Shown here: positions 1 through 56,764 of the stretch, piece by piece
How the letters are laid out: each line of letters starts with the position of its first letter
Numbering within the stretch: the first letter of the stretch is position 1
Assembly: GCA_947642635.1 (NCBI GenBank)
Contig: CANRTI010000002.1
Coordinates: 1-56,764 of the forward strand
Length of the DNA: 56,764 nt
Origin: an uncultured Mycoplasma sp.
GTDB taxonomy: Bacteria > Bacillota_I > Bacilli_A > RF39 > UBA660
Direction of reading: 5' to 3'
Notes under the pieces: model-generated
Databases searched by the model: none
Seen by the model: the letters and a program-made list of their open reading frames with translations, nothing else
Told to the model about the DNA's origin: nothing
Made by a program: the position numbers and the translations under genes

Positions 1-43
1 AAAATCCGTTTTATTTTCTACCTTTATTCAAAAGTGTCCGGAA

Positions 44-1246
44 CTAAGTTATTATCATGTAAGGATCACTTTGTGTCCCTGTTCCGTTTATTGCTATATC
101 GGATTTCAGATAGAAGACTGGGCGAACCGAATACGTATAATGCAAACTGGTAGTGCCGACACCGCCGTCCGAACGCACATGCCACGCATAGTAATTGCCA
201 TTGCTAACCTGACCGTAACGCAACATTGTATATTCATATGAATGTGGTGGATTACTATCATTGTTGCTTATGTACATCCAACTTGTTTTACATGTACTAT
301 ATTGTCCTGAACCACTACAGTTTAATCCGCTTTTTTGATATGCAAAATAATAATCTGCCATATACATTAGTCCTATTTTTGCACTTACTGTTGTACTCCA
401 TGCTTGTTCTATTTTTACAATTTCTGATGCTGTTGTATTATAAGTCGTTATATCTCCATATTTCCAGTTTACTGTCTCTATTTTATCAGCCCATCCGCTT
501 GGTACATATGTTGTATTTCCTATGAATAAATTATTGTATGTTCCACCACTCATTCCATTTAATCCTTTAAATAAATCACTTGCATTCCATTTGATATCTG
601 ATGTATATACATTATGCCAGTAGAAAATTTTACTACTATTTTGTTCTATTGGTGTCTTCTTTATTAATTTAAATCTTCCTGATTTATCTACTCCGATTAT
701 TCGATACATATATTTCTTTTGTCCATCTGCGCTTGTACATGTACTTTTATTCGTTGTTCCAAAACATATATAGTTTGGTGGGTTTGTTCCATAGTATCTA
801 ACTGCAAGCTCATCTTCTGCTACTTCTGTTAATGCTGCTCCACCTTCTGTTGTTTCTGGTTGATCTACTATATTATCAATTAATGTTTTTTCATCCATAT
901 AAAATGTACAATATATGGTCTTATTACTTGTTACTGTTGGTTTACCATTAGTTGTGGATATTGCCCCACTTACTATATTGCCATTAGCATCTTCACAACT
1001 ACTTTTCTCTAAATTTACTTTATATCCATCTGGAAACTCTTTTCCATCATATTTATCATAACTGCCTTCTTCATTTTTGATATACATTGCAAATTGTTCT
1101 TTTTTATTCTTCTCTTTTTGTATTCTATTTTCTTCTCTTATTTCTGCATCTTTCTTACTTTGATATCCTTTATATACTAATGCACTACAATTAATAATTG
1201 TTATTAATATTATTAATGCTATTACTTTTGGCATATTTTCTTTCAT
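44..1246 (-). CDS. Exported Cys-module protein with DUF6273-like C-terminus
   Basis: Four hundred residues. An N-terminal hydrophobic anchor (about 7-25) is followed by a charged linker, then a short module (about 50-120) with a Cys pair, SSCED and IYCTFYMD. The rest (about 150-400) is rich in Tyr, Trp, Gly and Ser, with the phrases YRIIGVD and SVRPVFYLKSD that I associate with DUF6273-like surface domains. Function is unknown; probably membrane-anchored with the bulk outside. The ATG follows AGGAAGA. A near-identical copy of the Cys module, in inverted orientation, begins the partial gene at the right edge of the window. The C-terminal half looks less AT-rich than its neighbours, which may mean transfer or selection for surface composition. 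The gene is certain; the family name is tentative. Confidence 0.75.
   Translation of the reverse strand: MKENMPKVIALIILITIINCSALVYKGYQSKKDAEIREENRIQKEKNKKEQFAMYIKNEEGSYDKYDGKEFPDGYKVNLEKSSCEDANGNIVSGAISTTNGKPTVTSNKTIYCTFYMDEKTLIDNIVDQPETTEGGAALTEVAEDELAVRYYGTNPPNYICFGTTNKSTCTSADGQKKYMYRIIGVDKSGRFKLIKKTPIEQNSSKIFYWHNVYTSDIKWNASDLFKGLNGMSGGTYNNLFIGNTTYVPSGWADKIETVNWKYGDITTYNTTASEIVKIEQAWSTTVSAKIGLMYMADYYFAYQKSGLNCSGSGQYSTCKTSWMYISNNDSNPPHSYEYTMLRYGQVSNGNYYAWHVRSDGGVGTTSLHYTYSVRPVFYLKSDIAINGTGTQSDPYMIIT
893..1111 (-). repeat. 219-bp duplicated module, left copy
   Basis: Inverted relative to the copy at 56257-56475. By hand alignment it is ungapped with about 23 mismatches (roughly nine in ten identical), including an initial stretch of about 47 identical bases. 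Confidence 0.9.
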
Positions 1247-1334
1247 ACTAACATCTTCCTATTCTACTCTTATTATGAACAATTCACTTATTATTTATTC
1301 AAATTGTTTCTTATACCGATTATTATCTATATTA

Positions 1335-1363
1335 AGTATAAACATTATAACACTTTTTGTCAA
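1335..1363 (-). promoter_or_regulatory. Sigma-A-type promoter of the exported protein
   Basis: On the minus strand TTGACA (1358-1363) and TATACT (1335-1340) are separated by 17 bp, about 85 bp upstream of the ATG. There is no homopolymer G tract, unlike the promoter of the related gene at the right edge. Confidence 0.6.
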
Positions 1364-1388
1364 ACAACTTGTAACACATTTAAATGAA

Positions 1389-1420
1389 ATAAAAAAATAA
1401 CACTAAATAAGTGTTACTTC
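1389..1420 (-). terminator. Terminator after hpf
   Basis: On the minus strand AACACTTA pairs with TAGTGTT and is followed by seven T. The 5' arm overlaps the last codons of hpf. Confidence 0.7.
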
Positions 1421-1947
1421 ACATTTATAATACCATAAGTATTATCTTTTCTTTTATACACTACTGATACACAATCTTCATCAATATTTTTAAAAACAAA
1501 GAAATCATGATTTAATAAATTCATTTGTAAAATAGCTTCTTCTTCATCCATTGGTTTAGTATCAATATCTTTTCTTTTACTAATACTATCATCACTTTCA
1601 ATATCTTCTATATTATCAAATAATATTAAAACATCATCTTTATTTTTATCATATCTCTTTTTTAATCTAGTTTTATTTTTTCTAATTTGCCCTTCTAATT
1701 TATCTACTACTAAATCAATAGACTTATATAAATCTCTATCTTCTACCTCAGCTCTCAATATATATTTATTTAATGGAATAGTTACTTCTATAGTTTGTAA
1801 ATTATTTTTACTTCTAACTATTACTTTACAATCAATATCTTTATAATTCTCATAATACTTATTTAGTCTATCTAACTTTTCTTCAATATACTCTTTAATA
1901 GACTTTGTAACAGTTAATTTATCCCCTCTAATATTATATTTCATCAT
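1414..1947 (-). CDS. hpf: Ribosome hibernation-promoting factor, long form
   Basis: 177 residues. The N-terminal S30AE domain (about 1-100: MKYNIRGDKLTVTKSIKEYIEEKLDRL) binds the 30S decoding region. The C-terminal tail (about 125-177, with TKPMDEEEAILQMNLLNHDFFVF) is the dimerisation domain of long HPF, which drives 100S ribosome formation in stationary phase. Both domains are complete and the length matches the family. Two ATGs are adjacent; the first lies 7 nt after AGGAG. It is monocistronic, with its own promoter and terminator. Confidence 0.93.
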   Translation of the reverse strand: MMKYNIRGDKLTVTKSIKEYIEEKLDRLNKYYENYKDIDCKVIVRSKNNLQTIEVTIPLNKYILRAEVEDRDLYKSIDLVVDKLEGQIRKNKTRLKKRYDKNKDDVLILFDNIEDIESDDSISKRKDIDTKPMDEEEAILQMNLLNHDFFVFKNIDEDCVSVVYKRKDNTYGIINVK

Positions 1948-1965
1948 ACATCATCTCCTACTATT

Positions 1966-1993
1966 AGTATATCATATTATTCATTTATCCCAA
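1966..1993 (-). promoter_or_regulatory. hpf promoter
   Basis: Minus-strand TTGGGA (1988-1993), 16-bp spacer, TATACT (1966-1971), just upstream of the hpf Shine-Dalgarno. The stretch 1994-2098 beyond it shows no gene. Confidence 0.5.
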
Positions 1994-2098
1994 AGAAAAA
2001 AGAAAAGAAACCTTTCCTCTTTCTAAAAAATATATCCAACAGCAAACAAAGTCTGTTTTTTGTCATTTTTCTAAATGGAATATACACCAAGAAAACAG

Positions 2099-2125
2099 AA
2101 AAAACTATTACGCAATAGTTTTTTG
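2099..2125 (-). terminator. Terminator after cspA
   Basis: AAACTATT/AATAGTTT hairpin with a GCGT loop and a T-run on the minus strand. It overlaps the cspA stop codon. Confidence 0.7.
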
Positions 2126-2320
2126 TTCTTCTACTACATCAATTGCTTGTAATCCTTTAGATGTTTCGACTAGTTTGAAATTTACAAGCGATCCTTCACT
2201 TAAAGTTTTGTAGCCATCTTTAACAATGGCAGAATAGTGAACAAAAATATCTTCTAAATTATCGTATTCAATAAATCCATAACCTTTATCATTATTGAAC
2301 CACTTAACTTTTCCGTGCAT
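2108..2320 (-). CDS. cspA: Cold-shock protein
   Basis: 70 residues, a single cold-shock OB-fold domain that binds single-stranded RNA and acts as an RNA chaperone. RNP1 is KGYGFIEY and RNP2 is DIFVHYS. The ATG at 2320 is chosen because GAGGTGGG lies just ahead of it; a GTG nine bases upstream sits inside the ribosome binding site. The C-terminal GLQAIDVVEEQKTIA is normal for the family. The paralogue letter cannot be assigned from sequence alone. Confidence 0.93.
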   Translation of the reverse strand: MHGKVKWFNNDKGYGFIEYDNLEDIFVHYSAIVKDGYKTLSEGSLVNFKLVETSKGLQAIDVVEEQKTIA

Positions 2321-2349
2321 ACATCCCACCTCTTTTCTTTTGTAATCTT

Positions 2350-2379
2350 ATTATGACACAAAAGTGTTGCCCTAATCAA
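2350..2379 (-). promoter_or_regulatory. cspA promoter
   Basis: Minus-strand TTGATT (2374-2379), 18-bp spacer, CATAAT (2350-2355). The untranslated leader is only about 25 nt, so there is no long cold-shock leader of the E. coli type. Positions 2380-2492 show no gene. Confidence 0.45.
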
Positions 2380-2492
2380 CAAAAAGAGTTCGACAAAAAA
2401 CGACAATCATGACCGTATGGGACTATCTCATCATAGCAAATCCCCTATAATTTTTAAAGTTATTTCGTAATAAAACCAATGATTTTGACAAA

Positions 2493-3074
2493 TTATTTAC
2501 TAATTAATTTATGAATAATTAAATTACTATATTCTTCATAAAAATAATAATTTATTGCTTTCTTTTTTAAAATATTTTCAATTTCCTGATAATTTTTACC
2601 ATATAATATAACTATTTTCTTATGTAATAATCCCAATAACTTTAATATAACATCAAAATTATAAATATTATAATCTACTATATTTAATGAAACATTACCT
2701 AGTTGATCTAAATAATACAAAATATAATAACTATAATTACAATTAATTAATACAGTATTTTTACTTAAATTAAAATAATTTATTTCATTAATAAATGTTA
2801 TTTTTTTATAATTTAATTCTTCTAATATTGTAGTAATTAATTTCTTATCCTCAATACTATAAGATGAATTAATTACTACACTAATACTACTACTTAATAT
2901 CTTATTACTTATATCATTTTTATCTAATAGTTTTCTAAAACTTTTAAGAAATTTCTCACTATTTATAATATGTCCAACTTTTAAAGTTTTCTTATATGGT
3001 TTATAAATAATTAATTTATTATCTCTTTTATTATACAAATTTATATAATCATCTAAATATAATATATTATCCAT
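2493..3074 (-). CDS. Divergent actin-like (MreB/Mbl-type) remnant
   Basis: 193 residues, very rich in Ile, Tyr, Asn and Lys. The order of short blocks resembles an MreB core: VGHIINSEKFLKSFRKLL (compare the MreB segment after its first phosphate loop), ISVVINSSYSIEDKKLITTILEELNYKKITFINE (compare VVICVPSGITEVEKRAVIDAAKAAG...EEP), then VLINCNYSYYILYYL where MreB has the second phosphate loop. The DxG nucleotide-binding motifs are not visible. In Bacillus, spoIIID and mbl follow spoIIQ; this gene follows spoIIQ here, which supports the reading. If correct it has lost ATP binding and half its length. It could also be an unrelated lineage-specific protein. AGGAGG precedes the ATG. Confidence 0.4.
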   Translation of the reverse strand: MDNILYLDDYINLYNKRDNKLIIYKPYKKTLKVGHIINSEKFLKSFRKLLDKNDISNKILSSSISVVINSSYSIEDKKLITTILEELNYKKITFINEINYFNLSKNTVLINCNYSYYILYYLDQLGNVSLNIVDYNIYNFDVILKLLGLLHKKIVILYGKNYQEIENILKKKAINYYFYEEYSNLIIHKLISK

Positions 3075-3086
3075 CTTTATCCTCCT

Positions 3087-3114
3087 AAAAAAATAATCCC
3101 TTCTAGGGGATTAT
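3087..3114 (-). terminator. Terminator after spoIIQ
   Basis: ATAATCCC/GGGATTAT stem followed by seven T on the minus strand, directly after the spoIIQ stop and before the AGGAGG of the next gene. Confidence 0.75.
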
Positions 3115-3116
3115 CA

Positions 3117-3758
3117 TTAATTATAATCAGTTACTTTTGTCCCAATAAAGGTCTCAGGATTTATTAATTTATTATTATGATATACTTCAAATAAGAAAGT
3201 TTTTTTCGTACTCATAATTTCATTATTTTTACTAACTCCAAGTACTGCTCCACTAGTAAGTTCATCCCCTACAGAAACCTCAATATCTGCTAAACCATAA
3301 TAATAAGTTCTCAAATTAGGTGTATGTTCAATAACAATATATTTACCAAAAAACTCATCATCTAAAATATCTGTTACTTTCCCATCAAATACAGTTTTTA
3401 CATCAAAAGTATCATCAGAAGTATATAATATTCCTGTATTCGGTAAATAAGTATTTTCATAATAAATTAAACTATTAGCTTGTTCTGTTTCCGTTGCATC
3501 TTTACTATAAAAATGCACTGCTACACTAGATTTTCCTTCTTCTACTGGAGATGCTATATCACTAGTTGTAACAACATCTTCCACAATAACCGATTTTACA
3601 TTATCTTTTATTGCGCTTACTCCATACTTATAATCTTTATTAGTTAAATTTACATCTTTCCCGAGAATTATTACGCCTCCAAAAATACTAACTGTAATTA
3701 AGAAATACAACGCTGGTAATACAAACTTTTTTAATTTCCTTCTCTTCAATCTTTTCAC
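3117..3758 (-). CDS. spoIIQ: SpoIIQ, degenerate M23 (LytM) engulfment protein
   Basis: 213 residues: a basic N-terminus, one membrane segment (about 12-33), and an extracytoplasmic LytM-like domain (about 105-205). In sporulating Firmicutes SpoIIQ is made in the forespore and pairs with mother-cell SpoIIIAH across the intermembrane space. The domain is recognisable (VFDGKVTDI, GKYIVIEHTPNLRTYYYGL, VGDELTSGAVLG, FLFEVYHNNKLINPETF), but the M23 HxH motif is FLF and the upstream His/Asp ligands are missing, so it should not be a hydrolase. Position next to spoIID matches Bacillus. The start is GTG at 3758, or TTG at 3749, which has the better spacing from AGGACGGTG. Confidence 0.85.
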   Translation of the reverse strand: MKRLKRRKLKKFVLPALYFLITVSIFGGVIILGKDVNLTNKDYKYGVSAIKDNVKSVIVEDVVTTSDIASPVEEGKSSVAVHFYSKDATETEQANSLIYYENTYLPNTGILYTSDDTFDVKTVFDGKVTDILDDEFFGKYIVIEHTPNLRTYYYGLADIEVSVGDELTSGAVLGVSKNNEIMSTKKTFLFEVYHNNKLINPETFIGTKVTDYN

Positions 3759-3762
3759 CGTC

Positions 3763-3807
3763 CTATTTAAAGTATTAACGGATTTTCTATCTTTATACTT
3801 TAAATAG
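3763..3807 (-). repeat. 13-bp inverted repeat between spoIID and spoIIQ
   Basis: CTATTTAAAGTAT (3763-3775) and ATACTTTAAATAG (3795-3807) are perfect complements around a 19-base loop. There is no T-run, so it is not an obvious terminator. One arm abuts the spoIIQ ribosome binding site and the other covers the spoIID stop codon. Confidence 0.7.
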
Positions 3808-4699
3808 AACTAATTTTAACATTTTTATAATAATATTTTAAAATATTTTCATAATTACTACCATTTTTCGCCATTTCATTTGCACCATATTGGCTCATTC
3901 CTACTCCATGACCGTAACCTCTTGTTGTAATATTAACAAAATCACTACCTATATCAATATCAAAATCAGTTGATCTTAAACCAAGTTTCGTTCGAAAAAC
4001 TGTTCCTTTAAAAGTTTTATCATTAACCACTAGCGAATTTACTCGATTTGTCCTACTTCGCTCAATACTTTTTATAACTATCCCACTACAATCTATTTCT
4101 AATTTTGTACAAAATTCTTGTTTGCTAATTTTAGTTTCCACCAAAAAATTTTTATTTTCTCGATCACTTAAGGACTCTACACTTTTTAAATAATCTCGCT
4201 CTTCACTAAAAACTAAACTAACATCTTCTGTATAACCATTACTCATTGCAAAATAATAAGCTTCAACTATTTTATCATTATAAAGCATTACTAACCCTTT
4301 AGTTCCCAAAACAGCTTCTTTTATTTTTTCATAATATTTATTATAATCACTTCCCCATTTCTCTTTCATTTGAGCTACTGTAATATAACTTTGATTAGAA
4401 ACATCTGTTACGACATCATAATCTCCGTTACTAGACTCCATTTTATAATAAGCATAAGTTCTAGAAGCAACTGCTTGAGCTTTTAAAGCTTCAATATTAA
4501 AAGAAGCGGGCATTTCGGCTGCTACTACGCCAACAATATATTCCTCAATATCCATTTTGGAAACATTATTAGTAGATGTATTTTTAACTGCTATTTTAGG
4601 ACTACTATTAAAAAAAGTAGTACTCATTTCATTACTACTTACTAAAATCAACACAATACTTAAAACTATTATTACTAATACAAGTATTCTATTTTGCAT
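3800..4699 (-). CDS. spoIID: SpoIID peptidoglycan lytic transglycosylase
   Basis: 299 residues with an N-terminal membrane anchor (about 5-21). SpoIID degrades septal peptidoglycan during engulfment with SpoIIM and SpoIIP. The catalytic Glu block AAEMPASFNIEALKAQAVASRTYA is intact (Glu62). YYFAMSNGYTED, with the SNG turn, and the C-terminal RGYGHGVGMSQYGANEMAKNG are also intact, so it should be active. Length is close to the Bacillus protein. Start at the ATG 4 nt from a GGAG. SpoIIQ follows downstream, as in Bacillus. Confidence 0.95.
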   Translation of the reverse strand: MQNRILVLVIIVLSIVLILVSSNEMSTTFFNSSPKIAVKNTSTNNVSKMDIEEYIVGVVAAEMPASFNIEALKAQAVASRTYAYYKMESSNGDYDVVTDVSNQSYITVAQMKEKWGSDYNKYYEKIKEAVLGTKGLVMLYNDKIVEAYYFAMSNGYTEDVSLVFSEERDYLKSVESLSDRENKNFLVETKISKQEFCTKLEIDCSGIVIKSIERSRTNRVNSLVVNDKTFKGTVFRTKLGLRSTDFDIDIGSDFVNITTRGYGHGVGMSQYGANEMAKNGSNYENILKYYYKNVKISSI

Positions 4700-4710
4700 A
4701 TTTCTCCTTT

Positions 4711-4899
4711 TTAAGCAATATTTAAAAAATCAAAAACAAAATTAGTTAATAAATAAGCTAAAGCTAAACTTAAAGCCATAATTAACATTTTAGCTTCAAC
4801 AACCTTATTTTTTTTCATAAACTTTTCAAAATGAATTCCCGAAAACATAAAAATACTTAAAAATGTAAATATTGCATATACATACATTTTATAATTCAT
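4711..4899 (-). CDS. ywzB: YwzB-like DUF1146 membrane protein
   Basis: 62 residues with two hydrophobic segments (about 5-20 and 37-58) and the charged FEKFMKKNKVVEAKML connector typical of DUF1146/YwzB. Molecular function is unknown. The ATG at 4899 is preferred over one 18 nt upstream because GGAG sits six bases ahead of it. The gene overlaps the end of rpiB, which implies translational coupling. In Bacillus ywzB lies close to spoIID and the atp operon, consistent with this site. Confidence 0.8.
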   Translation of the reverse strand: MNYKMYVYAIFTFLSIFMFSGIHFEKFMKKNKVVEAKMLIMALSLALAYLLTNFVFDFLNIA

Positions 4900-5344
4900 T
4901 ATATGCTCCATTTTCATAATTTATCACTTTATTAACTCTTCTTAAATGTCTTTCATCACTAACTTCTTTAGTTGAAATAAAAGTATCAACAATCTCTTTA
5001 ACTAAATCTAGTTGTAAATTAGAACCCAGTGCTATCACATTACAACCATTATGATTTTTACATTTAAAAGCATCATCAACATCAATTACTCTTGCACATC
5101 TAATCCCTTTAACTTTATTTGCAGCAATTGATATCCCTATTCCATTACTACAAAATAATATACCTAAAGAGTGAGGAGTCTCTTTAATCAAACTCCCTAA
5201 TTTAAAAGCAAAATCTGGATAATCATCTGTATCATAATTATCAATTCCAATTTCACACACATCTATTTCATTACTACTTAAATAATTTATTAGTTCTTTT
5301 TTTAAATCTACACCTCTATGATCTCCTGCTATATATACTTTCAT
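4889..5344 (-). CDS. rpiB: Ribose-5-phosphate isomerase B
   Basis: 151 residues of the RpiB/LacAB family. It interconverts ribose 5-phosphate and ribulose 5-phosphate in the pentose phosphate pathway. Visible signatures are VYIAGDHRGVDLKKEL at the N-terminus, the active-site Cys loop LFCSNGIGISIAANKVKGIRCARV (about 65-88), KNHNGCNVIALGS, and the phosphate-contacting ERHLRRV near the C-terminus. The start is the ATG at 5344 after AAGGTGAT; the longer frame upstream has no ribosome binding site and no homology. Confidence 0.93.
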   Translation of the reverse strand: MKVYIAGDHRGVDLKKELINYLSSNEIDVCEIGIDNYDTDDYPDFAFKLGSLIKETPHSLGILFCSNGIGISIAANKVKGIRCARVIDVDDAFKCKNHNGCNVIALGSNLQLDLVKEIVDTFISTKEVSDERHLRRVNKVINYENGAYNEL

Positions 5345-5392
5345 AATTTTTATCACCTTTATTATAATAACATTCCAAGAAAAAAAGAACAA

Positions 5393-5602
5393 CTATTGTT
5401 CTTTAGTAAAACCATATTTTTTATTAAATTTTTCAATATTTCCAGTTCTTTTTGATTTTCCTTGTGCTCCAGTGTAAAATGGATGACATTCACTACAAAC
5501 TTCAACATGAATTTCTTCTTTAACTGATTTAGTATTAAAAGTATGTCCACAAGCACATTTTACAACGGCATCTTTCATTTCTGGATGAATATTAGCTCTC
5601 AT
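5393..5602 (-). CDS. rpmE: 50S ribosomal protein L31
   Basis: 69 residues, zinc-binding type. The CxC (CACG) and CxxC (CSEC) pairs that hold Zn are present, followed by [10 protein letters not shown] and the C-terminal [10 protein letters not shown]. The ATG at 5602 directly follows AAGGTGAGG; a GTG nine bases further up lies within the ribosome binding site and is rejected. rpiB follows 48 nt downstream. Confidence 0.96.
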
Positions 5603-5660
5603 ATACCTCACCTTTCCGCCATACTTACATTATTAAGTATAGTAACTTTCGTTCAAAAGT

Positions 5661-5688
5661 ATTATATCATATTTTTAAAATACTGCAA
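5661..5688 (-). promoter_or_regulatory. rpmE-rpiB-ywzB promoter
   Basis: Minus-strand TTGCAG (5683-5688), 16-bp spacer, TATAAT (5661-5666), leaving a leader of about 55 nt before the rpmE ATG. Confidence 0.6.
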
Positions 5689-5755
5689 ATAAAAATTGCA
5701 ATTACTTAATATAACCCCAATAAATTAACAAAAATACTACCTATTTAATCAATTA

Positions 5756-5784
5756 TTGTAATTTATTGTCCAAAATGATATTAT
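5756..5784 (+). promoter_or_regulatory. Promoter of the DUF1307-like lipoprotein
   Basis: TTGTAA (5756-5761), 17-bp spacer, TATTAT (5779-5784). Transcription would start just upstream of the GAGGAGGTG ribosome binding site. Confidence 0.5.
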
Positions 5785-5809
5785 TATATTTATAGAGGAG
5801 GTGTGAGAA

Positions 5810-6205
5810 TTGAAAGGAATAAAAATAGGTTTGTTAACATTTTGTAGTTTAGCAGTTTTAACTGGTTGTGGAAACAAAAATTTAAGTTGTACAATGGAAA
5901 GCAGCACTTCAGGAATGAATACAACTAACAATGTTGAAATTAATTTTAAAAATGATAAAGTTGAAAAAATGAAAGTTGTTATGGATATTGAAGTACCTGA
6001 TGAATACAAAGACCAAAAACAAACTTTAATTGACAGTCTTAAACAAGCTGACAAAACTATGGAAGTAAAAGAAACTAAAAAAGGAATCCAAGTAACAGCT
6101 GATGAAAATAGTTCTTATTTTAGCAAATTAAATTTAAGCGATAATAAAGCAAAATACAGTGATGTTAAAAAAGCTTTAGAAGATGGCGGATTTACTTGTA
6201 AATAA
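5810..6205 (+). CDS. Small lipoprotein, YehR/DUF1307-like
   Basis: 131 residues with a type II signal peptide and lipobox LTGC (Cys20), so anchored outside the membrane. The mature part (SCTMESSTSGMNTTNNVEINFKNDKVEKM...) has the layout of the DUF1307/YehR family: a Cys after the lipobox, a beta-rich core and a C-terminal GGFTCK. Function of the family is unknown. The start is TTG, supported by a strong GAGGAGGTG five bases upstream. It is one of the few genes here oriented toward the origin. Confidence 0.72.
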   Translation: MKGIKIGLLTFCSLAVLTGCGNKNLSCTMESSTSGMNTTNNVEINFKNDKVEKMKVVMDIEVPDEYKDQKQTLIDSLKQADKTMEVKETKKGIQVTADENSSYFSKLNLSDNKAKYSDVKKALEDGGFTCK

Positions 6206-6207
6206 TT

Positions 6208-6245
6208 AAAAAGTATAATAACTAGCAATAATTATTATACTTTTT
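6208..6245. terminator. Bidirectional terminator
   Basis: AAAAAGTATAATAA (6208-6221) and TTATTATACTTTTT (6232-6245) form a perfect hairpin with A/T runs outside both arms. It serves the convergent lipoprotein and SGNH genes. Confidence 0.85.
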
Positions 6246-6929
6246 TTATAGACTATGAATAATCATTTCTGCAATTACTTTATGACCTTTATAATTAAAA
6301 TATAAATTTTTATCATTTAAAAAGTATTCTTTATTTTGCATTAAATCATTAATATTAATAAAAGAACTATCATATTTAATTGCAATATTAGAAATTTCGG
6401 AATTTAAAATTATAACATTACTTTTATCTAAATAATTATTTTCATAAAATCCTACTATAACTATTTTAGCTTCAGTAATACTTTTTAAAATATATAATAA
6501 ACTATCAAAATTACTAATAAACTTTTGTAAATATTCTTTATTTAAATCTTTTGTAATTTGTAATTTTACTAATTCTTCTTCCCCAATATTTATTGTAATA
6601 ATATCTGCTTTATGCATTACTTGTTTAATATATAAATCATCATCTTTAGAATAAATATTACTTTTTAAATCATTTAATAAATCATTTAATTTATAATTCT
6701 TACTAGCAAAAGTTTTATAATAATTTTTCAATAATTTTTTATTTTCAAAATAATCTTTTAAATAATCATTATAACTAACACCATCCACATGATATGAAGT
6801 TTCACCACTAGCAATACCATCACCAATAGCTACTAAATTTATTTTCTCTTCACGATTAAAAAAATAAATAAAGTATGCCAAAAATAAACTAATTAAAACA
6901 ATTATTAATATTTTATACTTTCTTTTCAA
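6246..6929 (-). CDS. Membrane-anchored SGNH-fold protein, probably inactive
   Basis: 227 residues: one membrane segment (about 6-24), then an SGNH/GDSL-like fold. Block I reads GDGIASG (36-42), so the usual nucleophilic Ser of GDS is Gly. ITINIGEEEL stands where the GxND block is expected, and the C-terminal block reads YFNYKGHKVIAEMI, keeping the His but with Asn in place of Asp. The blocks are in family order and spacing, but two catalytic positions are changed, so lipase or acetylesterase activity is doubtful. It lies 38 bp after murA, which hints at a wall-related role. Confidence 0.7.
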   Translation of the reverse strand: MKRKYKILIIVLISLFLAYFIYFFNREEKINLVAIGDGIASGETSYHVDGVSYNDYLKDYFENKKLLKNYYKTFASKNYKLNDLLNDLKSNIYSKDDDLYIKQVMHKADIITINIGEEELVKLQITKDLNKEYLQKFISNFDSLLYILKSITEAKIVIVGFYENNYLDKSNVIILNSEISNIAIKYDSSFININDLMQNKEYFLNDKNLYFNYKGHKVIAEMIIHSL

Positions 6930-6939
6930 AAAAATCCCC

Positions 6940-6969
6940 CAAAATAAAAATGTAGTAATCTACTACATT
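6940..6969 (-). terminator. Terminator after murA
   Basis: AATGTAGTA/TACTACATT stem followed by TTTATTTT on the minus strand, at the murA stop codon. The SGNH gene follows at once, so read-through probably feeds it. Confidence 0.7.
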
Positions 6970-8221
6970 ATATTTGTTCCAATTTTATTTTAGCACCAAC
7001 ATTACTTAATTTATTAATAATATTTTCATACCCTCTTAAAATATAATCTATATCGTAAATATATGTTTTTCCATCAGCAATTAATCCAGCGACTATTAAA
7101 GCTGCTCCACCTCGTAAATCCGTCGCATTTATTTCTGTTCCTTTTAATGGTGACGGACCAGTTATTTTAGCACACAAGCCATCAACATGGATATTAGCTC
7201 CCATCTTTTGTAAATAAGGATAATGACCAACCCGATTTTCCCAAATAGTTTCTTCCATTTGACAAATTCCTTTTGATTGAGTTAATAAAACACTCATTGG
7301 TTGTCCTAAATCAGTTGGAAATCCGGGATAAACTAATGTTTTTACATCACTTGCTATTATATTACTACATTTACTTATAATAACACTATTATTATTTAAT
7401 TGATATTTTATTCCCATCTCATCAAATTTTTCAAATAAAGCCTTATTGTGCTCTGGCACAATCCCTTTAACTTCCAATTCATCTCCTAATAAAGCGCCCA
7501 TAATTATATATGTCCCAGCTTCAATACGATCAGGAATAACTTCAATTGTTGTCCCTTCTAAATGATCTACTCCTTCAATTATTAAAGTATCCGTTCCAGC
7601 TCCACTTATTTTGGCTCCCATTTTATTTAAGAAATCTACTACATTACTAATCTCTACTTCTTTCGCAGCATTTTTAATAACAGTTGTTCCCTTAGCTAAA
7701 ACAGCTGCATACATAATATTTAAAGTTGCTCCTACACTAGCAAACTCCAAATTAATAGTTGTTCCTTTTAATTCCTCAGCATCAAGTATATATTTATGCT
7801 TAGTTTTTGTTACTTTTGCTCCTAGAGCTTTAAAACCCTTCAAATGCAAATCAATTGGTCTAGTACCAATATTACATCCTCCAGGGAAAAATATCTCCAC
7901 ATGTTTATATTTTCCTAACAAAACTCCCATAAAATAATAAGAAGCTCTTAACTTAACACTTAATTCTTGATTGATTAAAACATTTTGTAATTTCGAAGAA
8001 TCAATTTTAATAACATTACCATCTTGTTCAATATCACAATTTAATAACTTAACTATATCAAATAAAGCATCACGATCTGTAATATTTGGCACGTTTTGAA
8101 TAGTACAAACCCCATCAGCCAATAACGCAGCTGGTATCAAAGCCACTGCACTATTTTTTGCTCCTCCAATAGTAATTGTTCCCTTTAGAGGATATCCACC
8201 CTCAATTACAATTCTCTCCAT
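6968..8221 (-). CDS. murA: UDP-N-acetylglucosamine 1-carboxyvinyltransferase (MurA)
   Basis: 417 residues, the usual length. It catalyses the first committed step of peptidoglycan synthesis, adding enolpyruvate from PEP to UDP-GlcNAc. Lys22 (GGAKNSA) and the catalytic loop PGGCNIGTRPIDLHLKG with its Cys at residue 116 are both present; that Cys is the fosfomycin target, so sensitivity is expected. The Asp of FPTDLGQPM is also intact. I start at the ATG at 8221, which places Lys at family position 22; a TTG six bases upstream is too close to the AAGGA. Confidence 0.97.
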   Translation of the reverse strand: MERIVIEGGYPLKGTITIGGAKNSAVALIPAALLADGVCTIQNVPNITDRDALFDIVKLLNCDIEQDGNVIKIDSSKLQNVLINQELSVKLRASYYFMGVLLGKYKHVEIFFPGGCNIGTRPIDLHLKGFKALGAKVTKTKHKYILDAEELKGTTINLEFASVGATLNIMYAAVLAKGTTVIKNAAKEVEISNVVDFLNKMGAKISGAGTDTLIIEGVDHLEGTTIEVIPDRIEAGTYIIMGALLGDELEVKGIVPEHNKALFEKFDEMGIKYQLNNNSVIISKCSNIIASDVKTLVYPGFPTDLGQPMSVLLTQSKGICQMEETIWENRVGHYPYLQKMGANIHVDGLCAKITGPSPLKGTEINATDLRGGAALIVAGLIADGKTYIYDIDYILRGYENIINKLSNVGAKIKLEQI

Positions 8222-8366
8222 AATCAAACATCCTTTTTCACATAAAGATAATCTTCACTACCTTCTACTATTATTTATGTCAAAACTAGGTTTTTGTGCT
8301 ATATAAAAAAACCAAAAAAACATTATCATTTTACTTTTTTATCCATTTTGCCGGATTACTAGAATT

Positions 8367-8395
8367 ATGATATGATTTTTTGGAATATTTGTCAA
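8367..8395 (-). promoter_or_regulatory. murA promoter
   Basis: Minus-strand TTGACA (8390-8395), 17-bp spacer, TATCAT (8367-8372). The remaining leader to the murA ATG is about 140 nt; I see no riboswitch in it. Confidence 0.55.
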
Positions 8396-8413
8396 TATAA
8401 TTATTTAATTACC

Positions 8414-8587
8414 CTATATTAAATTACTTAACTTTACTCTTAAATACTCATAAAAACTTATTTCATTAGGACTTATTAAATCTTTTGAAAGAACTGATTT
8501 TATAATTAAATAAATCATTAATACTTCTAATAAGAATAAAACAATATTTATTATTAAAAACATTTTCTTAGTAATATAATTATTCAT
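8414..8587 (-). CDS. 57-residue membrane protein
   Basis: A short frame that overlaps the end of the upstream Cys-repeat gene by eight bases (ATGAATAA arrangement), so translation is probably coupled. The product has a hydrophobic segment (about 9-30, KMFLIINIVLFLLEVLMIYLII) and a charged C-terminal tail ending in RVKLSNLI. Codon use resembles its neighbours. No family recognised. The overlap and the uninterrupted hydrophobic pattern are the evidence; the function is unknown. Confidence 0.55.
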   Translation of the reverse strand: MNNYITKKMFLIINIVLFLLEVLMIYLIIKSVLSKDLISPNEISFYEYLRVKLSNLI

Positions 8588-9533
8588 TTTTATCTAAATA
8601 GACTGTACAATAAGCTACTGACTCACTAAGAGTCTCAATATAACCATCACTGTAGCTTAACACACCATCTAACCTTTCTTTTAAATTATTTTCACAATAA
8701 CTCTTAGTTGCATTTAAATTGTAAGTGCCATTTTGCGGAATTGTTTCTCTAACAATATAATCTCCCGTTCCAAAGCCATTTTCTATAAATAAGTCAATTA
8801 CGACATCCGCTTGTTCTTTTTTAAAATAAATATTACAACTTTCTTTGCCATCAGTTAAAACATTTACAGCATGAGTTTCACTATTATATGTAAGTTCACT
8901 ACCATTTTCACAACTAAAATTATTATATCGATACCCATATACTGGAATATTTTTTCCAAGTACATAAGTTTCACTATTAATACCTTCTTCTAACATAATA
9001 TTTACTTTAACATCTAAAGAACTTTCTAAATCAAAATAAATAGAACAAGATTCTTTTTGTAATAAATCTATACTAGTATTTTTATTTTCTTCATCATAAT
9101 TTAAAGTTGAACCTTTAACACATTTATAACCACTATAACGATATCCCCCACCACTAGGAATATTATTAGCTAAAAAATATTTTTTATCATTACTATTAGG
9201 ATTAGTATTTTCTAAAAATACTTGTAAAACATAATCATAATTTGCTGTATACATATCTCCTACTTTAGAATGAACAATTGGTATTGCTGCTTCATTATTA
9301 TAAAAACTATATGATATTAACAAATTGATTATTAAAACATTTAAAACTATTAAAAATGACGCTATCAAAACATATTTTTTTTTATTATTTGTATTTCTAA
9401 TTCGCATTACAGCATCATATACAGCATCTTGTAAATTTTCTTTAAAATACCGCCATTTTCTTTTAATTGTATGGCCTAATCTTTTAGCATCTTTTACATA
9501 TTCTTGCCATATTTCTAATATTTTCTTTTTCAA
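8580..9533 (-). CDS. Membrane protein with three extracellular Cys-pair repeats
   Basis: 317 residues. A basic amphipathic cytoplasmic part (about 1-52) is followed by one membrane segment (54-76) and three repeats of about 60-70 residues. Each repeat carries a Y-rich strand, a first Cys after a GYRY or similar phrase, and a second Cys in ESCSIYF, ESCNIYF and VAYCTVYL. The pattern recalls the Cys module of the exported proteins at the two window ends. I start at TTG 9533, preceded by GTGGTGAT; an ATG 15 bases upstream has no ribosome binding site. Function unknown; a surface adhesin or sensor is a guess. Confidence 0.65.
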   Translation of the reverse strand: MKKKILEIWQEYVKDAKRLGHTIKRKWRYFKENLQDAVYDAVMRIRNTNNKKKYVLIASFLIVLNVLIINLLISYSFYNNEAAIPIVHSKVGDMYTANYDYVLQVFLENTNPNSNDKKYFLANNIPSGGGYRYSGYKCVKGSTLNYDEENKNTSIDLLQKESCSIYFDLESSLDVKVNIMLEEGINSETYVLGKNIPVYGYRYNNFSCENGSELTYNSETHAVNVLTDGKESCNIYFKKEQADVVIDLFIENGFGTGDYIVRETIPQNGTYNLNATKSYCENNLKERLDGVLSYSDGYIETLSESVAYCTVYLDKNE

Positions 9534-9586
9534 AATATCACCACTCATTTATATAATGCTAAAAAATACCAATTTTTATTCATAAA

Positions 9587-10123
9587 TTATAAAAATAAAT
9601 GCATAATTCCTAAAATAAATAATAAAACTATCCCAAAAATATTTCCATATACCCCTAATTTTTCAGAAGAATACTTGCCTAATAATAAACCTAGAAAAGT
9701 AAAAGAAGCAGCACAAACACTAAAAATAAGTCCCGATAATATTACATCATCAGTTATAGCTTTTAACCCTAAACCAGTTGAAAAACTATCTAGACTAACC
9801 GAAAATGCAATTAATATCATGTTAAGCATATTTAATTCTATTTTTTTATCCTCATTTTTAATTAATTCTATAACCATTTCTACCCCAATTAGCAATAAAA
9901 TAATTCCTAATAACATATTGACATTAATATTTAAAAATTGCACAATTTTACTTCCTAATAAAGAACCCATAAATGGCATAATAAAGTGCATAATCCCTAC
10001 TATCATAGAAAATATTATAATTTTATTTTTAGATATATTAAAAGCTCCTATTGAAAGCGAAATAGAAAATGTATCCATGGATAAAGATACCCCAATAATA
10101 AAAAGAGAAATAATTATAGACAC
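9587..10123 (-). CDS. mntP: Manganese efflux pump MntP
   Basis: 178 residues with six hydrophobic segments in two repeated halves (GVSLSMDTFSISLSIGAF and AFSVSLDSFSTGLGLKAI), the duplicated MntP/DUF204 signature; each half carries an intramembrane Asp. The family exports Mn(II). It starts at GTG with GGGTGAT just upstream. Its place beside spoIIR, prmC and prfA matches ywlD in Bacillus. No Mn riboswitch is visible upstream. Confidence 0.87.
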   Translation of the reverse strand: MSIIISLFIIGVSLSMDTFSISLSIGAFNISKNKIIIFSMIVGIMHFIMPFMGSLLGSKIVQFLNINVNMLLGIILLLIGVEMVIELIKNEDKKIELNMLNMILIAFSVSLDSFSTGLGLKAITDDVILSGLIFSVCAASFTFLGLLLGKYSSEKLGVYGNIFGIVLLFILGIMHLFL

Positions 10124-10151
10124 ATAATCACCCTAATAATATATATTTCTC

Positions 10152-10658
10152 TTATTTAAATTTATTAATTATTTTTGCAGCATACAATTCATACTCAGCA
10201 TTTTCTAAGTTTTTATTTTCATCTAACAAACACAAGGGTGGAAATAAAACACACCACCAATTTTGACCTTCACCACTTCCTAATTTAATAACTAAACTCT
10301 CATAATTACCTGCTTGATATTTTACACCTTTATACTCTTTTTCTGGAAAAAAATTATCACCAAAACTTATATCATACGTAACATTATATTTTTTTACAAT
10401 ATTATCAATTTGTTCTAAATTATTATTTATAATCTTTCTCGCTTCATCAATATTATCAACATTTGCAATAATTTTATAAAGCTCTTTTTCAACTTCATTT
10501 TTAATAGTCATTTTTAAATCTTGATCAAATTTTGTATCACTATTTGCAATAACCCGAAATCTAATTGCATTATCAGGTATTAATAAATTTTCTTTTTCAT
10601 TAAGTAAAACTGCACTTACCATGAATATAAATAACCCAATAATTATTTTTTTCATCAT
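10152..10658 (-). CDS. spoIIR: SpoIIR stage II sporulation signal protein
   Basis: 168 residues with an N-terminal secretion signal (about 3-18). SpoIIR is made in the forespore and secreted, and activates SpoIIGA to process pro-sigma-E in the mother cell. Signatures are IRFRVIANSDTKFDQDLKMTIKNEV near the N-terminus and YKGVKYQAGNYESLVIKLGSGEGQNWWCVLFPPLC, the most conserved block of the family. Length is slightly below the Bacillus protein. The start follows AGGTGAT, with two adjacent ATGs. Confidence 0.95.
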   Translation of the reverse strand: MMKKIIIGLFIFMVSAVLLNEKENLLIPDNAIRFRVIANSDTKFDQDLKMTIKNEVEKELYKIIANVDNIDEARKIINNNLEQIDNIVKKYNVTYDISFGDNFFPEKEYKGVKYQAGNYESLVIKLGSGEGQNWWCVLFPPLCLLDENKNLENAEYELYAAKIINKFK

Positions 10659-10700
10659 ATCACCTAACTTAATAATGATTGATTATTAAAAATTTTATTC

Positions 10701-10737
10701 AAAAAAATGTTGAAAACATTTAAGTTTTCAACACCAT
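10701..10737 (-). terminator. Terminator after prmC
   Basis: On the minus strand TGTTGAAAAC and GTTTTCAACA pair and are followed by seven T. The arms also match the DnaA-box-like word TTTTCAACA. The rest of the 91-bp gap before spoIIR shows no gene. Confidence 0.8.
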
Positions 10738-10749
10738 AGTATTTTTTTC

Positions 10750-11448
10750 TTATTTATTAGTAATAAATACATACCTTTCATAACCATTTAAATCATTTTC
10801 AATTTTTACTTTACTACCTGGTAAATACAAGTATGCTAACTTTTTAATTTCTTCGCCTTGTTTATCACCAATTTCAAAAGCAATCAAAAAATCTTTTTCT
10901 AAATGATCAACTACTTTTTTTAAAATTATGTCATAAAAATACAATCCTTCATTTGGGGCAAAAATAGCTATTTCTGGTTCATATTTGATTTTTTCATCAA
11001 TTTTAGAATTTTTAGAAACATATGGTGGATTACTAATAATAACATCATATTTTCTATCTAATTCATAACTATTAATATCTTGCTTTAAAAAATTAATTTC
11101 AACACTATTCTTTTTGGCATTATGTATAGCTAATTCTATGGATTTAGCACTAATATCAATTGCTGCAATATCACAATCTAAAAGTTTTTTTAAAACAATA
11201 CTTATACAGCCACTTCCTGTACCAATTTCTAAAACTTTTGGTTTTTTAAAACCCATATTATTTAAATATTTAATTGTTTTTTCAACTAAATATTCTGTTT
11301 CAAATCGCGGAATTAAAACATTTTCATTAACATCAATTATACTATTATAAAATTCCACATTGCCAATTAAATATTGGACAGGATACCCTTTTTCTAACTT
11401 TTCCATTGCATTATCTAATTTATCTTTTGATAAATACTTCTGTAACAA
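10750..11448 (-). CDS. prmC: Release factor glutamine methyltransferase PrmC
   Basis: 232 residues. It methylates the Gln of the GGQ motif of release factors, and its substrate gene prfA lies immediately upstream. Visible are the SAM motif VLEIGTGSGCISI and the catalytic ISNPPYVS. The N-terminal helical domain is reduced to about 45 residues against some 80 in Bacillus. The TTG start shown has AAGGA only one base away. The frame stays open five more codons to an ATA at 11461-11463 overlapping the prfA stop, giving ITDKELLQKYL, which may be the real start. Confidence 0.9.
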   Translation of the reverse strand: MLQKYLSKDKLDNAMEKLEKGYPVQYLIGNVEFYNSIIDVNENVLIPRFETEYLVEKTIKYLNNMGFKKPKVLEIGTGSGCISIVLKKLLDCDIAAIDISAKSIELAIHNAKKNSVEINFLKQDINSYELDRKYDVIISNPPYVSKNSKIDEKIKYEPEIAIFAPNEGLYFYDIILKKVVDHLEKDFLIAFEIGDKQGEEIKKLAYLYLPGSKVKIENDLNGYERYVFITNK

Positions 11449-11459
11449 TTCCTTATCTG

Positions 11460-12530
11460 TTATAAGCCAGTCATTTCCTCTCCCGCTAATTTTAAACGCA
11501 TATCTTCTGTAATTATAGCTTCAATAATTGGACCTAAATTACCATTCATAACTCGATCAAGTTCCATTAATGAGAAATTAATTCGATGATCAGTAACTCT
11601 ATTTTGAGGATAATTATATGTTCTTATTTTTTCAGAACGATCCCCGGAACCAATTTTTGTCTTCCTTGTCGCTCCAACTTCTTGTTCTTGACGCATTTTT
11701 ATATCATCATGTAATTTAATTTTTAAAAGTCGCATTGCATTTTCCTTATTTTTTAATTGACTTCGCTCAGTTTGACAACCAACCGCAATTCCTGTAGGAA
11801 TATGCGTTATTCTTACCGCAGAATTAGATGTATTAACAGATTGCCCTCCAGCTCCACTTGAATGAAAAACATCAATTTTTAAATCACTTTCTTTAATTTC
11901 AATATCCACATCTTCTACTTCTGGCATCACTAAAACTGTCGCCGTCGATGTATGAACTCGCCCTTGGGTTTCGGTACTTGGAACTCTTTGAACTCTATGA
12001 GAGCCACTTTCATATTTTAATTTTGAATATACATTTTGTCCTTTAATTAAACACTCTATTTGTGAAAAACCACCACTTGTTCCTTCTAAAGAATTTAAAA
12101 CTTCAATCTTCCAGCTATTTTCTTCAGCATAATACGAATACATCCGAAATAAATCACCCGCAAAAATATTAGCTTCATCTCCTCCAGCTGCTCCTCTTAT
12201 TTCCATAATAACATTTTTACCATCATTTTCATCTTTTGGCACCAATAATATTTCTAAATCTTTTTTTAATCCTGCAATTTTTTCTGTTAAAGTTTCTAAC
12301 TCTGTTGCAGCAATTTCTCTAAATTCACTATCATTTAACAAAGACTTAGCTTCTTCTATTCCTTTTTCAACATTTTTATATTCTGTATACTTTAATACAA
12401 TTTCTTCTAAATCACTATGTTCTTTAGATAACTTTTTTAGATGATTATAATCACTAAGAACTTCTGGTTTAGTTAATTCAATTTTTAACTCTTCATATTT
12501 TTTTAAAATATTTTCTAATCTTTCAAACAT
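11460..12530 (-). CDS. prfA: Peptide chain release factor 1
   Basis: 356 residues, the normal length. RF1 terminates at UAA and UAG. The codon-recognition tripeptide region reads RVPSTETQGR (Pro-Ser-Thr, 184-186, fitting PxT), and the peptidyl-hydrolysis motif is GAGGQSVNTSNSAVR (GGQ 228-230). prmC, which methylates that Gln, overlaps or abuts the stop codon. The ATG is preceded by AAAGGAG. Confidence 0.98.
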   Translation of the reverse strand: MFERLENILKKYEELKIELTKPEVLSDYNHLKKLSKEHSDLEEIVLKYTEYKNVEKGIEEAKSLLNDSEFREIAATELETLTEKIAGLKKDLEILLVPKDENDGKNVIMEIRGAAGGDEANIFAGDLFRMYSYYAEENSWKIEVLNSLEGTSGGFSQIECLIKGQNVYSKLKYESGSHRVQRVPSTETQGRVHTSTATVLVMPEVEDVDIEIKESDLKIDVFHSSGAGGQSVNTSNSAVRITHIPTGIAVGCQTERSQLKNKENAMRLLKIKLHDDIKMRQEQEVGATRKTKIGSGDRSEKIRTYNYPQNRVTDHRINFSLMELDRVMNGNLGPIIEAIITEDMRLKLAGEEMTGL

Positions 12531-12589
12531 AAATAAGCTCCTTTTTCAAACAAAATTATAACATGATACCTTAAATTTCTCTATATTTT

Positions 12590-13468
12590 TTATTCATTTA
12601 AAACGACTTCTATACTACAATGTTTAATCTCTTTATATTTTGCTTCAATTTTATCATGAATTATAGTTCTAATTTCCATCACTTCTTTTAAAGAAATATC
12701 CTCTTTTACCCCAACAGTTACTTCAACATATATCTTACTTCCAAATAATCTAGTTTTTAAATCAATAATATCTCCTTTTGGATTAATTGTCTTTAAAGTC
12801 ATTAAAATATTATTTTCCATATTTTTATCACAAGCCATATCTAAAACTCCACCTATAGCTTCTTTAAAAATATCCCAAGCTGTTTTAACAATCAAAAAAC
12901 AAATCACAATACTACAAAGTGGGTCTAAAATAGGTAAACCCATTCGAGCACCAATTACGCCAAGCATACTTCCAATTGAAGACAATGCATCACTTCGATG
13001 ATGCCAAGCATCTGCTTCCATCGATAAAGAATTTATTTTTTTAGCCACCTTTATAGTATAACGAAACATTAATTCTTTTACTACTATTGATACAATTGCA
13101 CAAATAACAGCCATAACTCCGGGAATTAAAAGTACTTCTTTAGAACTATTTAAAATAGTCACTAATCCTAAATAACCAATATACACTCCTGTTAAAAATA
13201 ACATAAAAGCTAAAAAAATTGCTAACACTGATTCAATTCTTTCATGACCATAGGGATGTTTTGCGTCTTCTTTTTTACTACTAACTAATAAGCCAAAAAT
13301 CACAATAATAGTTGATAAAACATCCGATAATGAATGTATTCCATCCGATATCATAGCAGTTGAATGAGCAAATATTCCCACAAGTAACTTAAATAAAAAT
13401 AAACCAAAATTAATAATAATAGTGATTATTGACACTTTAACACCAACATTTTGCCAAATTCTTTTCAT
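12590..13468 (-). CDS. Cation diffusion facilitator transporter
   Basis: 292 residues with six membrane segments (about 10-215) and a C-terminal cytoplasmic beta-alpha-beta domain (about 215-292). The metal-site signatures are HSTAMISDGIHSLSDVLST and DAWHHRSDALSSIG, as in CDF antiporters that export Zn, Mn, Fe or Co using protons. The metal cannot be assigned. The start is the ATG preceded by TTAGGAGGA; the longer frame upstream is a hairpin region. It lies between prfA and rpoE, outside any tight operon. Confidence 0.9.
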   Translation of the reverse strand: MKRIWQNVGVKVSIITIIINFGLFLFKLLVGIFAHSTAMISDGIHSLSDVLSTIIVIFGLLVSSKKEDAKHPYGHERIESVLAIFLAFMLFLTGVYIGYLGLVTILNSSKEVLLIPGVMAVICAIVSIVVKELMFRYTIKVAKKINSLSMEADAWHHRSDALSSIGSMLGVIGARMGLPILDPLCSIVICFLIVKTAWDIFKEAIGGVLDMACDKNMENNILMTLKTINPKGDIIDLKTRLFGSKIYVEVTVGVKEDISLKEVMEIRTIIHDKIEAKYKEIKHCSIEVVLNE

Positions 13469-13489
13469 AAAAAATCCTCCTAACATATA

Positions 13490-13516
13490 AAAATGTGAAA
13501 CTCTAAGTTCCACATT
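13490..13516 (-). terminator. Terminator after rpoE
   Basis: Minus-strand ATGTGGAACT/AGTTTCACAT hairpin (one G-U pair) followed by TTTTTAT, between rpoE and the CDF gene. Confidence 0.65.
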
Positions 13517-13554
13517 GCTATATATATTATATGTCCTCTTTTTAAAAAGGTTAA

Positions 13555-13995
13555 TTATTCAATATTTTCATCTTCATCAATGACAACTAAATCTTTTAAA
13601 TCATCCTCATCTTCATCAGAATCATCTAAATCATTATCATAAAAAATATCTTCTTCATCTTGATATTCATTACTATTTTCATTGTCATCTTCTTCTAATA
13701 ATTCTTCCGAAACAGTATCTTCTTCATCTTCAACTACAATATCTTGTAAATGATTAATTGCTAAATCCCAAAAACCATTTTCTAATAAAACAAATTTCTT
13801 ATTTATTGAAAGTAATTCAAAAAAATCAGCAATTCTTTCTTCCACCATACTTTCTGGAAGATTTAAAATTTTACATACATTTTGAAATAAATCCAAAAGT
13901 TTCATTTTTTTACCTTTTTTTTCTAATACTAAATAAGCTATTTCATCATAACTCATAGTTTCTAATTCTTCTTTTGATATATCTTTAAAATTCAT
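13555..13995 (-). CDS. rpoE: RNA polymerase delta subunit
   Basis: 146 residues. The N-terminal HARE-HTH domain (about 1-85: EELETMSYDEIAYLVLEKKGKKM...ENGFWDLAINH) binds the polymerase. The C-terminal half (about 90-146) is almost wholly Asp/Glu with Asn and Ser, the disordered acidic tail that helps RNA polymerase recycle and respond to the initiating NTP. The start is the ATG after AAAGGAG; the frame extends 13 codons upstream without a ribosome binding site. Confidence 0.93.
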   Translation of the reverse strand: MNFKDISKEELETMSYDEIAYLVLEKKGKKMKLLDLFQNVCKILNLPESMVEERIADFFELLSINKKFVLLENGFWDLAINHLQDIVVEDEEDTVSEELLEEDDNENSNEYQDEEDIFYDNDLDDSDEDEDDLKDLVVIDEDENIE

Positions 13996-14042
13996 AAAAA
14001 TCTCCTTTTCAAACACATTATATGCACATATCAAATTTATTA

Positions 14043-14384
14043 CTATAACAAATGTATTATAATAGTTTTTTCATCTTCATCTAATTTATACTTCAATATT
14101 AACGGATTTTCACAAGAAAAACTTGAACTAAGTAATTGTCCTTTCATCTTTTTATTCAAATCCTTTAAAATATATTCAAACAAATTATTTATAAAATCTA
14201 TTTTAAATTGAAATTCTTTATTTTCTCTAAGATAATAACCCTTTTTAAAATCAAAATAATTTCTCGTACAATCTTTTTCAATATATTCTAAATAGTTATT
14301 TTCTTCATATTCACACTCTATTTTTTTCTCATCAATGATTACTTCATTATTATCAAGTAAACTCCAGTTTACTACTTTTTTTAT
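14043..14384 (-). CDS. Small acidic protein apparently starting at ATA
   Basis: An uninterrupted frame of 113 residues (IKKVVNWSLLDNNEVII... to ...KLDEDEKTIIIHLL), rich in Tyr, Glu, Asn and Lys, with codon use like its neighbours. It has no ATG, GTG or TTG near its 5' end: an in-frame TAG lies seven codons upstream of an ATA that sits five bases after AGAGGTG. Either AUA is the start, one base has mutated from ATG, or the gene is dead. The alternating hydrophobic strands and the rpoE neighbourhood (ywiB-argS in Bacillus) suggest a DUF1934/YwiB-like barrel, but I cannot confirm that. Confidence 0.55.
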   Translation of the reverse strand: MKKVVNWSLLDNNEVIIDEKKIECEYEENNYLEYIEKDCTRNYFDFKKGYYLRENKEFQFKIDFINNLFEYILKDLNKKMKGQLLSSSFSCENPLILKYKLDEDEKTIIIHLL

Positions 14385-14480
14385 ATAATCACCTCTTTTT
14401 TCCTAAAAACTATATCATAACATATATATAATTTCAACATAATTTTTTATATTCTTTACATAATAAAATTAGGTGGTAAT

Positions 14481-16433
14481 ATGAAAATTATAAAATTTTT
14501 CACAAAATTAGCCATTTTTGGTTTTATTTCTTTTATCGTACTTTATATTGGTATTAATATATATGCCATTATGTCTCCTAAATTAAACATCACAAATAAT
14601 GGAACATATTATCTTTATGACAACCAAGATAACTTAGTTTATCAAGGTAGTAGTACATCATCTTGGGTGGATATTGAAAAAATTGATCAAAAATTAATTG
14701 ATGCGGTTATTTCCATTGAAGATAAAAAGTTTTACAAACATAAAGGATTTGATATTCCCAGAATTGCAAAAGCAATGTTAAAAAATATAGAAACTGGGCA
14801 CATTGTTCAAGGAGCAAGTACAATTACTCAACAATTAGTTAAAAATATTTATTTAGATTTTGGACAAACATGGAAAAGAAAAATAGAAGAAGCATTTTTA
14901 ACAATTATTGCAGAAATTCAGTATAACAAAGATGATATTTTAGAAGCTTACTTAAATACTATCAACTATGGTAATGGAAACTATGGCGTTAGTAATGCAT
15001 CTCTTTATTATTTTAATAAAGATGTATATAATTTAACTTTAGAAGAAGCTATTATTTTAGCAGGTATTCCTAAAAGTCCAAATAAATATAATCCAGTAAC
15101 TAACAAAGAAGCTTCCTTTAAAAGAGCCAAATTAGTCGCAAAATCTTTATTAAATAATAAAATGATTACCCAAGAAGAATATGATAACTTAGATTTTGAA
15201 AATGTTAGTATATATGGTAAAAATAATGAAAATAATTTACAAATGCTAATGTATTATCAAGATGCTGTATATAGAGAATTAGAAGAATTAGGAATTGATA
15301 AAAAAATATTAGAAACTGGGGGTCTTAAAATTTATACTAACTTAGACATGCTTAAACAAACTAGTTTAGAACAAAATATATTAAAGACTATGAATACTGA
15401 TGATGAGTTACAAGTTGCTAGTATTATTGTTGATCCTGAAAGTGGAAAAATTGAAGCTTTAACGGGTGGACTTGACTATAGTAAAAGTCAATTTAATCGT
15501 GCTACTCAGTCAAAACGCCAAGTTGGTTCCACAATGAAATCATTTTTATATTATACTGCCTTAGAAAATAACTTAGTTTCTTCCTCAAAATTTAAAAGTG
15601 AATATACTATTTTTAATATCAACAATAAACAAACATATTCGCCAACAAATTATAATGATAAATATGCTAACAAAGATATCACTATGGCAGCGGCTATTGC
15701 TTTTTCGGATAATATATATGCAGTTAAAACAAATTTGTTTTTAGGATGTGATGCCTTAGTTGAAACAGCCAAAAAAGTAGGAATTAAAGAAGAACTATTA
15801 CCAGTTCCTTCCCTAGCATTAGGAAGTGGCGAAATAAATATCATTGATTATGCTACTGGTTATGCTACATTTGCAAGTGGAGGTTACAAAAAAGATTTAT
15901 ATTTAATTAGAAAAATTACAGATAAAGATGATAATGTAATCTATAGTAAAGAAGAAAAAAACAGTTTAGTCTTAAATCCTAATTATGTTTATATTTTAAA
16001 TGAATTATTAGCAAATACCACCAGTTCTAATTTTAAAGACTATACATCTGCAACAGCAAGTACTATAGCTAGCAAATTAAGTCGCAAATATGCTATTAAA
16101 ACTGGAACTACTCCGACTGATTATTGGACTGTTGGTTATAACAAAGATGACTTAATGCTTGTTTGGATTGGTTACGATAATAATCGCGAATTTACACAAA
16201 ACAATGGATTTATGGCTAAAACTATTTGGGCAGACACTATGGAAGAAATTCAAACAGGTTACCAAGATAACTGGTATGCTACCCCTGAAAATGTTGTTGG
16301 TGTAATATTAGATGCTGTAACAGGAGAATTAACCAACAATCAAAACCGTGCAACAATGTATTATTATTTAAAAGGAAGTGAACCAAATATAAGTAAAGAA
16401 CAAGTTGTAAATTATGAAAAAAAAGATAACTAA
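14481..16433 (+). CDS. Class A penicillin-binding protein
   Basis: 650 residues; bifunctional. A membrane anchor (about 8-30) is followed by a GT51 transglycosylase domain (about 50-230) with catalytic Glu80 in ISIEDKKFYKH and QGASTITQQLVKN, then a transpeptidase domain (about 310-610) with SxxK at 350-353 (STMK), SDN at 409-411 and KTG at 540-542. It polymerises and cross-links peptidoglycan outside the membrane and is a beta-lactam target. There is no long C-terminal extension. AGGTGG precedes the ATG. It is transcribed toward oriC, against its neighbours. The paralogue (pbpG/pbpF type) is not decidable. Confidence 0.96.
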   Translation: MKIIKFFTKLAIFGFISFIVLYIGINIYAIMSPKLNITNNGTYYLYDNQDNLVYQGSSTSSWVDIEKIDQKLIDAVISIEDKKFYKHKGFDIPRIAKAMLKNIETGHIVQGASTITQQLVKNIYLDFGQTWKRKIEEAFLTIIAEIQYNKDDILEAYLNTINYGNGNYGVSNASLYYFNKDVYNLTLEEAIILAGIPKSPNKYNPVTNKEASFKRAKLVAKSLLNNKMITQEEYDNLDFENVSIYGKNNENNLQMLMYYQDAVYRELEELGIDKKILETGGLKIYTNLDMLKQTSLEQNILKTMNTDDELQVASIIVDPESGKIEALTGGLDYSKSQFNRATQSKRQVGSTMKSFLYYTALENNLVSSSKFKSEYTIFNINNKQTYSPTNYNDKYANKDITMAAAIAFSDNIYAVKTNLFLGCDALVETAKKVGIKEELLPVPSLALGSGEINIIDYATGYATFASGGYKKDLYLIRKITDKDDNVIYSKEEKNSLVLNPNYVYILNELLANTTSSNFKDYTSATASTIASKLSRKYAIKTGTTPTDYWTVGYNKDDLMLVWIGYDNNREFTQNNGFMAKTIWADTMEEIQTGYQDNWYATPENVVGVILDAVTGELTNNQNRATMYYYLKGSEPNISKEQVVNYEKKDN

Positions 16434-16457
16434 ACATCATCATTCTAGTTATCTTTT
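16421..16457. terminator. Bidirectional terminator between PBP and noc
   Basis: AAAAGATAACTA (16421-16432) and TAGTTATCTTTT (16446-16457) are perfect complements; each arm contains the stop codon of one of the two convergent genes. Confidence 0.85.
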
Positions 16458-17644
16458 TTTATAATTATAGTATATTTAATTGCATTTTCAGTATCATCTT
16501 CCTCAAAATCAATATTATACTTTTCATTTTTTAAATCTTCTTTTAAATTATTAACTAATGAAATTGCCACAGCCATATCTTTTTTTTCTATTGAACTAGC
16601 ACTTGGAATATCGAAATCTAACATTTCAATTTCTTCTTCCTCTTTTAAAGGTTTTTCTTCTTTTTGAACTTCTTGTTCATCTTTTTCTAAAGAACTATCA
16701 TCTAAGTCTTTTAAATTTTCTTCTTCTAAAATTTCTTTTTTAGATTTTATTTCAGAATTTATGTCATTTCCAATGTTCATATTAGCTTCTTCATATTCTA
16801 AAAAATTAAAAAATTTATTAGGCATTTCATTAGAATTTTCTTTATTAGCTGAAGAACTAGCAATATCTACAATATCTTCCTTTTTAGGTGCTAAAATATC
16901 CGTAGCTTTCTCTCTTATTTCTGCAATATTTGGAGCTAAAGATACTAAAGGTATTTCATCAGTATCTTCTATATCATTATTTTTACTTTTCTTTATTGGT
17001 TCCTCTTTTGGTTTTTCATTCGATACTTTAGTATCTTTTTTATTTGTTATATCTTTAAGACGACGATCTAATTCTTTAACCGTTAATCTTTCTTCTAAAA
17101 TTTTATTTAACCATTCATCTTGCAAATCACTATCTTCAATTTGTAATAAACTTCTAGCATGTCTTTCTGATATTTTTCCAACCATCAAAGCTTCTTGTAC
17201 CTTGTTAGATAAAGATAATAATCTTAATTTATTTGAAATAGCTGATTGACTTAATCCCATTTTTTTAGCCAATTCATCTTGAGTTAAATAACCTTTATCT
17301 AACAACATCTTATATGATTTTGCTTCCTCAATCGAAGATAAATCTTTTCTTTGAACATTTTCAATAATTGCTACTTCCGCACTTTGATTATCAGTAATGG
17401 AAGACACAATAGCAGGAACTGAAGTTAATCCCGCCATTTTGGCAGCTTTATATCTTCTTTCTCCCGCAATTATTTCGTACTTTTCTCCCAATCTGCGCAC
17501 AACAAGCGGCTGAATTATCCCATGCTCTTTTATTGATGCTGCTAATTCTTTTAATGCTGAATCATCAAAATTTAACCGTGGTTGAAAACGATTAGGTAAA
17601 ATATCTTCTATAGGTATGTTTAAAATTTGTGATTCTAAATTCAC
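16445..17644 (-). CDS. noc: Noc-like nucleoid occlusion protein (ParB/Noc family)
   Basis: 399 residues. The N-terminal CTP-binding ParB domain is complete (IIAGERRYKAAK, 58-69; ENVQRKDLS, 95-103), followed by the helix-turn-helix TQDELAKKMGLSQSAISNKLRLL (121-143). Residues known to separate Noc from ParB specificity favour Noc: Gln133, Lys139 and Arg161 (ERHAR) agree, while Ser144 does not. The Noc C-terminal dimer domain is at 357-399. Two oddities: the N-terminal membrane-targeting helix of Bacillus Noc is absent, and a Glu/Lys-rich linker of about 150 residues (201-355) separates HTH and dimer domain. rsmG lies directly upstream, as for Bacillus noc. Matching sites are at 33.0-33.9 kb. 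Confidence 0.85.
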   Translation of the reverse strand: MNLESQILNIPIEDILPNRFQPRLNFDDSALKELAASIKEHGIIQPLVVRRLGEKYEIIAGERRYKAAKMAGLTSVPAIVSSITDNQSAEVAIIENVQRKDLSSIEEAKSYKMLLDKGYLTQDELAKKMGLSQSAISNKLRLLSLSNKVQEALMVGKISERHARSLLQIEDSDLQDEWLNKILEERLTVKELDRRLKDITNKKDTKVSNEKPKEEPIKKSKNNDIEDTDEIPLVSLAPNIAEIREKATDILAPKKEDIVDIASSSANKENSNEMPNKFFNFLEYEEANMNIGNDINSEIKSKKEILEEENLKDLDDSSLEKDEQEVQKEEKPLKEEEEIEMLDFDIPSASSIEKKDMAVAISLVNNLKEDLKNEKYNIDFEEDDTENAIKYTIIIKKDN

Positions 17645-17681
17645 ATTACTTCAGCCCCTTTACCCTATACTTAATTTTATC

Positions 17682-18398
17682 TTATTTATTATGATTTTTC
17701 AATGGCTTTTTAATAATTTTATCATAACTCCTTAAATCCGAAATTAAACTACACTTTATTTTTTCAATTACTAAGATATTTCGTAAACCACTATTATTAA
17801 ATAAATCAAAATCAACATTTTTTAATATTTTGCCATTCATAATTTCAATTGTTTCTTTTGCTTCACCAAGTTCATTTTCAATACTGCCCTTCATTGGCAC
17901 AAAATAACCCGATAACTTTACAAGTGGTAATGAAATTTCTGCTAAAACCCTTAAGTTTGCTACGGCACGAGATGTAACAATATCAAATTTATTTAAATTA
18001 TGTTTTGCAAAATTTTCTACTCGGTCATTAACTATTTCAATATTAATATCTATCTTTTGAATTAATTCTTGTAAAAATTTAGTTTTTTTATTATTTGAAT
18101 CAATTAATGTTACCAATAAATGCGGATAAAATATTTTTAAAACTACTCCTGGAAAACCAGCTCCACTACCAACATCTAACAAAGTTTGATATCTTTCTAA
18201 ATCAATAGCTTTCATAATAGTTAAAGAATCATAAAAATGTTTCAAATAAATATCTTCATCTTCTTTTATAGCTGTCAAATTAGTATGTTTATTATATTCT
18301 TTTAAAAATTCACAATAAATTTCTAATTTTGCTAACTTTTCTGGATTTATTTCCACACCTAGTTTTTTTACTTCTCTAATAAATACTTCTTTATTCAT
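17682..18398 (-). CDS. rsmG: 16S rRNA (guanine-527 N7) methyltransferase
   Basis: 238 residues of the GidB family, methylating G527 of 16S rRNA with SAM; loss in other bacteria gives low-level streptomycin resistance. Visible are TNLTAIKEDEDIYLKHFYDSL, the SAM motif LLDVGSGAGFPGVVLKI, and the TSRAVANLRVLAE block. It overlaps mnmG by 8 nt and so is coupled to it; noc follows 37 bp later. Confidence 0.96.
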   Translation of the reverse strand: MNKEVFIREVKKLGVEINPEKLAKLEIYCEFLKEYNKHTNLTAIKEDEDIYLKHFYDSLTIMKAIDLERYQTLLDVGSGAGFPGVVLKIFYPHLLVTLIDSNNKKTKFLQELIQKIDINIEIVNDRVENFAKHNLNKFDIVTSRAVANLRVLAEISLPLVKLSGYFVPMKGSIENELGEAKETIEIMNGKILKNVDFDLFNNSGLRNILVIEKIKCSLISDLRSYDKIIKKPLKNHNK

Positions 18399-20253
18399 TT
18401 TTATTATACTCTTTCTTTAAATAAACAGCTAATATCGTAATATCTACTGGATTAACTCCACTAATTCTAGCCGCTTGAGCAATAGTTCTCGGTCTAATCT
18501 CACTTAATTTTTGGCGAGCTTCACTAGCCATATTTTTAATTTTTTGATATTCAATATCCTCCGGAATTTCTTTAGCTTCTACTTTTTTTAATTTTTCTTT
18601 CTCTTTATAAGATTTTTTAATATACCCACTATACTTTAATTCAATTTCAACTTGTTCTAATACATCTTTCGAGTAATTAAAACTAAAAAATTTATTTAAA
18701 AAATTAAAATCTATTTCTGGTCTTTTTAATAACTCTGCTAAACTCATATTATATTTTGGTAATTCCCAATTATTTTGTTGAAATTCCTTAATTATATCTG
18801 GCCGCATTACCATTTTAGTATTTCGAACTTGTTCAAATAACTCTTCAATATCTTTTTTCTTTTTTAAATATTTATCATACTGCTTCTTAGTAATACTACC
18901 AAATTGATACGCTATTTCTCGTAATCTTAAATCAGCATTATCATGTCTTAATAACAATCTAAATTCTGCCCGACTAGTAAGCATTCGATAAGGATCAGTT
19001 ATCCCTTTTGTCACTAAATCATCAATTAAAACCCCAATATATGCTTCATCCCTTTTCAAAATTAAAGGTTCCTTATTTTGAGTCTTTTGACAAGCATTTA
19101 TTCCAGCAATAATTCCTTGTCCAGCAGCTTCTTCATAACCACTAGTACCATTTATTTGGCCAGCAGTAAACAAATTTTCGATAACTTTATTTTCTAAAGA
19201 TGGTTTTATTTGTAATGGACTAATTGCATCATATTCAATTGCATAAGCATACTTTGTAATAACCGCATTTTCTAATCCTTCTAAACTATGAACCATTTCT
19301 TCTTGAACTTTTCTTGGCATACTTGTAGAAAATCCTTGAAGATACCACTCATCATAAAATAAACTTTCAGGTTCTAAAAATAATTGATGGCGTTCTTTAG
19401 CATTAAAACGCACTACTTTATCTTCAATAGAAGGACAATATCTTGGTCCTACACCACTTGCATACCCTCCATACATTGCAGAATCTTTTAGATGATTACT
19501 AATAATTTGATGGGTTTTATAATTTGTATATAATAAAAAACACTTTTGTTGCTCATTAATCTTATAAACTGGTTCTAAATCAAAACTAAAAGATAACAAA
19601 CAATCATCTCCTGTTTCTTCATGCAATTTACTAAAATCAATTGAATTTCTTTTTAATCTTGGGGGTGTTCCTGTTTTTAAACGAATAATATTTAATCCTA
19701 ATTTTTTTAAATTTTCACTTAAATAATTACTTCTCTTTTCGCCATGTGGACCTTCAGGAATATTTTCGCTTCCTACTAAAATATTAGATTTCAAATATGT
19801 ACCAGTTGTTAGTATAACTATCTTACTATTAATAATTGTATTATCATTTAAAATAACTCCTTTTACACAATTATTTTCAATTAATAAATTTTCAACTAAC
19901 CCTTCTTGAATAGTCAAATTAGGAGTTTCTTCTAAAAATTCTAACATTTTTTGGGGATAAGTAATTTTATCAGCTTGACATCTTAAACTTCTTACTGCAG
20001 GACCTTTTGAATTATTTAACATTTTAATTTGAAAATGACTTAAATCCGCAACTTGCCCCATTAAACCACCCAATGCATCAATTTCTCTAACAATTATTCC
20101 TTTAGCTGAACCTCCAATTGAAGGATTACAAGGCATATCTGCAATATTTTTTTTATTTAATGTTAACAATAAAGTTTTTAAACCTCTAAATGCTGTAATA
20201 TGAGCAGCTTCACATCCTGCATGGCCACCGCCAACAACAATTACATCATACAT
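18391..20253 (-). CDS. mnmG: tRNA U34 carboxymethylaminomethyl synthase subunit MnmG
   Basis: 620 residues, family length. This FAD protein works with MnmE to place cmnm5 on U34 of several tRNAs. The dinucleotide-binding VIVVGGGHAGCEAA opens the protein; GPRYCPSIEDKVVRF and the GQINGTSGYEEAAGQGIIAGINA block are intact, and the C-terminal helical domain (about 540-620) ends in ARISGVNPVDITILAVYL, the MnmE contact. It follows mnmE by only 7 bp. Confidence 0.98.
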   Translation of the reverse strand: MYDVIVVGGGHAGCEAAHITAFRGLKTLLLTLNKKNIADMPCNPSIGGSAKGIIVREIDALGGLMGQVADLSHFQIKMLNNSKGPAVRSLRCQADKITYPQKMLEFLEETPNLTIQEGLVENLLIENNCVKGVILNDNTIINSKIVILTTGTYLKSNILVGSENIPEGPHGEKRSNYLSENLKKLGLNIIRLKTGTPPRLKRNSIDFSKLHEETGDDCLLSFSFDLEPVYKINEQQKCFLLYTNYKTHQIISNHLKDSAMYGGYASGVGPRYCPSIEDKVVRFNAKERHQLFLEPESLFYDEWYLQGFSTSMPRKVQEEMVHSLEGLENAVITKYAYAIEYDAISPLQIKPSLENKVIENLFTAGQINGTSGYEEAAGQGIIAGINACQKTQNKEPLILKRDEAYIGVLIDDLVTKGITDPYRMLTSRAEFRLLLRHDNADLRLREIAYQFGSITKKQYDKYLKKKKDIEELFEQVRNTKMVMRPDIIKEFQQNNWELPKYNMSLAELLKRPEIDFNFLNKFFSFNYSKDVLEQVEIELKYSGYIKKSYKEKEKLKKVEAKEIPEDIEYQKIKNMASEARQKLSEIRPRTIAQAARISGVNPVDITILAVYLKKEYNKNE

Positions 20254-20260
20254 AAAATCC

Positions 20261-21601
20261 CTACTTTCCTACACAAAAATTCTTAAATAAAGTATCTAAT
20301 AATTCATCTTGATAAACTTCTCCGGTAATTTCTCCTAAATAATTCCATGCACTAGTAATATCAATTTCCACAATATCAACTGGCATATCTTTTTCTAAAC
20401 TCTGAATTGCATTTTGAATACTTTTTAAAGCTTTTTTAATTAAATCTATTTGTCTAGCATTCGACATATAAGTTAAATCTTTATCTAAACTATTTAATCC
20501 TAATTTCTCTATTATTGCTGCTTTCAAATCATCTAAACCTTGATCATCCAAAGTATTACCTAATACAAAATCATCTTTAAAAACTAATTTATTTTCTAAA
20601 TCACTTTTATTAACAAAAATAATTCGTTTTATTGGTGAAACACTTTTAATTAATTCTCTTTCATAATCTGTTAACTCTTCATTATTATTTAAAACAATAA
20701 TTACAATATCAGCTTTATTTAAAACTTCTTTACTTTTTAATACTCCAATTCTCTCTACCACATCATCTGTTTCCCTAATTCCTGCTGTATCAATAAAATT
20801 AACTAAAAAACCATTTAATGTAACACTACCTTCAACAATATCTCTTGTAGTACCAGCTATATCAGTAACTATTGCCCGATCTTCATCTAAAAAACGATTT
20901 AAAATACTACTTTTTCCGACATTCGGTTTACCAACAATCGCTACATTAATACCATTTTGAATTAATTTTCCATTTCTAGAACCATTTAAAATATCTTCAA
21001 TATCTTTTAAAGAATTCAATAACTTAGGCAATAAATTTTCTTTCGTAACCAAAACATTATCTTCATACTCTGGATAATCAATATTTACTTCAATATTAGC
21101 CATTATATCTACTAAATTTTTTCTTATCCCGCCAATTTTTTCTTTTAAAGAACCTCCTAAATTATTTAAAGATAAAACTCTTGCTTTATTACTCTTTGAA
21201 TTTATTAAATCATTAACTGCTTCAGCTTGTGTTAAATCTATTCTTCCATTTAAAAATGCTCTTTTTGTAAATTCTCCAGGTTCTGCTAAACGACAACCAA
21301 ATTCCAATAATAATTCCAATATTTTAGTAGTAGTTTCTATTCCACCATGGGAATTTATTTCTATAATATCCTCTCTTGTATAAGTTTTAGGACCACGCAT
21401 TACTGCTACTAAAACCTCATCTATTATTTCAGTTTTATCCATAATAAAACCATAATTTAAAGTATGACTAACTACTTTATTTAAATCTTTTCCTTTAAAA
21501 ATTTTAGCAACAATTTTAATACTATCTTTACCACTTACTCTAATTATCGAAATTGCTCCAATACTATTTCCTGTTGCAATACTGCAAATTGTATCTTCCA
21601 T
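20261..21601 (-). CDS. mnmE: tRNA modification GTPase MnmE
   Basis: 446 residues. An N-terminal tetrahydrofolate-binding domain (about 1-115) precedes a helical domain split around the G domain. The G domain shows GKPNVGKSS (P-loop), DIAGTTRD, DTAGIRETDD and NKSDL. The protein ends in FCVGK, the C[IV]GK motif whose Cys is needed for modification. It is the partner of mnmG, the next gene. Confidence 0.98.
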   Translation of the reverse strand: MEDTICSIATGNSIGAISIIRVSGKDSIKIVAKIFKGKDLNKVVSHTLNYGFIMDKTEIIDEVLVAVMRGPKTYTREDIIEINSHGGIETTTKILELLLEFGCRLAEPGEFTKRAFLNGRIDLTQAEAVNDLINSKSNKARVLSLNNLGGSLKEKIGGIRKNLVDIMANIEVNIDYPEYEDNVLVTKENLLPKLLNSLKDIEDILNGSRNGKLIQNGINVAIVGKPNVGKSSILNRFLDEDRAIVTDIAGTTRDIVEGSVTLNGFLVNFIDTAGIRETDDVVERIGVLKSKEVLNKADIVIIVLNNNEELTDYERELIKSVSPIKRIIFVNKSDLENKLVFKDDFVLGNTLDDQGLDDLKAAIIEKLGLNSLDKDLTYMSNARQIDLIKKALKSIQNAIQSLEKDMPVDIVEIDITSAWNYLGEITGEVYQDELLDTLFKNFCVGK

Positions 21602-21654
21602 AGTCCTTTTCCTTTCGCTTTCTATCTTAACATACTTCCTTTATAAAAGCATTA

Positions 21655-21676
21655 AAAAAACTCGCATCCGAGTTTT
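21655..21676 (-). terminator. Terminator after jag
   Basis: Minus-strand AAAACTCGGATGCGAGTTTTTTT: a GC-containing stem of about eight pairs with a T-run. mnmE follows 50 bp later and may have its own promoter. Confidence 0.85.
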
Positions 21677-22283
21677 ATTCTGGTTTAATTACTATATGAC
21701 GATTAGGATCTTCTCCCTCACTAATTGTTTTAACACCTTTAAAATCAACTAAAACATTATGAATAATTCGTCTATCATAAGCATTCATATTTTCTAAATG
21801 AACTTCCATATTAGTAGCAACAACTTCTTTAGCTAATTTCTTTGCCATATATTCCAATCTTTTTTGTTGTTTTTCTTTATAATTTTCTACATCTAAATTT
21901 ATATAAGCTCTAACACCAAATTCTGTAGTTACTTTTTGTTTTACAATATTTTCTAAAGATTTCAAAGTATTCCCATTACGTCCAATTAAAACAGCATTAT
22001 TATTTGAAAATATTTTAATATAAATACAATTTTCTCTAATACGACTTTCCATAGTTACATCTAAACCCATTTTACTTAAAATATCTTGTAAATATTCTTT
22101 AACGTAACTAATTAAATCTCCTCGTAAAATTCCTTTTACACTTATAACACTATTTTTATTAAATAAACCATTTTTCTTTTCATTAAAAGTATAATAAAAT
22201 TCTTCTTTTGAAATATTATATTCTTCACAAATACTTTCAATAATAGTTTCTAAATCTTTACCTTCTTTATTTATTATTTCCAT
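21675..22283 (-). CDS. jag: RNA-binding protein Jag/KhpB
   Basis: 202 residues with the three expected domains: Jag-N (about 1-50), a KH domain with VLIGRNGNTLKSLE (GxxG loop, about 105), and an R3H domain with YDRRIIHNVL (about 165). The protein binds RNA and in other Firmicutes acts with KhpA in cell-division control. It overlaps yidC by 17 nt, the usual arrangement. Confidence 0.95.
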   Translation of the reverse strand: MEIINKEGKDLETIIESICEEYNISKEEFYYTFNEKKNGLFNKNSVISVKGILRGDLISYVKEYLQDILSKMGLDVTMESRIRENCIYIKIFSNNNAVLIGRNGNTLKSLENIVKQKVTTEFGVRAYINLDVENYKEKQQKRLEYMAKKLAKEVVATNMEVHLENMNAYDRRIIHNVLVDFKGVKTISEGEDPNRHIVIKPE

Positions 22284-23319
22284 ACTTAAGACCTCTTTTA
22301 ACTTCTAACTTATCTTTTATTTTATTTTGTTTATCATTTTTTTTACTCGTTTTATTACCATCGCTTTTTTCATTCGACAATTTTTTAAAAATAAATGTTT
22401 GAATTGAAATAAAGGCATAAGTTACAATCCAATAAAATGCTAATGCTGTAGATAAAGAGAAAGAAGTTACAACAATCAAAGCTACCATAATATTAGTCAT
22501 CATTCCCATTTGACTTTGCATATCTTTAGAATCACTCATAGCTGCTGTAGATTTCATTGAATACTTAAATGAGAAATAAGTTGATACGGCTATTAAAATA
22601 ATCAATAAAATATATAAGTAATTTCCCGTTGTTAATCCCACATAAGGTGTCATACCTAAATTAAAACCTAATAAACGATCTTCAAAAATTGCCGGTACTC
22701 GGTTTATAGCTTGTAAAAAGGCAAAGAAAATTGGTAATTGTAAGAAAGCCACTAAACATCCTGACATTGGTTTAATATTATATTTTTTATAAATACCCAT
22801 CATTTCTTGACTTTTCATCATCATTGATTCCCGGTCATCGCGACCTCGATATTTATATTCCAACTTTTGCATTTCTTTTTGAACTTTTTGCATATTTTTA
22901 CTTTGTTTATGTGTTTTATAAGAAAATGGTAATAAAATAACTCTTATTAATAATCCAATAATTATTAATGACACTCCCATATTACCAATTAAATTCCCTA
23001 ATTTCAAAATTAAATAGGCAAGGGGTTTTACAAAAATCATTTCCCATATTCCTGAACTCTTATTCGAATTCAATTTAAAATCTTTACAACTTGGTAATTT
23101 ATCAATTGAAATTTTTAATTCTTCATCATATTCTTCATACAATTTATATAATTCCGAATTTTCTTCTGGTTTACATAATATATTGTTGGGTAAATTTTGA
23201 CCAGTCTCAGCATATTGAATAACTTTATTATTCTCATCCTTAATATAATCATTAGTACCACAACCACTTGTTAATAGAATAGTAGCAACTAATAATCCAC
23301 CTAATATTTTATTTTTCAT
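22267..23319 (-). CDS. yidC: Membrane protein insertase YidC
   Basis: 350 residues, lipoprotein form. The signal peptide ends at the lipobox LTSGC (Cys20). Five membrane segments follow (about 88-300) with the conserved hydrophilic groove and the LLPFSYKTHKQSKNMQKVQKEMQKLEYKYRGR cytoplasmic loop. The basic C-terminal tail is typical of Gram-positive YidC and binds the ribosome. It overlaps rnpA by 4 nt and jag by 17 nt. Whether this is the SpoIIIJ or YqjG type is not decidable here, although the locus is that of spoIIIJ. Confidence 0.97.
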   Translation of the reverse strand: MKNKILGGLLVATILLTSGCGTNDYIKDENNKVIQYAETGQNLPNNILCKPEENSELYKLYEEYDEELKISIDKLPSCKDFKLNSNKSSGIWEMIFVKPLAYLILKLGNLIGNMGVSLIIIGLLIRVILLPFSYKTHKQSKNMQKVQKEMQKLEYKYRGRDDRESMMMKSQEMMGIYKKYNIKPMSGCLVAFLQLPIFFAFLQAINRVPAIFEDRLLGFNLGMTPYVGLTTGNYLYILLIILIAVSTYFSFKYSMKSTAAMSDSKDMQSQMGMMTNIMVALIVVTSFSLSTALAFYWIVTYAFISIQTFIFKKLSNEKSDGNKTSKKNDKQNKIKDKLEVKRGLKYGNNK

Positions 23320-23651
23320 ATTTTTTCTCCTTTTTCACTTAATAATTTAATTAACCATTTTTCCATATCAGCAAAAGATAAATTAATTACTTCCTTCTTA
23401 CATATTATAATATAATTGTGAAAATTTGGAAAAGAAAGAACATTTCTATCAATAATATTTCTTAATTGTCTTTTAATTCTATTTCTTTTAACCGCATTTC
23501 CTAATTTCTTTCCTACGGCCAATCCATAATTATTTTTCACAAAATCTTTTTTCTGATAGCAAATAACAAAATACTTATTACTAATACGTTTTTCATGTTG
23601 AATTACATCATTAAATAAAAGTTTTGATTTTAAAGTATCTCTTTTTTTCAT
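23316..23651 (-). CDS. rnpA: Ribonuclease P protein component
   Basis: 111 residues. It helps the RNase P RNA bind pre-tRNA. The signature KRNRIKRQLRNI (RNR motif) is present at about 55-66, and GLAVGKKLGNAVKRNRIK precedes it as usual. No clear Shine-Dalgarno precedes the ATG (an A/T-only stretch), so translation may be weak or depend on rpmH. Confidence 0.95.
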   Translation of the reverse strand: MKKRDTLKSKLLFNDVIQHEKRISNKYFVICYQKKDFVKNNYGLAVGKKLGNAVKRNRIKRQLRNIIDRNVLSFPNFHNYIIICKKEVINLSFADMEKWLIKLLSEKGEKI

Positions 23652-23663
23652 AATAATTAAAAA

Positions 23664-23695
23664 ATCCGTAAGAAACTACTTAGTTAATTCCTTAC
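23664..23695 (-). terminator. Attenuator-like hairpin between rpmH and rnpA
   Basis: Minus-strand CGTAAGGAA pairs with TTTCTTACG and is followed by GATTTTTTAATT. It overlaps the last rpmH codons. A partial terminator here would lower rnpA relative to L34. Confidence 0.6.
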
Positions 23696-23798
23696 GACCT
23701 TTTCTACGACGATTATTTATAATCTTTGTTCCTTTACGCGCAAAGAAACCATGTTTTTTAGCTTTTTTTCGATTATTTGGTTGATAAGTTCTTTTCAT
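23676..23798 (-). CDS. rpmH: 50S ribosomal protein L34
   Basis: 40 residues, beginning [18 protein letters not shown] and ending [13 protein letters not shown]. Family members usually have 44 residues; the missing ones lie in the middle, around the RARMSTKNGRRVL segment of Bacillus. AGAGGTGG precedes the ATG. Start of the leftward rpmH-rnpA-yidC-jag operon, the classic left flank of oriC. Confidence 0.96.
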
Positions 23799-23832
23799 CT
23801 GGAAATTCCACCTCTTTCTTCTAAGCGCCTTT

Positions 23833-23862
23833 ATTATAATATTAAACTACTAAAGAAGTCAA
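23833..23862 (-). promoter_or_regulatory. rpmH operon promoter
   Basis: Minus-strand TTGACT (23857-23862), 18-bp spacer, TATAAT (23833-23838). Confidence 0.65.
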
Positions 23863-24187
23863 GAATTACCGCATTTTTCAAAATTAAAAATCCAAAAAGT
23901 TTTGTTAATAAATCATAGGTTTTCAACAACATTTTTTCTAAAACCTATATAAAACTTCCAAATGTTTAAAAAAATGTTAATAATTATTATCAAATAGCAT
24001 CGGTAGTTCCTAGCGAAATATAAGTTTTCAACACTTTCAACATTTAAACCTACTTAACCCATAGCGTAAAAGTTAATAAGTTAATAAATAAATGTTAATA
24101 ATGTTGAAAAACAAATCTTTTTCAACATCCACCTAAAATTCTAATGTTGAAAACAATGTTATTAATAACAAAAATTTAATTTTTTTC
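23863..24187. other. oriC: Origin of replication, rpmH-dnaA part
   Basis: Non-coding, nearly all A/T. The word TTTTCAACA (or TGTTGAAAA) occurs at 23920, 24025, 24102, 24119 and 24145, with a one-mismatch copy at 24034. It differs from the TTATCCACA DnaA box at two positions and is probably the local box. GTTAATAA occurs at 23904, 23976, 24072, 24080 and 24094; the last three run straight into the box at 24102 and form a good candidate unwinding element. Gene directions diverge here. Confidence 0.8.
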
Positions 24188-24216
24188 TTGTAATAAAATC
24201 TTATTTACGTTAAAAT
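24188..24216 (+). promoter_or_regulatory. dnaA promoter
   Basis: TTGTAA (24188-24193), 17-bp spacer, TAAAAT (24211-24216); it lies downstream of the DnaA-box cluster, allowing autoregulation. Confidence 0.65.
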
Positions 24217-24249
24217 GAATTTGGGATACAGATGACTGCGGGGTGAGGT

Positions 24250-25608
24250 ATGAAAACAAAAGAACTATTTCAAGAATTTTTAAAAGAAATAGCCAACTCA
24301 GTTAGTTCAAGTACATATTCAGTATGGTTTAATGATCTTGAACTAGTTAGTATAGAGGACAAAAAAATTACAATTAAAGTACCTCTACCAGTACACAAAC
24401 AAATAATCCGGACTTCATACATGGATTTACTAGATGAAACAATATTTTCTCTAACTGGTATTAATTATGAATTTAAATTAGTTACAGAAGATGAAATTAA
24501 TGAAGTTACGGAAGTTATAAATAATGAAAATATAAATAATAATAATGAACAAACAGTAGAATGGAATACTAATTTAAATCCAAATCTTAACTTCGACAAC
24601 TATGTTGTTGGTGAATCTAATCGATTAGCATTTATTTCGGCTATGAATGTTGCACAATCACCAGGAACTATTCGTAATCCCTTATTTATATATGGTCGAA
24701 GCGGAATAGGTAAAACGCATATTATGCATGCGATTGGTAATTATATTACTGAACATTCCAATAAAAAAGTCTTATATACAACTAGTAATGATTTTCGTGA
24801 TGAATACACTGGCATATCCAAGTTAGAAAAAGGCCAAGCATCACTAGAATATGCTAATAATTTTAAAAATAAATATCGCAATGTGGATGTTTTAATTGTC
24901 GATGATATCCAATTTCTAGTTGGGGCAGAACTTACACAACAAGAATTTTTCCACACATTTGAAGCTCTCCATCAACAGAATAAACAAATAATAATTTCTA
25001 GCGATCGAAGTCCTGATGACCTAAAAAAAATCGAAGAAAGACTTCGAAGTCGATTTACTTGGGGATTACCAGTTGATATCTATCCACCAGACTTTGAACT
25101 TCGTTGTGAAATTATTAAGCAGAAATTAAAAAATACAAGTATAAAAGATAAAGTAAATCGCGATGTCATTGAATATATTGCCAATGCCTGTCCTAATGAT
25201 GTAAGACACATGGAAGGAACCATTAACAGATTATTAGCTTACACAGCTATGATGGCTCCAGATATTATAACCCTTGATTTTGCTATTGAAGCTATAAAAG
25301 ACTATGTAAATATAAATGTTTATCAAGAAAATACTATCTCCCATATTCAAAAAGTAGTGGCGGACTTCTTCAAAATAACGGTGGAAGATTTAAAAAGCAA
25401 GAGAAGATGCAATAATATTGCTAGACCAAGACATATCGCCATGTATTTATGCCGAATAGAAACTGAAGAAAATTTAGCAAAAATTGGTTTAGAATTTGGC
25501 GGACGTGATCATTCAACTGTTGTTGCAAGTTGTGAAAAAATTAAAAATGAATTAAGAAATAACACCACCTTAGATAATATGTTAAAAGAAATTAAATCAA
25601 AGTTATAA
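24250..25608 (+). CDS. dnaA: Chromosomal replication initiator DnaA
   Basis: 452 residues with four domains: I (about 1-80), a short Asn-rich linker II (about 81-110), an AAA+ domain III (about 110-325) with GRSGIGKTH Walker A and VDDIQFL Walker B, and DNA-binding domain IV (about 330-452) ending in the signature FGGRDHSTVVASCEKI. GGGGTGAGG precedes the ATG. Candidate DnaA boxes flank the gene on both sides, as in Bacillus. Confidence 0.99.
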   Translation: MKTKELFQEFLKEIANSVSSSTYSVWFNDLELVSIEDKKITIKVPLPVHKQIIRTSYMDLLDETIFSLTGINYEFKLVTEDEINEVTEVINNENINNNNEQTVEWNTNLNPNLNFDNYVVGESNRLAFISAMNVAQSPGTIRNPLFIYGRSGIGKTHIMHAIGNYITEHSNKKVLYTTSNDFRDEYTGISKLEKGQASLEYANNFKNKYRNVDVLIVDDIQFLVGAELTQQEFFHTFEALHQQNKQIIISSDRSPDDLKKIEERLRSRFTWGLPVDIYPPDFELRCEIIKQKLKNTSIKDKVNRDVIEYIANACPNDVRHMEGTINRLLAYTAMMAPDIITLDFAIEAIKDYVNINVYQENTISHIQKVVADFFKITVEDLKSKRRCNNIARPRHIAMYLCRIETEENLAKIGLEFGGRDHSTVVASCEKIKNELRNNTTLDNMLKEIKSKL

Positions 25609-25736
25609 AAATATTGAAAACTTTAGAGTTATAAACACCAAAAATATCATGGTTTAAGCATATAAAAACATAGTTTTCAACATTTTCAACACTATAATAA
25701 AAACTATAATATTATAAATAAGAAAGAAGGAATAAA
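25609..25736. promoter_or_regulatory. dnaA-dnaN spacer with tandem DnaA boxes
   Basis: TTTTCAACA occurs in tandem at 25674-25682 and 25683-25691, with a near match (TATTGAAAA) at 25613. An AT-rich stretch with TATAAT follows and probably supplies a dnaN promoter. It is the second half of a bipartite origin of the Bacillus kind. Confidence 0.65.
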
Positions 25737-26855
25737 ATGAAATTTATAATTGATAAAAATATCTTATTAGAAGCTCTTGCTAATGTTACAAGAGCAATTG
25801 GAACAAGAACAACAATACCAGTTTTAAACGGAATCAAATTTGAACTAACTGAAGCAGGTTTAAGTTTGTTAGGAAGTGATTCTGAATTAACAATAAAAAT
25901 TAACATCCCCGAAAAAGATATCAAAAAAATTGAAAGTTACGGAATTATGATTATTCAAAGTAAATATATATTAGAAATTGTTCGTAAAATGCCTTCTGAT
26001 ACAATTTATTTTGAAGCAGTTGATAGTAGTAAAATAAAAATTTATACTGAAAATAATGAATATAATTTAAATTGTTATGATATTGAAGATTATCCACATA
26101 TGGCAATTGATGAATCTAAAGAACCAATAAAAATTAAAGCTGAAACTTTAAAATCCATAATTAATGAAACAGCTTATGCTGTATCTACTCAAGAGGTACG
26201 ACCATTACTAACTGGAATTAATATTAAAATAAGTGGAGATATGTTAGAATGTACTGCAACAGATTCATATCGTTTAGCTAAAAAGAATGTTAAATTAGAT
26301 AATTTAATTAATAATACAATTAATATAGTTATCCCAGGTAAAAGTATTAATGAATTAGAAAAAATGTTAGATACCGAAGATGATGTTATTATGCACATCT
26401 TTAATAACAAAATTTTATTTGAATATCATAATATCCAATTTCAAACTAATTTATTAAGTGGTACTTATCCTGATACTAGTCATTTTATCCCTTCTGAATT
26501 TGCTTACATGATTAATTTAGATTTAAAAAGTTTTAATGACGCAGTCGATCGAGCTTCCTTACTTGCCCAAAGTAAAGATAAAAATATTGTTCGGGTTGGA
26601 ATTGATGATAAAACAATGATTATTTCTTCAAGTGCTAGTGAAGTTGGTAAAACTGAAGAAAAAATAGCTATAGAATGTAGTAATAAAGAAAAATTAGACA
26701 TTGCTTTTTCTTCTAGATATATGTTAGAAGCATTAAAAGTTATTAAAGATGATAACATCTTATTATTAATAAATAGTGATGATAAACCAATTTTAATAAA
26801 ATCAGTTAAAGATGAATCATTAATTGAATTAATTTTACCAGTAAAAACATATTAA
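25737..26855 (+). CDS. dnaN: DNA polymerase III beta sliding clamp
   Basis: 372 residues, three clamp domains of about 120 residues each. Starts with KFIIDKNILLEALANVTRAIGTRTTIPVLNGIKFEL and contains RPLLTGINIKISGDMLECTATDSYRLA in the second domain; the C-terminal LILPVKTY closes the ring protein. AGAAGGA lies upstream of the ATG. A strong terminator follows, so dnaN is separated from the next genes. Confidence 0.98.
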   Translation: MKFIIDKNILLEALANVTRAIGTRTTIPVLNGIKFELTEAGLSLLGSDSELTIKINIPEKDIKKIESYGIMIIQSKYILEIVRKMPSDTIYFEAVDSSKIKIYTENNEYNLNCYDIEDYPHMAIDESKEPIKIKAETLKSIINETAYAVSTQEVRPLLTGINIKISGDMLECTATDSYRLAKKNVKLDNLINNTINIVIPGKSINELEKMLDTEDDVIMHIFNNKILFEYHNIQFQTNLLSGTYPDTSHFIPSEFAYMINLDLKSFNDAVDRASLLAQSKDKNIVRVGIDDKTMIISSSASEVGKTEEKIAIECSNKEKLDIAFSSRYMLEALKVIKDDNILLLINSDDKPILIKSVKDESLIELILPVKTY

Positions 26856-26878
26856 TTAGGATTTTTCCTAATTTTTTT
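26854..26878 (+). terminator. dnaN terminator
   Basis: AATTAGGA/TCCTAATT stem followed by seven T; its first bases overlap the dnaN stop codon. Confidence 0.85.
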
Positions 26879-26949
26879 ATATCTACGTTTATTCGACAAT
26901 TTTTTTCTCAAACTTATGCTATAGTAGGACTATTTCAGGAGGAAAAATA

Positions 26950-27402
26950 ATGCAAAAACATTTAATTACTAAAAATACTATAGCAATTTTAAAGAATAAA
27001 AAGAAAACAATTATTATTAATGTTGAAAACATTCAAGTTATCAACAAAACTTTAAATACTGTTTTAGAATATAATTGTAATTTTTATGGAAGTAGTTTAC
27101 AAGGAAAGATTAAAAGTGCTAAACAAATATTAGCAAGTAAATATAAAATACCAATTTGCCTTAATTTAGAACAAAATATTATTTTAATACCTTTCAATTC
27201 TATGCGTCAAAATTCTTGTTTATACCTAGTTGCAAATAAAATCTTAGATTATAAAAGTCAAATAAATTATACATTAATAAAATGCTTTAATAACTACGTT
27301 TTTAAAGTCTCAATTTCTCAATATAGTTTAGAAAAATTATTACTTAACACAATTAAATTAAATAATGTTTTAAAATCACGAAAATTAGCAAAATTGCTTT
27401 AA
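26950..27402 (+). CDS. comK: ComK-like competence transcription factor
   Basis: 150 residues, against 192 in Bacillus ComK. The family core is visible: CNFYGSSLQGKIKSAKQIL (43-61; ComK has CRFFGSSYAGR), KIPICLNLEQNIILIPFNSMRQNSC (66-90; ComK has KPPIMVDPSNQIFLFPTLSSTRPQC), and ISQYSLEKLLLNTIKLN (compare ISYNSFENQVYRTAWLR). N- and C-terminal extensions are shortened. ComK activates DNA-uptake genes in Bacillus. It occupies the dnaN-recF interval where most Firmicutes have the small S4 protein YaaA. AGGAGG precedes the ATG. Whether it still controls competence is unknown. Confidence 0.75.
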   Translation: MQKHLITKNTIAILKNKKKTIIINVENIQVINKTLNTVLEYNCNFYGSSLQGKIKSAKQILASKYKIPICLNLEQNIILIPFNSMRQNSCLYLVANKILDYKSQINYTLIKCFNNYVFKVSISQYSLEKLLLNTIKLNNVLKSRKLAKLL

Positions 27403-27492
27403 TTAAAGACTCATATATGTTATAATTAATTATAGGTATAGGAGTACTTATAATACCATTTTATTAAATAGTGACTAAATGAAAGGCATAAT

Positions 27493-28587
27493 ATGAAAAT
27501 CAACTCTATAAAATTGGTCAATTTTAGAAATTATGAAAGTATAAAACTTAGTTTTAGTGATAATTTAAATATTATTTATGGTAATAATGGTGTTGGTAAA
27601 ACTAATTTAGTTGAAGCAATTTATACATTAGCGCTTTCAAAATCTTTTCGAACAAATAATGATCGCCATTTAATAAAAAAAGAAGAAATAAGTACAAAAA
27701 TAGAAGGAGTAGTGACAACAAATTGTCCCAATAATTATCAAATTATAATTAATTCTGATGGTAAAAAAGTCAAAATTGATCGGGATATTATTCCTAAAAT
27801 AAGTGATTATATTTCTAATATTAATGTTGTTTTATTAGAACCTGATGAACAAATGATTTTAAAAACTGCACCATCTAGTCGCAGAAAAATGTTAAATATA
27901 GATATCAGTCAATTAAAAAAAGATTATATTATATATTTAAATAATTATAATAAAACTTTAAAACAAAGAAATTTTTATTTAAGGGAATTATATATCAATG
28001 GGAATCGAAGTTTAGAATATTTAGATATCTTAACGCAAAAATTAGTAGATTATGGTTGGAAAATATATCAATATCGTCATCAATTTATTGAGCAAATAAA
28101 TCAATATTTAAACAATAATTATCAAAATGTATTTGGAAGTGGCGAATTAAAAATTAAATATATTTCTGATTATAATAATAAGAATTTTGAAGATATATTA
28201 AAAAACTATCAGAAAAATTATAATAAAGAAATAATTATGGGAAAAACTTTAAATGGTATTCATCATGATGATATTGAGTTTTTATTAGATCACGAAAATA
28301 TTTCAGAATGGGGAAGTAATGGTCAACAGAAAAATGCTATATTTGCATACAAATTAGCAGAAATAGAGATAATTAAACAAGAAAAAGGTCTTTATCCCAT
28401 CTTAATATTAGACGACTTATTTAGTGCTCTAGACGACAATAAAATTGCAAATATTGTTAAACTACTAAATAATAATATTCAAACATTTATAACAACGACA
28501 GAATTAGAACGAATAAGGGATGAATTATTGCAAAAAGCTAAGTTGTTTAATGTTTATGAAAATGCAATAAAGGAGGCAAAAAAATGA
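27493..28587 (+). CDS. recF: Recombination and repair protein RecF
   Basis: 364 residues, an SMC-like ABC ATPase that loads RecA at single-strand gaps. Walker A is [16 protein letters not shown] (about 29-44); the signature segment [21 protein letters not shown] and Walker [13 protein letters not shown] are intact. The start has only a weak AAAGG. The gene overlaps gyrB by four bases (ATGA). Confidence 0.97.
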
Positions 28588-30509
28588 AAGAAAATGAAAC
28601 ACATTATAATGATAGTGATATTCAAGTTTTAGAAGGCTTAGAAGCAGTACGCAAAAGACCAGGAATGTATATTGGAACAACAGATGTAAAAGGACTTCAT
28701 CATTTAGTATGGGAAATTGTTGATAATTCCATCGATGAAGCTTTAGCAGGATATTGTCATAATATTGAAGTTATTATTAATAAAGGTAATAGTATAACTG
28801 TCCGCGATGATGGAAGAGGAATTCCTGTCGGTATTCATCCTAAAACGGGAATATCTACAGTAGAAACAGTTTATACAGTTTTACATGCTGGTGGTAAGTT
28901 TGGTGGCGGCGGTTACAAAGTTAGTGGTGGCCTTCATGGTGTTGGAGCATCAGTAGTTAATGCTTTATCTAAATGGGTAACAGTTACTGTTTATAAAGAT
29001 GGTAAAATTCATGAAGTTAAATTTGAAAATGGTGGTAAAATTTCCCAAAAATTAACTGAAATTGGAACCTGTGAAGAAAATCGAACTGGTACATCCGTAA
29101 CATTTAAACCAGATCCTGATATTTTTGATACTGATATATATGATTATGACACTTTAAAAGTTAGAATTAGAGAATTAGCATTTTTAAATAAAGGATTATG
29201 TTTAACTTTAAGAGATGATCGTGATGATGAAGATACAACTGGTGAAAAATTTCTTTATGAAGGTGGTATTAAAGAATATGTTAAATATTTAAATGCTAAT
29301 AAAACTCCAGTTCATGAAGAAATAATTCATTTAGAAGGCGAAGAAGATGGCATTATTTTTGAAGTAGCAATGCAATATAATTCTGGTTATAGTGATAGTA
29401 TTTATTCATTTGTTAATAACATTAATACTCATGATGGTGGAACCCATGAAGAAGGTGTTAGAAGAGCTTTAACAAGAGTTATAAATAATTATGCTAGGAA
29501 AACTAATATATTGAAAGAAAAAGACGAATCATTAACTGGTGATGATGTTAAAGAAGGATTGACTATGATTGTTTCTTGTAAACATCCAAATCCACAATTT
29601 GAAGGTCAAACCAAAGGACGCCTTGGTAATTCCGAAGTACGAAAATTAGCAGATAATGTATTTTCAGAAGGTTTTGAACGCTTTTTAATGGAAAATCCTA
29701 ATGCTGCAAAAATTATTGTTGAAAAAACTATGACTGCTGCAAGAGCTCGAGTAGCAGCTAAAAAAGCGCGTTCTTTAGCAAGAAGAAATAACGATTTAGA
29801 TATTGTGCATTTTGGTGGTAAATTAGAAGATTGTAAAGAAAAAGATCCGACATTATGTGAATTATTTATTGTCGAAGGAGATTCAGCTGGTGGCTCAGCA
29901 CTAAAGGGTCGTAATTCCTTAACTCAAGCGATCTTACCATTAAGAGGAAAAATTTTAAATGTTGAAAAAGCTAGATTAGACCGAGCATTATCCAATGAAG
30001 AAATAAGAACTATTATTACAGCATTTGGAACCGGAATAGGTCAAGATTTTGATTTAAATAAATTAAGATATGATAAAATTATTATTATGACCGATGCCGA
30101 TGTCGATGGTTCTCATATTAGAGTACTATTATTAACCTTATTTTATCGCTTTTTTAGACCGATTGTTGAGGCGGGACATATTTATGCAGCTCAACCACCG
30201 TTATTTTGTATAAAACATGGTAAAACAATAAAATATGTTCTTGATGAAAAAGAAAGAGATGCGTATTTAGCAACATTAAATCCTAATACTAAACGAGATA
30301 TTTTAAGAATGAAAGGGTTAGGAGAAATGGATGCTGAAGAACTTTGTGAAACTACAATGGATATAAATACTAGAGTATTAAGAAGAATAACGGTTGAAGA
30401 TGCTATTGAAGCTGATGCCGCATTTGCAAAGCTTATGAGTGAAGAAGTTGAACCAAGAAGACAATTTATTGTCGAAAATGCTAAATTTGCAGAAAATATA
30501 GATATATAG
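28584..30509 (+). CDS. gyrB: DNA gyrase subunit B
   Basis: 641 residues. A GHKL ATPase domain ([52 protein letters not shown]), a transducer domain, and the Toprim domain ([18 protein letters not shown] and [19 protein letters not shown]). The insertion-free tail ends in [19 protein letters not shown], as in Gram-positive GyrB. AAGGAGG within the recF end drives its start. Confidence 0.98.
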
Positions 30510-30524
30510 ATGGGAGGTTTTAAT

Positions 30525-32990
30525 ATGGATTATGGAAAAGATAAAATACAAGAAAATAATATTATAGAAGAAATTGAAAAATCATTTTTAGATTATTCAA
30601 TGAGTGTTATAGTTTCTCGTGCTCTACCAGATTTACGTGATGGATTAAAACCAGTTCATAGAAGAATTTTATGGTCAATGTATGAATCAGGATATACCCC
30701 AGATAAACCACATAAAAAATCCGCACGTATTGTTGGAGATGTAATAGGTAAATATCATCCACATGGTGATATAAGTATCTATGATGCAATGGTTCGGATG
30801 GCTCAAGACTTTAGCTATCGTAATGTTCTAGTAGATGGTCATGGCAATTTCGGTAATGTTCGTGGGGATGCTGCTGCTGCTTATCGTTATACAGAAGCAA
30901 GATTATCTAAAATATCTTTAGAATTATTAAGAGATATTAACAAAGATACTGTTAATTTTCTACCAAATTTCGATGAATCGGAAAAAGAACCAGAAATATT
31001 ACCATCACGTTATCCAAATATTTTAGTAAATGGTACAATGGGAATTGCAGTTGGAATGGCAACAAATATTCCTCCTCATAATTTAGGGGAAGTTATTGAT
31101 GGATGTGTTGCTTATATTGATAATCCTGATATTGATGTTGATGGTTTAATGCAATATATTAAAGGACCAGATTTTCCTCTAGGAGCAACCATTCTTGGTA
31201 ATAGTGGTATTAAAAAAGCTTACGAAACAGGACGTGGCAGCATAACTATTCGTAGTAAAGCTACTATTGAAGAAAAAAATGGTAAACAATACATTATTAT
31301 TGATGAAATCCCTTATGGTACTAAAACATCAGATTTAAAAGATAAAGTAGCTGAATTAGTTCATAATAAAATTATTGATGGAATAGCTGATTATCATACA
31401 GATTTAAAAAATGGTGTTAAAATAACTATAACTTTAAAAAGAGATGCAAATCCTCAAGTTGTATTAAATAATTTATACAAGCATACACAATTTCAAACAT
31501 CATATGGCATAATTTTCTTAATGATTGATAATAAAGTTCCAAGAACACTAGGATTAAAGGATATTATTGCCAAATATATTAATTATCAAGAGGAAGTAAT
31601 AATTAGAAGAACGAAATTTGAGTTAGATAAAGCTGAAAAAAGAGTTCATATTTTAGAAGGTTATAAGATTGCTTTAGATAATTTAGATGATTTTATTAAA
31701 ATAATTCGTGAATCAGAAACTGATCAAATTGCTAAAGATAAATTAATAAACAAATATTCTTTAACTGAAATTCAAGCCGATAGTATCCTAGAATTAAAGT
31801 TACGTCGATTAACTGGTCTTGAAAGAGCTAAAATTGAACAAGAATTACAAGATTTAATCTTAAAAATTGCTGAATTAAAAGCTATTTTAGCATCAAGAGA
31901 TAAAATACTTGAAATTATTAAGACAGAATTATTAGAAATCAAAGATAAATATGCCGATGAACGTAAAACTAAAATTGATATGACGGCGATTGAATATATT
32001 GAAGATGAATCTTTAATACCTGAAGAAGATATTGTTGTTGTATTAACTAATAAAGGTTATATCAAACGAACTACAAATGATACATTTAAAGTCCAAAATC
32101 GTGGCGGTGTGGGTGTTAAAGGTTTGACTACTAATGAAGAAGATTATGTTGATAACTTAATTAATCTTTCAACTCATGATTACATAATGTTCTTTACAAA
32201 TAAAGGTAAAGTTTATCGTATTAAAGGATATGAGATACCAGAATTTAGCCGTCAATCAAAAGGAATACCTGTTATTAATTTATTACAAATAGATAAAGAT
32301 GAAAAAATTAATTCAATTGTTACAGTTAATAAAGATGATGATCATAAATATTTATTATTTGCTACTAAACATGGGATTGTTAAAAAAACTAGTCTTTCAG
32401 AATTTGAAAATATTCGTACTTCTGGTAAAATTTGTATTAATTTAAATGATGATGACGAATTAATTGATGTTAAAAAAACTACTGGTGAAAATATTATTTT
32501 AATTGGAAGTGACCATGGTCGAATGGTAAAATTCTCTGAAAATGAAATTCGATCTATGGGAAGAACCGCTACTGGTGTTCGAGGTATTAATCTTGATGGT
32601 GGATTATGTATATGCTGTGAAGTAGTTAACGAAGACGATATAATTCTTTTAGTAACTGAAAAAGGATACGGCAAAAGAACAAAAGTTTGTGAATTCCGTC
32701 AAACAAAACGTGGTAGTAAAGGTGTACTTGCTTTAAATGTAACCGATAAAAATGGTAACCTTGTTGCTGCAAAAGTAGTTCAAGACAATAAAGACGTTAT
32801 TGTTATGACAAATGCTGGAATTACTATTAAATTACCAGTCGATCAAATATCTACATTAGGAAGAGTTACTCAAGGTTTAAGATTAATCTCTTTAAGAGAT
32901 AATCAATTTGTTGCCACAGTAAGTATTGTTGATCAAGTAAAAAATGAAGAAATAATTGAGGAGGATAATTCTTCGAATGATAACACCTAA
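30525..32990 (+). CDS. gyrA: DNA gyrase subunit A
   Basis: 821 residues. The catalytic Tyr is Tyr122 in [10 protein letters not shown]. The C-terminal beta-pinwheel (about 500-805) begins with the GyrA-box relative QNRGGVG, so this is gyrase rather than ParC. The quinolone-determining region reads [15 protein letters not shown]: the position matching E. coli Ser83 is Ile, while the acidic residue at 87 is kept. The ATG at 30525 is chosen because GGGAGG lies six bases upstream. A strong terminator overlaps the stop codon. Confidence 0.98.
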
Positions 32991-33007
32991 TAATAGGTGT
33001 TTTTTTA
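32982..33007 (+). terminator. gyrA terminator
   Basis: AACACCTA/TAGGTGTT stem with a TAAT-type loop and seven T; the 5' arm is the end of gyrA. Confidence 0.9.
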
Positions 33008-33010
33008 TAG

Positions 33011-33036
33011 CCAATTATTTCCCGGGAAATAATTGG
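33011..33036. promoter_or_regulatory. Noc binding site 1
   Basis: Core ATTTCCCGGGAAAT (33017-33030), identical to the core of the Bacillus Noc site, inside a 26-bp perfect palindrome with CCAATT/AATTGG arms. GTTTACATAATA follows. Confidence 0.88.
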
Positions 33037-33070
33037 TTTACATAATATCCAGAGCTATTCAAAAAAATAA

Positions 33071-33128
33071 TGTTGATAAAACATGGGTTAAGCACTAAAA
33101 AGTGTTGAAAATTATATATTGTTGATAA
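33071..33128. other. DnaA-box-like cluster after gyrA
   Basis: TGTTGATAA at 33071-33079 and 33120-33128 (TTATCAACA on the other strand, one mismatch from TTATCCACA), with TGTTGAAAA at 33103-33111 between them. Confidence 0.45.
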
Positions 33129-33189
33129 AATTAAATTTAAATGTTATTATCTTATTTTGAAAAATGTATACAATTCATTCTATTAAAAT

Positions 33190-33203
33190 ATTTCCCGGGA
33201 AAT
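33190..33203. promoter_or_regulatory. Noc binding site 2
   Basis: ATTTCCCGGGAAAT followed by AATTAGTTTACATAATA, the same right flank as the other two Noc sites. Confidence 0.88.
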
Positions 33204-33286
33204 AATTAGTTTACATAATAAATATTATGGAAATGAAATTTAGATTAAGAATTTGAATAAATTTTTGTCATTATTTCAACAATCAA

Positions 33287-33302
33287 TGTTTCACGTGAAA
33301 CA
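33287..33302. promoter_or_regulatory. parS: parS site 1
   Basis: TGTTTCACGTGAAACA, the consensus ParB/Spo0J site, extended to a 24-bp palindrome (33283-33306). Confidence 0.95.
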
Positions 33303-33473
33303 TTGAACACATATTTTAAAAAGCTAATAATATTCTAAATAAACATTAAAATTAAATTTTTGACATAATTTAAAATTCTTTAATTTTGATTTCCTTTAAA
33401 AAAAATTAAAAAAGAACAATATTATATTAAATATAGAATTGATTTACTTACATGTATTCAAAAAAATAAACGA

Positions 33474-33489
33474 TGTTTCACGTGAAACA
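33474..33489. promoter_or_regulatory. parS: parS site 2
   Basis: Perfect TGTTTCACGTGAAACA with palindromic flanks CGA/TCG and beyond. Confidence 0.95.
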
Positions 33490-33640
33490 TCGTTAGGTAA
33501 AAATAAAATAGCGTATTAGTTAAAAATATCATTTAAATTACAGCATATTTTTATGATCGTTTAATTTATTATATCATTAATTAAAAAAAATTTAAATTTG
33601 ATATTATTAAAATTTCTAAAGATTTAAAAATAGTAATCAA

Positions 33641-33656
33641 TGTTTCACGTGAAACA
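33641..33656. promoter_or_regulatory. parS: parS site 3
   Basis: Perfect TGTTTCACGTGAAACA; the flanks are not palindromic beyond the core. Confidence 0.95.
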
Positions 33657-33703
33657 TCATCAAAAAGCAAAAATAATCAATAAATAAAAAAATAATTATT
33701 CAA

Positions 33704-33719
33704 TGTTTCACGTGAAACA
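33704..33719. promoter_or_regulatory. parS: parS site 4
   Basis: Perfect TGTTTCACGTGAAACA with extended ATTCAA/TTGAAT arms, 48 bp from site 3. Confidence 0.95.
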
Positions 33720-33745
33720 TTGAATAAAGTTAAAATTGCCAAAAC

Positions 33746-33784
33746 TCTAGAGAATTGGCAAAAAAATTCTACCAATTCTCTAGA
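33746..33784. repeat. 13-bp perfect inverted repeat
   Basis: TCTAGAGAATTGG (33746-33758) and CCAATTCTCTAGA (33772-33784) around a 13-base loop. No T-run follows, so it is not a typical terminator. Confidence 0.75.
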
Positions 33785-33846
33785 AAATTTGCACTTTTTA
33801 AATAAAATTAATTCAAAAACAGTCAATATTATTTGTGTTAAAAATT

Positions 33847-33860
33847 ATTTCCCGGGAAAT
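33847..33860. promoter_or_regulatory. Noc binding site 3
   Basis: ATTTCCCGGGAAAT followed by AATTAGTTTACATAATA, directly upstream of the SRP RNA promoter. Confidence 0.88.
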
Positions 33861-33884
33861 AATTAGTTTACATAATATTATTTT

Positions 33885-33913
33885 TTGACTTGCGTTAGAT
33901 TGAAGCATATGTT
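33885..33913 (+). promoter_or_regulatory. SRP RNA promoter
   Basis: TTGACT (33885-33890), 17-bp spacer, TATGTT (33908-33913), about 10 bp before the RNA. Confidence 0.65.
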
Positions 33914-33923
33914 ATTATTAATT

Positions 33924-34000
33924 TGCACAACAAATATATTGTAACTTGGTCAGAGTTGGAAGACAGCAGCCACATCAATCCCTATTTGTGTGTGCTTTTT
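33924..34000 (+). ncRNA. ffs: Small signal recognition particle RNA (4.5S type)
   Basis: The conserved Ffh-binding core GGTCAG...GGAAG...CAGCAGCC is present (33949-33971). The ends GCACAACAAAT (from 33925) and ATTTGTGTGTGC (to 33995) pair to close the helix, and a T-run follows. At about 75 nt it is the short single-hairpin form without an Alu domain, unlike the about 270-nt RNA of Bacillus. Its position before tadA-dnaX matches scr in Bacillus. Confidence 0.88.
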
Positions 34001-34014
34001 TAATGGAGATTATT

Positions 34015-34428
34015 ATGAATAACGATTTTTTTGATATTGCAATAAAAGAAGCACAAAAAGCTTATAAAAAAAATGAAATTCCAATCGGAGCTGTTTTAGT
34101 TAAAAAAGATGATTTTTTTGTTAAAAGTCATAATAACAGACAAAAAAACCACTATATTTTAGGACATGCAGAGATAAATGCTATTTTAAAAGCAGAAAAA
34201 GTGTTGAAAGATTGGCGATTAGATGGTTTTGAAATGTATGTGACTTTAGAACCATGCAAAATGTGTAAAATGATCATTCAAGAAGCTCGTATATCAAAGG
34301 TATACTATTTAATAAAGCAAGAAGGTGTTGAAAACTCTCAATATATTTTTGTTGAAAACTATAATGTTGATAAAATAGAATGTTATAAAAAAATGTTGGA
34401 AGATTTTTTTGGTAAATTACGTCAATAA
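34015..34428 (+). CDS. tadA: tRNA adenosine-34 deaminase
   Basis: 137 residues. It converts A34 to inosine in tRNA-Arg(ACG). The zinc deaminase motifs are complete: HAEINA (His51, Glu53) and PCKMC (Cys81, Cys84). The start is the ATG after TGGAG at 34015; the frame remains open further upstream but that part is the SRP RNA gene. Confidence 0.96.
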   Translation: MNNDFFDIAIKEAQKAYKKNEIPIGAVLVKKDDFFVKSHNNRQKNHYILGHAEINAILKAEKVLKDWRLDGFEMYVTLEPCKMCKMIIQEARISKVYYLIKQEGVENSQYIFVENYNVDKIECYKKMLEDFFGKLRQ

Positions 34429-34482
34429 TACTTAATTTTTTCCATTCTCATGTTATAATATTGTTGAAAGGAAACTAATAAT

Positions 34483-36093
34483 ATGGCTTACAAGGTTTTA
34501 TATCGAAAATATCGTCCAGAAAACTTTGAAAATATCGTGGGACAAGAATATATAAAGAAAACTTTAAAAAATTCAATAATTAATCATACAATTTCTCATG
34601 CTTATATTTTTTCAGGACCTCGAGGAACAGGAAAAACAACAACTGCCAAGGTATTTGCTAAATCAATCAATTGTTTATCTCCCCTAGATGGTTCTCCATG
34701 TGGAAAATGTGAATTTTGTACTAATTTTCAAGACAATCCAGACATTATTGAAATAGATGCAGCTTCAAATAATGGAGTTGATGAAATAAGAATGCTTATA
34801 GATAATGTAAAACTAACCCCTACTAATGGTAAATATAAAGTTTATATTATCGATGAAGTACATATGTTGACTCAAAGTGCTTTTAATGCTTTATTATTGA
34901 CTTTAGAAGAACCACCAGCTCATACTATTTTTATTTTGGCGACAACTAATGTTGAAAATGTTCCTATTACTATTTTATCTCGTTGTCAAAGATTTGATTT
35001 CCAAAAAATTCAAATTGATGCTTTAATATCAAGATTAAAAAGTGTTGCTAATGAAGAAAAAATTGCCATAACTGACGAGGCACTACGAGAAATTTCTTAT
35101 TTATCTGAAGGATGTCTTCGTGATGCTTTAAGTTTATTAGATCAATTATCTAAAAATCCGCAAGAAATTACATTAGAGTTGGTTGAAAATCAAATAAAAT
35201 CAATTTCTTTGAAAGGAATAAATGAATTATTGGATAGTATAGAAGAAAATAATGTTAATAAATGCCTTGATTTAATCTACGAATACCGTAATCGAGCTTT
35301 AGATTATAAAACTTTAGGCAAAAAAATCATTGATATAGCCAGTAAAAGGGCCAAAGATATTAAAAAAACAGGTAAATATAAGAGATTATATTATTTAGAT
35401 TATAAAAATATTGTAATTGAGTTAGCAGATACGTTGTCAAAAACAAATTTAAATGTTGATTCATATACCATTTTGGAAATGATTTTAATAAATTACTTTG
35501 ATTGTGATGAAGAAAATATCAAAGAAAATCCAGTTTTAGAGAACAAAAGTTTGCAAAATGATGCAAATTCCCCAAAAAATGCACCAAAAATGGAAGAAAC
35601 TCGAACAACAAGTCTTGATAATGAAGAAAAAGCTTTTAAAAAACTTCCTGAAATCGACTTAAAATTAATCGAACTTCGGATAAACAACTGTTTTGCTAAT
35701 GCTCAAAAAAAATATTTAGAACAAGCTAAACAAGAACTTGCCGATTATAGTATGAGTATTAATGCTAGTGGCAAAATAAAATCAATAATTTTAGATAGCG
35801 CTGTAGTGGCTGCATCTGATAAAAACTTAATTTTAACTTGTTCTAATGAACATAACGTAATACCTGCAAATAGTAGTATAACTGAAATTGAAGTGTCATT
35901 TAATAAAGAAACTAATAAAAATTATCATATGATATTTTTAACAGAGTCTGAGTGGCTAAAAGAAAAAGAAAAATATATTACAAATCTAAAAAGCAAAAAA
36001 ATATATACTTATATAGAAGAAGCAAATAATAATTCTAATGATAATATTGAAATAAATGCTGTTTTCGACATCTCAAAAGTCGAAATAATTTAA
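34483..36093 (+). CDS. dnaX: DNA polymerase III subunit gamma/tau
   Basis: 536 residues. An AAA+ clamp-loader module (about 1-365) with Walker A GPRGTGKTTTAK (45-56), a four-Cys zinc module (CLSPLDGSPCGKCEFC), DEVHML and the arginine finger region SRCQRFDF. The C-terminal tau part (about 370-536) is shortened and Lys/Glu-rich. AAAGGAAAC lies before the ATG. It is followed by ybaB and recR in the standard order. Confidence 0.98.
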   Translation: MAYKVLYRKYRPENFENIVGQEYIKKTLKNSIINHTISHAYIFSGPRGTGKTTTAKVFAKSINCLSPLDGSPCGKCEFCTNFQDNPDIIEIDAASNNGVDEIRMLIDNVKLTPTNGKYKVYIIDEVHMLTQSAFNALLLTLEEPPAHTIFILATTNVENVPITILSRCQRFDFQKIQIDALISRLKSVANEEKIAITDEALREISYLSEGCLRDALSLLDQLSKNPQEITLELVENQIKSISLKGINELLDSIEENNVNKCLDLIYEYRNRALDYKTLGKKIIDIASKRAKDIKKTGKYKRLYYLDYKNIVIELADTLSKTNLNVDSYTILEMILINYFDCDEENIKENPVLENKSLQNDANSPKNAPKMEETRTTSLDNEEKAFKKLPEIDLKLIELRINNCFANAQKKYLEQAKQELADYSMSINASGKIKSIILDSAVVAASDKNLILTCSNEHNVIPANSSITEIEVSFNKETNKNYHMIFLTESEWLKEKEKYITNLKSKKIYTYIEEANNNSNDNIEINAVFDISKVEII

Positions 36094-36105
36094 GGAGGTG
36101 ATATC

Positions 36106-36405
36106 ATGAATATGCAAAATTTAATGGCTCAAGCTCAAAAAATGCAACGAGAAATTACTGCGAAAAAAGCGGAATTAGAACAAATGGAATTTGTTGGTAA
36201 ATCTGAATGGGTTGAAATTACTTTTGATGGTTCTAGAATAATAAAAAATGTTAAAATAATTAAAGAAGGAATCATTGAAGAAGAAGAAAAAGAAATTTTA
36301 GAGGATATGATTCAAATTGCTACAAAAGATGCTTTTATTCAAATAAATAAAGCAATGAATGAAAAATTAGGTCAATATGCTGGTGCATTAGATGGGTTGA
36401 TGTAA
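36106..36405 (+). CDS. ybaB: YbaB/EbfC nucleoid-associated protein
   Basis: 99 residues. It opens with the usual Met/Gln-rich helix (NMQNLMAQAQKMQREI), has the central beta hairpin around VEITFDGSRIIKNVKI, and ends KLGQYAGALDGLM. The family forms DNA-binding dimers and is nearly always between dnaX and recR. AAGGAGGTGAT precedes the ATG. Confidence 0.95.
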   Translation: MNMQNLMAQAQKMQREITAKKAELEQMEFVGKSEWVEITFDGSRIIKNVKIIKEGIIEEEEKEILEDMIQIATKDAFIQINKAMNEKLGQYAGALDGLM

Positions 36406-36406
36406 T

Positions 36407-37009
36407 ATGATATATCCAGAATTGCTGCAAAAACTAATTAATTTTTATAAAAAATTACCTGGAGTTGGTGAAAAATCTGCGGAAAGAATGGCTTTAGCTA
36501 GTCTAGAAATTAGTGAAAAAGACATAACAGAATTTGCAACGAATTTAGTTAATTCAAAAACAAGCTTACATAACTGTAAAATATGTGGGCATTTAACAGA
36601 AAATGAAATTTGTTCTATCTGTGATAATCCTAATCGTAATCATAATTTGATATGTGTAATTGAAGATTATAAAAGCGTTTTTTCATTTGAAAAAGTTGGT
36701 AATTACGAAGGAGTTTATCATGTTCTAAATGGTTTAATTTCGCCAATGGATAGTATTGGTCCAGAAGATATTAATATTTCTAATCTTGTAAGTCGAATTA
36801 ATGATTTAAAAAATCCCGAACTTATTTTAGCATTAAAATCTTCAATTGAAGGAGAAACAACCACTTTATATATAAAAAAAATATTTGAAAAGAAAAATGT
36901 AACGATTTCTCGATTATCTTATGGAATTCCTATGGGAGCCGAAATAGATTATCTGGATATAATAACATTAGATAAAGCTCTAGAAGATCGAAAAAAGATT
37001 TCCGAATAA
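36407..37009 (+). CDS. recR: Recombination protein RecR
   Basis: 200 residues. A helix-hairpin-helix (KLPGVGEKSAERMAL, 17-31), a four-Cys zinc finger (Cys57, 60, 69, 72) and a Toprim domain beginning at LICVIEDYK (about 83), with the C-terminal SRLSYGIPMGAEIDYLD. With RecF and RecO it loads RecA. The ATG lies two bases after the ybaB stop codon, implying coupling. Confidence 0.98.
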   Translation: MIYPELLQKLINFYKKLPGVGEKSAERMALASLEISEKDITEFATNLVNSKTSLHNCKICGHLTENEICSICDNPNRNHNLICVIEDYKSVFSFEKVGNYEGVYHVLNGLISPMDSIGPEDINISNLVSRINDLKNPELILALKSSIEGETTTLYIKKIFEKKNVTISRLSYGIPMGAEIDYLDIITLDKALEDRKKISE

Positions 37010-37047
37010 ATTTCATATTATAAAAATATAATTTATTGGGTGATTTT

Positions 37048-37236
37048 ATGAAAAGTAAACTAGGAACCGTTTTCAAAAAAGTAATATTTGCTTTCGGAAT
37101 AATTTATGGTATAAATGTTATGCTTAAAAATGTTGGTGTATATTTACCAATAAATGTAATTACTATATCAGTTACTTCCTTAATCGGTGTTCCTGGTTTA
37201 CTATCTTTATTTGCTATCTTCTATCTTCTAAAATAG
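37048..37236 (+). CDS. bofA: BofA, inhibitor of pro-sigma-K processing
   Basis: 62 residues with two hydrophobic segments (about 9-28 and 33-60). The C-terminal stretch LPINVITISVTSLIGVPGLLSLFAIFYLL is the conserved BofA part. In Bacillus BofA holds the SpoIVFB protease inactive in the forespore outer membrane until a forespore signal arrives; bofA lies just after recR there as well. The start is the ATG 5 nt after GGGTGA; four codons upstream in the frame lie within that site. Confidence 0.88.
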   Translation: MKSKLGTVFKKVIFAFGIIYGINVMLKNVGVYLPINVITISVTSLIGVPGLLSLFAIFYLLK

Positions 37237-37245
37237 GAGGTTACT

Positions 37246-38100
37246 ATAAAAAGTAGTGAATTAGAAAATTTAATTGATTATTATCATGAAGGTAAGCTAT
37301 CACATGCATATCTAATTGGCACAAATAATATTCAAATATGTTCAGAAATTCTTTTAAAAGTTATAAAGAATATTTTTTGTATGGATAAATATCAAGAAAA
37401 CTGTAAAAAATGTTCTTTATGCCATATAATTGATAAAAATAATTTACCTAGTTTAAAAATTATTGAGCCAGATGGGAATTTAATAAAAAAAGATCAAATA
37501 ATTTCCCTGCGTGATACATTTGCTCGAGAATCACTATATACTAAAGAAAGTATCTATATAATCAAAAATGCTGAAAAAATGAATAAAGAAGCAGCCAATA
37601 CTATTTTAAAATTTTTAGAAGAGCCAGAAGGTAGTGTTATTGGCTTTTTCATCACTAATAATAAAGAAAATATCTTACCCACTATTCAAAGTCGCTGCCA
37701 ATATATAGAAGCCAATTTTATTACAAATTTATGCGATAATTTAAATATAACAAACCAAGAGTTTGAAGAGATGTTTGAAATTGTCAAAGAATACATATAT
37801 AAAATTGAAGTTGAACGAAAAGAATTAATTTTATATAATAAAATTTATTTAAATGATTATGATAGAAATCAAATTACTACTTTTTTAAAAATTGTATTAG
37901 ACATTTATAAGTCTCAATTAGAAAATAAAGATTTATATTCAGATTTTAAATATTTAAACGAATTGACATTAAAGAATATAATCGCTAAAATAAACTTAAT
38001 AATTAAAATTTTAAAAGAAATTAATTATAATGTTAATCTTGAACTTATATTAGATAAATTTATCATAGAAATGGATGCGATAAATAATGCAAATTTATAG
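37246..38100 (+). CDS. holB: DNA polymerase III delta-prime subunit, apparent ATA start
   Basis: 284 residues if begun at ATA 37246. The clamp-loader N-terminus (SELENLIDYYHEGKLSHAYLIGTNN) lies wholly upstream of the first in-frame ATG at 37381. An in-frame TAG precedes the ATA by three codons, and AGGAGG sits five bases before it, so ATA is the only well-placed start. The four-Cys module (CMDKYQENCKKCSLC) and SRCQYIE are present; the P-loop is degenerate, as usual for delta-prime. It overlaps the following yaaT by 14 nt. Starting at 37381 would delete the first 45 residues. Confidence 0.88.
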   Translation: MKSSELENLIDYYHEGKLSHAYLIGTNNIQICSEILLKVIKNIFCMDKYQENCKKCSLCHIIDKNNLPSLKIIEPDGNLIKKDQIISLRDTFARESLYTKESIYIIKNAEKMNKEAANTILKFLEEPEGSVIGFFITNNKENILPTIQSRCQYIEANFITNLCDNLNITNQEFEEMFEIVKEYIYKIEVERKELILYNKIYLNDYDRNQITTFLKIVLDIYKSQLENKDLYSDFKYLNELTLKNIIAKINLIIKILKEINYNVNLELILDKFIIEMDAINNANL

Positions 38101-38860
38101 TGTGAATTTTAAAAATAATGGCAAAAAATATTATTTCTATAGTGAAGAGGTATATCAAGAAAATGACTTTGTTATTGTTGGAACTGAAAGAGGTCTACAA
38201 TATGGGCAAATAATTAATAAGTTAAATGATATTTCTGATAAAGAAAAATATAAAATGATTATAAGAAAGTCGACTAAAGAAGATACTGATACTTATCATC
38301 GTTTATTAAAAGAAGCTCAAAAAGCATTAATTAAATGCAAAGAATTTGTGCAAGAATTAAAACTAAATATGAATGTTATAAATGCAGAATTTACATTTGA
38401 TAAATCCCAATTATTATTTAATTTTGTTGCAGATGAAAGAGTGGATTTTCGTGAATTAGCAAAAAAATTAGCGAGTATATATCACACTAGAATCGAATTA
38501 CGACAAATTGGGGCACGAGATAAAGCCAAAGAAATTGGTGGTGTTGGTGTATGTGGTCAAAAAATTTGTTGTTCTCGTTTTTTAGATCATATTGATGCTA
38601 TTTCAATGAACATGGCTAAAAACCAAAACTTAGCGCTTAACCCATCAAAAATAAATGGTGTCTGTGGAAGACTTCTTTGTTGTTTACAATATGAAGATGA
38701 GAACTATTTAGAATGTAGTAAAGGCCTTCCCGCTATAGGTGATAATTTAAAAACTGCAAGAGGCGAAGGAAAAGTAGTAAGCGTAGATATTTTAAATCGT
38801 AAATGTAAAATACTAATAGGCAGTAATAAAGAAGAGATTGATTTTGACAATGCAAAATAA
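38087..38860 (+). CDS. ricT: YaaT/RicT, PSP1-domain protein
   Basis: 257 residues. The PSP1 C-terminal domain (about 60-150) and the Cys-rich stretch GVGVCGQKICCSRFLD...GVCGRLLCCLQYE are diagnostic. In Bacillus RicT, with RicA and RicF, forms an Fe-S complex that stimulates RNase Y processing and affects sporulation, competence and biofilm genes. The six Cys of the motif are intact. The yaaT locus after holB matches Bacillus. Confidence 0.93.
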   Translation: MQIYSVNFKNNGKKYYFYSEEVYQENDFVIVGTERGLQYGQIINKLNDISDKEKYKMIIRKSTKEDTDTYHRLLKEAQKALIKCKEFVQELKLNMNVINAEFTFDKSQLLFNFVADERVDFRELAKKLASIYHTRIELRQIGARDKAKEIGGVGVCGQKICCSRFLDHIDAISMNMAKNQNLALNPSKINGVCGRLLCCLQYEDENYLECSKGLPAIGDNLKTARGEGKVVSVDILNRKCKILIGSNKEEIDFDNAK

Positions 38861-39569
38861 AATTTTAAATGATTTATTTGATTACGCAAATTTAAAAATT
38901 TATCAATCTAAAGAAGGTTTTAAATTCTCAATTGATTCAATTCTTTTAGCTGAATATGTAAAAATAACCAAAACAACGACTAATATTCTTGATTTATGTA
39001 CTGGTAATGCAGTTGTTCCTTTAATATTGTCAACCAAAACTTCTGCTAACATTGATGCTTTTGAAATTCAACCAGAAATAGCTAAACTAGCCGAAGAAAG
39101 TGTACAATATAATGATTTAAGTAGTCAGATTAAAATATATAATAATGATATTTTAGATATTAACAACATTTTGCCTAATAAAAAGTATGATATAATTACT
39201 TGTAATCCACCTTATTTCAAATTAGCAAATAAAGAATTTATTAATCATCTTGATTCTTTAGCCATTGCTAGACATGAAATAAAAATTAATTTAGAAGATA
39301 TCTTTAATATTTCTAAAAGTCATTTAAATACTAAAGGTGTATTATACTTAGTCCATCGTGCGACAAGATTAGATGAATTAATAATTTTAGCTAACAAATA
39401 TAAATTAAATGTTAAAAACATAGAGCTTATTAAAACTACCTCTAATAGTAAACCATATTTAGTTTTAGTAAAATGTATTAAAGATTCAAAAATAGGTGTT
39501 AAGATTAATGATGTTAAAAATATTGCTAATTTAAAAACGTATCAAAATTTGTTCAAGGAGGAAATATGA
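38850..39569 (+). CDS. tRNA1(Val) adenine-37 N6-methyltransferase-like (YabB)
   Basis: 239 residues, class I SAM methyltransferase. The opening FDYANLKIYQSKEGFKFSIDSILLAEYV is the N-terminal signature of TrmN6/YabB, the SAM motif is NILDLCTGNAVVPLIL, and the N6-adenine motif is ITCNPPYF. The ATG at 38850 overlaps the end of ricT; a TTG 12 bases upstream is closer to AGAAGAGA and is a possible alternative. No GIY-YIG or RsmI gene follows, unlike Bacillus. Confidence 0.87.
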   Translation: MQNKILNDLFDYANLKIYQSKEGFKFSIDSILLAEYVKITKTTTNILDLCTGNAVVPLILSTKTSANIDAFEIQPEIAKLAEESVQYNDLSSQIKIYNNDILDINNILPNKKYDIITCNPPYFKLANKEFINHLDSLAIARHEIKINLEDIFNISKSHLNTKGVLYLVHRATRLDELIILANKYKLNVKNIELIKTTSNSKPYLVLVKCIKDSKIGVKINDVKNIANLKTYQNLFKEEI

Positions 39570-40117
39570 AATTAATTGTAGGTTTAGGAAATCCTGGAAA
39601 AGAATATAAAAATACTCGGCATAATATTGGGTTTATGATTTTAGATAATTATTTAGGAAAAGTAGAATGGAAAAATAAAATGGAATCTCAAATCTATTCT
39701 ACAGAAATAAATAATGTCCCAGTCATTTTTATTAAACCTCAAACATATATGAATTTATCAGGATTAGCCGTTCAAAAAATATGTAATTATTATAAAATTG
39801 CTATTGAAAACATTTTAATCATTCAAGATGATTTAGATATTGAATTAGGAAAGTATAAATTAAAAAGAAATAGTAGTTCGGGAGGACATAACGGAATAAA
39901 ATCTATTATTAAAGAATTAGGTAGTGAGAGTTTTATTCGTTTAAAAATTGGTATTGGAAAAAGTAATTTAATCCCAACTGATAAATACGTTTTAGCAAAG
40001 TTTACTAAAAAAGAAACCGAAATTTTAGAAAGTGAATTTACTTCTTTTAATAAAATCATTGAAGAATTTATTAATAATGGCCATGATTCTGCTCTAAATT
40101 TATGTAGTAAAAATTGA
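39566..40117 (+). CDS. pth: Peptidyl-tRNA hydrolase
   Basis: 183 residues. It recycles peptidyl-tRNA. The catalytic His19 (KNTRHNIGF), the Asp of IIQDDLDIELG and the KPQTYMNLSG block are present. AAGGAGG within the previous gene precedes the ATG, and the two genes overlap by 4 nt. It ends in TGA. Confidence 0.97.
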   Translation: MKLIVGLGNPGKEYKNTRHNIGFMILDNYLGKVEWKNKMESQIYSTEINNVPVIFIKPQTYMNLSGLAVQKICNYYKIAIENILIIQDDLDIELGKYKLKRNSSSGGHNGIKSIIKELGSESFIRLKIGIGKSNLIPTDKYVLAKFTKKETEILESEFTSFNKIIEEFINNGHDSALNLCSKN

Positions 40118-40124
40118 GGTAAAT

Positions 40125-43100
40125 ATGAATTTTGAAAAATATTTTAATTTTACTAATCAAGCCACAACATATGGGTTAACTAATGAGTTAATCGCTTTTT
40201 ACATGGAAAGTTTATATACTAAATTCCATCAAAATATAATTCTTGTCACTAGTAATTTATATGAAAGTAATAAATTATATAATGTTATTAAAAGTCATGT
40301 TGATAACACAGAAATATTTCCCATGGATGACTTTGTTTCTTCAAAGATACTCGCATCTTCTCCCGAATTTCAATTAGGTCGATTAAATGTTTTAGAAAAA
40401 TTAAAAGTTAGTAAAGAAATTATTATAACAAACTTAATGGGATATCTTAAATTTCTTCCTAATATAAACTCTAAAAATACACTTAAAATATCTACTAATT
40501 TAGAATTTAATCGTCAAAGTTTAATTGAATATTTAGAAAATTCTGGCTATACAAAAGAATCATTAGTAACAGGAAGTGGTGAATATTCAGTTCGAGGATT
40601 TATAATTGATGTTTATATAACTAATGAAACTCATCCTATTCGTATTGAATTTTTTGGTAATACTATAGAATCTATTCGTTATTTTGATGAAAATAATCAA
40701 CGCAAAATAAATGATATTTCAGAAATTGAAATAAAACCTTTTAAAGAGATAGAAACAAAAAATAAGAGTTCTTTATATGATTACACAAAAGATGGTATTG
40801 TAGTGTTCTTTAATAAAAATCAAATAGATGTCGCTTATGAAAAACTATGTCAAGAAATAACGGAATATAATGAAACTAATAACATTTTTGAAAAACACAT
40901 GTATGACTTTGCCGAAATAAATCCTACTTATGAATTATTTATTGATACTATTAATAATCCTACTGATATAAGTTCTAGTGAACTACCAAGCTTTAATGAA
41001 AATTTCGAATATTTAAAAGAAACTGTATTTAAATGGGAAAAAAATCAAAAAGATGTTTATTTTTATTTAACTAAAGATAGCGAAATTAAAACCATTAAAG
41101 AAATAATTCCTCATGCTAATATTATCAAAAAATTTCTAAATAAAGGATTTATATTTAATAACATAGTATGTATATCAGAAAATGACATTGGCATTCATGT
41201 TGAAACTACAAAATATAGTAATAATCTTCATATTGGTAAAAAAGTAAAAAACTATAATGAATTAGAAAAAGGTGATTATGTAGTTCATATTAATCATGGT
41301 ATTGGTGTTTATAATGGATTAGTTACTCTTACAAAAGATGGCTTAAAAAAAGATTATATTAGTATACTTTATGAAGGTAATGATAAAATATATATTCCTG
41401 TCGAAAAAATAAATTCAATTTACAAATATTCAGGAAAAGACAGTATTAAACCCAAAATAAATAAGTTAAATTCTACTTCATGGGCGAAAACAAAAGCTTA
41501 TGTTAAAAGTAAAGCTAAAGATATTTCAAAAGAACTATTACGACTTTATGCAAAAAGAGCACAAATAAATGGAACACCATATAGTGATTATGCAGAAGAA
41601 AGTATTTTTGCAGATAATTTTCAATATACAGCTACAAAAGATCAGTTAAAGGCAATTAATGAAATCAAAAATGATTTAAATAGTAAGATTCCAATGGATC
41701 GACTTCTTTGTGGTGATGTTGGATTTGGTAAAACCGAAGTAGCAATGCGGGCAATATATAAAACAATTATTAATAATTATCAAGTTATGTATTTATGTCC
41801 AACTACAATTTTATCTAAGCAACAATATAATGTAATCAAAAAAAGATTTAATGAAGAAGCTATTGAAATAAGACTTTTAAATCGCTTTACAACAGCTAAA
41901 GAAGAAAAGGAAATATTAGATAAACTTAGTAAAGGTACCATAGATGTCTTAATTGGTACGCATCGTTTGCTTAGTAATGATATCTTACCAAAAAATTTAG
42001 GACTTTTAGTAGTCGATGAAGAACAACGATTTGGAGTACGACACAAAGAAAAAATTAAAGAATTAAAAACAGATGTTAATGTTTTAACTTTATCAGCCAC
42101 CCCAATTCCTAGAACTTTAAAGATGGCTCTTTCTGGTTTAAGAGATTTATCCATAATTGATACTCCGCCAGTTAATCGTTATCCTGTTCAAACTTATGTT
42201 ATTGAAGATAATGATTTACTAGTAAAAGATGCGATATATAAAGAAATGTCTCGTAAAGGTCAAATATTTATTTTATATAATCGTATTGAAGGATTAGATA
42301 AAATTGTTGATAAAATTGCTCATCTTGTTCCGGAAGCCAGAATTAATTATGCCCACGGGAAAATGACTAAAGAACAATTGGAGAATATCATGGATGATTT
42401 TGTAGAGTTTAAATATGATATTCTAATTTGTACAACAATTATTGAAAATGGTATTGATATAGCTAATGCAAATACTTTAATTGTCTATGATGCTGACAAT
42501 TTTGGTTTAGGACAATTATATCAAATAAGAGGACGAGTAGGACGCAGTAATAAAGTTGCTTATGCTTACCTTTTATATGATAAACATAAAATGTTAAATG
42601 AAATAGCAGTTAAAAGATTACAAGCCATTAAAGAATTTACAGAACTTGGTAGTGGATATAAAATAGCTATGCGAGATTTAGCTTTACGAGGAGCTGGCGA
42701 TATTTTTGGGAGTGACCAAGCCGGATTTGTTGACTCTGTTGGTATATCTTTATATATGAAATTAATTGAGGATGAAATGAAAAAAGCCAAAGGAGAATAT
42801 GTTGAAGATATGGAAGATGAAAGTGCTAATTTAATTGAAGTATCTACTCATATTAAAGATGAATATGTTAGTGATGAAGATATCAAAATTGAAATTCATC
42901 AAAAAATAAGTGAAATAGATTCTTATGAAAAACTGCAAGCTATCAAAGAAGAATTAGAAGACCGGTTTGGTAAGATTGATTATGAAATGGAAATTTACAT
43001 GCATGAAGAATGGTTTACTAATTTGTGTAAAAAACTAAATATTACTAAAATTAATAAAACTGATCGTTCTATTGAAATCATTCTTCCAGAAGAACTATCA

Positions 43101-43274
43101 AATAATATTAAAGGTGATAAATTATTATTTGAAACTATGAGTATTTCTAATAAATTTAATATTAAATATGTTCATAAAAACATTATTATTACTTTATTTT
43201 ATAAAGGATTAAAAGAACATTATGTATATTATTTAGTAAAATTATTATTAGCTATTGCAGAAGATATGGTATAG
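40125..43274 (+). CDS. mfd: Transcription-repair coupling factor
   Basis: 1049 residues, somewhat short of the about 1150-1180 usual. N-terminal UvrB-homology (about 1-320), the RNA polymerase-interacting domain (KKVKNYNELEKGDYVVHINHGIGVYNGL, about 370-440), helicase domains with LLCGDVGFGKTEVAMRA and VVDEEQRFG, the TRG motif region and a C-terminal domain. It removes RNA polymerase stalled at lesions and recruits UvrA. Loss of length seems spread over the N-terminal part. GAGGTA precedes the ATG. Confidence 0.97.
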   Translation: MNFEKYFNFTNQATTYGLTNELIAFYMESLYTKFHQNIILVTSNLYESNKLYNVIKSHVDNTEIFPMDDFVSSKILASSPEFQLGRLNVLEKLKVSKEIIITNLMGYLKFLPNINSKNTLKISTNLEFNRQSLIEYLENSGYTKESLVTGSGEYSVRGFIIDVYITNETHPIRIEFFGNTIESIRYFDENNQRKINDISEIEIKPFKEIETKNKSSLYDYTKDGIVVFFNKNQIDVAYEKLCQEITEYNETNNIFEKHMYDFAEINPTYELFIDTINNPTDISSSELPSFNENFEYLKETVFKWEKNQKDVYFYLTKDSEIKTIKEIIPHANIIKKFLNKGFIFNNIVCISENDIGIHVETTKYSNNLHIGKKVKNYNELEKGDYVVHINHGIGVYNGLVTLTKDGLKKDYISILYEGNDKIYIPVEKINSIYKYSGKDSIKPKINKLNSTSWAKTKAYVKSKAKDISKELLRLYAKRAQINGTPYSDYAEESIFADNFQYTATKDQLKAINEIKNDLNSKIPMDRLLCGDVGFGKTEVAMRAIYKTIINNYQVMYLCPTTILSKQQYNVIKKRFNEEAIEIRLLNRFTTAKEEKEILDKLSKGTIDVLIGTHRLLSNDILPKNLGLLVVDEEQRFGVRHKEKIKELKTDVNVLTLSATPIPRTLKMALSGLRDLSIIDTPPVNRYPVQTYVIEDNDLLVKDAIYKEMSRKGQIFILYNRIEGLDKIVDKIAHLVPEARINYAHGKMTKEQLENIMDDFVEFKYDILICTTIIENGIDIANANTLIVYDADNFGLGQLYQIRGRVGRSNKVAYAYLLYDKHKMLNEIAVKRLQAIKEFTELGSGYKIAMRDLALRGAGDIFGSDQAGFVDSVGISLYMKLIEDEMKKAKGEYVEDMEDESANLIEVSTHIKDEYVSDEDIKIEIHQKISEIDSYEKLQAIKEELEDRFGKIDYEMEIYMHEEWFTNLCKKLNITKINKTDRSIEIILPEELSNNIKGDKLLFETMSISNKFNIKYVHKNIIITLFYKGLKEHYVYYLVKLLLAIAEDMV

Positions 43275-43319
43275 ATTTTAAAAAATTATTCACAATATAA
43301 AAGAATGGAGTGAGTAGTT

Positions 43320-43829
43320 TTGGCAAAAAGTGGAATTACCAGAAGAATAGATGAATTGGGCCGAATAGTTGTTCCCAAAGAAATACGTTATAATTTAGGG
43401 ATAAGGGATGGTGAACCACTAGAAATATATACTAATGATAATGCTATAATTATCAAAAAATATTCACAAGTTGAAAATATAAAAGATATAAGTAATAATT
43501 TATGTAATATTTTTTCTGATATTTGTAAAGTAGGCATTTTAATTAGTGATCGTGAAAAAATAATAGCAACCAGTAATAATTTAAAAAATCTTGAAAATCA
43601 AAAATTATTAGAAAGTCAAAAAAAGTTAATTGATAGTCGCGAAAATTATTTTTCAGAAAATAAAGAAACCATATTTGAAATTCTTTCATATTATACAATC
43701 ATTCCGATAATTACCTCCCTAGATTGTAGTGGACTTATAATTATTTTAACTGAAAATAAAGATAATGAAGCTCTTAAATATGCAAAAATAATTCAAAAGT
43801 TAATTGTTCAAAAAATTGATGTAACTTGA
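43320..43829 (+). CDS. spoVT: SpoVT, stage V sporulation regulator
   Basis: 169 residues. An AbrB-type swapped-hairpin DNA-binding domain (1-50: TRRIDELGRIVVPKEIRYNLGI) is joined to a GAF-like domain (about 55-169). SpoVT tunes sigma-G regulon genes in the forespore. The start is TTG with GGAGTGAG upstream. The gene follows mfd, as in Bacillus. Confidence 0.92.
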   Translation: MAKSGITRRIDELGRIVVPKEIRYNLGIRDGEPLEIYTNDNAIIIKKYSQVENIKDISNNLCNIFSDICKVGILISDREKIIATSNNLKNLENQKLLESQKKLIDSRENYFSENKETIFEILSYYTIIPIITSLDCSGLIIILTENKDNEALKYAKIIQKLIVQKIDVT

Positions 43830-43854
43830 TTTTTAAAAAATACTATGTTAAAAT
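43826..43854 (+). promoter_or_regulatory. Promoter of the T-box metG operon
   Basis: TTGATT (43826-43831), 17-bp spacer, TAAAAT (43849-43854). The -35 overlaps the spoVT stop codon. Confidence 0.6.
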
Positions 43855-43860
43855 AAGAAC

Positions 43861-44064
43861 AATTAACAAAGAACAAGTAAAAGATAATTATGGATTTTTC
43901 AAAGAGAGTTAATGGTTGGTGTGAATTAATATTTGAAATAATTAAGTATGGGCTTGGGAGTTAAATCGGCGAAAAACGTTATATAATAAAGAGTATGATA
44001 ATCATAAATAAAGGTGGTACCGCGGATAATATATTCGTCCTTTACACTTATTTATGATTTTTTT
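43861..44064 (+). promoter_or_regulatory. T-box riboswitch upstream of the HAD-metG operon
   Basis: The T-box sequence AGGTGGTACCGCG is at 44012-44024. The antiterminator closes with CGTCCTTT. The competing terminator pairs ATCATAAATAA with TTATTTATGAT (44048-44058), then a T-run. Stem I begins near AAGAGAGTTAATGG, and an ATG in AAGTATGGGC (43948-43950) is a fitting methionine specifier. Uncharged initiator or elongator tRNA-Met would prevent termination and raise MetRS. Confidence 0.88.
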
Positions 44065-44081
44065 ATTGGAGGAACAATTTT

Positions 44082-44717
44082 ATGAAAACATTAATTTTTG
44101 ATATTGATGATACTTTAATTAAATGGCGAGATGAATTTATTGGAGCTTTAAAGCATGTTTTAAAAGAAATGCATTATAATTTTTCTGAAGAATTAATTCT
44201 CAAAATAGATAGTGCTATCAATGAGCATGAACATCATTATCCTAAACTATTTAAAAATGAATTATTAAATTTTATTAATACAACATGTAATATTGATATT
44301 TCCAAAGATTTTGTTGATAAACTAATTGAAGCACAAAGTTATTGTACATATGAAGACTTAGAATTAATTAGTACTATTAAATACTTAAGTAGTAAATATG
44401 AACTCTATGCTATTAGTAATTGGTTTACACAAACTCAAACAAAAAGATTAGAAAGAATGGGAATATTAAAATATTTTAAAAAGGTATATGGAGCTGATAT
44501 AAATTATTTTAAACCCCATATAAAAACGTTCGAGGTTATTCTAAAAGATCATGAGGCCAAGAATTGTATTTCTATTGGTGATAATTTAAAAAATGATGTT
44601 TTAGTGCCAATTTCCTTAGGGATGGATGCAATTTGGTTAGACAAACACAATAGTGGTACAAAAAATGCTCAACATAAAATAATTAAGAATATCTATGAAC
44701 TTAAAAATATATTATAA
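44082..44717 (+). CDS. HAD-superfamily hydrolase
   Basis: 211 residues. HAD motifs in order: IFDIDDTL (Asp7, Asp9), YAISNW (motif II Ser), FKPHIKTF (motif III Lys) and SIGDNLKNDV (motif IV). The cap is C1-type between motifs I and II. Probably a small phosphatase; the substrate is unknown. It is the first gene under the T-box and is followed by metG at 21 bp, so its level should follow tRNA-Met charging. AGGAGG-like site before the ATG. Confidence 0.85.
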   Translation: MKTLIFDIDDTLIKWRDEFIGALKHVLKEMHYNFSEELILKIDSAINEHEHHYPKLFKNELLNFINTTCNIDISKDFVDKLIEAQSYCTYEDLELISTIKYLSSKYELYAISNWFTQTQTKRLERMGILKYFKKVYGADINYFKPHIKTFEVILKDHEAKNCISIGDNLKNDVLVPISLGMDAIWLDKHNSGTKNAQHKIIKNIYELKNIL

Positions 44718-44738
44718 ATAAAGAAAGAAGGAATAAAA

Positions 44739-46259
44739 ATGAAAAAATATTATATAACAACACCTATTTATTATCCTAGTGCTGAATTTCATATTGGTCA
44801 CTGCTATACAACCATAACTGCGGATGCCATTGCGCGTTTTAAAAGATTAGATGGCTATAATGTAATTTATCAAACAGGTACTGATGAACATGGATTAAAA
44901 ATTGAGAATAAAGCTAAATTAAATGGAGTAACTCCAAAAGAATATGTTGATAAAATAATTGCAGATGCTAAAGATTTATGGGAACAATTAGATATTTCTT
45001 ATGATAAATTTATCAGGACTACAGATGAAGAACATATTAAAAGAGCTAGTGCAATTTTTGATAAATTATATGAAAATGGTGACATTTACAAAGGAGAATA
45101 TCAAGGATTATATTGTGTGCCTTGTGAATCATTTTGGACAACTTCCCAACTTGTAGATGGTAAATGTCCAGATTGTAATCGCGATGTTGAACCAGTAAAA
45201 GAAGAAGCTTACTTTTTTAGATTAAGCAAATATCAAAAACAATTAGAAGACTTTTATAATCAAAATCCAGATTTTATTGCGCCCTTATCTAGAAAAAATG
45301 AAATGTTAAATAATTTTATTAAACCAGGTTTAGAAGATTTATGTGTATCCAGAACCACTTTTAAATGGGGAATACCAGTTTCATTTGATAAAAAACACGT
45401 TATATATGTTTGGATTGATGCCCTTTCTAATTATATTACTAGTCTTGGTTATCCCGATGATACAGAATTATTTAATCAATTTTGGCCTGCAGATTTACAT
45501 TTAGTAGGAAAAGAAATTATTCGTTTTCACACAATCATCTGGCCGGCTTTATTGATGGCTTTAAATCTTCCTTTGCCAAAAAAAGTTTTTGGTCATGGAT
45601 GGTTAATAGTAGATGGGGGAAAAATTAGTAAAAGTCTAGGTAATTATAAAGACCCACGAGAATATATTACTAAATATGGTGTAGATGCAGTTAGATATTT
45701 TGCTTTAAGAGAAGTACCTTTTGGTAATGATGGCAATTTTTCTGAAAAAGCCTTAATTACTAGAACTAATAGTGATTTAAGTAATATTTTAGGGAATTTA
45801 ATTAGTCGAACAATTCAAATGGGAATTAAATATTTTGATGGCTTTATAAAAAATCCTAATCAACTAGAACAAATTGATACTGATTTATTGAATTCTTTTA
45901 ACGAACTATTTGATGGTGTGTCTAGAAAAATTGATGAATTAAAAATAAATGAAGCTCTTGAGGTCATATTTGAATTACTAAGAAAATGTAATAAATATAT
46001 TGATGAAACAACTCCTTGGATTTTAGCTAAAAATCCGGAAGATAAATTAAGATTAGAAACTGTTTTATATAACCTACTAGAGTGCATTCGGGTAAGTGCC
46101 ATTTTACTACAAGCATTTATTCCTGAGTCTGCCACTAAAATTTTAGATGATTTAAAAATAGAAAATCGTAAATTTCAAGATATTTATGAACCAAATTTAT
46201 GTTACGAATTAGGAACTGAAAAACCTGCAAACTTATTTGAGAGGATTAAAGAAGATTAA
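44739..46259 (+). CDS. metG: Methionyl-tRNA synthetase
   Basis: 506 residues. HIGH motif at 18-21, KMSKS-type GGKISKSLGNY, and a four-Cys zinc knuckle (CVPCESFWTTSQLVDGKCPDC, about 124-147). The C-terminal EMAP-like tRNA-binding domain present in Bacillus MetS (about 660 residues) is absent. Regulated by the upstream T-box. Its stop codon overlaps the tatD start by one base. Confidence 0.98.
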   Translation: MKKYYITTPIYYPSAEFHIGHCYTTITADAIARFKRLDGYNVIYQTGTDEHGLKIENKAKLNGVTPKEYVDKIIADAKDLWEQLDISYDKFIRTTDEEHIKRASAIFDKLYENGDIYKGEYQGLYCVPCESFWTTSQLVDGKCPDCNRDVEPVKEEAYFFRLSKYQKQLEDFYNQNPDFIAPLSRKNEMLNNFIKPGLEDLCVSRTTFKWGIPVSFDKKHVIYVWIDALSNYITSLGYPDDTELFNQFWPADLHLVGKEIIRFHTIIWPALLMALNLPLPKKVFGHGWLIVDGGKISKSLGNYKDPREYITKYGVDAVRYFALREVPFGNDGNFSEKALITRTNSDLSNILGNLISRTIQMGIKYFDGFIKNPNQLEQIDTDLLNSFNELFDGVSRKIDELKINEALEVIFELLRKCNKYIDETTPWILAKNPEDKLRLETVLYNLLECIRVSAILLQAFIPESATKILDDLKIENRKFQDIYEPNLCYELGTEKPANLFERIKED

Positions 46260-47008
46260 TGTTTACAGATACGCATTGCCATATTTATAAAGAATATTAT
46301 GACGATATTTTTTCTGTTTTGAAAATATCTATGCAAAATAATACTGATAGATGGATTAATAATGGTTGTGATAAATATTCTAATGAAGAAGTTATAAATT
46401 TAATTAATAGCTATGATAATATGTATGGAGCGCTAGGAATTCATCCTGAAAATGTTCTTGATTATAAAAATGCGGACTTAGAATTTATTGAACATAACTT
46501 AAATAATCCTAAGGTTATTGCTATTGGTGAAATCGGTTTAGATTACCACTATACTAAAGATAATAAAGAAGAGCAGCTAAAACTTTTTGAAAAACAATTA
46601 CAAATAGCCGAAAAAAATCATTTACCAGTAATAATTCATAGTCGGGATGCCACATTAGATACACTTAATACTTTAAAAAAATACCATGTTCAGGGTGTTA
46701 TTCATTCTTTTAGTGGTAGTTATGAAATTGCTCAAGAATATATTCAAATGGGTTTTTTGCTAGGAATAAATGGAGTTATAACTTTTAAAAATGCAAATTT
46801 AAAAAATGTTATTCAAGAAATCGATCTATCTAATATTATTTTAGAAACTGATTGCCCATATTTGACTCCCGAACCATTTAGAGGTCAAAAAAATAATCCT
46901 AGTCACATATTTGAAATAGCAAAATTTATTTGTACTTTAAAAAAATGTTCATTATTAGAACTATCCGAAATTACCAATAAAAATATAGCCAAATTATTTC
47001 ATATTTAA
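46259..47008 (+). CDS. tatD: TatD-family metal-dependent hydrolase
   Basis: 249 residues, amidohydrolase-like barrel. The metal ligands are visible: DTHCH (His6, His8), AIGEIGLDYHY, PVIIHSRDA, GVIHSFSG and LETDCPYLTP. Members have 3'-5' DNase activity. It is coupled to metG through TAATG. Confidence 0.95.
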   Translation: MFTDTHCHIYKEYYDDIFSVLKISMQNNTDRWINNGCDKYSNEEVINLINSYDNMYGALGIHPENVLDYKNADLEFIEHNLNNPKVIAIGEIGLDYHYTKDNKEEQLKLFEKQLQIAEKNHLPVIIHSRDATLDTLNTLKKYHVQGVIHSFSGSYEIAQEYIQMGFLLGINGVITFKNANLKNVIQEIDLSNIILETDCPYLTPEPFRGQKNNPSHIFEIAKFICTLKKCSLLELSEITNKNIAKLFHI

Positions 47009-47011
47009 AAC

Positions 47012-47043
47012 TTACAAATTTATTTTCAATTTTGTAATTTTTG
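47012..47043 (+). terminator. Weak terminator after tatD
   Basis: TTACAAA/TTTGTAA stem followed by TTTTTG. Confidence 0.5.
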
Positions 47044-47069
47044 ACAAATAAATAGAATTTATGTATAAT
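47041..47069 (+). promoter_or_regulatory. Promoter of the 3D-domain gene
   Basis: Consensus-like TTGACA (47041-47046), 17-bp spacer, TATAAT (47064-47069). One of the strongest promoters in the window. Confidence 0.75.
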
Positions 47070-47091
47070 TTACTTGGTAGAAGGTGGTACA

Positions 47092-47631
47092 ATGAAAAGA
47101 ATATTCAACATTAGTATTCGAACATTAATAATTATCTTTTTTGTTGTTGCATCTACAAGTTACATTCACATTATTGAAACAAAATCTTATAGTGATAACG
47201 TAAATAAAAATGTTAATTTATCAACTATGGCTTTAAAACTTGAAGAGTTAATTGAAAATGATATATATCGCGCTAAAGATACGTATACTGGTGATTTAAC
47301 TGGATACATTTTTAATTGTCCTTTGTGTAATGGTACTTTAGGTTGTTTAAGAAGTTATGATATTACTGATGGCAAAACTACTTATCCCGATTTAACTTAT
47401 GGTAATGTGAGAATTGTTGCTTCATCTAGCAATTTACCATGTGGTTCAATTATTCGTTTTGAAAATATTCGAATTTCTTCTGAACCAGTTATTGCTATTG
47501 TCCTTGATCGGGGAGTAGCTGGCAATTCAATTGATTTATTAAGTAAAGATTTAGATTATGCATTAACACTAGGAAGAAGTGTTATTACTTATGATGTTTT
47601 AAGAGAAGGTTGGGGGACACCAGAAAACTAA
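47092..47631 (+). CDS. 3D-domain exported protein (YabE/Rpf-like)
   Basis: 179 residues. An N-terminal membrane segment (about 10-27) is followed by a double-psi beta-barrel 3D domain (about 65-170) with its Asp signatures (IVLDRGVAGNSIDLLSKDLDYAL). Bacillus YabE/YocH carry this domain for peptidoglycan cleavage. Here the G5 and DUF348 repeats of YabE are missing. Four Cys (CPLC...CLRS, LPCGS) are unusual. The ATG at 47092 follows AAGGTGG. The gene sits where yabE and rnmV lie in Bacillus. Confidence 0.8.
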   Translation: MKRIFNISIRTLIIIFFVVASTSYIHIIETKSYSDNVNKNVNLSTMALKLEELIENDIYRAKDTYTGDLTGYIFNCPLCNGTLGCLRSYDITDGKTTYPDLTYGNVRIVASSSNLPCGSIIRFENIRISSEPVIAIVLDRGVAGNSIDLLSKDLDYALTLGRSVITYDVLREGWGTPEN

Positions 47632-47633
47632 TT

Positions 47634-48407
47634 ATGAAAGCTAAAAAAAGTTTAGGACAAAATTTTTTAATTGATGAAAAAATTATTACCAATATAAGTA
47701 ATTGTATAGATGCTAGTCCAAATGATTTAATAATTGAAATTGGACCAGGAATGGGAGCATTAACTAAAAAAATCCAAGAAAAAGAAGTGCCTATTACTTG
47801 CTATGAAATTGATACAGATTTAAAACCATATTTAAATTCAATTGTTAATTCTAAAACTAAAATTATTTATAAGGATATTTTAAAAAGTAATATAAAACAA
47901 GATATTGCAGATATTAAATATCAAAATTTATATATAGTTGGTAATTTACCATATTATATAACAACACCAATTATTAAATATCTAATTAATCAAGAATTAG
48001 ATATTAAAGAAATGCTTTTTATGGTTCAAGATGAAGTTGCAGAACGTTTTTCGGCCAAACCAAATTCAAAAGAATATAGTAGTATAACTTTATATTTACA
48101 ATATTATTATCATATTAATAAATTATTTAAAGTTAGCAAATATTCATTTAAACCGGTACCCAAAGTTGAAAGTGCTATAATTAAATTTAATAAACGTCAA
48201 ACTTTACCTAATGTTAATAAAGTTCAATATTTTAATTTAATAAATGCTGCTTTTAAAATGAAAAGAAAAACATTAAAAAATAATTTAAAAGACTATGATT
48301 TTGCCAAAGTATTAAGAGTCTTAGAAAAACATAATTTAAATGAATTTGTGCGTGCGGAAGAGATAAGTGAAGAAATATTTATAGAAATAGCTAACAACTT
48401 ATTATAA
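47634..48407 (+). CDS. rsmA: 16S rRNA dimethyladenosine transferase
   Basis: 257 residues (KsgA). It dimethylates A1518 and A1519 of 16S rRNA. KAKKSLGQNFLID opens the protein, with SAM motif IIEIGPGMGALT and catalytic VGNLPYYITTPI. The ATG at 47634 is the family-like start but has a poor Shine-Dalgarno; a TTG eight codons upstream, overlapping the 3D gene, has AGAGAAGG before it and is a real alternative. RNase M5 (rnmV), normally just upstream, is absent. Confidence 0.96.
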   Translation: MKAKKSLGQNFLIDEKIITNISNCIDASPNDLIIEIGPGMGALTKKIQEKEVPITCYEIDTDLKPYLNSIVNSKTKIIYKDILKSNIKQDIADIKYQNLYIVGNLPYYITTPIIKYLINQELDIKEMLFMVQDEVAERFSAKPNSKEYSSITLYLQYYYHINKLFKVSKYSFKPVPKVESAIIKFNKRQTLPNVNKVQYFNLINAAFKMKRKTLKNNLKDYDFAKVLRVLEKHNLNEFVRAEEISEEIFIEIANNLL

Positions 48408-48445
48408 TATTTAATTAATTAGCATATATTTTAGTGGTGATATTT

Positions 48446-49225
48446 TTGGAAATTAATAAGGGGGATTTTGTCACTAGAAAAAGCTATAATCATGATACGA
48501 TTTTTAAAGTTGTAAATATTATAGAAAATACTTATTATTTAAAAGGTGCTGAAGTAAGATTATATGCTGATAGTGATTTTAATGATTTAGTCAAATGTGA
48601 AAAACCAATTGAGGATGATTATTCTCACCAAAATGAAAGAGCAAGCAAAGATGATATAGAAAAAAGCGATTATTTTTACTTACCTGGTAAAATACTTCAT
48701 ATTGATGGCGATAATGAATATCTTGAAAAATGCTTAAAATTTTATAAACATGCTGGTGTTTATGCTATTGGCAAAAAAATAAATGAAGAAGACATTTATG
48801 AACAAATTGGATTACTTTTAAAAGAATATAAACCTGATATTGTAATTATAACTGGTCATGATGCTTATTATAAGAAAAAAGGTAATATAAGTAATAATGA
48901 TAATTATAAAAATACTAAAAATTTTATTAAAGCAGTTAAAGCTGCCAGAAATTATGAAAAAAGTCATGACAAACTTGTAATAATAGCAGGTGCTTGTCAA
49001 AGTAATTATGAAGAATTAATAAAAGCAGGGGCTAACTATGCTTCAAGTCCTAAAAGAGTAAATATTCATGCGCTTGATCCAGCTATTATCGCAATTACAA
49101 TTGCCTTAACCGAACGAAATAGGGAGATAGATTTGAAAAGTACCCTAGAAAAAACCAAATATGGTAAAGACGGTATGGGCGGTATCATGGGTAATGGTCT
49201 AATGTATGTGGGGTATCCAAGATAA
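48446..49225 (+). CDS. yabG: Sporulation-specific protease YabG
   Basis: 259 residues. EINKGDFVTRKSYNHDTIFKV at the start and RLYADSDFNDLV match the YabG N-terminus; the catalytic region holds DIVIITGHDAYY and AGACQSNYEELIKAGANYASSPKRVNIHALDP. YabG trims spore coat proteins in the mother cell. TTG 48446 fits the Bacillus start and follows GTGGTGAT. It overlaps veg by one base. Confidence 0.93.
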   Translation: MEINKGDFVTRKSYNHDTIFKVVNIIENTYYLKGAEVRLYADSDFNDLVKCEKPIEDDYSHQNERASKDDIEKSDYFYLPGKILHIDGDNEYLEKCLKFYKHAGVYAIGKKINEEDIYEQIGLLLKEYKPDIVIITGHDAYYKKKGNISNNDNYKNTKNFIKAVKAARNYEKSHDKLVIIAGACQSNYEELIKAGANYASSPKRVNIHALDPAIIAITIALTERNREIDLKSTLEKTKYGKDGMGGIMGNGLMYVGYPR

Positions 49226-49440
49226 TGAATATTGAAATTGTTAAAAATAAAATAAATGCTAATTTAAACAAGAAAGTAGTTGTAACCGTGCATGGACTTC
49301 GTAATAAAATAACTAGATATGAAGGCATTCTTTATAAAACATATCCTAATATCTTTAGTATATATTATGATGGTATTGAAAAAAGCTTTTCTTATAATGA
49401 ATATATATCGGGTGATGTTAAAATAAGAATAATTAATTAG
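49225..49440 (+). CDS. veg: Veg protein
   Basis: 71 residues. The sequence IVKNKINANLNKKVVVTVHGLRNKITRYEGILYKTYPNIF is the Veg pattern (KQKLDANLGKRL...GVLAETYPSVF in Bacillus). Veg influences biofilm matrix gene expression in Bacillus; its biochemical action is not settled. Here it is coupled to yabG (TAATG) rather than having its own strong promoter as in Bacillus. Confidence 0.9.
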   Translation: MNIEIVKNKINANLNKKVVVTVHGLRNKITRYEGILYKTYPNIFSIYYDGIEKSFSYNEYISGDVKIRIIN

Positions 49441-49459
49441 ATAATATCTAATTTTTTTT
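49435..49459 (+). terminator. veg terminator
   Basis: TTAGATA/TATCTAA hairpin with eight T, overlapping the veg stop codon. Confidence 0.75.
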
Positions 49460-49538
49460 GACACATAATAGTAAATAATGCGTTTAAAAAACTAACAAAT
49501 GTGGTATAATCTATAATAGGAAGATAAAGGTGGCTATT

Positions 49539-51257
49539 ATGGAAACAAACAATTGGGAGGAAACTGTAAGGAAAAATAGAAATGCTTTAATTGAAAATTA
49601 TGTCGAAGATTATGGCGAAACTACTCGCAATCAAATAACCACAAGTTTTAATTCCATAAAATTTTGTTTTTTTGAAACTCCAAAACTTTTAAAAGAATGT
49701 ATTGATGAAAAGAAACAAAAATTAGGAATAAGATATACGATTGACTTTCTTAAAAGAATTGGTATTGATATTACCCAAATTTATTTGCAAGATGGCACAT
49801 TATCATCTAAAGATCCCAAAGTAGCAGCAATGATGAGTGCGTTTTTTCCTAGTAATGGATACTTGCAACCTGAAGATTTTGAACTAGGAATTTTTAGTTT
49901 TGGGGTTAATAACCAAGAAAATACCGATTACAATAATCTAAAAAAAGCGATTGTTTTACAAAAAATGGGCTATTTAAACGATCGAAGTGATATAAAATTA
50001 TTTATGGCTTCTCCTGAATATGGTCAAATTAATGATTTTATGAGTTCATCTGAAAAACTAATGAGTGAATATAAAGAACAATTTCAAAAAGAATTACAAC
50101 CGTTAGAGGAATATTATCAAAGTCTTACTCAAAAAAGAAAGAAAATTATTGCAGCTCATGAAAGAGATTATATATTTTCTTGCCGCGAATTTATGAGTGC
50201 TATGGATAAAACAAAATTAGAACAAAATCCCGATACCGATTTAGATTCTTTACAAGATATAGCATTAATTTGTGGTGCTGATTTTCAGAGTCATGATGAA
50301 GAAGATGATTTAGAAAATGATGGTCCACTAGCACCTGGATTAATTGAATATTTTTCTAAAAAAAATACTGAAATTTTATTAACTTCAACTGATAATAAAT
50401 TAAAAGCCAAAATAATTGCTAAAAGATTAGAATGTTTAACCCAAATGGGTGTTTCCCCAAGTGAAATAAAAATTACCAATGCAGAGTTATTTACAAAAGA
50501 TTGGTATCAAATACCAAGTATAAAAGATAAATTACCAAGTAGCGGAATGGTGGAAAGAATTAGTACGAGACGTCAATCCGAAAAACAAAAGTGTTTAAAT
50601 GAGCTTGCTGATGCTTATGTTCATGGCACATACCAAATTACGGATTTACAAGTACGAGATAGTATTCTTAGAGGAGATAATCTAGCACTAAATGACACCA
50701 TTGTTTTTGCACCGTTAAGTACTAGATATGTATATGCTGATATAGATTTTGATTGTTTGGTTCGGGAAGTAATTGAAACAACTAAAGAAAAGAAACCTAA
50801 TAATAATGAAGCCATGAATGGTGCCAAATATATATATCTTGTTAAAAAAGGAATTTGTTTTTATGTTGAAGCAAATAATCAAGTTATGGGTTTAACTAAT
50901 CAAAATATTAATACTTTAATGAATTGGAAATTATCAACTGAAGCTACAAGAAGAAGACAAGAAAAAGGAATTAGTTTATTTGTTAGCAGTGAAGAAATTA
51001 GTTATCAAGATCCCGTATATAGTAAATTTATGCCTAATTTAGATTTAGTTTTTTCTAAAGAAATGCAACAATTAATTGCTACTTCCCAATTAGTTTCTAC
51101 AACCGCATTACCATTATACAGAATAATATCACAAGAAAGTTTAACAACAATTAATGAAACTATTTTAAGAACCGATGAAGAGGTTAGAGAAACTTTAAAA
51201 TCAATTGGCGAAAGTTTAGTTAAATTAAATAATAATATGGCAGGAATTTCCAAATAA
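49539..51257 (+). CDS. Uncharacterised 572-residue cytoplasmic protein
   Basis: No signal peptide or membrane segment. Helix-rich with a predicted coiled stretch (about 165-205, EKLMSEYKEQFQKELQPLEEYYQSLTQKRKK), an acidic patch (about 250-262, HDEEDDLENDG), a conserved-looking middle (VFAPLSTRYVYADIDFDCLVREVIETTKEK, about 385-415) and a helical C-terminus ending with RTDEEVRETLKSIGESLVKLNNN. No family recognised. TATAAT (49505-49510, TGG extension) and AAAGGTGG precede the ATG. It interrupts the veg-spoVG order found in relatives. It could be a lineage-specific stationary-phase or sporulation protein; that is only guilt by location. Confidence 0.7.
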   Translation: METNNWEETVRKNRNALIENYVEDYGETTRNQITTSFNSIKFCFFETPKLLKECIDEKKQKLGIRYTIDFLKRIGIDITQIYLQDGTLSSKDPKVAAMMSAFFPSNGYLQPEDFELGIFSFGVNNQENTDYNNLKKAIVLQKMGYLNDRSDIKLFMASPEYGQINDFMSSSEKLMSEYKEQFQKELQPLEEYYQSLTQKRKKIIAAHERDYIFSCREFMSAMDKTKLEQNPDTDLDSLQDIALICGADFQSHDEEDDLENDGPLAPGLIEYFSKKNTEILLTSTDNKLKAKIIAKRLECLTQMGVSPSEIKITNAELFTKDWYQIPSIKDKLPSSGMVERISTRRQSEKQKCLNELADAYVHGTYQITDLQVRDSILRGDNLALNDTIVFAPLSTRYVYADIDFDCLVREVIETTKEKKPNNNEAMNGAKYIYLVKKGICFYVEANNQVMGLTNQNINTLMNWKLSTEATRRRQEKGISLFVSSEEISYQDPVYSKFMPNLDLVFSKEMQQLIATSQLVSTTALPLYRIISQESLTTINETILRTDEEVRETLKSIGESLVKLNNNMAGISK

Positions 51258-51281
51258 AATGTAAACTATTAATTAAATGTA

Positions 51282-51310
51282 TTGCAAAAAAAATATGATT
51301 GTTTTACAAT
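51282..51310 (+). promoter_or_regulatory. spoVG promoter
   Basis: TTGCAA (51282-51287), 17-bp spacer, TACAAT (51305-51310); a further TATAAT at 51316-51321 could serve an alternative start. No clear sigma-H element seen. Confidence 0.5.
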
Positions 51311-51350
51311 GATAATATAATTGTGATAATCAAGATAAGGAGTGGGTAAT

Positions 51351-51614
51351 ATGGAAATTACAAATGTACGTGTTCACAAGATTGATAGAGAAGGTTCAAG
51401 ACTTAAAGGTTATGCAACTGTAACTATCGATGATTGCTTTGTTGTAAGCAACATTAGAATTATTGAAGGAGAGAATAGACTATTCTGTGCTATGCCTAGT
51501 CGGAAAGTTAATGATGATAAATTTGAAGATATAGTTCATCCTACTAATGCTGAAACAAGAGATATGTTTGAAACTAAAATATTAGAAACATACAATAATA
51601 CTGAAGAAGAATAA
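51351..51614 (+). CDS. spoVG: SpoVG regulator
   Basis: 87 residues. EITNVRVHKI...LKGYATVTIDDCFVVSNIRIIEG and FCAMPSRKV are the family signatures. SpoVG binds DNA/RNA and affects septation in sporulation and various regulons in other Firmicutes. The ATG at 51351 follows AAGGAGTGGG; three upstream codons in the frame lie within that site. It has its own terminator. Confidence 0.97.
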   Translation: MEITNVRVHKIDREGSRLKGYATVTIDDCFVVSNIRIIEGENRLFCAMPSRKVNDDKFEDIVHPTNAETRDMFETKILETYNNTEEE

Positions 51615-51647
51615 AAATCCTTAGAGAAATCTTTAAGGATTTTTTTG
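51615..51647 (+). terminator. spoVG terminator
   Basis: AAATCCTTA/TAAGGATTT stem with seven T. Confidence 0.85.
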
Positions 51648-51691
51648 TTCTAAAAATATTTCTCAGGCATACTATTTTATCAGGAGGCAAT

Positions 51692-51982
51692 ATGGAAAGT
51701 ATAATGGATATGACTAGTTATGGTAATCATGAAATAAAAATAACTGATCGTAGTATGATTAGTTTAAGTGGTATTAATAAAATAAGTAGTTTTGATGATC
51801 AAGAATTTTTAATGGAATCAAATATGGGCATGATTTTATTAAAAGGTGAAGGTTTAGAAATTGTTAAATTAGATACCCATGATGGTAATGTTAAAATTAA
51901 AGGTAAATTAATTAGTTTTGCATATATTGAAAATATCAAAAAAAATAAAGAAGAAAGTCTTATTTCCAAATTGTTTAAATAA
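51692..51982 (+). CDS. yabP: Sporulation protein YabP
   Basis: 96 residues. NHEIKITDRSMISLSGINKISSFDDQEFLMESNMGMILLKGEGLEIVKLD is the YabP domain. In Bacillus it is made in the mother cell and needed, with YabQ, for cortex formation. AGGAGG precedes the ATG. The stop overlaps the yabQ start (TAATG). Confidence 0.93.
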   Translation: MESIMDMTSYGNHEIKITDRSMISLSGINKISSFDDQEFLMESNMGMILLKGEGLEIVKLDTHDGNVKIKGKLISFAYIENIKKNKEESLISKLFK

Positions 51983-52284
51983 TGAATAGTAATCTACAAT
52001 TAATATCTTTTTTAGTATCTTTTGTTTATGGGATAGTTTTTTATTTTTTAACTGATTTAAATTTTAAGTTAATTAAGAATCTAAAAAAATATCAAAAACA
52101 TCTTTTGTCATTCATTTATACAATGGATATGACAATTATTTATATTATTATTTTCTATCATTTAAACAAAGGGTATTTCCATATTTACTTTATAGTAATG
52201 GTATTTATTGGCTTTTTAGTTGGTTTACTCATCCAATGTAAAATTTTAAGTAAAATATCCATTAAAAAGCTTCTTAAACATTGA
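51982..52284 (+). CDS. yabQ: Sporulation protein YabQ
   Basis: 100 residues with three membrane segments (about 4-24, 41-62, 67-88); FLVSFVYGIVFYFLTDL at the N-terminus is typical of YabQ. Required for spore cortex synthesis in Bacillus. It is about half the Bacillus length; the C-terminal cytoplasmic part is missing. Coupled to yabP and followed by divIC, the conserved order. Confidence 0.88.
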   Translation: MNSNLQLISFLVSFVYGIVFYFLTDLNFKLIKNLKKYQKHLLSFIYTMDMTIIYIIIFYHLNKGYFHIYFIVMVFIGFLVGLLIQCKILSKISIKKLLKH

Positions 52285-52334
52285 AAATTTATAATAGTTA
52301 TGCTACTATTCAAAATGAATAGGATGATTTCATA

Positions 52335-52625
52335 GTGGCTAAAGCAAGTAAAAAGGAGAAAAAACGATTAGTTTTTATTTCACTAACAATAATGATATTG
52401 TTAGTTGTTTTAGTTGGCAGTGTTTATAACGATTGGAAACAAATATTAAAAAATCGTCGATTAGAAGCAGAATTAACCCGGCAATATCAAAATCTTTTAG
52501 ATAATGAAGAAAAATTAAATGCCGAAATTACTAAACTTGGAGATGATACATACTTAGCTCGTTATGCTAAAGAAAAATATATGTTATCCACAAGTGGTGA
52601 TACCATAATAAAAATGCATGAATGA
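52335..52625 (+). CDS. divIC: Cell-division protein DivIC/FtsB
   Basis: 96 residues. A short basic cytoplasmic N-terminus, one membrane segment (about 12-32) and an extracytoplasmic coiled coil (about 36-70), ending with the DivIC-like ARYAKEKYMLSTSGDTIIKM. It forms the FtsL-DivIB-DivIC complex of the divisome. GTG start after AGGATGA. Same position as in Bacillus. Confidence 0.92.
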   Translation: MAKASKKEKKRLVFISLTIMILLVVLVGSVYNDWKQILKNRRLEAELTRQYQNLLDNEEKLNAEITKLGDDTYLARYAKEKYMLSTSGDTIIKMHE

Positions 52626-52640
52626 TGCATTTTTTAATTA
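52611..52640. terminator. Bidirectional terminator between divIC and clpP
   Basis: AAAATGCAT (52611-52619) and ATGCATTTT (52625-52633), with T-runs on both strands. It covers the divIC stop codon. Confidence 0.75.
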
Positions 52641-53210
52641 CTTTATTATTTCATCTATAAGCCCATATTCTAAGGCATCTATTGGATCCATAAAATTATC
52701 TCTTTCAGTATCATTTTCAATTGTTTTTAAATCTTTATTAGTAACACTCGCTAAAATATTATTTAATTTATCTTTAATCTTTAAAATTCTTTCCGCCGCA
52801 ATTTTAATATCAGTTGCTTGTCCACTTGTTCCCCCTAGTGGTTGATGAATCATGATTTCAGAATTTGGAAGACTACATCTTTTTCCTTTGGTTCCATTGG
52901 CAAGTAAAAATGCTCCCATACTTGCAGCTAAACCAATGCATATTGTTTTAACATCACTTTTAATATAATTCATTGTATCATAAATCGCCATTCCACTAGT
53001 TATAGAACCACCTGGTGAATTAATATACAAATAAATATCTTGATGATTTAAATTATCTAAATACAATAATTCTGATACAACAATACTAGCTACATTATCA
53101 TTAATTTCGCCATTAATAAAAACAATCCGATCATTTAATAATCTTGAATATAAATCATATGCATATTCTTTGTTACTACTTTTTTCAATTACTGTTGGTA
53201 TTACGTTCAA
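52638..53210 (-). CDS. clpP: ATP-dependent Clp protease proteolytic subunit
   Basis: 190 residues. The catalytic triad falls at the family positions Ser97 (GLAASMGAF), His122 (MIHQPLGG) and Asp171 (NDTERDNF). MNVIPTVIE opens the protein when the TTG at 53210, six bases after AGGTGA, is used; the GTG nine bases upstream is part of the ribosome binding site. It is transcribed against replication and its neighbours. No CtsR operator seen. Confidence 0.97.
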
Positions 53211-53306
53211 TTTTATCACCTATAAATATAATATAAAAAAAAGCATATTTTTATTCAAAAAAACTTAAATTTATGTTAAAATTAATTATAGTAAAGGGTT
53301 GGCAAT

Positions 53307-54965
53307 ATGGATAAGATAACTATAAATAGTATTGATAACAAAGGAAATAAGAAATCAATTGATTTTCCAAAATTTACAACTTACTATGAAATTAGTAAAG
53401 CTTTTAATATGCCAAAAAGTATTTTAGGGGCAAAAGTTAATAACGAAGTGTTATCTTTATCAGATTCTGCCATTCAAAGTAGTGATGTAGAGTTTATTGA
53501 TTTAAATGATATTAATGGTAATAAAATGTATAAATATGCTTTAGAATTTATTTTTGAAGTAGCTCTTAAAACACATTTTCCAGAATTAGAAATTACGTAT
53601 CAACATAGTGTCCCAAGAGGAGTATTAGGAGAAATCATTGGGAATCACGTTATTACTCAAGAAGATTTACTTAAAATTAAAAATACTATGGCTAAAATGA
53701 TTACTGAGGATATACCTTTTAAAAAATATAATGTTAAGAAAAAAGAAGCTATTGAGTTTTACAAAAAAAATAAAGATTATGAAAAAGCCGAAAATATACA
53801 AAATATTTCTGATAAAATTGTAACTTTATATGAACTAAATGATGTATTTAACTACTTTTATTTTGATATGCCCTACTCAACAGGAAGTATTAATAAATAT
53901 GACATTATATATTTAGGAAGAAATCGTTTAGTTTTTGTTATTCCCAGTATTAAAAGTAATGGCCAATTGCCAGAATATGTGCATTATGACAATATAATTA
54001 ATTCGTTTTTAGTTGGCAAAAATTGGTTAGAAACGCTAAACATGCCATATGTTACTTCCATAAATGAAACAATTACTCACAATAAAATTGCAGAATTTAT
54101 AAAATCTTGTGAGCTAGTATTTAATTTACATATATCAGAAGTTATTGAAAATGTTACTAAAAATAAAAATATTAAATTTATTTTAATTGCCGGTCCTTCT
54201 AGTAGTGGTAAGACAACTACTACCAAAAGATTATCTTCTTATCTAATGGCTAAAGGAATAGATGCAGTTAAAATATCTATAGATGACTTTTTTCTCGAAA
54301 GAGATCAAACTCCCAAAGATGAGTTTGGTAACTATGATTTTGAAAGTTTACAAGCCATTGATTTAAAATTATTTAACGAAGTACTTCAAAAACTATTAAA
54401 TAATGAAACGGTAGATATTCCAACATATAATTTTATAACTGGTAAAAAAGAATTTGATAATCATAGTATTAAATTAAAAGAAAATAGCATCATATTAATA
54501 GAAGGATTGCATGCCTTAAATGATGATTTATTACCAACAATAGATAATAAACTTAAATATAAAATCTATTTAAGTCCTTTCATTCCTTTAAATATTGACA
54601 AACACAATTATATATCAACTTTAGATTTACGACTTATAAGAAGAATAATTAGAGATAATCGAACTAGAAATTATGATGTAAATAAAACCATTCATTCTTG
54701 GCAAAATGTCCGAAAAGGCGAGGAAAAATATATATTTCCTTTTATTCATCAAGCAGATACCATTATAAATACTGCTTTGCCTTATGAAATAGGTGTTGAA
54801 AAAGTTTATGTTGAGCCCCTTTTAAGATCGATTGATGTTAATAGTAAATATTATGAAGAAGCAAGACGTTTATTAAACTTTTTAAAAATATTTTATACTA
54901 TTCCAAGTGAATATGTTAATAATGATTCAATATTACGAGAATTTATAGGAGGAAATAATGATTAG
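53307..54965 (+). CDS. TGS-domain uridine kinase-like nucleoside kinase
   Basis: 552 residues. An N-terminal TGS-like domain (about 1-65), a ThrRS-type second domain (about 70-240), and a P-loop kinase domain (about 285-500) with IAGPSSSGKTTTTKRL, ISIDDFFLER and LIEGLHALNDDLLP. This fusion is common in Firmicutes and usually called a uridine kinase-like or nucleoside kinase; the true substrate is not certain. It overlaps gap by 8 nt. Confidence 0.9.
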   Translation: MDKITINSIDNKGNKKSIDFPKFTTYYEISKAFNMPKSILGAKVNNEVLSLSDSAIQSSDVEFIDLNDINGNKMYKYALEFIFEVALKTHFPELEITYQHSVPRGVLGEIIGNHVITQEDLLKIKNTMAKMITEDIPFKKYNVKKKEAIEFYKKNKDYEKAENIQNISDKIVTLYELNDVFNYFYFDMPYSTGSINKYDIIYLGRNRLVFVIPSIKSNGQLPEYVHYDNIINSFLVGKNWLETLNMPYVTSINETITHNKIAEFIKSCELVFNLHISEVIENVTKNKNIKFILIAGPSSSGKTTTTKRLSSYLMAKGIDAVKISIDDFFLERDQTPKDEFGNYDFESLQAIDLKLFNEVLQKLLNNETVDIPTYNFITGKKEFDNHSIKLKENSIILIEGLHALNDDLLPTIDNKLKYKIYLSPFIPLNIDKHNYISTLDLRLIRRIIRDNRTRNYDVNKTIHSWQNVRKGEEKYIFPFIHQADTIINTALPYEIGVEKVYVEPLLRSIDVNSKYYEEARRLLNFLKIFYTIPSEYVNNDSILREFIGGNND

Positions 54966-55962
54966 AATAGCAATTAATGGTTTTGGAAGAATTGGAAGAA
55001 TAGCATTTCGTGAAATAGTAACAAGTAATGATTTTGATATAGTAGCAATTAATGACTTATCGACTGCTGAAGAATTAAGTCATCTAATTAAATATGATAC
55101 AATTCATCGGTCATTTCATGAAGATGCTATAACTTATAAAGATAATAAAATAATTATTGCAAATCAAAAAGAAATTCCGGTTTTTGCTGAAAAAGATCCG
55201 GTTAATTTACCATGGCGTAGTTTAAATGTTGATTTAGTACTAGAATGTACTGGAGCTTTTACAAAATTAGAAGATGCCAATAAACATATCTTAGCTGGAG
55301 CAAAAAAAGTATTAATTTCTGCACCAGGAAAAGGGGATATGAAAACTATTGTTTATGGTGTAAATGAACAAAATCTTAATGGTAGTGAACAAATTGTATC
55401 TGCATCTAGTTGCACAACTAATTGTTTAGCACCGCTATTAAAAATTATAAGTGATTATTTTGGGATTGAAAAAGGATTTATGACTACAGTTCATGCCTTT
55501 ACTAATGACCAAGTTACATTAGATATTGCTCATAAAAAAGGAATTTATGCAAGAAGAGGGCGAGCTGCTAGTCAAAATATAATACCTGCTTCTACTGGTG
55601 CTGCAGCATCAATTGGCTTAGTAATTCCTGAATTACAAGGAAAATTAGATGGTGGTGCTTATCGGGTTCCAGTTTCTGACGGTTCCTTAGTTGAAGTAGT
55701 TTTAGATTTAAAAAATAATGCTACTCCTGATATGATTAACAATGCTATATATCAAAAACAAAGCATGGCAATTAAAATAACTAAAGATCCAATTGTTTCT
55801 AGTGATGTTATTGGTAAACCTTATGGCTCATTAGTTGATAGTCTTTTAACCAAAGAAATAGAAGTCAATGGTCGAAAACTATATAAAATTGTAGCTTGGT
55901 ATGATAATGAATATGGTTATACTTGTCAAATGTTACGAGTAGCAAAATGTATGTTTAAATAA
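54958..55962 (+). CDS. gap: Glyceraldehyde-3-phosphate dehydrogenase
   Basis: 334 residues. NAD-binding NGFGRIGR, catalytic Cys152 (SASSCTTNCLAP) and His179 (TVHAFTNDQ), with NDL at 32-34 favouring NAD over NADP. The S-loop (VTLDIAHKKGIYARRGRAASQNIIP) is unusual in sequence. Glycolytic direction is likely, since it is the only copy visible. AGGAGG lies in the preceding gene. Confidence 0.97.
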   Translation: MIRIAINGFGRIGRIAFREIVTSNDFDIVAINDLSTAEELSHLIKYDTIHRSFHEDAITYKDNKIIIANQKEIPVFAEKDPVNLPWRSLNVDLVLECTGAFTKLEDANKHILAGAKKVLISAPGKGDMKTIVYGVNEQNLNGSEQIVSASSCTTNCLAPLLKIISDYFGIEKGFMTTVHAFTNDQVTLDIAHKKGIYARRGRAASQNIIPASTGAAASIGLVIPELQGKLDGGAYRVPVSDGSLVEVVLDLKNNATPDMINNAIYQKQSMAIKITKDPIVSSDVIGKPYGSLVDSLLTKEIEVNGRKLYKIVAWYDNEYGYTCQMLRVAKCMFK

Positions 55963-55966
55963 TATT

Positions 55967-55999
55967 GGTGTTGATAACTTTAATGTTTTCAACACCTTT
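55967..55999 (+). terminator. gap terminator
   Basis: GGTGTTGA (55967-55974) pairs with TCAACACC (55989-55996), then TTTATTTAT. The arms again contain DnaA-box-like words, as in the prmC terminator. Confidence 0.65.
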
Positions 56000-56050
56000 A
56001 TTTATGATTTATATATATTAACAAAAATTCGGTCAAAAAAACAATAAAAC

Positions 56051-56077
56051 TTGCAACCGGGGGGGGTATCTTATAAT
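56051..56077 (+). promoter_or_regulatory. Promoter with a G8 tract in its spacer
   Basis: TTGCAA (56051-56056) and TATAAT (56072-56077) are separated by only 15 bp, of which 56059-56066 is a run of eight G. In this AT-rich DNA such a run is exceptional. Adding two G would give the ideal 17-bp spacer. Confidence 0.65.
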
Positions 56078-56106
56078 TAAGTAAAAATAAGAAAGAGGAC
56101 TTAATT

Positions 56107-56764
56107 ATGAGTGAAGATATCAACATAAAAACCAAGAAAATAATAGTAGTAATATTAGGAATAATATTATGTATATCAATATTTAGTGGCAATAAATTAT
56201 TTAATAAAAAAGAAAGAATAAAAAAAAATAATAATAATAATGTTTTAAAAAAAGAAAAGAATAAAAAAGAACAATTTGCAATGTATATCAAAAATGAAGA
56301 AGGTAGTTATGATAAATATGAAGGAGATAATTTTCCTGATGGCTATAAAATAAACTTAGAAAAGAGTAGTTGTGAAGATGCTAATGGCAATATAGTAAGT
56401 GGGTCTATATCTGTAACCAATGGAAAACCAACAGTAACAAGTAATAAGACTATATATTGTCAGTTTTATATGGATAAGAAACATTTACAAATAAATTTTA
56501 TAATTGATAAAAAGTATACTAGTGGAACATATTTAATGTTAGATAAAAGAAATAATAAACTACTAGTAGATGACTTAATCCAAGTAGACGTTATCAACAT
56601 TGACAATTATAAAGATAGTAGATATGATGTAGATGAGGATATAAAGAAATTGTTTTTATTAATGAAAGCAAGGAGTGTAGAAGAAGAACAAAAAATAGTA
56701 GAAGGGAGTAAAATATTAACAGAGATGCAAAGTGTAATGGAGAGATTTCGCAAAGGTGAGTTTG
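56107..56764 (+). CDS. Exported Cys-module protein, 3' end outside window
   Basis: At least 219 residues, still open at the window end. A membrane anchor (about 11-30) and a Lys/Asn-rich linker precede a module (about 50-123) nearly identical to that of the gene at 44-1246, with SSCED and YCQFYMD. After it the sequence differs (LQINFIIDKKYTSGTYLMLDKRNNK..., then a helical RSVEEEQKIVEGSKILTEMQSVMERFRKGEF). No family recognised. AGAGGA precedes the ATG. Its promoter has a G tract. Confidence 0.8.
   Translation, partial: MSEDINIKTKKIIVVILGIILCISIFSGNKLFNKKERIKKNNNNNVLKKEKNKKEQFAMYIKNEEGSYDKYEGDNFPDGYKINLEKSSCEDANGNIVSGSISVTNGKPTVTSNKTIYCQFYMDKKHLQINFIIDKKYTSGTYLMLDKRNNKLLVDDLIQVDVINIDNYKDSRYDVDEDIKKLFLLMKARSVEEEQKIVEGSKILTEMQSVMERFRKGEF
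56257..56475 (+). repeat. 219-bp duplicated module, right copy
   Basis: The partner of 893-1111. It encodes KNKKEQFAMYIKNEEGSYDKY and the following Cys module. Confidence 0.9.

Follow-up and report, generated by a model that had tools for sequence, protein, structure and literature searches.

What is the function of an intergenic block in which binding sites for Noc (NBS) and for ParB (parS) lie interleaved? ParB sorts chromosomes, and its relative Noc normally relies on dispersed chromosomal sites to hold cell division away from the DNA. In the window, by which we mean the whole stretch of 56,764 nucleotides that was analysed, a sequence-only reading had placed three NBS and four parS, in the order N-N-P-P-P-P-N (N, NBS; P, parS), between gyrA and the SRP RNA, and a rescan found every one of them exact. 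The block is bordered on the left by the intrinsic terminator that closes gyrA (32982..33008, plus strand), an 8-pair stem (AACACCTAATAATAGGTGTT) followed by a T tail, and on the right by a promoter-like TTGACT-17-TATGTT (33885..33913, plus strand; a consensus match only), which precedes the bacterial small SRP RNA (33913..34011, plus strand; Rfam RF00169, 54.1 bits). Between these borders, perfect NBS (ATTTCCCGGGAAAT) occupy positions 33017..33030, 33190..33203 and 33847..33860, the third just upstream of the promoter-like site, and perfect parS (TGTTTCACGTGAAACA) occupy positions 33287..33302, 33474..33489, 33641..33656 and 33704..33719. Chance would supply 0.16 NBS with up to two mismatches in the window and 0.03 parS; none of 100 shuffles reached three of the former or four of the latter.

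Each NBS is embedded in a near-identical element of 34-36 nucleotides, ATTTCCCGGGAAATAATT(G/A)GTTTACATAAT, which had escaped the sequence-only reading. The three copies (33013-33048, 33186-33221 and 33843-33878) end in GGTTTACATAAT / AGTTTACATAAT. The outer box of this element also follows NBS in three related loci (L018, L073 and L076) and, according to blastn, in a fourth (L020); in yet another (L015), NBS and outer box together make up a 46-bp perfect palindrome (ATTATGTAAACCAATTATTTCCCGGGAAATAATTGGTTTACATAAT). Two other identities for the block were considered and dropped: its promoter-like matches, 14 against 11.5 in shuffles, stay at shuffle level, and no plasmid match pointed to a mobile or plasmid origin.

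The window is the origin region of the chromosome. The minus strand carries yidC-jag-mnmE-mnmG-rsmG-noc, after which come dnaA (24250..25608, plus strand), dnaN, a ComK-family gene, recF, gyrB, gyrA (30510..32990, plus strand), the array, the SRP RNA, tadA, dnaX and recR; recF, gyrB and gyrA were identified by position and homologs. The distance from dnaA, taken as the origin marker, to the array is 7.4-8.2 kb, and to the perfect parS 7.7-8.1 kb. The ComK-family gene (26950-27402; PF06338, 2.9e-18) keeps its position between dnaN and recF even in two distant loci (L178 and L180), and the dnaN-comK gap holds an NBS in about eleven near relatives, not in the window. The same origin region of this small genome contains a SpoIID-family gene (3800-4699; PF08486) and two long open reading frames with no Pfam match (44-1246, 400 aa; 49530-51257, 575 aa).

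In the rest of the 1,314,329-base genome, neither a perfect nor a one-mismatch copy of either site was found; the assembly, in 45 contigs, is 94.5% complete, and a further site may lie in the missing ~5%. At two mismatches, one parS-like and four NBS-like strings appear elsewhere, exactly the numbers (1 and 4) given by reversed-pattern controls. Of the two findings that would have spoken against the sequence-only reading, neither was made: the sites are concentrated at the gyrA-SRP RNA gap and not scattered over the genome, and a ParB is indeed encoded elsewhere, beside parA and about 46 kb away.

Relatives were collected through gyrA and belong to a family of uncultured gut Bacilli, e.g. Candidatus Ventrenecus, Onthousia and Scybalousia. 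Among 66 gyrA loci, window included, each followed by 1.3 kb or more of sequence, and with sites counted up to one mismatch, 51 have both kinds of site just 3' of gyrA, 11 have parS only, 3 have NBS only and one has neither; permuted palindromes gave no match at any of the 66. The mixed array is therefore a family trait, and the concentration near gyrA, whose conservation in relatives was to count in favour of the sequence-only reading, is kept in 51 of 66 loci. Distances were measured in the window's genome and 12 well-assembled genomes that have dnaA and sites on one contig: the 26 perfect NBS in 13 genomes, the window's included, all lie 7.4-26.5 kb from dnaA, and the 38 perfect parS in 12 genomes, again with the window's, lie at 7.3-23.8 kb, mostly at 7.4-8.9 kb. 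One exceptional genome (G033) has neither site type, and in another (G014) a distance of 98 kb separates two perfect NBS on a contig that lacks dnaA. All these genomes are MAG-type assemblies and related loci are not independent; the scans being exact or near-exact, a degenerate NBS usable by a cell would be missed. Within these bounds, location and specificity are well supported at the sequence level.

The order of the sites differs among relatives, from NNPPPPN through to strict alternation (L050, L051 and L080). When the window's block was compared by blastn with those of relatives whose gyrA identity is mostly 74-85%, 729 matches were obtained with the sites in place (best 6e-15), against 15 weak matches with the sites masked (best 1e-5). 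Masking thus removes nearly all similarity and leaves spacers that are essentially unalignable, so that the sites appear as islands, the pattern expected of selected sites in drifting DNA. One relative (G029:C6:51529-51880) was noticed to carry ten parS with one mismatch each (TGTTTCACGTGGAACA) in tandem, spaced by ~37 bp, and L031 has a similar array. The NBS part is not immutable: 7 of 58 family genomes lack a perfect NBS, while ParB-family genes number at least one in all 58 and at least two in nearly all, showing that the NBS can be lost or diverge. In the wider class, any perfect NBS occurs in 19 of 21 family genomes vs 5 of 138 others; one of those five (G083) has its three NBS packed into 9 kb around parB-noc-rsmG-mnmG-mnmE.

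Two readers for the two kinds of site are at hand, since the genome encodes two ParB/HTH_ParB proteins. One is a 399-aa Noc ortholog (noc, 16445..17644, minus strand) with residues Q173/K179/S184/R201, the motifs GERR and ENVQR, a long linker containing PNKFFNFLEYEEANMN and no N-terminal membrane-targeting extension; its closest PDB matches are the Noc structures 7ng0/7nfu/7ol9, and its TIGR04285 score, 275 bits, is under the cut-off of 315. The other is a 293-aa ParB whose gene immediately follows parA on the window's contig, at position 79.2 kb, outside the window. Likewise, nearly all of the 58 family genomes pair a short ParB-family protein of about 295 aa with a long one of 343-728 aa. 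An unrooted maximum-likelihood tree places the long forms with Bacillus/Geobacillus Noc, apart from all ParB, and the short forms with ParB/Spo0J (support 100/99); on this ground, the idea that NBS binding arose independently was rejected.

Jalal et al. 2020 (PMC7383237) described a four-position code that separates NBS-type from parS-type specificity. In the Noc group, Q173 is found in 49/50 proteins, K179 in 48/50 and R201 in 50/50, the window's copy reading QKSR; in the ParB group, R173 and G or S at 201 are found in 45/45. The ParB of the window's genome has R173 together with Ser201 in place of Gly (RLKS), a serine shared by 9 of the 45 family ParBs and tolerated in parS-specific variants (PMC7383237). 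Because these contact residues fit the published code, sites and readers match up consistently, with the long form predicted to be NBS-type and the short form parS-type. The CTP-binding motif GERR is present in all 95 proteins and ENxQR in 47/50 Noc and 45/45 ParB. The ParA-binding motif LGxGL occurs in 45/45 ParB (LGKGL in the window genome's copy) and in 1/50 Noc.

In Bacillus, the N-terminus of Noc is a membrane-targeting helix, MKHSFSRFFGLGE, whose Geobacillus counterpart is MKHPFSRLFSFGE, both PDB-confirmed, and B. subtilis Noc deprived of this 10-residue anchor is non-functional (PMC4331003, PMC8429893). The N-terminal region that bears the anchor is absent from all 50 family Noc proteins: upstream of the ParB_N domain, the open frames leave room for 7-19 residues in most cases and for as many as 31 in three, and by eye no such stretch looks like an anchor. 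What these proteins have is a linker of 95-477 residues ahead of the C-terminal domain, mostly unalignable and yet studded with short recurrent motifs: [KR]F[FI][NTSDV] in 28/50 linkers vs 1.4 in shuffles, IxxxAxDI in 20/50 vs 0.8 and ANM[DN] in 13/50 vs 0.3. The motif KFFNF(L)E, frequent in the family, resembles the Noc anchor, the window's NKFFNFLE being close to SRFFGLGE and SRLFSFGE, and a longer anchor-like pattern is found in 16/50 linkers vs 2.1 in shuffles. That the membrane anchor has moved into the linker is a lead rather than a result, since the motif is missing in 22/50 and a pattern match by itself is weak. In another family of the class, the Noc of L177 (G083:C1; L177:10874-12916) has a short N-terminus, MALFNRKDKEE, and a C-terminal extension that is very long and acidic, with GFWNLFK as its last residues; during the evolution of Noc, the anchor may have changed place on more than one occasion.

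The explanation that we consider probable is that the block is an origin-restricted platform with two readers, which loads ParB and Noc clamps on the same DNA. ParB, from the parA-parB operon, would nucleate on the four parS and the Noc ortholog on the three NBS, and both, as clamps, would spread over adjacent origin DNA from one transcription-poor gap; indeed, both readers keep the CTP-binding motifs of sliding clamps and should therefore both spread. The output of ParB would be the usual ParA and probably also SMC. That of Noc would be confined to the origin, most likely tethering or marking it to control division or initiation, and would be exerted through the long linker in place of an N-terminal helix. 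The loading of both clamps on shared DNA had already been suggested by the sequence-only reading, and the presence of one NBS-type and one parS-type paralog speaks for it; the Bacillus-type Noc mechanism that went with that suggestion, a block on division, fares less well. With the N-terminal anchor gone and the sites undispersed, the Bacillus model of whole-nucleoid shielding is not directly transferable. Competition of the two clamps for the sliding track is plausible. Pairs of NBS and parS within 40 bp of each other were observed at 30 loci vs 21.8 expected under random placement, a modest excess from which a tight physical coupling of the clamps does not follow. Fixed spacing or helical phasing of such pairs was also rejected: spacing is constant within some genomes and different between genomes, and its constancy within genomes is attributed to local duplication because the copies share flanks.

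Nucleoid occlusion of the classical type might still operate on a small scale, with origin-bound Noc reaching the membrane via its linker motif and blocking FtsZ near the origin. Both the likeness of KFFNF(L)E to the confirmed anchors and the excess of the core and longer motifs over shuffles favour it, as does the Noc-dependent division block elicited by a multi-copy NBS plasmid in B. subtilis (PMC4331003). We nevertheless judge it unlikely: the N-terminal anchor without which B. subtilis Noc does not function is missing throughout the family, 22 linkers have no replacement motif, and with sites at the origin only, most of the nucleoid would be unprotected. Somewhat improbable, too, is a role in replication control, whereby origin-side Noc would restrain DnaA and the mixed array would time initiation against segregation. 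S. aureus Noc limits initiation and gives small ChIP peaks at dnaA (PMC5540599), and in the present family perfect NBS lie near dnaA and, in the near relatives mentioned above, within the dnaN-comK gap; however, the site scan found no NBS in the window's dnaA promoter or dnaA-dnaN gap, and a contact of Noc with DnaA would be hypothetical.

The Ser201 of the window genome's ParB, at a position where published engineered dual-specificity variants mostly have T or S (PMC7383237), raises the thought that a single ParB reads both NBS and parS. This is very unlikely, since mixed arrays run through the whole family and S201 is the exception among its ParBs, parS-specific variants accept the same residue, and the genome has a dedicated NBS-type paralog; dual specificity was accordingly rejected as the cause of the mixing. 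It is harder still to credit that the array is a by-product of local palindrome duplication or of gyrA/ffs transcriptional regulation, with no role in chromosome biology. Tandem-like units with repeated spacing do exist in the three relatives with alternating sites, two parS also form terminator-like hairpins on the minus strand, and NBS 3 is situated just upstream of the promoter-like site of the SRP RNA; against this, the array sits beyond the gyrA terminator, its sites stay perfect between spacers that cannot be aligned, and its position follows the origin across genera.

The two-reader platform draws on known parts. With the Noc-NBS systems of Bacillus subtilis and Staphylococcus aureus it shares an orthologous protein, the NBS core, the 173/179/201 residues, the CTP motifs and the position of noc next to rsmG-mnmG-mnmE. 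It departs from both in that NBS are interleaved with parS, and that Noc has no N-terminal membrane-targeting helix and carries new short motifs in its linker of 95-477 residues; unlike the 41 loci in the origin-proximal half in S. aureus (PMC5540599; a published figure, not obtained by the same scan), perfect NBS here lie only 7-27 kb from dnaA. As in chromosomal ParABS systems, there are a parA-parB operon, perfect origin-proximal parS, R173 and the LGKGL ParA-binding motif, but the parS share their intergenic block with NBS and the window genome's ParB has Ser201. The orphan ParB-fold clamps KorB and VirB offer a further parallel, that of a CTP-clamp relative without a ParA motif acting locally at its own sites, except that here it is a chromosomal NBS-specific paralog at the origin and not a plasmid regulator. 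No description of mixed NBS/parS arrays was found in the open-access literature searched, and the arrangement is new as far as that literature goes.

Reviews have proposed that Noc arose by the grafting of an amphipathic helix onto a copy of ParB (PMC7333895). It is possible, although we hold it doubtful, that the family preserves an intermediate of that process, reached after duplication, when specificity had switched and new sites had arisen beside parS, and before the helix and dispersal; Noc would then be a second clamp of a centromere-like kind, bound at the origin and bearing in its linker an effector of its own. Secondary loss of the helix is equally compatible with the unrooted tree. 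Noc is usually described as acting through an N-terminal membrane helix and a large number of scattered sites, whereas this family keeps an NBS-type Noc and has dropped both, meaning that these features are separable from NBS-type Noc itself. The order in which specificity switch, anchor grafting and site dispersal took place in Noc evolution thereby becomes testable, and the natural mixed arrays of ParB and Noc sites offer material for studying two CTP clamps on a shared DNA track.
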